From Nymphaea colorata (taxonomy: Eukaryota > Streptophyta > Magnoliopsida > Nymphaeales > Nymphaeaceae), in the NCBI RefSeq assembly GCF_008831285.2, contig NC_045138.2, positions 3,264,143 to 3,328,142 on the forward strand: DNA of 64,000 bases, read 5' to 3'. A program made the translations under genes and the position numbers. Below the pieces are notes generated by a model that searched no databases, was not told where the DNA came from, and saw only the letters and a list, made by a program, of their open reading frames with translations. Below are positions 1 to 64,000 of the stretch, in pieces. Positions within the stretch are counted from its first letter, which is position 1, and each line of letters opens with the position of its first letter.

Positions 1-242
1 AAACATACGATTGAATGTCTAATTTAAATCTGATTCATTGCCAATTGTGACTTTATTGTTATGAAAATTCGAGTATATGCACACTGCAAGCGAGCTTGGT
101 TGAGCCGGACTCAAACTTTGTCTCCCAATAGGGTGATTGTTGTTATAGAAGAGAAACTTAAGAGTTCATGAAGAAGCCTTTTGAAATTCTATTAGAACGA
201 TAATGGTGCTCCTTTATGTTTCGGGTGATTAGGAGTGAATCC

Positions 243-435
243 TATGGCCGAGGGGCCAAGTCAGAATTTTTTCATGAGGGGTCGAATTAAAGTTTTTAAA
301 ATTTGACATGGGCCGAAATATTCATTTTTTAAAATCTGTATATATGACAAGTGATTTTTTTAAAAATTTACATGTAATTTTTTTTTAAGCGGGGCCAAGG
401 CCTTTGCGGACCCTATCCTGGCTTCGCCCCTTCCA
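243..435 (-). repeat. Dispersed AT-rich repeat, family A copy 1
   Basis: The reverse complement of this segment aligns by eye with 25285-25445. Both run from a GC-rich GGCC block through T/A-rich sequence with a shared TTTAAAAACTTTAATTC core to a second GC-rich CCCCT end. A more diverged copy lies at 25745-25930. No coding content is visible. It may be a fragment of a transposable element of unknown class. Confidence 0.5.
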
Positions 436-1439
436 TGGTTGCTTGATAGGCCCAAGTAACCCCTTTGTCCCTGTATTTCTAGAGTCCAAAGCTGTTTTGG
501 GATCCGAGTAGTCATAAGTACATCATTCAACTTGATTGTCATGCGTGTCATTTGTAGTACATAAGAATAACACCCACGATAATAAAAATAAGAACGTGTT
601 GACAACGCTCCATTTAAGCCGATCAGCTATGCTACGCCTCTTAGTGTTTACATTAGAAGTGTGGTTCTTTTATGCTATTCTTTCTTATTTATTACCTACT
701 GCAATGTAGAACTTGGAATAGGCTAACGCTTGAAAGTTGGAACTAGATATTACTTAGATCTGTAGGAGTCGAAATGACATAACAATTAGATATGGGCATC
801 AGGTGTTTCAAATGAAAGTTGAAACTCAAGAAAATTATAATGAAAGAAGGAACAACATGAACCAAGGGTGGAGATAGATAAGGTCTTTGTGAGGTGTCCA
901 GCCCCCCTATAGAGCCCATTATCTAAAAGCATAATTCAATGGCTCGAATGGGTAGACCTGGGTCCAATTATATAGGTCATCTCCACGAGACCTGGGGTCC
1001 ATGCTTCACGGCCAATTGAAAATTTGTTTACCATATATTTAGTGTCCCATGAAAAAACTTCTCCTCCGCCCCTTGCATTAACATATATTGTTAGAGTTTA
1101 ACAAGATAATGATGAACATGAGTGTGCTTAAGTACATTAATTAAGCAAACACTAGAGATTTATCCAAGTGAGATATCCATTTTATCAGGTCATTAAGGTC
1201 AGTTAAGATCGGGCTTAACTAAAAATTGCATTTAGTTGTTGATTATTATTATCATCATTATGAAACAACAACAACAAACTAAACTAATGCATGAATCTTA
1301 TACTTTCGAACCTTCACTTAGAAGAGGGATTTAGCCACCGGAACTATTGCACATTATAAATTTTCACGCCAATGATTGAATCAGGATTCTAAGTACAAAT
1401 CCGGTTCATATCCTAAGCGAAGTCCTAAGGGATAATTAG

Positions 1440-1770
1440 GACTGTACAACTAGTCGAGCTAAGTTGATCTTGAACTCGCTTCACTTGGTTAAGCTTGACT
1501 CGAGCTCGACTCATTGTTTTCGGGTTCAACTTGAGCTTAATTGAAAATTCGAGTTTATAAACGAATTGAATTTGAATTACATCAACTCGACTCGACAGGC
1601 TCATTTAATCGAAGTTATCTTTTCCTTTGTTGTAATTTCTAAACTTCAAAACAAAGAAAAAGTCAAATAAAAAGTTGGTAAATGAATTTAAACAAGTTAG
1701 AGAGCTTGAGCTGACCCGATGCAGCTCGATTCGAACTCGAGCTCAGCTTGTGGACTGACCTAAGGCCGAT
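1440..1770. repeat. GAGCTCGA-rich repeat segment
   Basis: The segment is dense in GACTCGAGCTCGACTC-like motifs and short CTCGA/TCGAG words, with AT-rich stretches between. It resembles 26165-26480 and shorter patches near 23060-23105, 40640-40740 and 54460-54540. It is probably the remnant of a dispersed element. The class is unknown. Confidence 0.45.
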
Positions 1771-1938
1771 GCACGGCGCGTTAGATTTGGTTCGGATCGG
1801 GCAAGATACAGATCTGACTAATTTGAAGGGTCCAGTTCTCAACTGCGTGGCCATTCTGTAGATTCACGTAAGCTGTAGGGGTGTTTTGGTCAGTACGAGA
1901 AGAGTGGCATCAAGCGTAGATTCCGGATGATCTACGGG

Positions 1939-1945
1939 TATATAG
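1939..1945 (+). promoter_or_regulatory. Probable TATA box of the Smr gene
   Basis: TATATAG lies about 30 bp upstream of a pyrimidine-rich stretch (1980-2200) of the kind common in plant 5' leaders. It is the best TATA-like match upstream of the leader exon proposed for the Smr-domain gene. The transcription start near 1970 is inferred. Confidence 0.4.
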
Positions 1946-1969
1946 ACATAGCCCCTCATGGGGAACAAA

Positions 1970-3277
1970 CAATGAAACCTGTCGTCCTTCTTCCCTCCCG
2001 TCTACCTTCCACCTTCCTTCTTTCCTTCCCTCCTTCTCCGACGAGTCGTTCTTCCTCCTCTGTGTTTATGGATTCTTATTCTATCAGAAGATGCAGAATC
2101 CCGTCTTTGGCTTCTCATCTCGATCAACGAGTCTCCCTTCTTCACCCCTCCCTTTTTCCCTTTTCGTCTTATCGGTCGACGGCGCTGTCCATACCGGAGA
2201 TATGGGATTGTTTGCATAAGTAGCAGAGTGTATTCGCTTTCTTCCGGTAAGCACTTTTGCGCCTGTCAGTAATTTGTAGGCATGCGGTGGATTAACTGGT
2301 CTCGCTTTCTTTCTGTATGATTAATTTTGTTATGTCGAAGAACAAAAGGGTTTGGGGATTAGTTTTGGTGCTAACGTTCTCTTACTAGTGGGTAGCGCTG
2401 TAAAATGATTTATTTGTTAATTTTTCTTTTTCTTGTGCATCATTTGAAACTAAAACTTGCATTTTGGGGCCGTGGACTTCTGATGTACGTGTATTATTTT
2501 GATATAATTTTAAACTTTTCCCTATATTTCACCAAAAGAAAATTTTGTCATGACGAGATTTTCCACCTGTCAAGGAAGTCTTGATACGAGGAGGTCACCA
2601 GCTGTGACGTACTTCATTGTAGCCGTTTTGAATTGCCATCAACAGGAAGCCTCAGTGTAGCACTATGGTCCCGGCGGCCATTTTGATATGCAACAGTCGA
2701 AAATAAATTCTACAGACAATGCTGATGACAAATGCTTAGAACCTTTAGTAAATATTTTATCAGAAATTTTCATAAAAAATGTTAATAAAAATTCGTTGGT
2801 TTCAGTTAATATTGGTTACATCTGACGAAAAGTACTCCTCACATTATATCACAGACCTTTTAGCTCAGAAACTTCTAATGTACGCAAGCTACAAAGGTGG
2901 GACCATGTTAAATGCTACGTGAGATATTGAAAAAGAAATTGGGGCACTTGTTTGCAATATATTTGTTATGCTTTAGGGCTTTTTCTTAATGATGCTTTAC
3001 CCGTGTGCGTTACATGTGGTCAGTTGAACATTTTGGGTACTGTATTTTCTTGTACTGGTTTTCTCATTTTCTCTTTTCGACTGACTTTCTCATGCATTAT
3101 TTTTACTTTTTACTTTAGGTTTAAACTCTTCAAGAACGACAAGCAACATTGAATCATCTTAATCCAAGGGCATTATTCAACTACGAAACGTACTGAGAAA
3201 AATCAGAAAGTTGGCATCTGGTCTTTTTAGTTGCTTGTGAGCAAATGTCATGAAATCATCGTGATAAGTTTGGTGAC
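1970..3277 (+). other. 5' leader of the Smr gene with leader intron and two mini-uORFs
   Basis: A CT-rich leader exon appears to end at 2246 (CTTCCG|GTAAGC). A T-rich tract before TTTAG suggests an acceptor, with exon 2 starting at 3119. That gives an 872-bp leader intron. Just before the main start codon there are two overlapping minimal uORFs: ATG at 3245 with stop 3251-3253, and ATG at 3250 with stop 3262-3264. They could lower initiation at 3278. Leader structure is inferred from splice motifs only. Confidence 0.45.
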
Positions 3278-6200
3278 ATGACCCTTTCACGTGGACCTCA
3301 TCAACCCAAAATGTCAGCTTCTTCAACAGGGAAGTCCTCTGGTTGGACTGCTTTTCACCAAAAGCAGCTGCAGGGGCAGGATGTGGGGACTAAATCAGAA
3401 GTTGATATCTATCCACCTCTCCTAAGCTCATCCTCATCTACTCCTCCATCTCGGTCAGGGACTCTTGCTATTAGCTCATTTAAAAATAAGAAATCTGATA
3501 AAAATGGATTCTATAAGCTCAACGATCACTCAGCAACAAGCTCATTCTCCTCTGCTGCGAAAAGTTCTTTAGATGCTATGCCATTGATTAATCACTGCAA
3601 TAATGGAGCAATAGATCCTTCTTTAAATAAGCATATTAGCAATGGCACGATTAGAAGCATGGCTACTGACGAGAAAGAAAGAGCTGAAAAGTTTGAAAAG
3701 CTGAGACAAATTAACAGTTGGGCTGATGATACATTGATTCAGGATATACTAGCAGCTGTCGATAATAATGAAGATCGGGCTAGCATGATTTTAAGAAGGA
3801 TGGATCTTTCTGCAAACCCTCTGTCCACAGACAAAGAAAATAGCAATAGCAAAATGAACATTACAGACCACGAGGAGAGAAACAGAACAGAAAGCATTGA
3901 ACAATTGAAAGAAAGACACATCTGGGCTGATGATGCTTTGATAGAGGATATATTAGTGTCTGTTGGTGGTAACAAAGATCAAGCTAGCTTGATTTTGGTA
4001 AGTATGTGTCGTGCTGGGGCTGAAGCTGAAGATTTTGGTGATAACTGTGGTGACACGACCCTTTCAGGTGGACCTCGCCAACCCAAAATATCAGCTTGGT
4101 CAACAGGAAGCTCCTCTGGTTGGACTGCTTTTCACCAGAAGCACCCGCAAGGACATAATGTGGGAACTAAATCAAAAGTTGATATCTACCCACCTCTCCT
4201 AACTTCATCCTCATCTACTCGTCCATCTTGGTCAGGGACCCTTGCTTCTTGTTCATCTAAAAATCGGAAATCTGATAAAAATGGATTCTGTGACTATAAG
4301 GTCAGTGAGTACCCGGCAACAAGCTCATCCTCAATTGTGAACAGTTCTTTAGTTGCTATGCCATTGATTAATAACTCCAATAATGGAGCAATAGATCCTT
4401 GTGTAAACAAGCATATTAGCAATGGCACGATTAGAAGCAGGGCTACCGAAGAGAAAAAAAGAGATGAAAAGTTTTCAAAGCTGAGACAAATTAATAGTTG
4501 GGCTGATGATACCTTGATTGAGGATATACTAGCAGCTGTTCATAACAATGAAGAACGGGCTAGCATGATTTTAAGAAGTATGGATCTTTATGCAAGCTCT
4601 CCATCCACAGACAAAGAACATAGCAATAGAGAAATGAACATTACTAACCATGAGGAGATAAACAGAGCTGAAAGCGTTGAACAACTGAAAGAAAGGCACA
4701 TCTGGGCTGACGATGCTTTGATAGAGGATATATTAGTTGCTGTTGGTGGTAATGAAGATCAAGCTAGCTTGATTTTGATAAGTATGTGTCCTACCGGGTA
4801 TGAAGCTGAAGATTTTAGTGATAATTGTGGTGACACGACCCTTTCAGGTGAACCTTGTGAACCCAAAATGTCAGCTTGGTCAACAGGAAGGTCCTCTGGT
4901 TGGACTGCTTTTCACCAAAAGCACCTGCAAGGACATAATGTGGGAACTAAATCAAAAGTTGATATCTACCCACCTCTCATAAGCTCATCCTTATCGATCC
5001 CTCCATCTCAGTCAGGGACCCTTGCTCCTTGCTCATCTAAAAATCAGAAGTCTGATAAAAATGGAATCCGTGATTATAAGCTCAGCGAGTACCCGGCAAC
5101 AAGCTCATTCTCCTCAATTGCAAACAGTTCTTTAGTTGCTATGCCATTGATTGATAACTCCAATATTGGAGCAATAGATCCTTCTGTAAATAAGCATATT
5201 AGCAATGGCACGATTAGAAGCAGGGCTACCGAAGAGAAAAAAAGAGCTGAAAAGTTTGAAAAGCTTAGACAAATTAATAGTTGGGCTGATGATACCTTGA
5301 TTGAGGATATACTAGCAGCTGTCGATAACAATGAAGATCGGGCTAGCATGATTTTAAGAAGTATGGATCTTTATGCAAACTCTCCATCCACAGACAAAGA
5401 ACATAGCAATAGAGAAACCAACATTACGAACCATGAAGAGATAAACAGAGCTGAAAGCATTGAACAACTGAAAGAAAGGCACATCTGGGCTGACAATGCT
5501 TTGATAGAGGATATATTAGTTGCTGTTGGTGGTAATGAAGATCAAGCTAGCTTGATTTTGATAAGTATGTGTCCTACCGGGTATGAAGCTGAAGATTTTG
5601 GTGATAATTTTGGTGACACGACCCTTTCAGGTGAACCTTGTGAACCCAAAATGTCAGCTTGGTCAACAGGAAGGTCCTCTGGTTGGACTGCTTTTCACCA
5701 AAAGCAACTGCAAGGACATAATGTGAGAACTAAACCAAAAGTTGATATTTACCCACCTCTCATAAGCTCATCCTTATCGATCCCTCCATCTCGGTCAGGG
5801 ATCCTTGGTCCTTGCCCATCTAAAAATCAGAAGTCTGATAAAAATGGAATCCGTGATTATAAGATCAGCGAGTACCCAGCAACAAGCTCATTCTCTTCTA
5901 TTGTGAAAAGTTCTGTAGTCGCTATGACATTGACTGATCATTCCAATAATGGAGCAATAGATCTTTTGGCAAATAAGCATACACACAGTGGCATGATTGA
6001 AAAGCTGAGACAAATTAACAGTTGGGCTGATGATACATTGATTGAGGATATACTAGCAGCTGTGGGTAACAATGAAGATCAGGCTAGCATGATTTTAAGA
6101 AGTATGGATCTTTCTGCAAAATCACTGTCTACGGACAAAGATAATAGCAACGGCCAAATGAACATTATGAATTATGAGGAAAGAAACAGAGCTAAAAGCA

Positions 6201-6346
6201 TTGCGCAACTGAAAAAATTACACACCTGGGCGAATGATGCTTTAATGGAGGATATATTATCAGCTGTTGGTGATAATGAAGAGCAAGCTAGCTTGCTTTT
6301 GATAAGTATGTGTCCTACGGGGTCTGAAGCTGAGGAAACAGCAAAA
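3263..6346 (+). repeat. Four tandem ~780-bp coding repeats inside one exon
   Basis: The equivalent codon in the four units falls at 3278, 4055, 4835 and 5618, giving periods of 777, 780 and 783 bp, all multiples of three. Homology extends upstream of the start codon to about 3263: the leader just before the ATG matches the inter-repeat linker coding DNFGDTTLSG. Units 2 to 4 have an ACG (Thr) codon where unit 1 has the ATG. Unit 4 is shorter, about 730 bp, having lost part of the RATEEKKRAEKFEKL region. Units are highly similar at DNA level, so the amplification is fairly recent. Confidence 0.92.
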
Positions 6347-9317
6347 CGAGATGATCTTGAGTGTTCTTCTGTAAAAAACTTAAAGGGGGTAAATCAGCTT
6401 TCTGTTGATGTATACAGAAAAAAGGCTCCTTTGGTTGAGCCTGAGTGGGAACAAGATGACATTTATTTAAGCCATCGGAAGGATGCAATAAAGATGATGA
6501 GGTATGATCCCTCTTCGTTCACAGCATAATTATTTCACAAGGGATTTAACTTTCTGAGTGATGACATGTTCAATTGGGAGTGCAGACTGAGTAAAAGCGT
6601 TATACTCGAAATAATAGCTGAAAATATCAGTCAATGAGGAAAACATTGAAGCAGAATGCTAGGGGATAAATCTCATTATACAGAATGTTGGTATCAAGAA
6701 AAATACAGTGTTATCACAAAATATTGAGGTGTTTGGGAAAAGAGAGCTTGTTTCATGTACTGAAAGTATTTATTGTCATACTTTCGTTACTTGGTTTTTA
6801 GAAATATTTAATGGATTTCTATGCTTTGATTGAAAAAATATGCTATATTTTTGTTTCATTTCGTCCATTTTGAAGTTTTGAAAAGGAGAACTTGTTTTAT
6901 ACATTGTTTGTATATTTTTCTCGTTTTTTGGTTATGTTGTGTTTTAAATTTTCGTCGGATGAATTTCTTTTCTTGATTTAAGAAAATGGTTGTTCAAATA
7001 TTAATCTCCTATCATTTTCAATTTTTCTTCAGATTTTTGAAAATTTTTATGCACCTGAGAATGTGACACTCTAAAAAAAGAAATCCTGAGGAAAACCTTC
7101 ATGAGAAATTTACCTTGAAGAACACTTTTCCTCCTTGAATTTGTCAGTAAGGTAGAAAATGATCGGCAAATATATCGTTTATCTGTTCTTACTTAAACTA
7201 ATATGGGTGTTAACTGTTAAATGTTGTTTGGTTAGTCATTTTCTGAGGGGAAAAACCTGCTTGGGATCTTAATATGTCTTGGCTGTTGCTGCCCCTATTG
7301 GTTGCGGAACTTCTTTATGAACTCTCTTTTCGTTTTGATTTTTTATATGGGTGATAATATACACATGGATGGAGAGAAATTGCCTCGCCTTAGCAGGTTA
7401 AGTGCATAAATAGGTAATCTTAAGCTACGTGCTGTTTTTCAATTATCAGGTTGGCATCACTCCATTCACGGGGCGCTCGCAGTGCTTTTTCAGTAGGTGA
7501 TCATTTCCATGCACGCCAGCTTTCACAGAGAGCCAGAGGAGAATGGCTAGCTGCTGAAAAGCTAAATCAGAAAGCGGCTCAAGAAATTCTCCATCTCAGA
7601 AACAAGGGAAATGATATCTGGAAGTTAGATTTGCATGGACTGCATGCATCTGAAGCTGTAGAAGCAGTAGAAGCCCATCTGGAGAGTATTGAATCTTCAT
7701 TGATGACCAAGGATTCAGTGTGTTCTGCCAAAATAATTAATGGGAAGGGTGCACTTAGAGGTCTTTCTGCTGAATGCGCTAAATCCTCAGACAAGGGAGC
7801 AGCCCCAGAAAAGATAAGGCTGCAAGTTCGGTCATCTCGTCCTCAGAGGCAAACCATGTTAGAAGTTATAACTGGTAAGCAAATGCTGTTTATTTTCTTC
7901 GTTCTCCTTCCATTATTGTTGGTATTTATTTTTCCTGCAACTAGCGAGCCTCATCTAAAGGCTATCTGTCCTAATTAAAACGTTAGTTCTAACGTCTCAC
8001 ACAAGCAAATGGTTGTGCAATAGATGTTGGACACAAACACGATGGTTTCCTTCTGGATAAACCGTTGGTTGATTCTTTATAAAATGCTACTCGTTCATTA
8101 ATGCCTTGGCGAAGAGTCTGCGTAAGTTTGAGCACCTGAGCCATGTATTCATACTCCTGTGAATCTGTTTGATTCACACGAATCATTGGGCAAAGATGGT
8201 GTTTATATGCCATCTAATAGCTTGTGCTGCTCCCATTAGAGGCAAGTTCAATCTGAAGCTTGTAATCTACACATACATCCACACAAAACAGACCCACAGA
8301 TGTGCGCACATATGCACATTATACAGACATGCAAAAGGACTACCACCTAAAATGTTAATAATGAACTTGTTGATATGATGTGAACATAGTAGTTTCTATA
8401 GCTTGTCAGTTTGTTAAGCTTGCAAACAAACTAATTTTTCATGTATTTGTTTGGATTCACAGGAACTGGTAAGCATAGTAGAGGAAATGCTGCACTGCCT
8501 GCTGCAATTAGGAGCTTCCTTCTGACTAACGGGTTTGTTTTCTGCCTTTACTCGTACTATGCATTAAAGCAATGTGCAAATGAAATAAAAAAGAAACTTA
8601 TGATACTTAAGGTGATTATGATTTTTTGACGATAAAAAATTGGGGCATATGATATGGGTGGGCTAGTTGGTTTCTGCTCACTTAAAGATACGTTTCCTAT
8701 AGGAATTGAACTTCTAAAAATAACAGTAGGTGTTGGCCGTACAGCTTCTGGTTCTTCTGTAATGCATTTAGGCGGGTCGCTGTGAAGACTTACATCTCTG
8801 TTAGAAATTTAGAATAAGTGCCACTGGAAGTCGGGTTTGCAGAAAAAACTTGTTGCAAGGTTTCGAGCATTTTTTGATCTTTTCCTTTTTTGTGGGGCTA
8901 GTTACATTCGTTCAAAAGGGCGTCAAAATGCGGTAGTTTCAATCTCTATTGGCAAATACTTCTACAACTCCTTTAAGTATTCCGTCGAATCCGTCCCATG
9001 TTCGGTTGATATCTTAAGAGGAGTCAAATATGGTCCGACTGTTATTTCTCGGCAGACCCCTGTAGTTGATTTTGCTGATCCATAGGAAACTAGTTTTGAT
9101 TGCTTAATCTTGACTGATGACTGCATCATTTCTCTTGGTTTCTTGTGAATATGTGACGAAACAAACTACATTTTTGAGAATTTTTTCCTGATTAGGGCTC
9201 GTCAAATTGATTGTGGCATTGTGCCATGGATGTTGTCCTCCTCTCTTTGTCAGATATCATTTCTATGATGCAAGACCCGGAGTGATCGCGGTGAGGCCCA
9301 AATTCCGGCACAAATGA
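3278..9317 (+). CDS. Smr-domain protein with DUF1771 and four tandem CUE-like modules
   Basis: Exons 3278-6501, 7450-7874, 8463-8532 and 9254-9317 join in phase to 1260 aa. The C-terminus has a DUF1771-like helical stretch (HARQLSQRARGEWLAAEKLN) followed by an Smr domain: LDLHGLH, then VITGTGKHSRG across the exon 2/3 junction, then ARPGVIAVRPKF. Arabidopsis relatives such as At5g58720 are about 500 aa, so this protein is far longer. The excess is four near-identical ~260-residue units starting at residues 1, 260, 520 and 781. Each has an SSGWTAFHQK...VDIYPPL box and two CUE-like motifs of the form SWADDTLIEDILAAV...ASMIL. Smr domains are nucleic-acid associated and often nuclease-like. CUE-type helices usually bind ubiquitin. 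A role here is inference. The first ATG after an in-frame stop (3251-3253) was chosen; Met at 3311 is an alternative. Confidence 0.88.
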
Positions 9318-10108
9318 GATTATACATGGTGAAAATGGAAGACGTTAGCTGCATGGTGTTGCCCTTTTTTGCAACACTCGTTACGAGTAGTGTTCATGTA
9401 ATCAGAAAACCAAAGGGTGGTTGTAGGAGGTGGATGAATCAGCCGATCACCTCCGTGTCTCTAGATAACATTATCTTTGATTCGTTGTATCTTTATTGCT
9501 TGTAAATAACTAATTTATTATGATTTTCCCATGGCCGTGTGCTAACGTGAAGGCAGCCTGTTGCAGGTATGCTACCTTTGGTATTTACACGATAAATGAA
9601 TTAGAAGTTGCGAGCGGTCAAGAAAGAACAATGAGACATTTAGAACCGACCTGCAACAAGAACCGACCTGCAATATCACAGTAGTCATATTCATTTCTCC
9701 TTCCTTTCCTTCACCCTCCGAAGCATGTTTTGTTTTTGTTAGAAAATGGCACTCAGGGGTTGAAACTGGAGGCATGGAGGTGTGCCAAAGTCGCTTTCCT
9801 TTTCCTTGCTCAGGGTTTCAGTAGTGCATCTACCTTTGCTCAGGGTTCCAGTAGTGCATCTACCTTTTGCAGTAGAGAAGAATAACACATTGGTTGTATC
9901 TGAGATTCGGCGTCAAGAGGATCGTTAAAAACTATAAAGGTTTTATTAAACCACGTTTGGTTTCCTTCTTCAGGTCGTTCGTCTCTTTTTCCCTGTGCCT
10001 CTCTTTCTCCCTTGCGTCGACGGACAACGCCGACTCCATTGCCGTCGCCTTCAACTGTGAGTCTCTCTCTCTTTCTCTCGTGTCCACCGGTTTCAACCCT
10101 CGACCAGG

Positions 10109-10309
10109 CCATCGATGATTTCAGGCTTGAAGTTGTCGATTGTTTCAACGCTCGACCAGGCAGCCTGAAATCATCGATGGTTTATGAGGGCGAGGGTTTC
10201 AGGCCTGAAATCGTCGACACCCTGTGTTTCAGGCCTGAAACCCTCGACACCCTGTGTTTCAGGCCTGAAACCCTCGACCTTGACCTATCGAAGGGTTTCA
10301 GGCCTGAAA
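10109..10309. repeat. Palindromic minisatellite and 19-bp inverted repeat
   Basis: A self-complementary TTTCAGGCCTGAAA core occurs at 10197-10210, 10227-10240, 10257-10270 and 10296-10309. Spacings are 30, 30 and 39 bp, and spacers contain CCCTCGACACCCTGTG. Just upstream, 10109-10127 and 10162-10180 are exact 19-bp reverse complements (CCATCGATGATTTCAGGCT and its complement), which could form a hairpin with a 34-nt loop. The array abuts the aldolase fragment. It could be a sub-terminal repeat array of a DNA transposon that captured a gene piece, but no terminal inverted repeats were found. Confidence 0.8.
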
Positions 10310-10349
10310 CCCTCGACGGGTCTTGAGGGTTTTATTCAGAAGGAAGAAT

Positions 10350-10520
10350 GCTACGCCATCATACCCCCAACAAAACGGCTTTGTTCCCATCGTCGAGCCT
10401 GAGATTTTGGTCGACGGTGCTCACTACATTGATCGCTGTGCCATGTGACCGAGCGCCGCCTGCTACAAGGCGCTCAACGACCACCATGTCCTCTTGGTGG
10501 GCTCCCTCCTCAAGCCCTCT
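10350..10520 (+). pseudogene. Fructose-bisphosphate aldolase fragment, broken
   Basis: Reading across frames, the segment encodes blocks typical of plant cytosolic class I aldolase, around residues 190-250 of a ~358-aa enzyme: [15 protein letters not shown], then AHYIDRCA, then ACYKALNDHHVLL and GSLLKP. The frame changes after the opening YAI block. A TGA interrupts after the Cys-Ala pair, where a few codons before ACYKALND are missing. Upstream and downstream enzyme regions are absent. It is a dead gene fragment, from either a retrocopy or capture by a transposon. The family call rests on remembered aldolase motifs. Confidence 0.75.
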
Positions 10521-11814
10521 CTATCTCCCTGTGCGGTTGAGGCGGCGGTGACGCTTCTTGCGTTCATTTGCCGGCGCTGATCATAGATCCGTGGAAAATA
10601 TCAGAGATCAGAGAGAGGAAGGAGGGGAGGTCCGATCACAAAACCATGGATTTCCTTCCCCCTATCGAAGATTTGAAATCCATGGTTGAGTTCCGGCGTT
10701 TGCTAAAACAAATCCAGGGCTATCAAATTGAACTAATGACTGATTTTTCACTGCCTTGTCATTTCGATCGAGGGAAAAGGTTGGTAGATGTATAATTAGT
10801 GGGCTGCATGAACTGGGGTGCGAAGTGAGGGCAGATCAGGTCACCTAGTGTTGTAGTTTAGCAATGAGAACATCTACCAAGAACACTACTTATGTGGGGG
10901 CTATGGGGCATGTTGTATGAAATACCAGGTGACCTATCTCAATTGGGCATGATGTAGTTTTTCAGAGTCATCCAAAGAAGATATTTCTGTGACAGATAAA
11001 AACGGTTTAGATTTGGGCCGAATTCACCATGACATGCAATTGGATTCAGAGCCAAACTTTCAATGCGGAAACCGAATAGCATGTGTATATGTAGTTTTTA
11101 GATCTTTGCTGAATCCCAGTTAGATATTGGATTCAGTTATGAAAGTGCATACTGAATCTGACTAATAATTGGATTCGATTTCTTTACCAAATTAGGTCAA
11201 ATTCATAGAGCATTATAACACAGCATTTCATGAATCTAACTTAATCTTGGAGGCAAGTTAATGGAATAGTAATAAAATGTTATTGTTATCAAACACCCTC
11301 ATAACTTTCACATTCGTGAACCATTTGCTTGATAGAGATTGATGCATAACAAGTAGAGAGACAATGAAACCGAGGATGTATCTGATGACTGATCTAATTT
11401 GAAATCAGATTCATAGACCGGTAACAAACTGCTCTCATTGCTAAACAGCCTCTATAGGCATATTGAGATGGACAACAGGACCGCGTTGGATGCACAAATC
11501 TGAATGCAAATAATAGATCTGAATCTGAACCACTTTTGTGGTCTTACTCGCTTAAAGAAGAAGAGTTTGATGAAAACATGAAATGCATAGCCTAGTGACG
11601 GATCGTGTTACAAAATGGAAAAGGAAAGATCTCAATCGCAAACTTAGCTCATCATATCATCTACAAAAATAGCTAGTACGATAATGTTGATGTAAAAATA
11701 TGTTTAGCTTCGGAATCCTTTAAAAATTACGGAAGCCATGTTTGGTCACCTTGCGCTATTTCGCTAGTTTCAAATTTGTCATCCAACATCGTTTCAAATT
11801 TGTCATCCAACATC

Positions 11815-11817
<3 letters not shown>

Positions 11818-11896
<79 letters not shown>
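11818..11896. repeat. Compound (TA)n/(GA)n microsatellite
   Basis: About 46 bp of TA dinucleotides are followed, after a short GATA-like transition, by about 30 bp of GA dinucleotides. Confidence 0.95.
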
Positions 11897-11898
<2 letters not shown>

Positions 11899-12545
11899 TG
11901 GTAAAGACAAGACTGACAAAAAGCAGACCTATTGAAATGAATTATTAAAATAGTTTTTTGAAATTAAGGTATGATCTTAAGAGTGATTTGCTGAAAAGCA
12001 TATCTTATGTTACTTTTTTTTTTACTTCATTTATGTTTTTTAATATTAAAAAAATGAATGGCTCTTATAACATTAAAATTTTGGTAGTATAAGGATCAAT
12101 CTCTTTACAAAAATGATTCCAACTAAAACATAATTTATATTAAATTAGTGTTTGTAAATAATTAAAAGATTCATATTTTGTTTAAAACATGTTTTAACAT
12201 GAATTTAAGAGGTCTGGTCTTTATAATATATATATAGCTGATTTGGGTAAAATGATAGGAATCGAATGGAATAAGCAACAATTCTCTGGGAAGACCTGGC
12301 GAATCGAATATAAGATATATTTTACTAAATAAAGAAGAATACTTAAAAACATTTAAGATCGATATCGATCGAAACCGTTCTGATTTATAATCAAGAGGAC
12401 GCCACATATTGGTTGATATAAACGAGAAACACCGACATTAACACCAACGGAAGCGCACACGACGAGTTCAAGAACCAAACTCGCTGCTATCATATGCGAT
12501 AAAGCCGGTCCGTTGGTGGGGAGCCCTACATTTTCTCCAACTTTT

Positions 12546-12572
12546 TGCTCTCTCTCTCTCTCTCTCTCTCTC
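12546..12572 (+). repeat. (CT)n tract in the NPH3 gene leader
   Basis: About 22 bp of CT dinucleotides end five bases before the start codon. Such pyrimidine tracts are common in plant 5' leaders and may mark the core promoter. A regulatory role is inferred. Confidence 0.7.
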
Positions 12573-12576
12573 AACA

Positions 12577-12948
12577 ATGGCGTCTGTAGAAGAATGGCGG
12601 CCTCAATGGTAAGCAACTTCAAAAAAAGAAGAAGAAGAAGAAGATAACTTGCCCAATGGCAGCACATAGATCTTCAATAGAGGAACTTATCTCTCTCCTT
12701 TCTCTGTGTACAGGCTTTCCGCGATTAGGCTCCCACCTGATCTCATCCTCCACGTCCACGGCTGCACTTTTCGCCTTCACAAGGTAAGTAAGCAGAGTAA
12801 AGAAGAACGAAGCCGTCTCGCCTTTCTTCTTATTCTTTGTCTGTAACTTTACCCGCACTTCTCTCACATTGTTTTAAGGCTGATCGTCCTTAAGCTCATC
12901 ATCTGGCTGTCTGTGTAATAGATTCCCATGGATTGACGGCGGGAGGAA

Positions 12949-12990
<42 letters not shown>

Positions 12991-13097
12991 CATTTCTATG
13001 GCCCCTCAGTACATTGGGGCATGTGCATTAAGGTCACCTGCCCGGTGGTTCATCGGGCAGCCGGTGATAGAGGGACGCAACTTAATCCCCACGATAT

Positions 13098-13151
<54 letters not shown>

Positions 13152-15879
13152 AGAGAGGGTGGATGGAGCCAGAATGGGTCAAGAACATGGTTATAAACAC
13201 TGGAAATGTTTACGAAGCAAGCTTCCCTTTTCTTGCCATTCCTAACATCAAGATGAATCTCTATTTCGCAAGTTAAATAAAAAAGCCACTTCTTGGTGCT
13301 TTCGTCAAGGAGGGAAGGCTTGAGGAAACTGGTCGTGCATGCATTTTTTAATGAAAAACTTGCATCTCACTAACTCTATTCATCTCAAATTTCTACTATC
13401 TCGCCTTGCTTATGATATCCTCTGTCTCCTCAATGTGCTTTATTGTTTTTAACATGTTATTCTACTAACAAGTACACATGCAGTTTCTCATTAACCATTT
13501 TCCTACATTTTTATTCATTTTCTTATTTTATTTGTTAATTTATATTTCTTATGCTACTATCTCCACTTATATTCCTCCTTACATATATATATATTCTTGC
13601 AAAAATATGTTTGCTCCTAGCAAATTTTGAGACTCATTTTCTACTTCTGCTCTGTTTATGCATCTTCCGTGATGGCAACTATTGTCTCGATTGTAGTTTG
13701 GCCTTCATCTCAACGCCCTTCACGCCCCCGTTCCACCAATTTTATGCAAGATAAACCAAAATATAGAATAAACTTATGCATTTTCACAATAACTTCATTC
13801 AAGCATAAGAAGTAGACGAGTTCAACTTTTGCTCCTTGCGAACTAGAAATCGACATATTTTTGTCTCTCCTACCTTGAATCTCTGCCACTGTCTTTTCCT
13901 TGTCCTTGTCTTCAAAAGGCAGTAAATGAACATGATCACGTACTGGCAGTGTCCAATCTCTCTCTCTTGATCCTCTTGAGAGTTGTTATAGATGCTGGAC
14001 ATTGATAATTCCCTCAATCCTCCAAGGAATAGACCACTTAATAGGCCTATTCCTGACAGTTAAGCCTCGGGTTGTCTGCGGTCCCTATGACTGAAGGACA
14101 ACACCATGAACAAGCTTAATTTGAAGCTGTATCATTAGGATCAAATAAGAACTTGAACACCATTCACACTTCTCTCCTTTTCACCTGTCATAATGAACAA
14201 TTCAGCAAAATCTCAAGCCTAACATTTTGCATTAATTATTGTTTTTGCTAACGATGGCCATTATAGTTGAAGTTATTTTCCCATTTTTTAAAGATTGTCT
14301 TCCATATTATGTGCAGTTCCCCATGGTATCCAGATCTGGGAAACTTGCAGAGCTCCTCTCAGAGACACCCCATGGTGAACCCCTTCGACTCTCGCTTACA
14401 GGTATCCCGGCAGATGCCCCGACTTTTGAGACAGTAGCAAAGTTCTGCTATGGGCATGACGTGCTGATAACTCCAGCCAACTTCCTCTCTCTCTACACTG
14501 TTGCATCTTATCTCCAGATGACAGATTCCTTCTGTCATGATAACCTCCAAAACAAGACCATTGCTTTCTTTCATAACAGAGTGATCCATGACTGGAACAG
14601 CTGCATTGCAGTCCTCAAGAGTTGCCAGAAGAAGCAGAAGTTGTCATATGTGCAGAAGCCTCTGCTCATTCCCATCATCCGCGAATGCCTAAGCTCAATA
14701 GCGGAAATGGCCTCCCATGATCCATCTCTTCTTGGGCCCCCACTTGAAAACCCGGCACTTTCGCAGCAGGCTCAGAGGATCACTGCTGGAAGGAGAAGAA
14801 GACTATTTGATTCGGACAGGCAAGATCTGATCACACTGGACATTGGATACTATGAACTTGCAATGATATCAATCAAGGAACACAGTGTGCCGGCTGAATA
14901 TATTTCTGGATCTTTACTCCGGTATGTTCGAGAGAGGCTGCGTGTTAACGAAGAAGACTTCATGCCCGAGATTCTAGAGACAATAGAGAGCATAATGCCC
15001 ATCCAAACAGGCATAATTCCTTGTAAATATCTCATTGAAATGCTTCGATGGGCAATCACATTCCAAGCATCTGAAAAATGTCAGGAAAGTCTTCAGCAAC
15101 GGATTGGGAAACAGCTCGATGAGGTTGATCTCCAGGATCTATTGATACCATCCAGTGCATACTCACAGCAGACCAAGTACGATATAGAGTGCGTATCCAG
15201 AATTTTCAAGAGCTACAGTGAGAGCTGCCATGATGTTGATATCGAGACATTATCAAGGGCTTATGCACTGGTTGATAATTTTCTTCTGGAGGCAGCAAAA
15301 GATGAGAATCTGAATGTCAAGGAGTTTGTCAAGCTCATTGAATGCTGCCCCAATGATCCAAGGAGGTGCAGTGATGGGCTGTACAGAGCCATTGAAATAT
15401 TCGTCGATGTGCATGGATATCTAACTGAATCAGAGAAGGAGAGGGTGTGTCAAATGCTTGATTGTCAAAATTTAACATGGGAGGCATGTGCACATGCAAT
15501 GATGAACCAAAGGATGCCGGTGCGCGTGCTTGCAAACATCGTCTTCATGGGGCAATTGCACTTGAGGAATACCATTGTTAACAGTGATGTTGGTGATGAT
15601 AAAGCACAAGAGTGTGGTGGCAGTGGCAGTGGCAGTGGCAGTGGTGGCAGCGGCGGTGTTGGTGGCATCAGCACCGGAAACAGTGGGAGTGATCATCACA
15701 ATTATGATGTGAGGGCGCTCAGAGCGGAGATGGAGAGGATGGATATGAAGGTGATGGAGTTAGTGCGGGTAGGACGGAGTGAGAAAAGGAGCTTTTGGAG
15801 GGAGTTGAAAGCCATACTAGGGTGTGGAAGGAGTCTTAGAGTACATGATTCTTATAAAGACAAGGACCATCCAAATTAA
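12577..15879 (+). CDS. BTB/POZ and NPH3 domain protein (NRL family)
   Basis: Exons 12577-12608, 12714-12783 and 14317-15879 join in phase to 554 aa. The N-terminus (MASVEEWRPQ, then PPDLILHVHGCTFRLHK across exons 1 and 2, continuing FPMVSRSGKLAELL) is the degenerate BTB domain of NPH3/RPT2-like proteins. An NPH3 domain follows at about residues 190-440, with the hallmark CSDGLYRAIEIFVDVHGYLT and the EACAHAMMNQRMPVRVL block. A Gly/Ser-rich linker and a short coiled-coil-like tail (RAEMERMDMKVMELV) end the protein. Family members act as substrate adaptors for CUL3 ubiquitin ligases in phototropin or auxin-related signalling at the plasma membrane. The subfamily was not resolved. The ATG lies right after a (CT)n leader in good context (AACAATGGC). 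The 3' end faces the SDR gene, 870 bp away. Confidence 0.93.
12952..13147. repeat. (AT)n and (GA)n microsatellites in NPH3 intron 2
   Basis: Positions 12952-12988 are AT dinucleotides and 13102-13147 are GA dinucleotides. Between them, CTGCCCG...CGGGCAG (13037-13059) forms a perfect 7-bp stem. Open frames through this stretch are microsatellite artefacts. Confidence 0.9.
15617..15663 (+). repeat. In-frame GGCAGT repeat coding Gly-Ser linker
   Basis: Four tandem GGCAGT hexamers and related GGTGGC/GGCGGT units encode a Gly/Ser-rich linker between the NPH3 domain and the C-terminal coiled coil. Length polymorphism is likely. Confidence 0.9.
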
Positions 15880-16749
15880 TTTTTTATGTTACTTTTTTTA
15901 AAATATTGATTTAATTAAACTTTATTTTTTGTCGCTAATTTGAGTTGTGGGTACTATTGCTAATTGTCTGACAACTTTGCTTGTTTAAGCTTGAGTTCAA
16001 CATCCCAGCATGATCAATTATGAACACTGCAGAATCATCACTTGTTAGACCCATGTGCATCAGCAACACAAGAAGACATAAGCACAGATCGTCTTTCACC
16101 AAATAAAGCAATTGCATTGCACCGCAGGTTCAAATTCTAAGTTCTTGAAAACATCGGATACAGAACTGTGACAAATCATGAAGATATACTGATGGCATTA
16201 ATTCGCAAGTTTATGGACGAACTCCGTCGCTCAAACAACACTCGCTTTTTGGCTCGATGGGCTCTTTGGCTCTGTGACACCTGATACAACGTCAGAGCAG
16301 GCTCTCACCGTCTTCTCAGCTGCAAAGGCAAATCCCTAAGCATGGCCACCAAATACCACACTCCTAAACGTGTCCCACCTCGTCACAGGGCGATATCAGT
16401 GCCCTGAAGTTAAAAACTTTTGCATCGCCATATCTTATTGCGGGCTCATCCAGGACAATGATGAGGATGCATTGCACGTTTTTGGTCTTTTAACATTTTT
16501 CTCAAACAACTAATAGCTTTTGATAGCATTTCTCAAAGCCACTACAAAAGGTTACATGCTTTTCATCGCTTAAACCGCTCAGCAGAAGATGCATGACCGA
16601 TGGAAAGTTCCCAAGCCTCTGAAATGAGATTAAATTACAAGTGAAATGCAGCAGTTTCTAGACCAAATGCACCATGAGAACAAAGCCCTTTCAATATGGT
16701 GGGTACACTGTGCATGGTTAATCACCGAACGTACACATGCTTCAACAAA
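15880..16749. other. Convergent 3' spacer between NPH3 and SDR genes
   Basis: The two stop codons face each other across 870 bp, which must hold both 3' UTRs. A stretch near 16250-16500 has faint pentatricopeptide-like words but contains stops. No gene is called. Confidence 0.5.
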
Positions 16750-19700
16750 CTATACAGTTAAAGATGCACCATTATCATCTGCAGTTAGCCGAAGTATCAT
16801 TGCAGCAGCATTAGGAGCCCTGGTTAAAAGAAGAAACATTCCATTGAGAGAGAGGAAGACGACTGCATAATTACCATTTAACATACCATTGCAATGGATT
16901 ATCAAAGATAAAATTCTACAAAAAGCATCCTTCATATGAGTAGATAGATTCAAAATATCTATCATGGAGGAAGCCTTGAAATCAAGCTCTGCTCCTTAAG
17001 CATGAGCTTTCTAATGGCATGCACAAATTCCTTTTAACTGTCTGCAATAACCTTAAACTATCATGATGGCAAAGGGCACAAGAATATTTCATATAATAGC
17101 ACCGGAGTTCATGATATATGGTAAAAAAGAAAAAAAAAGAAATAAATTACCAGGTTTCAGTTGATTGGTACAGTTCGGCTGATTCACCAAAACATGAATG
17201 AAGCAATTCCGTGTTTATAACACCAGGACTAAGTGCAACAATCGCGATCCCCGGAGGCACCTCTTTTGCCACGGAGCGAGAAAGGCCCTCGATTGCCCAC
17301 TTTGAAGCACAATAAGGTGCAACCTGGTGATACATCAAGGTGAATCATCCTTAACCAGTAAATAAATGGAACAAACCAAATTACTTACAATTTCCAGCAA
17401 ACATGGTTATGTATTTCTAAAGCCTTTCCAAATGAGAAATCTTTTGAAACAGCACATTTATAAGCACACCCAAGTTAGTTGTCGAGCTACTTAGTGCAAA
17501 ACACTTTTTTCGTCAGCCATTTTTCACCATTTCTGTCTTCTATGTCATCTGAGAAAACTGTCTTTACCTTAGACACGCCATCACTGACAGTACTAAGTGA
17601 ACAAAGAAGATCCATTTTACCTGTGCAGCAGCTGATCTGCCCCAACCAGATGAAAAATTGACGATCACCCCATGCTTCCTTTGTATCATCGCAGGCAAAA
17701 AATGACGCATAACATTGGCTGTACCTTTTATATTTGTATCTATAACATTGTCAAACTCTTCCAAAGGCACGTCCCAGATCTTATTGTTTTTATTAATGGC
17801 ACCGGCATTATTTACTGGGCAAACAAAGAAGTTGAAAAACTTAATCAACATTCTGGAACTGAAAATGACACATTGACTCACATCTTTGAATGCAATATCT
17901 CAAGAAAGATACGAAAAGAAAGAACAAGAAAAATTTAAATAAAAATATACAAGGGATCTAAAATTGGTTTTTTTATGCTCATCAACGAGAAAAAAACATT
18001 AATATCTGAGACAAGCTGTTTCCATCATATAATAGTTATGTCCATCAGTTAAATTCCTCGTTGCCTCCCAACATCATAGAAAACAGCCTCATACTTCTTA
18101 AAGTAGAATAAGCTTTGTCAAGAAGGGCAGGAAATCAAAACAGTAGTTAGCTGCTTGCTCAAACTAGAGATTCATGGCTTTACGGCAATTCAGGGATTCA
18201 TGGCACTGGATGAAACAAGTACAAAGGCATGGTGTAAGAGAAACCTATTTGTTTATGTTCTAAAAAGAGAACTGGATAACCCACTCATATCATAAAACTT
18301 ACAAAAGTACCTTTTATGCAGTAGCCAGGACATTGTATTTATGCCCATCGATCATTTACATGCCCTTGTGACGAGGTTCCAGTCTAGGCATCCCATCTAG
18401 CACATGTAGCCAACCTATATGCACCAGAATGACTAAACTGAATAAATAATTCCTCAATTAAATTTTTTCTCAGTTAATAATACATCATTCTGGTTTTTCT
18501 TCACCTAGTGCATCGACCTCTTTGTATGAGATGGTGATACTATTTGAGTTAGATTCCTTTTTCCAAGTTCAGGATCAATTTGACTGTCATTGTTCTTCAC
18601 TTGACAAGACATACTCATTTTTACCTTTCTTCATTCGCATACTTCTCGGTCGATTATTTAGATAAAGCACAACAGAAATATTCCACCTCTTAAATGTAAT
18701 TGGTTAAGAATTATCAGCTCCAGAATTTGTGATTCAAACGATATTAATGTTGTGCTAGTTTAGATTAACAATCCTATCTGCTCACATGTGCAGTAGTCCG
18801 TTCCCTCGTCAACTTTTGAGAACTACATCATCATGTGACATATACCACTAATGCTATATGAGAGGGTGTAAACTGCAAACAGAAACAAGGAAGGAATCAA
18901 GGTGCAACACTGTGATCACTTCCACATTGGGGGTACACTATCAGCTCCATAAGCAATCTTACAGATTCATGTCACATTGTCACTAGTAGGCTTCTCTTCA
19001 CATTTCCCATGAAAGAGTTAGAGAAAGTAGGATGTAATGTAACACAAGATGTATGTGCTACTACCCTTGATCTTGAAAAACCAACTTGACGCCAACCCAC
19101 CATTACGTAACCATATAGTATAGTAAAAAGAACAATCAAAAGAAAAGGAACAATCTTTGTCATGAACAAGGCTCTGCATGAAGTCTCTGACATATATGAT
19201 CCTTGAAAGGGTAAGCGGTCTCACGCATTAATCCCTACAGGTGCCTTCTTAGTTGACCCCCCATTCCCACCAAATTCTACAATTTTTCTCCTAATTTTGC
19301 AATATACTAAACTATTTATACCAATTTCAACAAACTCATTGTCATGGTTGTAGCGCTTATGCAAAAAAAAGTCGCTGAACAAGAACGACAATCATTTTCA
19401 AGTGGACAACAAAGAGGTAATGAGAAAGAGCTCCACACAAATACGTTGAAATAAAGAAACAAGATATCATTTCATTAAGAAATCACAAAATGAGTGAAAA
19501 TGATGGAAAGCAGCCAACTTAATACGACAGTAACGAACCTATGATATCAGGACAGCCCCTCTTCTCCAAGACGCTCTTTGCGACCTCCGCAATAGCACTA
19601 TCCGATCTCTGGAACAAAAAAGGGCATTGCCAGTACATATTTTCTTACTCACAAAAGTAAAGCAACCACTGAAAAAATCTACTAAGAAATAGAACGCCCA

Positions 19701-20025
19701 AAATGGCGAACTTCAAAAAAATGCTGCATTAGTGCATTAGTTGTAGACTATAAGAAGATTGCTACGAACTCTTCGTGAAAATCCATTCAATGAAGGGAGA
19801 GAAACCAACCACGTCGGCGGTGAAGAGGGAATGGGAGAGCTCAGGGTCGATGGAGGACAGAAGGGAGGAGAGGGAGTTAACGTGCTCCTCCGTCTTGGAG
19901 CAGCCGGCGACGTTGTGGCCCCTCTTCGCCAACTCCACGGCCAGCGCCCTCCCTAGCCCCCTCCCAATCCCCGTCACAAACACCAACTTCCTCTTCGTCG
20001 CCGCTGCTGCCGCCTCCGGTGCCAT
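16750..20025 (-). CDS. Classical short-chain dehydrogenase/reductase
   Basis: Five exons on the minus strand, in coding order 20025-19810, 19608-19539, 17814-17621, 17323-17151 and 16819-16750, join in phase to 240 aa. The NAD(P)-binding motif is VTGIGRGLG (T18 to G25), NNAG is at residues 97-100, a serine pair lies in NFSSGWGR (S150/S151), and the catalytic YxxxK is YCASK (Y164, K168). SPGVINTEL follows, typical of classical SDRs. Length is normal for the class. Substrate cannot be inferred. The basic GHNVAGCSK segment after the first strand-helix-strand suggests NADPH preference, but this is weak. The frame is open upstream of 20025 but lacks any ATG, so the start at 20025 (AATGGC context) is secure. 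Intron 2 is 1724 bp. Confidence 0.93.
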
Positions 20026-21361
20026 TGATCGCCGTCTCTCCCTCGGCCGTGAAGCGCAGAGGAACAACGGACTGGAGCGTCCCGTTCTTGGGGTCGAGAC
20101 GGCAATCGGCAGGTGCGGCGTATCCCCACCCCTCGGCCTTGCCGACCTTCCTCCCGTCGGAGCAACGGTACGGGCTTCTGGTCCACCGACCCGGGTAGGA
20201 ACCGGATCCAAATGGCCACCAAGTCGGGTTCGGATATTCAACCCAGACCCGAAACCGTACCCACGCTGGGCATACGGTGTGTGTGCCAGCGTCGGTCAAT
20301 TATCGCAGCAACATATTGTGGCATGTAGTCATTCATTTCTTAAGAATATGCATGGAAATATAAAAATAATTAACTAAATATACAAGTCTTTTATATAGAT
20401 AGAAACATGTTAATATATTTATCAATTCAATTTTTTGCACGAAAACAAATTACACATGGTTAGAGAGATTTACTCACAGTGTCAATACATATATATATAT
20501 AGTATGTTCTTATGAATATATGAACAAAATTTAAATTGAAAGGAAAAGTGCTGACAAAGGAATATGAGCGCGCTAATTTTTAATATCTAACAATGCAATT
20601 GTGACTTATTTTTTAACACACTTTTTCTTAAAAATAAATTGGATTGCACAAAAGTCCAAGAGTAATTCTTTTTAAGGATCATATTTAAACTTTAGTTTTT
20701 GAATCACAAAATGTGATTTACTTTTGGTTATAGTTTCCATCCTATAGAATCTGCCTGCACAATTAGATTTAAAATTTGAAAAAATGGGATATGAAAAAAG
20801 AGGTTGGGATGCTTAAAAAAAGATCTGATTAAAAAATCAAATCAGATTCAAATATAAGTAAATATCTAATTGGATTTGAATTCGGATTCAGATCATATTT
20901 AATTTTAAATAAACACTCCACACCCAACGCCCTTACATTTTCAAAACTGACTTGATTCTGTTTAGAAATCCAATTTGGATTTAGATATAAATTTAAAAAT
21001 CAAATTTTGATCAGATTGGGATTGTGGAATTGGATTTCAGATTCAGATATGAATATGAATTTTCTTCGTCTAAATATGTGAACATCCAAAAAGCATATAC
21101 AATGAAAAGTGTATCTGATTTAAATACGATCCACTGACATCCATATCTATACAAATAAGATCGAAGGATCTACAAAGACAGGCATCTAATATTTTAGAAA
21201 GAGAAGAAATCCAATGGGAAACCAAAATTCTTGCAACAGTATAGGCCAGCGAGAAAGTAATGTAAATGTTGTCATGAGTAAAGTACCTGTTTTCTCTGTA
21301 GATGAAGACAGATTCTAGAGATTTAATATGCAGCTCTTTCATTATTATTTGCAGTCAAATC

Positions 21362-21366
<5 letters not shown>

Positions 21367-21417
<51 letters not shown>
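21367..21417. repeat. (AT)n microsatellite
   Basis: About 50 bp of uninterrupted TA dinucleotides. Confidence 0.95.
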
Positions 21418-21422
<5 letters not shown>

Positions 21423-21599
21423 ATAAAAGGTCCGGTACCCGGCCCAGGCCCGACGGGGGCCCGATCTGGCCCAATAACTTTTAATTTTTATTATTCGGTC
21501 ATCGAATATACCAGGTCTACCGGTCAAATGATCAAATGGTTTTGGTGGACTGTCCATTGACCACCTATGATCCTAAAATCAGTGGTTTTGATGGGTTGT

Positions 21600-21631
21600 C
21601 CGTTAGGCCATATATGAATTTAGAGTCATAG

Positions 21632-21694
<63 letters not shown>

Positions 21695-21830
21695 AATGTA
21701 GAATTTTAAAGTCACTAAGTTATCTAATATGCACTATTCGAAGTTAAGAAAAAATAAGAAAAAAATGTGATGAGCATGTATTTTTACATTTTTTTTGTTG
21801 TTGTTTTTCTCTCAACCATCCAACTGTTTT
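21600..21830. repeat. (AT)n tract with shared flanking element, copy 1
   Basis: An (AT)n run at 21635-21691 is followed by AATCTAATATGCACT-like sequence (TATCTAATATGCACT here), then GTTAAGAAAAAATAAG and GAGCAT. The same order is found after the (AT)n run at 63102-63140. The two are diverged copies of one dispersed element of unknown class. Confidence 0.55.
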
Positions 21831-22439
21831 ATATAGACTGCTTCAGTTAGATGTGTGTGTAAGTGCACGTGCACAATACACATATCTAATAATATGAGAT
21901 ATCCAATCAATTTTATTGGTTTCCATAGAATGCAAAGTTGGTTTCTTTGTAGTCAAGGCACTATCGGATGTCACAGCAATATCAATGGAATGATTTGTAA
22001 TTAGTATATTACATAATATTTGCATCTACTTTATATAGAATATGTGTGATTTATTAAATACGTGACCTAAGTAAATATGATAATTTTTTGTGCCTTGCCA
22101 TTGACTATTAGTTGGCCAATCAGTCTAATTAATAATTTACTAGGAGTGAAATTAAAGTTGCTTTTCAACAAAATGTTAACAATTTCTTTGATTTTAAAAG
22201 CAACTATACATGTGTTATCTTGTGAATTATTTGTAAAGTTAACCGAAAGTCTCATAATCAGTGCACATGGTTATTCCATTTATTTGGTTCTACATGTTTC
22301 ATGTATAAACATTAGATGCACTTACATTGAAGAAAAACTTGCGACCAAGTCATTCGAATGTTGGATCGCCGTCAGTTTAACATGCTCCACATCGGATTCA
22401 TTTTTAGACAAATATCTTATATCTAATGCTATTAAAATT

Positions 22440-22600
22440 TGAAAATTGGCAACGGATATAAATGTAAAAAATCGGTTTCGCATCGGATTCAGATTGTAAA
22501 ATCGGTTTTGGATACAATTTTTCTTTATTCGAATCTGAATAAGTGAATATCTGAAAAAACGGATATGACTAAGGATATATCCGATCCGTTGTCATCCCTA
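22440..22600. repeat. Degenerate GGAT/ATCCGAT dispersed repeat end
   Basis: Words such as CGGATTCAGATT, CGAATCTGAATA, GGATATATCCGATCCG and a CATCCCTACT end recur. This composition is seen at the ends of old plant transposons. No coding capacity is visible. Confidence 0.35.
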
Positions 22601-22794
22601 CTTGAATGGGAGGGTCAGAAATTGTTCTTTTTTTAGTCTTCTGCAAATTCATAAATTTGTGGCTAGGGTTTTTTTAGTTCCACCTTCACAATCAGAAGCC
22701 GGCGGCCTATCCGCATTCTTGACTCAACTTACTCTAAACTCAAAAAAGAGAATATATATAATATCTCTCACAAAAAGTAGAAGGCTCAAATGCC

Positions 22795-23035
22795 CCGAGG
22801 GGTGGTAGCGTACTGGGTGGCAAGGTGGTCTGACTCTTCTAAGGACTCAGGTTTGAGCCTTAGAGTGGTCATTGTCACATCCCAATGTGCTCTACCTCTG
22901 GACCGTAAAAGATCCCAAAGCATGCTTCTTGAAAACCTAGGGGGGTGGACAGAGGAGCGGGTGGGTGCGCTTGACTAGGTAGGGGTGATGTTCAATGTTT
23001 AAATCTCTTTGCTACCTCTTTCTTTAAAAACTAAT
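22795..23035 (+). mobile_element. tRNA-derived SINE
   Basis: A box-A-like TAGCGTACTGGG lies near 22807. A box-B-like GGTTTGAGCC lies about 44 bp downstream, the spacing of an internal RNA polymerase III promoter. A ~180-bp body ends in a T-rich CTCTTTCTTT stretch. A truncated copy of the same head (GGGTGGTAGCCTATTGGGCG) lies at 23886-23905. Target-site duplications were not identified. Confidence 0.55.
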
Positions 23036-23166
23036 TTTTTTTAATGAAACTCTCAGCTTAGCTCAAGCCAATCCTCGCCTCGAGCTTAACCCAGGTCGAG
23101 TTTTATCTTAGGACACTGAGTTTCACTCATGGACAGCCCTGCAATTGTGGCTGCAACACCAAACTT

Positions 23167-23173
<7 letters not shown>

Positions 23174-23200
<27 letters not shown>
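23174..23200. repeat. (GA)n microsatellite
   Basis: About 27 bp of GA dinucleotides. Confidence 0.95.
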
Positions 23201-23875
23201 GTAGCATTTATTCATTGGCGCTGGGATCCATGTTAACCAACATCACAAGAAAGAGGAGAAGGGATAGAATTTGGATGGAATATATGGAAGCAGCAACGGC
23301 TGGGAAGATAAAGAGAGAATGGTTGTCAACTAGTGCCTCACCAGTTGGATATTCCTCCAAATATCCACATGTACGTTTTCTCGCTATATCTTCAATTCTT
23401 CAACTATGTCCACTCTTTTTGCACCCCACCACTCAATTCTCCATCCTCCTTCTCTGATTCTGTTCTTCTTCCTTCTTTTCTTTTCCTTCTCCTTCCTTCA
23501 ATGGTCGGCAAATTATCATATCTTTTCAGCCATATCTAACTAGCCATTGTGTCGGCCGAGCCCACAGAAGGTCCTGTCTCGAACAGTTCGATCAACTAAG
23601 CCCATAAGGGGTGGGTGCGGGCCCACTGCGGCATAGGCTGGTACGCGGTCCAATTCTTCACCTAGTGTGGTCTCACACTTTTACCATGAGGGTGTTGAAA
23701 AGGGGAGCCAAAATGGAGGTTAAAGAAGGAGATATTTTCCACATATAAATCCATTTTTTTCATTGAATTTATATCTCATATCTTGTGAATTGGAAGCCAA
23801 ATGCATTAAAGGTTTGCTGTATAATCTTAATTATGGAATTATGTCATTTTTATATTCAGGTTATAACTAGTTCAA

Positions 23876-23908
23876 CTACTCCGAAGGGTGGTAGCCTATT
23901 GGGCGTTC

Positions 23909-23955
<47 letters not shown>
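23876..23955 (+). mobile_element. Truncated SINE head joined to (AT)n
   Basis: The first ~35 bp match the head of the SINE at 22795 (GGGTGGTAGC core), then the sequence passes into about 42 bp of AT dinucleotides. Box B and body are missing. Confidence 0.4.
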
Positions 23956-23959
<4 letters not shown>

Positions 23960-24347
23960 CAGCCTCTCATGACACACCCGATGCATGCATCGCAGCAGTG
24001 CGTTTGATCAAGTCCATTCGGCCCAATCTTGATGGCCGGTCAATTTCACCTTATATATATATATATTCCTGAACTGAGACGCTTGTTTGGAGGATCAATA
24101 ACTCAACAATGTAAAAGGATTTTATGTTCATATGAGTCAGGCTGTCTGGCAATGCTTACCAATTGTTCCTGTTCCACTAATATGATGGATTGGGAATTGG
24201 GATATGTTCGTCGGACACTTTGTTACAGTGTTCTATGAACCTGTTCCAGCCTTTGAGACAAGAGTCTAATCTTCTCATAAATTGTCTAGTTTTTGTTTAC
24301 ACCAAAATAACTAAATTCTGCGTGAATTTCATAAACATGATGAATAA

Positions 24348-24710
24348 AGGGTGTTTGATGAGGCGAAGTTGTGGACTTTTATAATTAAAATTCTCATTTT
24401 TGATGGGTTACCAAACTAAAATTTTGATTCTATTATTACAGGCTCATTTTTAAATTAAAATTTCAGAATTGCGATTGTACCTTAGGAGGCAAAATTATGA
24501 TTTTAGAATTTTAGGATTTGTTCATCTCTCTCTCTCTCTCTGTAGCACATGTCATTACCAATTCTAGAATTTGAATTTATGTTTTAACAAACATATCATT
24601 TTCAATTCTGTAATCACCTGGAATTTTCATTCCAATTTCAATTTGAAATTGGAATTTTGTTTCTAGAATTTTAATTCTAAAATCAAATTTCAAGGCCGTC
24701 AAACATCCCC
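24348..24710. mobile_element. Tourist-like MITE (363 bp)
   Basis: Imperfect terminal inverted repeats read AGGGTGTTTGATG at the left and, reverse-complemented, GGGGATGTTTGAC at the right. Both ends are flanked by TAA, the 3-bp target duplication typical of PIF/Harbinger-derived MITEs. The interior is AT-rich, full of GAATTTTAATTC-like inverted words, and has no coding capacity. Confidence 0.65.
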
Positions 24711-24899
24711 TAAGAAGATAACACTTTCTAATTCCATTCTTAAAATTGAGTTTTCATTTCGGAAAAAACTGACTGCGAATCAATTAACTTCTTTGTAATT
24801 AAAAATTTATACCTAAATTTAGCGCATAATTATGGTCAATGTGCCACCCAATCTTTTTTAAGAAAATTAAACTTCATGTAGCAGCCCCGTTGCTATATA

Positions 24900-25080
24900 A
24901 TTTGGTAAGTTGTCAAAAAAGGAGGTTCTACTTATGTCCTCCCCTCCTTTTTAAGTCATACCGGCTGGCAAGCGATGCAATATAAGCACCAGTGACTTGA
25001 ATAGCACCCATGAGAATCGAACTGAGGACTAGACTTTCATTAACCTACCAGTTTGACCTGCAGTTTGCAGCTTAATGCAC
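24900..25080 (-). mobile_element. Possible tRNA-derived SINE, minus strand
   Basis: On the minus strand a good box B (CAGTTCGATTCTC) follows by about 35 bp a box-A-like AAACTGGTAGG. The body runs toward 24900. No target duplication or clear tail was found. Confidence 0.4.
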
Positions 25081-25284
25081 GCAAGTATTTTTCTTATAAA
25101 TTTGGGGCTTAGACTCCTAGTTTGGTGGATCTCAATAGGTACTCTTAACACATTCAGTTTCATTTTTTAATAATCAAGATAACTAATCATCTAACCAACT
25201 CCTTAATATCTTTGAATATTTTTCAACAATCTAGAAATATAAATGACTAAATTCTTATAGTGGGTGTTAAAAAGATCAACATCA

Positions 25285-25445
25285 CTTGAAGCAGGGGGCC
25301 CGCACTGGCCCTGGCTCCACTTCAATTTTTTTTTAAAAAAATTATTTGTTTTATATAAAAATTTTGAAAAATGATATTTCAGCATGTCATAATTTAAAAA
25401 CTTTAATTCAGCCCTCATTATGAAAAATTTTTGGCTTCGCCCTTG
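25285..25445 (+). repeat. Dispersed AT-rich repeat, family A copy 2
   Basis: This is the best-matching partner of the reverse complement of 243-435: GGCCCTGGCTCC start, AT-rich middle, shared TTTAAAAACTTTAATTC core, GGCTTCGCCCTT end. Confidence 0.5.
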
Positions 25446-25744
25446 CTTGACTCACATATATATGTGAAGATAGAACTCTAGATAAAAGTATTGAATCCTT
25501 CTTATAATAATTTGGTTGCGGCTTTAAAAGACTACAAACTAAAATAATTATTTACTTAACGAGCCCTGTTATAAGTAATTAGAGTTTTCACACAATTTTC
25601 AATACAATAGGGAGTCACCCCAAGAATAATGTCCACCAAACATTGCCAAAAACATGATCCATGATATTCTTCGAAAGAGAAAAGAACTCTTTTTAGCGTG
25701 TGCAAACATCAACACGATAAAAAAAATGACTACCTTTTAAAGCA

Positions 25745-25930
25745 TCTTCTAACCCAAGGGTGGGCGCCAGTATATATTTTGAACTTTTAAAATTTACGCA
25801 TATAACTTTTTTTGAAAATATTCTCACTCTTTGTAAGAACTTTTGAAAAATATATTGACCCCTTTTATAGTTTATTCTTCGATTGTTCAGCCTCTCCAAG
25901 ATGAAAATTCCAGCTTTGTCCTTGCACTAG
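25745..25930 (+). repeat. Dispersed AT-rich repeat, family A copy 3 (diverged)
   Basis: It has the same general order as 25285-25445: a GGCGCCAGTATATATT start, a TTTTGAAAATATTCTC middle and a CAGCTTTGTCCTTGC end. Divergence is greater than between the other two copies. Confidence 0.35.
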
Positions 25931-26010
25931 GATTTATGTAGTCATTGATTCTATTAGCAGGTATCAACTCCCCGTATAAACCGGGAATTTTTTTATTGAT
26001 GGTGCTTAAC

Positions 26011-26106
26011 TATAGTTTTAGATTTTTGAAGATTTTCAAATTTTTTACATTTTTACATTATAGTTTTAGATTTTTGAAGATTTTCAAAATTTTTACATTT
26101 TTACAT
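26011..26106. repeat. 48-bp tandem duplication
   Basis: Two nearly perfect adjacent copies begin TATAGTTTTAGATTTTTG at 26011 and 26059. Confidence 0.9.
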
Positions 26107-26164
26107 AACTGGAATGATTTTTTTCCTTAAATTTGGGGGCGCCGACAAAGTTTAGTATTAAGTA

Positions 26165-26480
26165 GGGATGAACACGAGTCGAGTCGAACCCGAGTTCAGT
26201 TAACTAGAGCTCGAGCTTGACTAATGAAACATCGAGCTCGACTTGACAATTACGTGTTGAGTTCGAGCTCGACTCGATTAAGGTTTGAGAAACTCGTTTG
26301 AATAGAATTGATATTCATCGTTACTAGTTGAGTTCGAGCTCGACTAGATTAAGGCTGCAAACTCGTTTTAATAAAATTGATATTCATCCTTACGTGTTGA
26401 GCTCCAACTCAACTAAATTAAGGCTCTCAACTCATTTGAATAGGGCTAGACAAATTTCCACTTGATAGTTACATATGTTG
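26165..26480. repeat. GAGCTCGA-type tandem repeat
   Basis: Three degenerate ~80-bp units each carry GTTGAGTTCGAGCTCGACT-like text, then GATTAAGG, then AACTCGTTT and ATTGATATTCATC. This is related to the segment at 1440-1770. Confidence 0.7.
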
Positions 26481-26664
26481 ACCTTAACTCAACTCGATTA
26501 TTTAACCCCTACTGAGTTAACGGTTAGTTACTTTGGAGGGAAGGGTGTTATTGTAACTTACGTTAAAAAAAAAAATTATCCATCGTGAGAGGGAAAAGAA
26601 AGCGTACCATTGTGCTTTGGGGATTTCATTAATTAGAATTAAAGGATTGCTTCAAATCCGTGAC

Positions 26665-26672
26665 TATAAAAG
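26665..26672 (+). promoter_or_regulatory. Probable TATA box of the sucrose-phosphate synthase gene
   Basis: TATAAAAG stands 1.1 kb upstream of the start codon and just before a leader-like, T-rich region. The gap to the ATG would be occupied by 5' leader exons and introns, one of which is recognisable at 27643-27726. Confidence 0.5.
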
Positions 26673-27642
26673 CAAGAGGCTTTCCCCTTCATGGCGCCAC
26701 CCGGCTTCGAACCTCTCTCTCTCCTGCTGCAAATCTGGTTGAACTCGTTAACAAGAAGTTCAGGAGTTCCTCGAAACATCGGCGGGGTCCTTCTTTGAGT
26801 ATAACGGTGGAAGATCTTCGTCTTCTTGCCGATATCCGACGCCCTGTGGCTAGTTTTTCTCTTTTTATTTTTCATCTTGTTTCTGATTTATGTGTTTCTT
26901 CTTGTAGATAATCGCATTTACGGTTTCCGTGGTCGATAGGGAACTGCTTTTTCCATTTCTAGGAAAAATTGAAGTTACTTTCCTTTTCCCGTTATTTTCT
27001 ATTTTGATCGTCTGTGGAGCTAGAGTTTCGCTTAACAGAGGAGACCTAGTGTTTTCTCATTACGTGCAGCTTCATAACAATTTCAACAGGATTTGGAGGT
27101 TTTCTTCTCTCTCTGTGAACGGATATTCGTGTTTATTTCTTTTGCTTGCTTTCTTTCTTATTTTTATTCGTGAATTTAGAAGGAACGATGATTTTTGGCT
27201 TTTTGTAGCGCGTGTTTCGGTTGTTTTTATCGTGTTCCTCCGTTTTGGAGAAGGATTTCAAAATGGAGAATTGTCTATTTTAGTTCCCTTTGCTCCTTGC
27301 AGGTATCCTGGTGCAGGAACCTGTGCTTTCTAACAGCGTCCTCTGATTTTTTATTTAACGATCGATTGAAGGAATTTCGTGTAATCTTTCTTCAACTTTG
27401 TTTTCCCGCGAATTTTCTTCTCTGCTCCCTTCCAGCCCCGAGACGTTCATTTCCATCGAATTGTGTCTGTTTTCTTTCCGAAGGCCTCCGTTCCTCGAAA
27501 GTAAGAATCCGGAGTCCCTAATCTAAGATCTTCTGCTTCTTCTTTACTTCTCTCTCCGCTTCACTGTTCCATTTTCTGGAGTTCTCTGCAATTAGCCGGC
27601 CTCCCTTGAAGTTCTCATTTCGGAGACCATTCGATTCAAAGG

Positions 27643-27726
27643 GTAAGTCTCTGTGTGATCGGGTGGACGCATGTTTCGTTAATGTGAAATTACAGAGGTG
27701 GTGTTTTTGTTCTCCGTTTTGAACAG
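27643..27726 (+). other. Likely 5' leader intron of the sucrose-phosphate synthase gene
   Basis: A strong donor (G|GTAAGT) at 27643 pairs with a pyrimidine-rich acceptor (CGTTTTGAACAG) ending at 27726, making an 84-bp intron 80 bp before the ATG. Confidence 0.55.
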
Positions 27727-27806
27727 GGGAATTGGAAAGGATTTTTCCTTTGGAATTGCCTGTGACCGAGAGGCGGTAGTAGGAGACGGGAAAGGGCAAG
27801 GAAGCT

Positions 27807-30800
27807 ATGGCGGGAAATGAGTGGATTAATGGATACTTGGAGGCGATTTTAGACGCTGGTGGGGCCAAATTGGAGGAAGGTAAAGAAAGGCGGAGCGTGG
27901 AGATGGTGGGGGGAGGGGTCTTTAACCTCACCAAGTACTTCGTGGAGGAAGTCGTTACGGGGTTCGATGAGTCCGACCTCTACAGGACGTGGATAAAGGT
28001 AACCGCTCAAACGCCGCCTCCCTTTTTTCCTTATCGGTTCATTAATTACCAACTTGATTTCTTGGCAACGGACCCTCCGGTAAGTAGCAGTAAGCTTGGC
28101 TTAAGTTGCTAGAGGTAAATTGAGCCAAGGCTGAGTTGGCTTGCTGAAAAAAATCATAAAAAGAAGAAACGGTAACAAAGTGTGAAATAGCTGATGTTCG
28201 ATAAAGACAAAAAAGCATTAAAGATAAGATTTGAACTCCAAACGTAGAGACGATAAAGAAACACCTCTACAAGTTGAGATAGGTCACGGAAAATTAAATT
28301 TGAGAGGCCGCTTTTGGTTGTAATCTCAAAAGGAAGGCTTCATCTCCTAAATATTTTTTATATACCCCTGTTGTATATTGATCTACTTTTATCATCATCT
28401 ATTACCTTAACAGGTGTATTTGAGTTGAATGATACGACAAGAATATCTTTCCTTATTCAAGAAAAGGGGAAAAAGGTTCTTTTTGAACTTAAAATTCACT
28501 CTCAAGGACAATGCGTGAGAAAGTATGAAGTTTAATGTTCAGCAGTGCCGCCAGCATAATAAAAATTTCATGTTTGAGTATGTTTTCTTATATTACTAGA
28601 ATGTAGGCCTCCCGATTAAAGTCTCTTCCTTTCTGAAAAGTGCGACAAAAAATGGTTTTAATATGTGTTAGCAGGAATCATAAAAAAATGTTATGAACAA
28701 ACCTCAATATTTTCACAATATCGTGTTATTACAGTTAAGAGTTTCGTGCTTAGTACTTCTTGTTAGCCTTTACCCAGTATGAGAAATGCAAGTTGCGTTT
28801 TGTGTGGGCCGTTTGCTTCATGTTATCCTGTAATAATAATGCATGAGAGATTAACTTAGCCATACCTCGTCGGACACTTTTCTTAAAGAATCTCTTGCGA
28901 GTTAGGAAACATTTCCCAGAGAATATCTATGAGACAGCAACTTGGCCAATTGGTAATGATGGTTTCATGGTGCTGTTCTCATTCGGTATGGTGGTCGAGC
29001 TTATTCGGTTGTCTGTTAGAAGCATATAGTGATTTAATTCTTGGAGGGCGTCTTGTCATCACGTTTTCCAATATTATGCACTATTTCTTTCACAAGTGTC
29101 TAGTTATTTAGGGTAGGATTGGGGAGTAGACGCATGGAGTTGCTTAGAAGGCCGTTAGGGGATGATCGAGACCCAAACCCAGTTGTTTAGTGTTTTAACT
29201 TTTATGCCAGCCAATAGATGGCCGGGGGCAGCCTTTACGTCCACGCAATTTGCTCTATCTAACCAAGGCCAACCCGTCTACTTGTGCGTTTTTGGTTTTG
29301 ACGACGTCGCTAAATAGAAAAGGAGACTTTGGGTCGATTTCAAAGCAGGGGATCTTGGTTAAGGCCATCTTGAGTTCAGGCTCTGTGGGTCGAACTCCAT
29401 ATATGTACCTCATTTAATTAGAAGCTTTAGGCCAACTAATATAGCCACGTATAAACTTGGTGACAAGAGAGAGGTGAGATTTAACACTATGGATGAGTTC
29501 CCAAGTCGTTACTCAGCCCGTTGTTCGCCGAGATGTAGTGGGTCCCAGTATCCCTGTAACTAGTGGTGTTCAAGGGAGGGTGGTCCCAGTATGTCTGGCC
29601 GCTTATCAAGGCGGACATGCTTAAAGGAAGAAGAGATAATGTTGAAGGTGCCATGGATATTTCTTATTGACAAGAAGCGTGGCAACCAAAATTCTTCAAG
29701 CTTGTGTTTCTGATTTGTAATTGTTTTTGTTTCTTTCAAGCGGTGCTGTCTTTGTCTCCTTCTTTAGTTCACATCACAAATCCGTTGTCCTCTTGCATAA
29801 GTCGAAATTATGGTATGTGTAGGACTTGATGTTGAAAATTTACACCCAAGGTTTCTGTGATTGCTCTCCCAGTCTTGGTTTTCCCGTCAAATTTGCTTAG
29901 AAAAAAGAAATCCACTACCCTCATTGGACCCTGAAAGTGGCTCCTAATTTACCTATCTTCTGTTGAAGGATTGGTTATCTGATCCATATTTTCGTTGTTC
30001 TTTTCTTATTTCAGTGTTTTGTCAGAAGGCATTTGATAATTTCTTTTTTGTTTTTTGCAACCTAAAGCTCAACTGCTGAACTTATGCCATAATTTTTTGA
30101 GAAAGCAAAAGAAAAAAGGCATCGCAATGGAGACGCTTCTTGTGTATTAAACAATTGGTCTCCTTCAAATATAAGGTTGTTGGTCCAATGTTGCCGGATC
30201 ATGGTGTCTTTAGTGTAGAGATACTTTGCAAATTAGGAAAAATAGCACCCTCCATGGTATAGCTCTGTCCAATAAATATGTTGACAGTCTATGTGGAACT
30301 TCACCGCACTAAAGATTGAGTATGTTTGTTCACGAAGAACATCTTATGGACTGAGTTGTTTTCTCATTAACTTTGAGTTAATGGTATTATGTTGCTTATC
30401 TTGAAAATTTGCTTAATTCATATGCGTATAGATTAAACCATATTCCAGAATAAATCGTGCAGTTCGTTCTGTAGAAAAAATAGAAAAACATCGCGATATT
30501 CGGTCGCCACCCATTCGACGTTTACGGATTTCACTTTGCGACTGTTTGGGCATTGTGGCGATGTGGTTTTCCACCCAGACAAGTGTTAGAAACATTGCAT
30601 CCGAACTTTCTTTTTGACTTGGGAAAGTGGCGTATAAGGAAAGGAGTGGTTACATTCTAAGAACTAGTGGATTGTGGAGCCTGCACATCTTTCACATTTA
30701 TGTCAACAGAAGTGGTTATCCGCACGGCCTTTACACCATCCCACCAAGCTAAATACTGCTGATTATGCAGACTTCCTTGTATATGTAAATGTGTCTGATT

Positions 30801-33800
30801 TTGGTATTTGTATGCTGTCGTTTTTCTTAAGGTCACGTTTGATTACCGTGGATCTGAGGTTCGCAGTGAGCTGATCTGAGATCACCGTGTATCTCAGATC
30901 TAAACCACCCCCCTTGTGCGTTAGATACTTAGATCTCAAATTCATGCTTTCATACTATACTGTGGATTTGAGATCTACGTTGAGGGTGGATGCTGAAGTC
31001 CACTGTTTTTTCAGCTATCATATATTTCAGATTTCCTCGAAATTGAGATCTATGAGAAATCAAACACAACCTAAATTTACCACATATATTTCTGGGTGGA
31101 CTTAAATGTACTTATACAAAAAGGACTTGAAAGTAGTCTTAAGTGAAACGTTTTAAAAAATTTCGAGGGTTATAATCCTATGAATTTACTGCCACTTGTT
31201 CTGCTGGCAACTTTATTGGGTGTCATCCGATTTTTCTAGCGTTATAGGCCCATGCATTTATCACTTTCCCTTTTTTTTGTATAAATTGAAGTCGGTTATT
31301 AGATACGCTACATCGAAGTGCATGTATCATCTAAGTTTTTGATTGAGCTGTTACGTCTGATATCCAATCCTAATTTTAGTGCTCAAACTTGAGATCCCAC
31401 GCGTTGAAAGAAACTGAATTGTAACATGTCTTTGATCGACGAACTTAAGAATAGTGTTATATTAAAGGTTTTCAAGTTTTTTTTCTAGAGGCTTGTATAT
31501 ACTCGTGTGGATATTGTCAGTTATTTATACTTTTCAATTGTGAACGAAAGACAAAATACAAAGCGGTTTACTACATACACTAAGCACACTAGTTACTTTG
31601 AGATCTGGGGCAAGGCTAGTGCTGTCGAGGCAGTAATGGTTCCATCTACATTGACGTCATTTATTAACGGGATAAAGTTGAGTGTTTCTTGAAGTGTGCA
31701 AGACATTGGAAGGTTTTTACCTAGAGCATCAAATGATTCAAAATCCACCACAGGAAAATGTATCAGAGGCTGGATTGGAATAGGATACGGTTCATTAAAA
31801 AATGACAATTTTTTTTAGACCAGACCCGACCAATTGTATCCCTAGTGTCACCGTTATGTGATAAAGTAAAATGTGCTCATATTATCAGCTAATTGTCGTT
31901 TTGCTAACGGGGCTAGTGGAACGTGAAACGAATCAACATGATACAATGCGATAGTCAGTAGAAGGGGAAACTAGGTCCACTTACGACTTCACGTAGGATC
32001 GCAATTCGAAAGCATCTCATGGCAAGTTGTGAATCTTGTTGACGCAGGTGATAGCGACAAGGAACTCGCGTGAGCGCAATAACCGGCTTGAGAACATGTG
32101 CTGGCGAATATGGCATCTTGCAAGGAAAAAGAAGCAGGTAAAGTTGTTCCTTTCCTTCCTCTTTTCTCTTCTGTCTCTCTTGCTCATGAAGTGCGTTAAT
32201 ATTCTCGGGCTGCTTTGCCACGTGAAAAAATTGGGGGTCATTTTCTATCCTTAGAATTACTCGGCTGCCTCATGGTGCTCGATATGACGTCTGTGGCGAT
32301 TTGTCCTTGTAAGATTACACGTGAACCTTTTTCTTTCTTCATATCATGGTATTCTTTAAATTTATACTTAATTTATAGGCAATTGATAATTTTTAGTGTA
32401 AACTTATTTTTGTTGCCGTAATTACAGTTAGCAGTTTAAAAGATGTTGTAGACATCAGTTTGGACACTATTATTTTGTGTCATACTGCATTATATATGTA
32501 ACGGTATGTTGTATCTGCCAATTTGGGCTGATGCATTTTGCCGGTACCAGTGAATTTAAATTATTTTTTGTATTAAAAATAAACAAATAAATTTAGTATT
32601 GTTTCATTTATACGTCCCTATCGGTTCATATAGGACGATTTTCCTGATAGAAGTCGCGTATCAGGCAGGATTTGGAAAAGGCCGTTTTAAGCCCCTTCTC
32701 GTGTTCTTTTGTTAATGTAGCTATGTGCAACGATGTTGCAACCTTGGTTTAGAATATACACATGCAAGAATGAAGAACTAATTTGAAATGCATTTTTATT
32801 ATGAAAATGGATGAACAATAGGTAGGTGGTGGAAATGAATATGCCAATTAACGATAATGAGAGGAAAAAAAAAACTTAAGTACTCTTCTGAAGTAGTAGC
32901 TGAAGCCCCGGGCATAATTTGTAAACAGATTGAATGGGATGATTTACGGCGATTGGCGAAGCGCCGACAGCAGAGAGAGCAAGGGCGAAGAGATGCTGCG
33001 GAGGACCTGTCAGAGGATTTGTCGGAAGGGGAGAGAGATGCGTCGGCGCACGGCGACTCGGTGAGGGGTCCGATATCTCGAATTGGATCCGATTTGCAGA
33101 GTTGGACGGATGACGACGAAGGCAAAGGGCTTTACATTGTCCTTATCAGGTCGGTTCATCCTGTTTCTCCATTGCAGTCTAACTCCCGTCTTCTTTTTAG
33201 TTTCTAATGCGAAGAGATCGCACCCGACATTTGAAAGGGATAGCTCCCGTGCCCCCGGGGTCTATTCCTCTTGAGACCTTTGCCGAAGGGGGAGGTGGCT
33301 CCTATGATATTTGAAAGGTCAACCCACTGAGGACCACAATCAAATTTCAAAATTTACCTTAGTAACACAAATTTTGATTGTTCCTTATGAGGCCTGGCCT
33401 GACAAAAGCCGTTGTCTGTTGTTCAAATGCCGAGTCGTGCTTGCCTAGGAACGTCGGCGGGTCAGACGTGTCTGGTTTTCAAATTAATGCTGGATCCATT
33501 TGTTGGATTTGGTAAAGAAGAAAGGTTCCGAATACTAGTGGCACTCAGAGTCTCAGACTCCATATGCATTACTTGACCGAATCTGAAACCGAGTCCCAGA
33601 AGAGCACTGGCAATAGCTGACTTAACTATAAATGTTTGATTCAACGGCGGATATAAGATTGTTTCTGCGGAGAGCTACTATATAATTTCTGAAATTTGTA
33701 TGGGGTTAATTGGAAATTTTTGGAAACCGCTTCTAGTAAAATTTTGTTTTTGGTCAAACTCCGCCACTGCTGATTTATGTCTTCCAGATCTGGAATTGGT

Positions 33801-36800
33801 TTTAAAGGTTGTGGTCTGAACCCGAGTTCGAGCTCAAATGCCATTAAGGGAGATTCGACTCTGTTGGATCTGATAAGTAAAGCGTTTTATTGTTGATATG
33901 CTGATATGTCAATAATCATTCAATGACTTCCTCTTCAGTTGGCAATGACCGACTTGTTCACTTCCACGTGTTCACTCCATAAAAGGAGATGATGAGTAAC
34001 CTTGCCTGGAATCAGCTGCCCCTAGGGAAAAACATCTAATATTGTAACGGTTGTTTCGACATTCAAGTACTCCCGAGTTAAGGGGGTTGAACTTAGGATT
34101 TTTGGTTGAAGATGGATAGCAGTCCAGCATGAGAGGAGCAATTCCGCTTAGCATAATGTGGTTAGAGTCTGCATTATCCTAATTTGCAATGGCCAATTAA
34201 ATGCAAGACTAATGAAATGGTTCTGTTGTCCATTATTGTTTTGGTTTTAGATATTTCAGCTCTTAGTTCCATTAATATAATTATTGTTTCAGAATTGGGT
34301 TGATCGGGTTTGCTGTATGACTAAGAAGAACTTTAAATTTCTTACAGTTTGCATGGATTGGTTCGTGGAGAGAACATGGAGCTGGGCAGGGATTCTGACA
34401 CTGGCGGGCAGGTAATTGGATAAATGGAGGTATGAAAATGGGGTACCAACATGGGGTGCCAAGCTGGGCATCAAAACCGGTCAGACTAGATTTAGATTTA
34501 GATATCAAATTAACCTCATTGGACTTTTAGCAGAAATCAGTTAAGTTCGAGTTTGATTATGTTAATATGGCTTCATTTCATAGGCATTCATTTTGCACTA
34601 GTGCAAATTTGGAAAGTGAATCTTTCATTTTCAGCTAAATGACGGAGACCCACTGCCAGCTGAAAGGCTGAAGCCTCCACCTAACCCCTTATCCTCTTAG
34701 GGATTCATTTGTTCTGCTTGTAGATCAATTATTTTTTAATCCAATTTTGAAAGAGAAAAAAAAATCACTTCAACTATTTGTTTTGCTAGTCCTATTGTTT
34801 GCTGTACAAATTTGGATCCTTGTCCAGATTTATCTCAATCTAATCTGCATTCCACCTGCTTACTATCTTATCACTTGTTCATTCTGCTGTCCAACCTCTT
34901 TGAATGTCAAGAAAACTTTGTTAGTAACCTAGATTTTAATTGACAAAACAAGTCTTTTGAAGCTGGTTTGATACAGAAATCAGATTTGGTACATAATTTT
35001 GCCTCCATCCGAGCGGGTACCGAATGTATTGGACGCACTGCTGTGACTTTTTCTAGCATATAAGTTTAAGGCTGCCCTTTGTTTTTGTTACTCATATAAT
35101 ACTTTTTTTAACTAACTCTGTTGTTTATATTATAAAAAGCAGTTTCACTTATTAAAATGATCAGCAAACCGTGGAAACATCGTGGCTCTTCACGATGGTA
35201 TTGATTTTTGGCGTTTTCATCTTCTTTTTTTAATATTATCCAGTGATAAGAAAAAGTTTACAGAAATGATCGAGCTTATATGAAAAAAACAGTTTGCCTC
35301 TTCTCCAAAGATATTTTATAGAGATTAAAATTTGATGTGATCACATTTGAATTAAGAGCAAATCTTTTTTCTCCAAAAAAGTAAATTGCACGTTGAAGGA
35401 AGATAAAACAGTAAATGGCAAAACATAGAGGGAGAGCAGCAGGAGCAGGATATTGTTTTTTAAGAGAGATTCTCACAAAAAGGTTCCAAGTTATTGGAAT
35501 CAAGGAGAGATTCTCACAAAAAGGTTCCAAGTATTGGAATCAAGGCGAAGCTTTACTCCTACCTTGGTGAGTCAAAAGAGGTGACCTTTTCGATGATCGT
35601 GCAGGTCAAATACGTGGTGGAACTGGCGAGGGCGCTAGCAGCGACCAAGGGAGTCTACCGGGTGGACCTCCTGACCCGACAGATCTCCTCCCCGGACGTC
35701 GACTGGAGCTACGGGGAGCCTACGGAGATGCTCACTCGTCCCACGGACGCCGCCTGGGGTGACGGCGACGGCAGCGGCGCCTACATCATCCGCCTTCCCT
35801 GCGGGCCTCGCGACAAGTACATTCCCAAGGAATCGTTGTGGCCCCACATTCCGGAGTTCGTGGACGCCGCCCTAGCGCACGTCTCCAACATGGCGAGGGC
35901 GCTCGGCGAGCAGCGACAGCGCGGGGGGTCCGGTCACGTGTGGCCCTACGTGATTCACGGTCACTACGCAGACGCCGGCGAGGTGGCTGCCTGGCTCTCC
36001 GGCGCGCTAAACGTGCCCATGGTGCTGACGGGTCACTCGCTTGGGAGGAACAAGTTCGAGCAGTTGCTGAAGCAGGGGAGGCTCTCTAAAGACGATATCA
36101 ACAGCACGTACAGGTAAGGACTGTCAAGAGCTTGAGTTTTAGCCATGTTATTGAGTTCTCCTGACGGTTCCTCATTTTTCAGAAAAAAGGTTCTTTGATG
36201 CAGAAACATTTTGACACTATCCTGACCGGTTTGTTTGCTGATAATCGGCTAACTGATTAACAGTGAACTCAAATTCTTCCAATTGTGTTTGTTTAAGCCC
36301 CTGGAATATCATTTTAACTCAAGGTTGGGAATCGCTATATGCTTTCAAAAAACGTTCATGATTGAAAAAGTATCAGGAAAGCCATGAGGAACAAAATGGA
36401 ATTTCTAGCAAATTGAGGCTATGTTGGTTGTGAATGGGGATGTTTTAAGCTGATTGAATCGTGTTTGCTCAGAAAAAGTCTGTGGTATCTTAGGGAGTCG
36501 TAAATGTATCTCACAAATCCAGAAAGTTATACAATGACTAGGTCCTGTTTGTGCCAGTCATTTTAGTATATATGGTAAAAGTTTCCACTGCTCCAAAAAA
36601 TTCTTTCGGTTGCATACTTGCATGAATAGGCTGTGCAAATGCTTGTCATGGAATACTGTACAGGATAATGAGAAGGATCGAGGCAGAGGAGTATAGCCTA
36701 GACTCCGCAGAGATGGTGGTGACCAGCACGCGCCAGGAGATCGAGGAGCAGTGGGGGCTTTATGATGGGTTCGACGTGAATCTGGAAAGAAAGCTGAGAG

Positions 36801-39800
36801 CGAGGGCCAGAAGAGGGGTGAGCTGCCATGGGCGGTACATGCCACGGATGGTGGTGGGCATCTCTCTCTCTCTCTCTCCAGTGCGTGCAAGCACACAATG
36901 CACATAACACTCACGGCCTAATCCGTTCTTATATTAGCATTTAAAGCTCAACTACTAGTGTAGATTACCAGAGCAATCTCTCAATTGTGGAACGTAGTCG
37001 TGTCTGAATGGTTGCAAGCCCCCAAGATGGTGCTTTATAGAGGAAGTGGTTTCCTTAATGGGGTACCCAAACCCAATGTTCGAACTTATATTTTTCTACC
37101 ACTTTGCACTAGACTAAAAATCATGTCAGCTGGTGCTGTAGCTTAGTAATGTGAAGCACCAGTAGAACTCCACTTTGTGTCGATCATGGGCATTAAATTC
37201 TATTCTCCAAATTCCAACCATGTTTCCTCACAGTGGGAAAGCACTGCTTATCGGTATCCAACAGATTCTTTTGGTTGGGCAATTTGTTGGCAATGTTATG
37301 GTGAAAGTCTAGGGTTTAGAGCTGAATTTGTTGTGCGTTAATGTGCTTACTAGCTATGCTTGTTTCTCATATGTAGGTAATACCACCGGGTATGGATTTC
37401 AGCTATGTGAACACTCAAGAGTTGCTAGATGGAGATGCTGATATCGCAGCCTTGATTGGATCCGACCGAAATCAGAGCAAAAGAAATCTACCGCCTATAT
37501 GGTCTGAGGTATGCGGTTTTATCCTTAATTGCCCATATCAAGCCTGAAATAGCTCCTTCTATATTGTTTTTCTTTTTCTCTTGTTTTGAAATGCCTATTT
37601 TGCAGATTATGCGTTTCTTCACAAATCGTCACAAACCAATGATCCTCGCACTCTCTCGCCCTGATCCTAAAAAAAATGTGACCACATTGTTGAAAGCATT
37701 TGGAGAGTGCCGTCCATTGCGAGAGCTTGCAAACATGGTATGCTTGTCTTGTTCATTCTGATATCTTCAGAAGTAGAAAGTTCCAGTACTTAACGTAGCA
37801 GCCGGTGGATTCATCATCCCTGGAGCATGTGTTTTTCAAAGAGGGGAGAAGAAGTGGATATGTTCCAGAGGTGAGGGAGACTACCCTGCTACTAGATCAG
37901 AGTAGTCCAAAGTAGTGGAACTTGTGTCCTTCAAACGTATGTCATCCTTACAGAAAAAGTGGATTTGCGTTCTGCTGAATTGCAGATAAGCTATTAAAAA
38001 TTGCTTCATTGTGATTTCCTTATTTCTCACTGCTGAAGCAACCTTGATGATTTTTGGCCGAGCAGACCCTTATCCTTGGAAACAGAGATGACATAGAAGA
38101 AATGTCTGGGACCAGCTCCAGTGTTCTGACGACCGTTTTGAAGCTTATTGACAAATACGATTTGTATGGGCAAGTGGCATATCCCAAGCGTCACAAACAG
38201 GCAGAAGTGCCAGAAATATACCGACTTGCAGCAAAAACGAAGGTATATTGGTTTGTAATTTGAATCGTTTGCGAAAAAATTCCAAAGAATCAGTTAACAT
38301 CAAATGAATCTAAATCACCTTTGAAGTGGAACCGTTAGGTTAGAGTTTCTAAAGAAATCTGAAAAGATATAAAACTACAGAATTTGAGAAACTTCAAAGT
38401 CAGTGATTTATAGGCTTTAATCAGTTGGAGATAAAAGACACTGGTTTGTGCACTTCGCTTTTTATTTCCTCCTCTACCAGTAACTGGAGGTAGGACCTTG
38501 ATGGTGGTCTGTATTGTACTCAAGCGCCTCTCTGTGAGAAACGTTTGAGAACTTTCTGATATCCTCCTGCTGATTATTTTTTTTGGAATTTTTTTGCAGG
38601 GCGTTTTCATAAATCCAGCTCTTGTAGAACCCTTTGGTCTCACGCTCATAGAGGTACTCGTGCTTCACACATGGTCGCCTGGTCGGCTTGTTCCATATTT
38701 CTTGTCGAAGGAAGAAAAAAAAAAAATTAACTCTACACTGTTGAACGTGACTGCAGGCAGCAGCTTACGGTCTTCCGGTTGTGGCAACCAAAAATGGTGG
38801 ACCGGTTGACATTCTCAAGGTAACACTTGGAAGTCATAAAGACAAGTTCACATATGAGTAGCTATGATTCTTAAATGACATGAATTCGAAATTTACCTTC
38901 TCTTTGCCCACTATTGCAGGCGTTGAACAATGGGCTCCTGATCGATCCCCATGACCATAAGGCAATCGCAGACGCGCTGCTTCGCCTCGTCTCGGACAAG
39001 TCCCTGTGGCAGGATTGTCGCAAGAACGGCCTTCGCTACATCTCCCGCTTCTCTTGGCCAGAACACTGCCGCAACTACCTCTCCCACGTCGCCCATTGCC
39101 GCGCCCGCCGCCCCTCCGGGCGTGGCCCCGACGCTTCCACCCCAGCCCGCCTGGCCGTCGAGGAGGAGGAGGAGCCCATGAGCGACTCCCTCCGTGACGT
39201 TCAGGACCTCTCCATTCGCTTTTCCCTCGATGTCGATGTCGCCAAAGCCAACGGTGACGACAACACTACCTCCAAGCGGGAGCTAATCCTCTCCGCTCTC
39301 CGCTCAGCGTCGAAGGCGCGTTCCCGCGAACCTTCCCAAACCCCCGGCTTCTTCCGGCCAGGACGCCGTCAACGCCTATTCATCATCGCCCTCGACTGCT
39401 ATGGCCAGGATGGGGCACCAAGTGGGAGACTGTCGGAGGTCGTACGAGAGATAACTGAAGCCGGAGGGGACAGTCGAACCGGATACATCCTAGCCACCGG
39501 CGCCACACTGGCGGAGGCCTGGGAGGCGCTCAAATCGTGCCATGTTGAGCCAGAGGCTTTCGATGCTTTGATCTGCTGCAGCGGGGCGGAGGTCTATTAT
39601 CCCTGGAAGGACGTGGAGGGTGATGAAGATTACGGGTCTCACATTGGGTACAGGTGGCCGCAGGATAGCGTCCGATCAGCAGTGGCCAGGTTGGCGAGGA
39701 CGGAGGGTGCGACCGAGGACGACGTGCTGGCGGAGGACGAAGGGTGCAGCTCGAGGTGCCTCCGTTATGCCGTCAAAGCTGGAGCCAAGGTGAGGGAACC

Positions 39801-41305
39801 GAGTTTTTTTTTTTTTCCCAATCACTGCAGACCAAGTGTTTTGACGCCTACCAATTCAGATCTCGTATATATATGTGTGTGTGCGCGTCGCCAGCAAGTG
39901 CATTTATATGTGTGTAGTTGTCGCTGGTAAATAGGGTTGAAGTTGAAGCATTTGAACCTTTCAATTTGATTTTGGACAGGTTTTGAGGGTTGACGATCTG
40001 AAGCAAAAGCTGCGAATGCGAGGTTTTCGCTGCAACGTGGTTTATACGCATTCTTGTTCACGCTTGAACGTGGTTCCATTGTTCGCATCAAGATCAATGG
40101 CACTAAGGTCAGCTCTCACAACCTAAAAGTTCGTTTTTTTACTGTGTAAACTTTCATTTTCAAGTTAAGGCAGGTCTCTAGTTTGATTTTCGTGGGCGTT
40201 ATGTTCCTGTGTCTTAAGGCGGTAGGGCGCGGTATCCAAGCTGACGGGTGCACCGTTGCTATCGCTGACACCGACGCAGCTCAGGACCCCGGAGGTAGGG
40301 GGAATGGGGGGGCCTTCGGGCCTTGCTTGGGTGGTGGGGGTTATCTTCAGCCTCAAGAGGCATAGCGTAGCTGGTCGAGCTAAGGGCCTGTATTAAGGCA
40401 GGTCTCTAGTTTGATTCTCGTGGGCGCTATGTTCCTGTGTCTTAAGGCGATAGGGCGCGGTATCCAAGCTGACGGGTGCACCGTTGCTATCGCTGACACC
40501 GACGCAGCTCAGGACCCCGGAGGCAGGGGGAATGGGGGGGCCTTCGGGCCTTGCTTGGGCGGTGGGGGTTAACACCTCTCGCTCACCCCAAAAAAAAAAG
40601 TGGTCATCTTCATGTCCTGAGTGTAAGTCACCTAGGACCTGAACAATTAGTCGAGGCCAACTCAGACACTCACCAGTATAGCTAGACTCGTGGAGCTCAA
40701 GTTGTAGGAATTCGACTTGTTTAAACTCGACTCAGCAACATGCATGGTGTCATGGGCAACGGTACATAGATCATGAAAGCTGAGAAATTCTTACACTTCT
40801 ATGAGCAGAACGGTACATGGAATAGATCAGTAGAGCGGAGAATTCCTCCATTTCTATGGGCAGAACGGTACATGGAATAGATCATGAAAGCTGAGAAATT
40901 CTTACACTTCTACGGGGAGGAGCTTGCATGGTTCACGAGATCCCTGAAAATAACTTTCATGTTTGTTTATCCGTCATCTGATTGTCGTATTATCAGTCAA
41001 GCTGCTTCTTAAGCTAATTGAATTGATTACTGTGTAGGTATCTATCGGTTCAGTGGGGCATTGATCTCTCAAAAATGGTGGTGTTCGTCGGGGACAAGGG
41101 CGATACTGATTACGAGCATCTCCTTCCCGGCCTCCACAAGACATTGATTCTGAGAGGAACCGTTGAATGTGGGAGTGAGAGGCTGCTTCGTGGTAGTGGC
41201 CGTTACCAGATGGAGGATGTGGTGCCTAAGGATGCTCCTAATATTTGTGCCGTCGATAAGGATTATACAGCCCAAGATATCTCTGCTGCATTGAAGAAGC
41301 TCTAA
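27807..41305 (+). CDS. SPS: Sucrose-phosphate synthase (family C type)
   Basis: Fourteen exons join in phase to 1029 aa: 27807-27998, 32048-32137, 32929-33149, 34348-34411, 35605-36113, 36664-36853, 37377-37508, 37606-37737, 38066-38242, 38600-38653, 38757-38819, 38920-39789, 39980-40107, 41038-41305. The cytosolic enzyme joins UDP-glucose and fructose-6-phosphate into sucrose-6-phosphate. The start [16 protein letters not shown] is diagnostic. A GT-B glycosyltransferase core (about 160-640) contains [27 protein letters not shown] and the [10 protein letters not shown]-x7-E motif (E579, E587). A C-terminal phosphatase-like domain (from ~755) has ALDCYG, lacking the second aspartate of true sucrose-phosphatases. 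Sites matching known regulatory serines are visible: RIGS (S148), RQISSPD (S217/S218) and GVSCHGR (S412). [12 protein letters not shown] and [16 protein letters not shown] resemble the SPS4F/family C branch. Exons 5 and 12 are markedly GC-rich. Intron 1 is 4.05 kb. Confidence 0.97.
30831..31071. mobile_element. Tourist-like MITE in SPS intron 1 (241 bp)
   Basis: Terminal inverted repeats GGTCACGTTTGAT and GGTTGTGTTTGAT (right end reverse-complemented) match at 10 of 13 positions. TAA trinucleotides flank both ends (30828-30830 and 31072-31074), the target duplication of PIF/Harbinger MITEs. The interior has several TGAGATCTA-type words and no coding capacity. Confidence 0.7.
40165..40351 (+). 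mobile_element. 5'-truncated SINE copy in SPS intron 13
   Basis: From TTAAGGCAGGTCTC onward this matches 40393-40573 at about 97% by eye, including box B (GTTTGATT). The box A head is missing, and the 3' end is interrupted by the second copy. Confidence 0.55.
40352..40600 (+). mobile_element. SINE with A-tail in SPS intron 13
   Basis: Box A (TAGCGTAGCTGG, 40363-40374) and box B (GTTTGATTC, 40409-40417) stand at pol III promoter spacing. The element ends in a run of ten A residues. Similar TTATCTTCA (before) and TCATCTTCA (after the tail) sequences may be its target duplication, which would place its insertion in the tail of the first copy. Orientation is the same as the host gene. Confidence 0.6.
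40757..40915. repeat. Degenerate tandem repeat in SPS intron 13
   Basis: GAAAGCTGAGAAATTCTTAC appears twice (near 40777 and 40886). GCAGAACGGTACATGGAAT also appears twice, giving about two and a half units of roughly 55-65 bp. Confidence 0.75.
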
Positions 41306-42071
41306 TTCCGGTCAACTGGCGCATGGCATCTACTGCAGAGGATCCTAAATCAGATAATCTCTTGCCTATAGCGAAAACGGCACAAAAAATAAATCAAATT
41401 AATAGAAAAAGATATTATGTAATCGATGCCTGAAAGAACCGTCAAATAATTATATATAATGGGGAAATTTCCATTGCCAGATTGTTGGGTTATTGAATTT
41501 CAGGATACCTGCAAATTGGCCATCATTCGGTTCCCTATCACAAAAAGAAATTATATAGCCTAAAATCATCCCGAAGAAATTTTTCACAATATATCGGTAA
41601 GATTCAGTTTCAACAACTTTTTTCCCAATTTATCACGAAGTTCGTGTTTCATTTCAAGCCAAGCAAGGTCCTCTAATCAAACAATTCATTCACTTATTTT
41701 AACCTTTTCATGCATCTTGTCAATTATTGCAATTTGAAAATTTTCATCTTTCCACAGTTAGTATCGTTGAAACATGCAAAATAATTTTAGAGAACATCGT
41801 TTCATAAAAAAACGTTGTGTTCTTGAGACAAATGTTTTCATGACACTTTATATCCAATAATACCTTGTTCTTGTTGTATAAGTTAAAAAATGATTAACTT
41901 AATATACGTTTCTCATGAACTTTTTCTTTGCATCACATCTTTAAGGTAGGTAGTAAAATGGTACCATAATAATTCCATTTAAATAGTCTATTCTTGTATG
42001 TGGACCTAGTGGTCTGGAGTTACTTTCTTTTTATATCCAATTATTATATATAGGATATAATTACACCATAT

Positions 42072-42107
<36 letters not shown>

Positions 42108-42785
42108 ACGTATGTTCTACACACTCACTGTTTTTCTAATTAAATAAATATTTACATATGTTCCGGAGCATAGGTATTGAACAACTAGGCAAGTACATTC
42201 ATTTTAGATAAAAATCAGATCGAGGTTTGCATTTGTCCAAACTAGACAAGATGGATCGGGGCAGATATAAGCCTGAACAAAGACTGCCATGGAAGATCCG
42301 ACCAATTGATTGGCTCATACTCCATGCCCGGGTTTATGTCCCTCCATCCCATACCCCTTTAATTAAGTAAATCGATCGACTATATCCGATTACCATTTGA
42401 TTTCAAATTCGATTAGAGAAATTGATAAAGAAATCTAACTCATCTTTAAATCTCTTTTTCTTTTTCTTTTTCTTTTCGAGTGAGTGGGAGGTTAATCCCA
42501 TCACTGCAGTAAAAGTCAAGTCCATTCCTCTCATCCCTCATAATCTAAGGCGATCGGTGCCTCAACATATCAATTTCTTTTATTTTACAACACATAAGAG
42601 TTAATGCCTACAAACTATCAGCTCCTATAATGTTTAGTATGCCAGCCATATATATATATATATATATCAATGAGTGGTTCATTCCTCTCATCCCTCATAA
42701 TCTAAGGCGATCGGTGCCTCAACATATCAATATCTTCTTTTACAACACATAAGAGTTAATGCCTACAAACTATCAACTCATATGT

Positions 42786-42830
<45 letters not shown>

Positions 42831-43317
42831 ATGAGTGGTTCATTCAATCCTCTTTCTTATAAAAAAGGCTAGTGGTTCTCCTTGTGCCTGCTTCTTTGGG
42901 TTTAAGGAGCATGTTTTGGAATATTTTATGGTCTAGAAGTAAAGTACATTAAGATGTAATAATAACCGTTCTAACTTTTAAGATTCGAATACTACTTATT
43001 AACGAAAGACTACTTTACCGTTCATTACGCTACCACACCCATAGGGTATTTAGGTATTTATTTGTAAAGCCCGTTTGATGCACACGAAAAACACTATGCC
43101 TTTTCTTCCGTTGAAAATTTCTTTCTTCCTATGCACCAAACTCGGAAATGTGAATATGATTTCCTGATCACACATAAATTTGACATCGGATCTGAATTCC
43201 GTTTAAAAGATTTTGAAAACCGAAACCCATGGATCTTCGTCAAGTCGAGTTTCGTAAACGGCAGGGCCGTGGGGTTCCGACTTCTGCGTGGCGGGAGGGA
43301 AGAGCCGAGGACAAAGA
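41306..43317. other. Spacer between SPS and GDPD genes
   Basis: No gene is seen. It holds the SPS 3' UTR, an (AT)n tract at 42077-42104 and a tandem duplication of ~157 bp (copy 1 42523-42679, copy 2 42680-42842). Each copy of the duplication ends in (AT)n plus ATCAATGAGTGGTTCATTC. Confidence 0.65.
42523..42842. repeat. ~157-bp tandem duplication with internal (AT)n
   Basis: Both copies carry CATTCCTCTCATCCCTCATA, GGCGATCGGTGCCTCAACAT and CACATAAGAGTTAATGCCTA in the same order. They differ mainly in the length of the (AT)n run. Confidence 0.9.
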
Positions 43318-46300
43318 ATGGCGGCATCGGGAGCGTGGGGGAGGCATCCTCGTCTTCCCTCCAAGCGGTATCAGAGGATCGCTACCCGGAAACTCGTCGT
43401 CCGTTTCCTCCTTATCGTCGCCTTCCTCGCCGTCGTTCCTCCACTCCTCTTCCATTTCTGGTTGCGAAGAGCCGCCGAGGTGCGTCATTTCTCCTCTCCC
43501 CTCCGTACGATAGTTAGGGGTTTTTCCTCACCGGTTCGTGGGGAGATTTTAGATTTCATTTGGAGGCGAATCAGGTTTTCTATTCTGGATGTTTGATCTC
43601 TGATGCTATGAGGAGAAAAATGATGCCCACCCGAGGATGATGGAATTTTGTGCGCGGGAGAAGAAAGGGATTGCCGATCCAATGTAGTTTCTAGTTTCCA
43701 AGACACTGCGCTGTTGATATGTAGCTGGTGCATGATTGCATTTTAGGATCAAAGTACCGAGTTGTTGAAGGAAATGCCATTCAGTTGACTGCATGATTGC
43801 ATCAGCCGCTTCTATTCACGAATGAGTTGGTGAAGGTGTCACACTTGTGAGGACGATGCAGATGCGAGGCGAGTAGGAATAGACCGATGAGTAATTTGCA
43901 GCTTTTCTATGTATTGCTTGGCTGGAAATTGAATTAACAGCTTGATCATTGAACGGTTGCGCCTAGATCACTGATCTATGCAATTCTTGTATCACAGAGT
44001 GTATATAAAGTGACGTGGTAATCTCTTACCATTTTCTGCATGATTTCTCTTTTAGGTGAAATCGAGAAAGTGTGGTTGGCTAGAAAGTGTTCCTCTTGTT
44101 TGTGCTCATGGAGGCGACTCCAGCAGGGCGTTCCCCAACACTGTGCGTATTTTTCTTCAAATTTTCTTCTAGTACATTGTTACTTCTGAGATTTTTTTCG
44201 ATCACTTTTACTGTTTATAATTTGCTTTTCATAGCAAGGATCTGCTTTTAACTGTATGGGAATATGTTGGTTAATGTTACGGCAATTATGATTCAAGCTC
44301 TGAGTCCTTTGATTCCTTTTAGTTCTAGATTTCGGTTTGCATGAGACCAATCATTGATCATATTGAAAATTGAACCTATGAATATCTTTAACTTGGTATT
44401 TTAAAAAGGTTTATTTCTTATATTTAAAATGAGTAAGCTTTACATAAGGTGGTTTCTGTTTTGCTGCTCATGTTGGCGTATGCTAGATAAGTTCAATTAT
44501 GAGTTTTTTAGTTTTAATTTATTTGATAGCTTCATACTAAGTAATCTTAATTAAGGTGGTATGAACTAAAATGTTAATGCCAGCTAATTATACTCTTGAA
44601 GGGGAGAAGAATATTGAAATACCGTACTATAAGAGTCTAAAATGCAAGGCGTAGTATTTTAACTTTTTAACTCATTGAAATGATAAATCATTATGGATCT
44701 GGAATATTAAAGCATGGTTTAATTTTTTAGCACCGGCAATTGCACCTGTGCTAAAACAATTGAGGTATTTTGAGTTCCTTTTTTGACACAGACAAAGTCA
44801 AGGAAAAGCCTATAAAATGATTTCAATACTGGACCTTGGACATATTAACATAATAGTTCCGAATTTCCTTAGATAGAACTTTCGTCTCATGGTATCTTGC
44901 TCCAGTCCCCTTGCAACATTTTCATTCTTGGGTGCCATATATTTCACATGCTTTTAATGATTCACATGGCAGTATCATCAAACGATACAAGTCTTGGATA
45001 AGAATCTACAACACACTAGAACACCCTTGTTGATGATCCTTTACTCCGACAGTACCTTTTGCCTAGCTTTGATATATTATTTTGATAAACTGATGGTGCA
45101 TATGATTTCACCTTCTTAACAGATGGAGGCATATCGCATAGCTCTTCTTTCTAATGTGGATTGTGTGGAGATTGATGTTTCTCGCACTTCAGATGGGGCT
45201 TTGGTTGCACTCCATGATAGGTATATGTGGATCCTTCTAACACCTTTAAAGGTTTGGCGTATTTGATTGTTGTTCATAACATTGAAGGTGGAAACAAGCT
45301 GTCTTATCTGGGCTCAACCATCTGTGGGTTAGGTTGGGCTGGGATTTTCAGCCTGGGGCTGGCTTGGTTTGTTTCCAAGTCTCACCCATACTTTTGTGGG
45401 CTGACACAGGCTGAGCCATGATCTGTTTGTGCTAGGAGAAATAAAATACTGGAATGCTTTCTTTTGCCAATAGTTTGTAACTATACCCTTCATGAATTGT
45501 TGAGGCCTGTAAAGTGTAATTCACGCAAGCATAATGATGGACGTGCAGTGATTCTTCTTCCTTCTCCTAACTTTTCCTTTGTGCCTTTTCATTCTGGTCT
45601 GTATGGGAGCTGTTAGGGACAAAAGGAAAATACAAAAATGACACGTGTCTGATGTAATATGCACCTGTCTATCTAGCTACCTTAACGGAGGTACTTGTTG
45701 GATGTGCATGGCTTGCATGCTTCTCATTACTTAGAGGTGATAAACTTAATACAGAAGGCAACTTTAAAGACCACATCAGGTTATTATGGACATTTTTATT
45801 TTTTTGAAGTAATTGCATTTGCCTTTTAATGTTGGCAGCTAAGATAGTATGGCCAATAAAATCAGTTGTACAAATACTGTTGTTTTGTCTTCTAGGGGTC
45901 TTAGTTTTCATAGTGGTTCTTCAAGATTTCTGCTTGATAAATGACAGATATATGACACAGGCAGGGAATTGCAGCTTTTATCTGGTAACTCTACCACAAA
46001 AGTTGGGCACCTGAGCATGAACGAGGTGATTTATATTGATCTAATGCAAAAAATTTTTTTTAGTCTACGTTTGACTTTCTCGTTTCAATAGTTTTAACTC
46101 ATTGGTGCATTGAAGTATTTGGTTTATCAACTCCTTTCCTTTGTCTTCCTTTTTTACTATTGGTTTCCTTCATTGGAACTCCATAATTGGTCAATGTAAA
46201 GTTGAGACTTGCAACTATTGGTTTCCTTCATTGGAACTCCATAATTGGTCAATGTAAAGTTGAGACTTGCAACTTATTAACTTGATCACAAATAAAATAA

Positions 46301-49300
46301 GAAATCCCCCATACATGGCTCAGTTGACATGAGCATTTGAAGTTTCAATTAAAACATGGATCTTTCCATAGAATCGACATTGTCCAGAAACGTCCTATAT
46401 TATATACATAGAGAGAGAGATGCACACATATGGAGCTCAGGTGTTCATATTCTGATTTTTAAAATTGAGCTTCTTATTTAAAATGATTAGAGGAACTCTA
46501 TTATTTCAAGAAAAATGCTGGTTCACTACCTTGAACCACACTTTAGCTATAGTTCATGATTTTGTGGAAATTTCTTTTTTATTCTTTCCAATAATGTATG
46601 TGCCAGAGATCCTTGCTCTTCGCTCCCTAAGTTACAAAGTATCTCATAAAGAGCTAACGGCACTGTAACGTACATATCGTAATTAATCATGCATTTTTCT
46701 TTCCAAATGTTATCATTTTTTATTTCTCCTTTTCCAATGAACATCAAAACAGACTTTGACCATTCTTTTCTTATGTTATTGGGTGCTATATTCCCATTGT
46801 TTTCTCCTTATGCAGTTAATGCAGGTGATCATAATAATTTTTTTTAAATTGTTTATTACCTTGCTTACCTGTCTTAGTTCTGTTTCCTTTTCTAGTTAGG
46901 CATGAGATCTTATTTTGTCATAAGTAATCCTACTTGAATTTATTTGAGAGGAGAATTATAGGGAAAAAAACTGTTTCTGGTTTGTGTTGATTTTTATGAG
47001 GACTTTTTCTATCGTACTTTAAAAAATATGGCAATATTTTCCCCAATATCATTGACTAAAGCTATTTTGGTTTTAAAAAATCAGAATATATTTTTAAAAT
47101 TTACAAAGTGGCAACCGCACTGGACCTTTTAAGTGTATATGTTCCTTTTTTCTTTTAAAAATTTATTCTATGAGTGTGTCTGATTTGTAAGAAAATTAGT
47201 ATTAAGTTTATATTTTATTATTTTTAAAATTTTGAGTTATCTAGATTTTCTTGATGAGAACACAATTTTATACAACTTCGGGAAGAAACCTTCTTGAGGA
47301 AATTGCAAACAATGATGCTGATGACCATGGGTTGAAATACTAGGAGGTCAAACCTAAAAAATTGTGGATGTAGATCAGAATCTCAGCGCTTACATAGTCA
47401 TCCTCTATAGTGGATATTCTGGAAATGTGAAAATGCCCGCCACACTGTGTAATGTGACGGCCAGAGAGTAATTTAATGCTAGACTAGAGAACTGAATCAG
47501 ATGGTCCATTTACACTGTCGATTGTGTGCTAGTTTCACGTTGTAAAATTGTGGTTTGATGAGCTTGCCTCTTGCAGTTCGCAACTCATTTTTCCCCATTT
47601 TCATCTCATTTGTTTTCCTAAGATCAGCAAATATGGCATAGCATCTCTTATTGCGATAATTGACCATGTTACTGAAGCAACTATGTTTTAGTTTGTGGTT
47701 GTAGATACAGCAGCTCCGTTCAGGCATTAAATTTCCCAAGAACAATCAAGATATATGGGTTCCCTCTGTCACTGAGGCATTAAAGGTAGTTATAGATGTT
47801 TTTGGTTTCTAAATGAAGGTTTTTAACTGGAAGAGAAAATCTAATCCTTAGATTCTGAATGTAAGGTATATTATATGAAGCAAATTTAGGTAAAGGTTCA
47901 GGCTGAATCCTCTTGTAGGGAGGCTACTCTGCATGTTACGTATTTCACTTCCATGTGCTAACATGAGTTTAATGTCCTTCCTCCAGCTGGTTTCGAAGTC
48001 AGTTCGCCAGGTTATTCTAGATGCTAAAGTTGGCCCTCCATTGTATGAAAAGGGCCTTGCTGCAGATATACTTTCCACTGTGAGTATGTTTCTCTACGTC
48101 ATGATATTGAAGCTATTTGTAAATAGTGCCTGGATGCAATAATATTTAGTTTAGTGATCTCTTTATACATCTCAGGGACAGAGAGAGACTGTGTGTTAGA
48201 TTTGCTTGTATTCAGCCTTAAGCTGTGGTTGATTAGATATCAACTTTGATATCACATCTGATGTTCTCATTATTAACTGTGGCAGATCAACAAGGCTGGT
48301 TGCAATAATTGTCTTATCTGGTCTAAAAGTGACACATTGGTGAGGGACGTGATGAGACTATCTCAAGATGTTCCTGTAAGTCTTCTGCCGGCAAGCATAT
48401 ATCTCTATAGTCTATATCCTGGAAAGCAGTACTGATATATGTAATCCATTTTCAGGTTGGGTATATCGTCATGAGGGATCCATCCACTGGTGTTAGAACT
48501 AACTTGTTACGGATGAAAGGTTCTCAAGTTGTCGGTGTTTACCATCCTTTGATTGATGAAGCACTTGTGAGAACGCTACACAGGTAGGAGGGTTTCTTGC
48601 TGAACATTGGACTTCTTTTGTTGAACCTTCTTTGTCTTGATATTCACCAAAAAGCCACAAATGTTGCACTTGTGGCTACCATTTAAAGTCCACGTAGTAT
48701 TATCAAGTGAAACTAGGTTACTTTTTTGGAACAGCTCAATCATGAATAATTACCCTGAATTTCAATCTGGAGAGGTTAGTGGCAGGAAATGAGGTTTCTA
48801 ACTTGATTGCTAGCAATAGTCTTGCTAACTGATCTATTTAGATGGTAGCAGATTAGCATGTGGATATGCTTAGTGTCACTAATGTAGGTATGCAGGGAGG
48901 TATAGATATTTGTAATTGAAAGTAATAAAGCATCAATACCATCTTAATTGCAAACTCTTCACTAAAATGTTACAATTGAAAACGTTTATATGAATTCTGA
49001 GAGAGCAATGTAACTGACAATAATATTTTAAAAGCAATGAGGAGTGAGTAGAAGAAGCCATCAAGATTATAAACAAGACTAAGTAAAATTAGTGATGAGG
49101 TTTAACCACATATATCACTAATTTCACCTTTGTTTGAGAAGTGTGTGTTTTTAAGAGTCATATTACTCAGGGCCCTGGGCTGCAATATCAGCCTAACCCA
49201 TTAAATTGGCAGCGAACCTCCAGTTACCTGCTTGAGCTGGTCAACAGCTTCTCCAATCCATGCTTAGTTCAGTCAAGCTGTTCATGGCCTTTCGGCCATG

Positions 49301-49846
49301 CCCAGTGGAAGTATACAGAGGAGCTGGTGTTAACTTATGGCCTGGCTACAGAACATGGGCATGCTTAATTCAAAAAAAAAAAAAAAAAGTTAGCCCCAGA
49401 TGACAACCAACAGGTTGGGCAAGGGCAAGCCATCCCATTTGCTGCTCGGTGTGTTTCTCAACCCTATTGCATTCTCTCAAAATGTGCATGCCAAGTGAAG
49501 TGTCTGCATGAGGTTTGAAGTGAGATAGGATTATGGTTTCTTTTGGATTAGGTAGTAGCTTCATTTATTTGCCTTGTTTTTAGTTTACAGTCTGAAATTA
49601 TGGTGCATATTGTATACATGTGCAATGTGCATGATCTCTCTCTCTCTCTCTCTCTCTCTCTCATGTAAGGTTATTGCCTCCAGAGTCAACCGGAAAGTAT
49701 ATGCCTGGACGGTAGATGATACAGACTCCATGAAAAGAATGTTGTTTGAGCATGTCGACAATATCATAACAGGCCATCCTACCAGACTACAACGCATAAT
49801 GAATGAGATTGAAAACCAATGCCTAGAAAATGACTTTTTACCTTGA
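43318..49846 (+). CDS. Glycerophosphodiester phosphodiesterase, membrane-anchored
   Basis: Nine exons join in phase to 320 aa: 43318-43479, 44056-44142, 45123-45220, 45965-46025, 47705-47785, 47987-48079, 48286-48375, 48456-48583, 49684-49846. The product resembles the plant GDPD4 type (about 330 aa). It hydrolyses glycerophosphodiesters to glycerol-3-phosphate and an alcohol. A basic N-terminus precedes one hydrophobic helix (residues 26-49), suggesting a signal anchor. Active-site elements are CAHGGDSSRAFPNT (H72), VEIDVSRTSDG (E99, D101) and ALHD (H114). The C-terminal half shows SVRQVILDAKVGPPLYEKG, GVYHPLID and KVYAWTVDD, all typical. The first real ATG is 43318; the frame upstream is open only from a GTG. 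The last intron ends at CTCCAG|A (49683), because the nearer AG at 49669 would break the frame. Confidence 0.93.
46156..46271. repeat. Perfect 58-bp tandem duplication in GDPD intron 4
   Basis: Two adjacent identical copies start at 46156 and 46214, each running from ACTATTGGTTTCC to GAGACTTGCA. The perfect match implies a very recent duplication or a strain-level polymorphism. Confidence 0.95.
49634..49662. repeat. (TC)n tract serving as polypyrimidine tract of the last GDPD intron
   Basis: A ~28-bp TC run lies just upstream of two candidate acceptors (49669 and 49683). It probably acts as the polypyrimidine tract. Confidence 0.85.
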
Positions 49847-52800
49847 TCCTCTCGTCTCTCTCAAGTAAGTACTCAAGTCCTTTTCTGCATTCTTATTGGC
49901 CATTCTCTTTTAGGATAATCTTGATATGCCATATGCCAAATGAATGAAGGATCAGAACTCTCTCTGTCTCTCTCTGCCCCCTGGCAAATGTAATTTTCTT
50001 GCAGGGTTTTGCTTTGTTCCATTTTTAAATATAGTTGATGTTATGGGGTGCTTGGTGTAAAATGCACCTGTAGCACAGACGTACATGATCATGTGATTGT
50101 ATTTGCTTTAAAAGATATTTGGAAAGCATGTTAGAATGCTACACGTTGTGTACATGATTAATAATTATTTTATGCATTGCAAAGAGGAGGGCGTTAAATT
50201 GTGTTTTACTCAATAGCAGGCATCGCTTCACATCTTTTCTGTCGCTCACTGCAAAGTGAAAAAAAATTTGGGACGTGGATGCTGGAAAGTTGAAAATCCA
50301 GAGGCGCCAATTATCATATCAGCTAGCTTATAGGACAAGTGTTCTCGAGCATTTTTCTCCTGTCTGTTCTCTAACTGGGCGTCTTCATTTTCCTTATGTT
50401 CAATTTCCCAGATCAATTAACCGCTACCAGAATATAAAAGATATTTTTTTTTTCTAGATCAAAGCGCTTCTTCTATGGTAGTTGCTAATGCTTCCAGTGG
50501 AACGTGGTTGTTGATTTGTTAGATTTTACCAAAACAGGAGATGCTTCATTTACTATTCTGAATTATTTATTTTCTGTGAAGCTTGGGGCAGAAATCTCAA
50601 TAGCTTGTTAAGATAAATTGACAGGCAATTTCTACTGGTCTTAAGCGAGGAACTCTGTCGGTTAATTCATTCGACCCTTCCAGTGTGGTACCATTTGGCT
50701 TCTGCGCCTGGACGCAGGGAAGATGGACAAGATTGTGTAGCTTAGGAACTGTAAAATGGCAATTAGGGCGTTGCAACGGTTGTCCCTCATTTGCTAGTTA
50801 GTAGATCAGGGAAGATGGTATTACTTCTCTCCGTACTCATAAATGTCGTTGATACTGTATGAAAGTGAAACTGACCTGTATGTGGTGAAATTTCCAATGA
50901 AAACTGCCGAGCTTTGCCTCTTCTTCATCTTCCGTGGTGGGAAAAAAACCCTTGACCTTCAAGACTTGTTTCGCCCTTTCGTCATCGGAGCAGGTATGAG
51001 TTCTTCTAGCTTTCGAGTGCTCTCTGATAGATAGGTGCGGATCCGGCCTTGTAAGTTCGAACGGACCAATCAAATGTTACGGTGAACAGTTAAAACTCCA
51101 TTTTCCTTTTCTCTTCATATTTTCCTTCACTGGTTTTCTGCACCTTCCTCCTTCGTTTTACCACCTTGTTTTTTCCAGTGATATTTGCATGTTAATTTTT
51201 TAAATATTCGGACAAACATGCTCTTTGTACATGCAAAAAAGAAAGAACAATTTCAGAAAATTTTACGTTGAGCCTGGTTATGTCACATAGCAAATATTCT
51301 TTGTTGATGAAAGAAACATGTGATAGAGAAGACTGCTGTGCGTAGCTATCAATGACAACTTGTCGTATAATTCTGCCACCAGAGGTAGCAGCGTAGTTGC
51401 CACCATATAAATGATGGTATAAAAACTCTTCCTTATGGATGTATATTCCATAGCAGAATCGAAGCACGTGAATCCCTTTGTCGCATTTCTTTCTTGTTGA
51501 TTCGTTGCTTTGAACTTTGAAGAGCTCCGGTCCCCTTTCCATCGACCCTCCGGCTAAGAACAGAGTTCGAAAGCTACGTTCCCTGTTTCTGTTCTTTTTC
51601 TTCTTATTCTCTTCTCGTTTGCTTCATGAACGCCTGTTTGTTTCTTTCTGCATCCGCTCCTCTACGGTTGGAACACCAGTACTCTGTAAGCGGAAGATCG
51701 AGCAGTTGCTGGGTTAGTTTGAGCCTTTTCAGTTTCCAGCCAAAGCGGAGATCTTTCTAATATCTTCCTTTATCTAGCTATCAGGAAAAGCGGGATGAGT
51801 TGGGATATTTTGTTAATGCTCCATGGCTAGAATCCACGACTTGGTTATCTCGTTTTCTCGGCAGAGCATCAAAACTATGTTTTGATATCTTTTGAACCCA
51901 AAGTGTTTGGGCGTTGTAAACATCTCGTTCCTTTTCTTCTTTTTTTTTCCCTCTGCCGAAAAATTCTGGTCATGTCCCGTCTTTCGCGGAAGTTGGTATC
52001 TTCGAAAGACGGGCTTCTCCTTTTCTTCCTGTTAGGAGATGCATTACGGCCTGGAACCCAGGGAATGTCATGATTTTGTGAATTCACGAATAACGTGGAC
52101 GCGATAGGAATCTCCTTTGGCCATTATTTTCGAGAAACGTGGTACTTGCATTGTTAATTGTCCTCGTTATTTTATTATCTTAGAGAAAATTTCGCCCACA
52201 TTTTCTCTAAACAAAAAGAGTTTCGGTTCTACTCAAACCTCAATGTACCCCTAAACACCTGCCTTTAATTCCGGAGACTTGTTATCTTTACTTTTATCAG
52301 GTTATGGTGCAATTACGAACGAAACCGTCTTGGAAGTACGTGAATATGTATGAAATATCGAGTTCGTGAAAAGATCAGATGGTTCTCAAATTGCTGCCAT
52401 GGATCATTTGTTCTGAGTGTCTAGTTCAGTTCTCATTGTTTTGTCAACCTTACTACCACAAACTACAACATTTGAAGTCATTTTTGCTACCAGAGACCAT
52501 CACTTGGCTTTATGTTAAACTAAAGGCGTAAATGTTGGAGCTCCACAGTATAGAATTACTAAGAAACAATATCAAACAGAGTCATCAAACCAGATTTGGC
52601 TTGACAAGAACTTTGTGATGCAAAGTAGTAGATGGTTACGCTCAGTCCCAAAGACGATTCTTCATGTAAATGCATATCATGGAATCCATTGTTTCACTAA
52701 GTTGATGCAGTACACACGAAAGAATTGAACCATGTAAACCCTTATCAATGTTCATATAACTTGTAATCAGGTGAACTATTGTCATGCTGGCCCCTTAGAA

Positions 52801-55800
52801 GCCATTGTTCTTCAGAAAAGAAGAAGAATACGTAAAAATGAAGCCTGTTACGTCGAGTTCCTACATATTGAGAAAAACTCTCCTATCTTCAGCGACATAT
52901 CAAGCTAACAAGCATTAAATCAACCAGAATGTGTATTTCATCCTTAGAAAACACAATTACTTTCTCGCTGCAAGCATCATTATCTACTCAGCTTTATATT
53001 GATATTTACAATATTGTTAATATTTAAGCTATTTATGTCTTCAGCTGTGTCTTCATAATTGCTCCGTGCATAAGTAGCTTTGTCATCACGTACAGACATT
53101 TCTGATATCCAATTTCTCGTTTCGTGCAATCCTCCAATTGGTTGAGCAAGCAGGTTGTCTTCCTTTGACAAATATGGTCCATCTATTTTACGGCACCATT
53201 AGAAAATGACAAATTTTTGTGGTTCCCTATGAGAGAAATAAACAACCAGTTAATAGTCCAAACACAATTCAATTATCCTGAGAAGATTACTTAAACTATA
53301 GCATATTTTTAACAGTTGCTTGTATTAGTCATGGGGGTTGTACAACTCATCAGGTCCAGGAGTTTGCAACAGCAGGGGTTTAACTTACAAATTTTCTGCC
53401 ACTACAAACAAACAATAGAAAACATTTTGAGAAATAAGTAAATATTTCTCTCATAAATAGAAAGACTATTCATACATACTGTTTGCATTGTGAATTTTTA
53501 TGCTGCTTGCATTTGTGAATTTTTTTCATTTCAGTGCTTGCCTTTCTCATATTCTCTAGGGGCCTTCTCTTAAAATGTGCATGGCGATCGGAACTGCATT
53601 CTGTTTTCCGTTGCATAGTTGCCCAGTTGTGCCCGAAACCCGGCATGAATAAAAGTTCGTGTTTGACATTGAAGTTCAGCTTGTAGTGCTGGGCAGGAGT
53701 GTGCCTTATGGGGCCGGTGTCTTTGCCTCCTTTTCTTTCTCCTTTTCTCACCTAAATTGTCTATTTCCTCTCTTTTTTCCCTTTCTTGTTTCCCCTCCAT
53801 GGCGGTGGGAGAGTCAATTTCTAGCTAAAGGTCATAGTTTAAATTGGAAAATTTAAAGGGCACCTATACATACATAAATAAAAATCACCAAGTACGACCA
53901 TTTGTATGGGCTGGTGCAGGCTGCCTGCATCAGCCCAAACAGGCTCCGCCACTACTCCATGGAGAACCAATCTCTCGAGTGTGTGTGTGTATATGTATTT
54001 ATATATAGCACAACGAGGGACTTTGCAAGCAGTTTATGTTGTGTTAGCAGCTGCATTTTCAAGTGACATATTTATAAGTTAAATGCAGGTTATGTACGAA
54101 GCTTATGGGTAGAAAAGTAATTCGTATTCTTTAAGGTGTTTATAATTATATGTAATGTTTAATCTTGAGGCAGCTTGTCATGTATATAGTGCGGTTTTTC
54201 ATGTCAGTGCACAATTGTCTGGGATGTGTGCTGTCCCAGCTAAGCATATAACCTTGCATCATGTTTCTATGTTGCTTTGCTGTTTACCTCAGAGCTTCGG
54301 GGAAGGCAACAAAATTCAGGAAAGGGAACCAAACGCTGTTGCAAGTGACAAAGATCAAGGAGCAGGTTGACATGTGAATTTTCTAGTGAACAAATCCTTT
54401 TTAATTACCGTTAATGGTCGTCCTTGCTTAATATATGTGGAATTTGATGCTATTTTAGCTCGACACTGTATTGTCGAGTCAAGCCGAGATTAAGTCGAGT
54501 GGAACCTTTGCTGGGCCAGCTCAAGCTCGACTCTGGTATGCAACCTTTGACAGCAGTTGAAATCGAGGAGAAATTGAACAGAAGTCACTGTTTGAGTAAG
54601 GAAGCTGAGATTTTTAAAGAGAAGAAATGATGGGGCAATTGAGACGTTTTCAACACAAGCAAAGCACTTTTTAAGGGGATGAAACAGAGCCAACTGAAAT
54701 GCGCCCGGGGGAAGCAACTTAGGAGTTATGATGGCTAAATGCGTTGATCCTTCTATGATGCAAACCATCAAAAAGAGTAGGCCTGCACATACAACAAAGA
54801 ATTATGGGCAGAAGGGCAACCGTTAGGAGCGGTTGAATCTCTTCTTTGGAGGGTTGTCGTCAAAAGAGATGTCACGTTCAAAACAAAATGGTAGGACACC
54901 TCACATGGTCAAGTCAGGGAGCACTCGGGAATAAAGAAATTATCAGAAGGGCTTTAACGATCAAAAAAGCCCAACAGATTTGAACCAACCAACCAAAAGA
55001 TGTGGGCTTTCCAACCTTCTGAATTAGCTAGCTGCATCTAAAAAAATCATGGTGTTTTGCAAGTGTCACCTTTAGTTTGACTTCAATCAACCCGGTCCAA
55101 AACAAGAACAGCTGTTTCTGCACTTCATACTCAGATGCAAATTAGACCACATCGCAAATCCTTTACAACTCAGTACACAACTTAGACCTGGATTTCAAAT
55201 CCTGGCAAAGATAACAAGCCTGAATAGCATATTCAGTCAACTGTCTCTCGTTTGCAGAATATGTCCTTTCATGTAGCATCAGCAAGCTGTAAACTCAGAG
55301 ATAATAGCTGTTTAGCCAGTCAACTTATATCTTCAAATTGCCTACAAGAGCACCCACTGGCCTTGAGGAGGTTATGATTTGGATGGATCATGACCAGAGA
55401 CTGGTCCCTAAGCTGAGTGGCTGCTGCAAGTTTGAAGAGTTAAACAGCATCCAGTGCTTAAAAACATGAGGAAAATGTATGTCTGTAGAAAAACATGACC
55501 AGACAGACCATCTGCTCGCCAATTTCTCTGTAGAATAGGTCACAATCATCAAAAGTTTTAGGTTACCTAAGAATTCGGTTGCTTCACATATTTATTAGGG
55601 AGTTCTATTTGACTGCTGACAGTCAATAATGACAACTCAAGCATGCAATGAGCATGCATAAACACTCCAAAAAGATGTTAAAGCAAGACCATAGACTAAT
55701 CATATTTCCCCAAATCACCACTTGATTACAGAAAATCAAGACAAAAAAAGAATAATACATGTCAAGCTTCCATAAGCAGATGAAAACTTTGATGATCAAC

Positions 55801-56200
55801 TCAGCTCCATCCAGAAAACCACAGGCAGTTTGTTGGAGAATACCTTGTCAGATCGTCATTTCATCGAGACCCTTCATATGGCGAACTGCCAAATTGAATA
55901 AGGTAAAATGAAGACATGGTTTAGTTTCCTTGTCAGCCAAGTGTCAGAGAAACAAGGAATTAGAACATCAATATTTGTTTCTTCCACAAGTCAAAAGAGA
56001 ACCAAAAGGAATCTGGTTAATGTAGAGATCTAGAATATAACATAGAGTAAATGTGATGATGTAACTTACGAGAAGTTTTAAACTTTAAATATGAAAGTCA
56101 GTATAGCAGTTCAGTGCAATCCTCTGTTAACAGCAAAAACTCAAAGTTAGATTTCATTGTGGCAATCAAATCAACAGGATCAGTAATGCTGCAGTTCTAC
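49847..56200. other. Gene-poor spacer between convergent GDPD and Mpv17 genes
   Basis: No open frame here carries a recognisable domain. 51517-51720 and 53659-53860 are pyrimidine-rich and give only low-complexity frames. 54460-54540 has GTCGAGTC/CTCGACTC words of the GAGCTCGA repeat type. The ends should include the 3' UTRs of both flanking genes. Nothing else was identified. Confidence 0.55.
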
Positions 56201-59200
56201 CTACTGAACGGTGACAGTCTTGTGGGCCTTAAATGATAGAATCACATTCCATGCAACAGCAACCACATTTGCAAAAAGCACCTGCTTGACAATCAAGGAG
56301 AACCACAATTAAGAGAGAGAGATGAACAACTCAGGAACATAAATGGACTATGAGGTGCATAAACAAAAGCTAACTGCTGCGTCCATAATGGCCTTAAAAT
56401 TGTTCAAATCTTGCAATATGAAATTAAAATCTTTAGGAAGAGCATTTCCACCAATATATTTTTGTCATGAACAAATTAGCCAGAGGCCCAGAACTACTTC
56501 TGTCTAGGTTGCTTGAAATGTTGTGAATAAAATAATATTAATCAGAACATATTTGAAAATTACTATAGCTTTTAATTAGTTGGAAAATAAAAAAAATGCA
56601 CTTGTAAAACAGAGTATACAATCATCTCAAGACATACCTCAGATTAACCCACAACTACTTTGTGGGAGGCCCATGCACATGCATGTAAATGAACATCTAA
56701 ATCTTGTGTGTCGCCAATATCGCATTGTATTGGCGAATACGCAGACAATATTGGGCCAGCGAGGGGTTCAAAAGAAGGTACCTTGGTTTTTTTAATTATT
56801 TTAAACTTACAGCATACTGGTCAGCAAACTGACGAAGAACCGATGCCAATATTGACAACACTACCCACAACCAAACACAGAAGAAATATCAACTGTAATA
56901 ATTTAAAATTAGTCGCACACCAGCTTTTGTTCAGATATTACATGGCACAGACAGCTATCGTTAGATATTTCGTAAAGCATGGCTTCAAACGATAAAAAAG
57001 TAATTTATGTTCAGGAATTTTTGCTTAGAAATAATTGAATGTGATTAAACAATAAAATGGAGGAAAGAAGCAAGTAACAATACCATATGCAAATGAACCA
57101 AAGGGTACATTTCATTAGGCCAGATTTTACATCCATGAATGGGATGGGGGACCAACTTAACCCATGCTTTTCCAGACTTTGGAAATTGGATTAAGTTGCC
57201 CTTTATCCCCCAAATCCATACATCATTAAGAAGCATGGGTTACAATTCCTTTTTTTTTACTTACACATCCATCTGGAATCTAAGGACCTGAGATCCTGGG
57301 GATTTTAAATCACCTCTGGCTTGAAACTAGAGGCTTTCACCACAACCTAAACCCCCAAAGAGTTAACACCATCCAAGACATTGTGAATTCCAGAATCTCA
57401 AATCACCTCTTCTTTGAAAATATAGGCATTCAAACACAACTTAAGAATCTATGAAATAACACCATCCAAGACACTCCATAAACAAAAACCTCTTTCCCAC
57501 CTGGAATCTCTGAGGAACGTACAAGAAATCGAGAAAGTGAAAGTTGACTGGGATGGGGGTCCAACTTAACCCATGCTTTTGCCAAACTCCAGACTTTGGA
57601 AGTTGGATTAAGTTACCCATTATCCCCCAAATCCATACATCAATAAGAAGCATAGGTTACAAATTCTTACTTTTACTCACACAACCATCTAGAACCTATG
57701 GATCTGAGATCCTGGGGATGTTAAATCACCTCCAGCTTAAAACAAGAGGCTTTCATACACAGCCTAAAACTCCAACAGTTAACACCATCCAAGACATTGT
57801 GAATTCCAGGATCTCAAATCACCTCTTCTTTGAAAATAAAGGCATTCAAACATAACTTAAGAATCTAGGAGCTAATGCCATCCAAGACATTCAACAAAAC
57901 CCTCTTTCCCACCTGGAAGATCTGAGGAACAAACAGGAAATTGAGAAATTGAAATGGTATCCATAGTTGCCAATTTGCAATGACTGCAGAAAACCATTCC
58001 TGAAACCAAAGCATAAAAAGTAACATGGCAGATGAATAAGGAACAAAGAAGTGCTTATAGATGATATTGATCAGATGTATATGGATCAGCAAGGGCAAGA
58101 TCACCTGGCGAAGCTTTGGCAGGACTTCCGATGGCCTTCCTTCTAGGACCACAAGTGTGGATAGAAACACCCCAATGAAGAGAGGAGAGAAAATGAACTA
58201 TAGCATGCAAATACTTCTCTATTATTTCAATATTCATATTCAAGTATAAGAAGCCCATGAAGAAAAGGATGAAGGAACTGCTACCTGATCAAGCAGAAGG
58301 CGAAGGAATACACCAGATACTCCAGAAAGGGACACCAACTGACTTAGTGATAAATACCTGCTCAAATATTTCAAAGGGTTCACACTAAATTCACACACAA
58401 GCAAGAGGGAGAGAGAGAGAGACTTGCACATCTTTCAGTAAAGGATATAGACTATGAAATATGGCTATTCAAAAAGTGGCAAAAATAGAACCCAACCACA
58501 TCCAAACACACATGTACATGCACGCATTCACACATGCAGAATTTTTAGTGAAACAAAATTTTAATGATTGAGAGTTGAAACTATATATATAGTTATACAC
58601 ACACACCCACACACAAATACGTATATATACATATATGTATGTGTATATATATGTATGCATATGTGTGTGTGTACAGGAACTGAAATACATACACACACAC
58701 ACATATATATATACAGGAACTGAAATCACTGACTGCTGAATGACAAAATACTTGAAAACCATCATTTAAAACATCATGCAATGGAAGCACTAGCAACAGT
58801 TTATGATATAAAGACAGTTTACAGTGTTTTTTGTGATTCCTTGATCATTGACAGTGATGCCAGTACAGTCTCATCATTATTGATCTAAGTGGATGACACC
58901 GTTGTCACAGGCAACTTAGGTGCACATATCCAAGCAGCCAAGTACCTGTTGGCTCCACATTTTGTAATGGAAGAGCGTGGGAGCTTAAGATATTTTTCAA
59001 GGGATGAAATTGATAGGAATGATGGCAAAAAACTAATTTTAACTTAGCTTAAATACACGTTGAATATGTTGAGCAGAGCATGGACAAAAAATTGTAAACC
59101 CTTGTCCACTCTCAGCATATTGCACCACAAAGCTCACATATCAAGACAAGAATATGATGATCCCACAAGATCTCAGAGGATAGTAGGTATGTGACAGTAA

Positions 59201-62200
59201 CTTAGTTTTACTAGAACTAAAATTGTTTATCCTGACTCCTGAGAATCATGTGTCACAGTTGATACATGTGCCACGAACTGGGCATATGGATGTTGTAAAA
59301 GGAAAACTACAATATCATAAAGGAACTATTTAGATAGACTCTTGTATACACTGTGTCTTTTACAACAAATGGAGGACATAGTGTTATTGCTTGTATAGAT
59401 ACAAATTCAGCCAGTAATCTTAATTACGGAAGGTAAGTGCGACAGTAATGTTATTTTTGTTGGAAAAAAAATTGATATCTTGGAAGAACAAGAAGCAAAA
59501 GGTTGTTGCTAAGTCGGAAACTAAAGCAAGATACGGACCCATCAATATGGGAACAGCTGAAGTTACATAGTTTAGACATTTGACATTAGGACTTAGTGAA
59601 ATTATTGTGACATCCATATTGTGTGATAATCACAGTGCCATACAATTGTCATTCCATCTAATTTTTCATAGCGACACAAAGCACATTAAAATTGATCAGC
59701 ACTTTATCCACTATAATATTAAGGATAAGGAGATTCAATCTTGTAATGTGCAGATTGAAAATCCGGTGGTTAATTTGTTCACCAAAGGCCTAATAAAGAA
59801 CAAATTTTATTTTCTGAAGAACAAATTGTCCATGATTCAGTAAAGAACAAATTTTATTTTCTGAAGAACAAATTGTCCATGATTCAGCACCATCCACAAC
59901 TTGAGGTTGGCTACTAACTATTAAGCATCATCGATGGACATGGATTTGTATCCAATTAGATCAGATGAGTCCAGTCAATGTCCAGTGCTATTAGTTCAGT
60001 ACCCTTCTTGTCCTTCATGCCATGTCTTCCTTATTCATAATCAATGAAATTTGGTCACAATCATCCATGGGAATCATGACCTGTTGCGGCACCCCTCTCT
60101 TTCTATATTCTGCAAGTGTCTACCAATACTCACGACTTCTAAGTTCTAACACTTCCTTCATCACAGTACAAGTCCTTGGCCTTAAAATTGGGTGAAGAAA
60201 GCCAGCAGAGAAGAGGTCCATCTTTCTTCATTCAATGCTATTGTACTCTGTAGGGAAAGGAAAGTACATCCACACAGCCTAACAATAATATACTGCAAGT
60301 AAACACCAACACAAGTAACACAAACTGAATATCAGCATGAGTCACTTGAAATCAAACTGAAATATAAACTTGCACAATTACAAGCACAAGAGGATATAGG
60401 CTGAAGTTCTGAACCATCTCAAGATGTGGGCCAGAACAACTACATCATGTTTAACCACCAAATCATTTGTGTTTATCTATGTTTTTTAATGTTCCACACA
60501 GCCAACATAAATTCCAAATTTCCATGAAAATGTATGTAATCACATTTGAAGAGATTGATAATAACTGCCTTGGCTTCAGAATGTCTCATGCTATTTAAGC
60601 ATAAAATTATTGTTTCTTCAACTTTGGGTCGTTGGTTAGTATTGCAGGCAACCATCATCTTAAAATGTGAAATTTATACGTGTAAAAGGCATACTAAATA
60701 TAGCATTCAGACTCTCTGGATGAAAAAATAAATGCCTAAAAATATAAGTGGAAAACAAAAAGATAACTCATCGTAGTACGGTCAAGTACTTCAGCACTCA
60801 TAGATTTGCTTGGATAAAAGGTGCCCAACTACCACTACTCAATCCAATATCCAAAGCAGAAACAAGTATTCCAGGTTCTACTACCGGCGAGCCATAGCAA
60901 TTGTGCCCACTAAGGAAACTAAAAGGATTATAGAAATCAGTTCAAATGGAAGATAAAAATCTGTTGATAAATGAATCCCAATCTGTTGAACATTACTTGT
61001 CAGGTCCTGTTCTATGATCTGGTTTGATCTTGTAGTCCAAATAATCCCGTACCATGACGTGTTTGGGATAGTAGCAATTAGTGAAAAAAACACTGAAGAA
61101 TCATTTCAACCCCAAAAGAAATGTCGACATTAATAGAAATACAGTATAAAATAACCCATAAACCATATATAAACAATGTCCACATAATTACCAGAAATGA
61201 AGCGTTGGCCCTACCAGCACCATCCCCAAGAATGCAAACAGAAAAGTCCGTTTCAGATCCCATGTTGGCACCCGTTCTATCAGTAACTGGCATAACAAAA
61301 ACAAACTATCATGAGTTTGAACTTTGAACACATGAAAACGGAGCTATCTGCAGTCTGAAGTGAACTACCTTTTACTCGATAAGTTCTGATCTTGTAATTA
61401 CTCAACAGCCAGAGGAAGAGAATTTGTTTATATTACAAATGCAGATAATTATTTTATATGTTTAGAGCAATGAAACACAAGGGAAAATGCAAGTTCACAA
61501 CAAGATTTTACAAAATCATTGGATGTGGTCTTAATTTTGAGTCACGATTGTGTTAATAGGAAACTTCAGAACAGCCAAAAAAGTCCAAGGTACTTTTTTT
61601 GGCTCCACCAAAAAGTCAAAAAATATTTATTCCATTTTTTCGCAATAAAAGTTTAAAGTATTGAAATTAATGGAAGAAACAGAAATATCAAAAAAAGGTC
61701 GGTATGCGTTTTCTGCTTCTTTCAGCAACTAAGACAAATACATAATAAAAATGGTAAAAAGAAAAACTAATTAGTAATCCAAAGGGCATTAATGAGAGTG
61801 AGTTGAGAAGCAATCGCAAATAAATCGATAAATGGCACAAAAATCCAAATATGGGTCCAATCTTTTGTTTGAAAACTTTAGGGTTGACCTGACTGATAGA
61901 GTCCCCGATAAATGTTAATAAAGCAGAAGTCAACGCCTTCGTCAACACCGGAGATTCCTCCAGAAGCCTCAAATACCTTCACAGAAAATAATAAAAACAA
62001 ATGAATTTTCTTTCAGAAAACACCAATTTGGCCTTCATCAAAGAAGGATTGTTACATAAAAAATAATAGCAACAATAATAAATGATTCGTCGATCACCAG
62101 GAAATAAGCGATGGAGCTTTCCCACCGCTCTCATCCCCACCGCCCTCACCCGAGCCACCGGACCCAGGACCTGAACCCGACCCGCCGAAGCCACCGTTCC

Positions 62201-62537
62201 CGCCCCCACTGCCGTCATTTGCAACCCTCATAAGCCACCGATAACGAAACCCGTCAGAGTACCGCCGTCGGAAAGCAGAATCCGGAAGGTTGTACCTCGG
62301 AGAAGCGGTTGTGCCCGAACCTCTCGAGATTCTGCCAGGAAATGAGGGGAAGCTGGTCGAGCTGCCTAGGGCGAAGAAGGAAGCTGGCGAGTTCTTGGAA
62401 CTCAGGCGACCGGTCGGACTTAGGTTTGAGGTCGAGGGCTGGAGCGAGAGGCCGGCAGCAGTGAGGTTGCTGCTCCACATCGCTATCGGATGGATGGTCG
62501 TGGCCTGCATCAGGGCGTGGGGATGGACGGGGCCCAT
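56201..62537 (-). CDS. Mpv17/PMP22 family membrane protein, probably plastid-targeted
   Basis: Seven minus-strand exons, in coding order 62537-62098, 61976-61889, 61286-61192, 58357-58285, 58197-58105, 57999-57913 and 56281-56201, join in phase to 318 aa. Residues 1-105 are Ser-rich and transit-peptide-like, and residues 108-140 are Gly/Ser-rich. The Mpv17 domain starts at [20 protein letters not shown]. It continues with [49 protein letters not shown], and the signature [19 protein letters not shown], ending [12 protein letters not shown]. The layout matches Arabidopsis At5g19750. Family members are four-helix inner-membrane proteins of mitochondria, peroxisomes or plastids, thought to form channels; the transported solute is unknown. 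Introns 3 (2834 bp, 58358-61191) and 6 (1631 bp, 56282-57912) carry the foreign and duplicated pieces listed below. Confidence 0.93.
57100..57960. repeat. ~415-bp tandem duplication in Mpv17 intron 6, including exon 6 edge
   Basis: 57130-57480 and 57545-57900 carry the same ordered blocks: ACTTAACCCATGCTTTT, ATCCCCCAAATCCATACATC, CTGAGATCCTGGGGAT, AACACCATCCAAGACATTG and AAATCACCTCTTCTTTGAAA. Each copy is followed by a CTCTTTCCCACCTGGAA segment. At 57913 that segment is the real exon 6 donor; at 57493-57545 it is a decayed copy. Confidence 0.85.
57500..57545 (-). pseudogene. Decayed partial copy of Mpv17 exon 6
   Basis: On the minus strand this reads [16 protein letters not shown], then a GTGGGAAAGAG donor-like end. 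It matches the exon 6 C-terminal half ([15 protein letters not shown] followed by the same donor context). The first half of exon 6 and a clear acceptor are missing, so it should not be spliced in. Confidence 0.75.
58590..58726. repeat. (CA)n/(TA)n/(GT)n simple-sequence cluster
   Basis: Alternating AC, TA and GT runs include a direct duplication of TACAGGAACTGAAAT (58672-58686 and 58712-58726). The cluster lies in Mpv17 intron 3. Confidence 0.9.
59465..60060 (+). pseudogene. Ty1-copia retrotransposon remnant (RNase H end and possible 3' LTR)
   Basis: The plus strand carries the end of a copia-type reverse-transcriptase/RNase H region: a [16 protein letters not shown]-like box, then CDNHSAIQL, then [11 protein letters not shown] and [10 protein letters not shown] stop codon and frame change separate the first box from the rest, so it is dead. 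A 45-bp tandem duplication (AAGAACAAATTTTATTTTCT start) follows at about 59795-59886. 59910-60060 ends with TCAATGAAATTT, as in copia LTR polyadenylation regions, and may be an LTR piece. It lies antisense inside Mpv17 intron 3. Confidence 0.75.
60878..61088 (-). pseudogene. ndhG: Nuclear insert of plastid DNA: 3' end of ndhG
   Basis: The minus strand encodes about 67 codons of the C-terminus of plastid NADH dehydrogenase subunit 6 (NdhG, normally about 176 aa). Blocks include [40 protein letters not shown] and [15 protein letters not shown], ending at a stop at the normal place. The frame is unbroken and nearly unchanged, but the first 60% of the gene and its start are missing. It sits in Mpv17 intron 3 in the same sense as the host gene. 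It is a plastid-to-nucleus transfer (NUPT) with no expected function. Confidence 0.85.
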
Positions 62538-63102
62538 GGCTCTGAGGGGTGGGAAAAAGAATCGCCCGTCCTCAAGCTGCCCCTGTCTTGTGTTCTATTG
62601 GGAGTAAAATGGATCAGTTCAAACGAGGATCCGAGAAGGAATGAGGCATAGATTTGGTTCGAAAAGTTGTGTTAACTATCGTACAATTTGTCTGCTGAAA
62701 TTTTTGCACCATCAGAAAATTCGGTAGCATTTGATGACCCTGTAATAATATTCCTGGAAAAAAGGTTCAAGGAAAATAATTCAGGAAAAAATGCACCAAT
62801 TCTAATGCTCCAGAATTAAATATCCAGTCTTAAAACTGTGGCTACTTAGTACATGATTTTTTTTTTTTTTTTGTGGAATTTTTGTCCTACCTTCCGGTTT
62901 GGTCATTGAACTTTTGTTGCGAGCGTTGAAAAGTTAACAGGCAAAAAAAATTCCTTCCAAACTTTAATGCAAGTACTAAAGTTTCATGATAACTCCAAAA
63001 CTCCCGGTACTGAAGTTTAGGGTTTGTCAAAAAATGAAACTTTTGAACTAAGTGTTTTATCTTATTAAATTTCATATATTTCAATGAGCCCTAAACATTT
63101 TG

Positions 63103-63143
<41 letters not shown>

Positions 63144-64000
63144 CGAATGGTGACCTTAGTTTTTAGAATTACCTAGACAATCTAATATGCACTGTTCTAA
63201 CATGATTGAAGGTTAAGAGAAAAATAAGGTTAAGAGAAAAATAAAAAAAAAAATATAATAAGCATTTTAATTTTTTTTAGTTCTATTGAGCAGTTTGTTC
63301 TCTACAATCAGGCCTCAGTTAATTGTCAACCTGTAATCTTCAAGGGGTTGGGGCATTAGTTCGAGCAAGGTCCCATAAGTGGCAAGTTTTCATTTTAAAT
63401 TTTTAAACATCAACTCTTTATGCTGCAAAAAGAAGGTTCTTAACACGCAACTTAAAGCACGATGAAAATGAGAAGTACCAAAATCCAGCCATTATATCAT
63501 AAAACTAGAGAAGATTGAATGAAAGTTTCTGCTCTCTTTTATATAATAACATTAAATCATCATCCTCCTTGCTCATAAAAAAAAATGGTCAACTAGTAAA
63601 TGTTCAATAGTTATTTATCTCTCTTTTTTTTAATTGCAATTTATATGATATGTGCACCTAGTTGGGTTTTTTGGTGTTTCCATTTGAATCTCAAATAATT
63701 GATAGATGTTAGGAGCTTCTGGTCGAGGGCAATAGTATTTAAGTTTTTTTATTTTTAATGGACAACAATATGAAAATAACAAAAATAGTCATGAGGTACT
63801 AATGTAAAAAACAAACTTTTGTGTGTGTTGTGTGGTCAACCGCCCACACATAGCTCACGTAACGGCAAGAGAGAGAATGTTTCCCTTCCAATTCCATCCT
63901 GGAAGGAGCTGGCCCTTTGAACACTGCAACGGCATCCTCCCACTTTCTTGCTGTACTGCGTTTTATGCCACCAAGGTCCAGCCCCTAACGGTTACCCTCC
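62538..64000. other. Spacer upstream of the Mpv17 gene
   Basis: The first ~200 bp should be the Mpv17 promoter. A T run lies at 62857-62872 and an (AT)n tract at 63102-63140. 63140-63300 repeats the flanking element also seen at 21700-21800 (CAATCTAATATGCACT, then GTTAAGAGAAAAATAA and AAGCAT). No gene is seen to the window end. Confidence 0.55.
63102..63300. repeat. (AT)n tract with shared flanking element, copy 2
   Basis: Partner of 21600-21830. After the (AT)n run come ATCTAATATGCACTGTTC, a duplicated GGTTAAGAGAAAAATAA and an A-rich stretch ending in AAGCATTTTAATTTTTTTT. Confidence 0.55.

Follow-up and report, generated by a model that had tools for sequence, protein, structure and literature searches.

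The locus analysed here raises the question of why a water lily Smr-family gene would carry its N-terminal module four times over, and whether the eight CUE-like bundles in this array serve a function. The window, which is the whole 64,000-nucleotide stretch of Nymphaea colorata DNA that was analysed, began at 3.26 Mb of contig 1 in a genome of 407.8 Mb in 783 contigs. An earlier reading of the letters alone (the sequence-only reading) had proposed a fourfold amplification inside one exon of this gene and had suggested that the array could change avidity for ubiquitin or another partner.

The gene and its DUF1771-Smr tail

The gene was located on the + strand with its coding sequence starting at 3278, and its spliced product was predicted to contain 1260 aa. 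The reading frame was open throughout 3278-6529 in the open-reading-frame listing of the window. Splice junctions were placed at 6501/7450, 7874/8463, and 8532/9254, with 9317 as the last base of the stop codon; these predicted sites were picked on GT/AG, frame, and expected domain sequence. The whole four-unit array was contained within a single coding exon (CDS 3278-6501), and this 1075-aa exon had a single match in the 407.8-Mb genome at E up to 0.001, with six candidates scored. By eye, a probable 5'-leader intron was seen at 2247-3118, with a donor GTAAGC near 2247 and an acceptor near 3118. The coding sequence behind the array consisted of the following parts.

6347..6501, + strand: rest of coding exon 1, where DUF1771 begins (gene model, Pfam)
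7450..7874, + strand: coding exon 2, DUF1771 and Smr with LDLH (gene model, Pfam, motif scan)
8463..8532, + strand: coding exon 3, Smr TGTG motif, the first Gly codon of which is split with exon 2
9254..9317, + strand: coding exon 4, Smr end and stop (gene model)

The Pfam search of the product placed DUF1771 (PF08590) at residues 1063-1126 over the full model (1-64), with 46.5 bits against a cut-off of 28.7, and Smr (PF01713) in two stretches from residue 1134, narrowly above its cut-off (26.6 against 25.7 bits). With both domains above their cut-offs in the spliced model, the earlier claim of a DUF1771-Smr gene with a 1260-aa product was supported. The Smr motifs LDLH (residues 1134-1137) and TGTG (residues 1216-1219) were intact, and by these motifs the predicted product is a DUF1771-Smr protein of family 2, which is defined by LDXH/TGXG (PMC3200294). 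A phmmer comparison of the tail with the sequences of solved structures at E up to 1 returned only three N4BP2 Smr chains (E 1e-6 to 3e-6). N4BP2 resembled the water lily protein in this best match and in the position of DUF1771, which also adjoins the Smr domain in N4BP2 (PMC3200294). The residue between the TGXG glycines was Thr, the state of PPR-SMR proteins, whereas Cue2 has Arg; Thr, Arg, and Lys at this position have all been described as able to aid catalysis (PMC12292046).

Other open frames were observed elsewhere in the window. An NPH3-family frame at 14236-15879 on the + strand (PF03000, E 1.5e-61) was an ordinary plant gene, and the N-terminal part of a short-chain dehydrogenase was found at 19762-20295 on the - strand (PF00106, E 1.4e-6, profile 1-47 of 195). 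On the + strand, a glycosyltransferase family 4 domain and one resembling sucrose-6-phosphate phosphatase were found in the open frames 35464-36117 and 38884-39930, which, judged from their domains, together resemble pieces of a single sucrose-phosphate synthase gene. A tandem 30-bp repeat of 2.8 copies with the palindromic TTTCAGGCCTGAAA was located at 10196-10278 inside a + strand open frame.

Repeat units and growth of the array

Repeat families covered 3261-6296. The start-to-start spacings of family D3 were 777, 780, and 783 bp, and the last spacing of families D1 and D2 was 741 bp, equal to 783 minus 42 bp absent from the fourth unit. Within this assembly the amplification is genuine, and the proposal of four in-frame units in one exon was upheld. 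The units and the leader stretch in front of them were as follows.

3260..3277, + strand: 5' leader stretch like the unit junctions, with 15, 15, and 16 of 18 nt identical
3278..4054, + strand: Unit 1 (U1), 259 aa, opening at the gene's ATG (gene model, unit alignment)
4055..4834, + strand: Unit 2 (U2), 260 aa, with ACG replacing the ATG of U1 (gene model, unit alignment)
4835..5617, + strand: Unit 3 (U3), 261 aa (gene model, unit alignment)
5618..6346, + strand: Unit 4 (U4), 243 aa, with 42 bp missing ahead of its first bundle (unit alignment)

Pairwise identity between units was 82.8-93.7% at the nucleotide level and 68.0-88.1% at the amino acid level. Each unit was built from a linker of ~130 residues with an SGWTAF...DIYPPL box, followed by two bundles. 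The SGWTAF and DIYPPL boxes were present in all four units, in agreement with the claim of a WTAF/YPPL box in each. The further claim of two WADD-LIEDIL motifs per unit held in part: the literal WADD-x-LIEDIL form was found in five of the eight bundles and was altered in the other three (WADD in 6/8, LIEDIL in 6/8). The in-frame gaps of 6, 3, 42, and 12 bp (the last at the unit end) came from aligned proteins and could therefore only be multiples of three; the frame argument given below uses the DNA spacings.

The start ATG at 3278 was inside the repeat, its equivalent in U2-U4 being ACG (4055, 4835, and 5618), and the repeat similarity extended ~18 nt upstream of the ATG. In our reading of these junctions, the founding duplication would have made an in-frame fusion of the sequence following the second bundle with the 5' leader.

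The later history of the array was recorded in a mosaic of the units. Among 26 sites that divided the units two by two (U3+U4 or U2+U3), 25 fitted one split, with U3+U4 before codon ~80 and U2+U3 after codon ~87, and this fit was reached in 0 of 200,000 shuffles; one extra two-by-two site, which paired U2 with U4, was left out of the 26. In the 5' part U3 and U4 differed at 8 of 240 sites (3.3%), and in the 3' part U2 and U3 differed at 22 of 522 sites (4.2%), whereas the remaining unit pairs were 10-18% apart in the same segments. The breakpoint was thereby confined to a short zone.

4292..4313, + strand: breakpoint zone of the last duplication, codons 80-87, in U2 (counterparts 5072-5093 in U3 and 5855-5876 in U4)

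The last event copied a segment between the middle of U2 and that of the unit after it, as expected for unequal crossing-over. The mosaic and the low divergence of 3.3% and 4.2% therefore indicate stepwise growth by unequal crossing-over, and the last duplication step is younger than the earlier ones. The expansion had been called recent, which was true of this last step but not of the other unit pairs; its origin by recombination was borne out by the mid-unit breakpoints. The bundle pair itself is older than the unit amplification because bundle 1 of U3 shared only 47-60% identity with the second bundles, in contrast to 87-90% with the other first bundles.

Predicted fold, selection, and ubiquitin contacts

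The eight bundles were delimited by alignment and predicted fold.

3674..3829, + strand: CUE-like bundle 1 of U1
3881..4015, + strand: CUE-like bundle 2 of U1
4454..4609, + strand: CUE-like bundle 1 of U2
4661..4795, + strand: CUE-like bundle 2 of U2
5237..5392, + strand: CUE-like bundle 1 of U3, the sequence used for fold prediction
5444..5578, + strand: CUE-like bundle 2 of U3
5996..6130, + strand: CUE-like bundle 1 of U4
6185..6319, + strand: CUE-like bundle 2 of U4

AlphaFold2 with the eight-bundle alignment gave three helices with a mean pLDDT of 89.4, and a UBA, UBA-like, or CUE domain was named in 25 of the best 50 of 91 Foldseek matches. The bundle was thus confidently modelled as a CUE/UBA-type three-helix fold. 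The model of a whole unit contained two bundles behind ~120 residues that were mostly below pLDDT 50, so that the linker is probably disordered. The eight-bundle profile scored 22.0 against three PDB CUE sequences, compared with 19.3 for the best of 200 column shuffles; these sequences (Tollip, CUEDC1, and Vps9) were the best-scoring ones with letters shown among 22 listed, and the CUE chain of Cue2 itself (1otr, E 0.22) was left out of this comparison. When the bundle profile was run against PDB sequences, five matches came up, none of them CUE or UBA proteins. The Pfam CUE family (PF02845) gave no match at E up to 10 with the whole protein or with units 3 and 4 alone, in a search whose HMMER filters drop most weak matches. 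The earlier description of eight CUE-like motifs thus stood for the predicted three-helix fold but not for the CUE profile. Other weak Pfam matches, Ca_bind_SSO6904, DUF359, and RelA_AH_RIS among others, scored under their cut-offs and were rejected as chance.

The reading that we tentatively favour is that of a Cue2/NONU-1-like Smr protein with eight bundles, the array of which grew by in-frame tandem duplication. These duplications raised the module of linker and two bundles to four copies in one exon. The C-terminal Smr domain would act on RNA, as do the mRNA-surveillance nucleases Cue2 and NONU-1, and the eight bundles would form a flexible multivalent arm that steers Smr and raises avidity for a partner. 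The ribosome may be the target, and more bundles might bind it more tightly.

A serious rival, which is quite possibly correct, is that the array expanded neutrally or nearly so by unequal crossing-over in a tolerant, mostly disordered region, and that the number of units has no functional meaning. About half of the unit looked disordered (144 of 261 residues below pLDDT 50), and dN/dS between units was 0.48-0.61, both of which agree with this rival. Against it, no stop codon was found across the four units, the DNA spacings of which differed solely by multiples of three, while a neutral simulation left the four units stop-free in a fraction of 0.0006 of 20,000 runs and gave 7.0 stops on average, a contrast that is somewhat overstated because 213 changes, counted per copy, were used instead of the 185 distinct ones. 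The frame has been maintained, although the downstream Smr domain alone would demand an open frame, and a need for each individual bundle does not follow from it. Pairwise pN/pS was lowest in bundle 1 (0.22), followed by bundle 2 (0.46) and the remainder (0.70), which also speaks against neutrality. However, the count test of N:S in bundles versus linker showed no significant difference (p 0.18 and 0.64; 0.23 for both), in line with the neutral rival, and stronger constraint on the bundles than on the linker was dropped as a claim despite the lower pN/pS.

It is unlikely that the eight bundles are working CUE domains that bind ubiquitin with raised avidity, on the pattern of Cue2, for which CUE-D1/D2 are proposed to recognise K63 chains on eS7 when ribosomes collide. 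The predicted fold fits this proposal, as does the tandem pair before a Smr domain, an order shared with yeast Cue2, which has an N-terminal CUE pair and a C-terminal SMR domain and cleaves mRNA at stalled ribosomes (PMC6598757). One branch of yeast no-go decay requires two N-terminal CUE domains, and the ubiquitin contacts of Cue2 are Phe20-Pro21 and Leu46-Leu47 (PMC9841427). None of the eight water lily bundles kept either pair. In the register of the profile comparison, the Phe-Pro pair after helix 1 was replaced by Asn/His-Ser/Ile/Thr, and the di-leucine of helix 3 by Leu-Arg/Val/Ile, the first leucine being kept in 8/8. Ile43, which has been named among the key contacts of CUE domains (PMC13232801), would correspond to Ser in all eight bundles, assuming Cue2 numbering. 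As every copy deviates from the CUE pattern at the contact residues, binding of the partner probably does not follow the classical CUE-ubiquitin mode, and classical ubiquitin binding appears doubtful from these residues. The suggested gain in ubiquitin avidity was weakened by the missing pairs and by the negative CUE search; nonetheless, the divergent bundle of HBS1L (UBAh) binds ubiquitin (PMC13232801).

An assembly artefact or pseudogene is very improbable: the four-unit array is known here from the assembly alone, but the units were 6-17% apart in an ordered mosaic, all exons were open in frame with usable GT/AG sites, and ~3.1 kb of array is small compared with long reads, provided that this assembly is the PacBio one of Nymphaea colorata (409 Mb, 804 scaffolds; PMC7015852).

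Relation to Cue2-type and plant Smr proteins

The multivalent-arm reading draws on the likeness to the no-go decay endonuclease known as Cue2 in yeast, NONU-1 in C. elegans, and N4BP2 in humans, which lies in tandem N-terminal CUE-type bundles, as judged from predicted fold and order, and in a family-2 Smr domain with DxH at the C-terminus. Two or more CUE domains are present in NONU-1 and its homologues; their removal left NONU-1 nonfunctional, possibly through an effect on expression alone according to its authors (PMC9870110). The water lily gene differs from Cue2, the domain order of which is CUE-CUE-UBA-CUE (PMC13232801), in having eight bundles in four units, and in missing the canonical ubiquitin contacts.

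Among plant proteins, an Arabidopsis SMR protein of the AT5G23520 type was reported as the best match of 'SMR', a gene of the willow palindrome (PMC7023750). This type is probably the direct plant family of the water lily gene. We take it to share the SGWTAF and WADD motif resemblance, and presumably it carries a single N-terminal module. Plant CID7, of CID class C1, has the order PAM2-CUE-DUF1771-SMR (PMC4574140), and its likeness to the water lily protein consists of a CUE variant, DUF1771, and SMR in both; a scan of the 1260-aa product with loose PAM2 patterns found no PAM2-like pattern, the first element of class C1. A scan of IMG/VR, from which records near the source genome may be left out, gave no match to unit 3, and no description of a multiplied CUE/Smr module was found among the titles and abstract openings of a limited literature collection.

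A review on no-go decay in plants, published in 2025, describes Cue2 as seemingly absent in plants and functional Hel2 and Cue2 orthologues as still to be identified (PMC12535099). In view of this statement, a plant counterpart of Cue2 with an enlarged sensor arm would be a bold reading of the gene. This reading, in which the DUF1771-Smr lineage would be the plants' Cue2-type sensor of collided ribosomes and the eight-bundle arm would recognise either a non-canonical mark or, simultaneously, several ubiquitinated sites on stacked ribosomes, is distinctly improbable at present. The gene also provides a clean example of the growth of a domain array by unequal crossing-over within one exon, with a legible breakpoint zone for its most recent step. 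It shows that a plant can possess an architecture of the Cue2 kind, as judged from predicted fold and order, with degenerate CUE-type bundles that escape the Pfam CUE profile and are arrayed here in four units.
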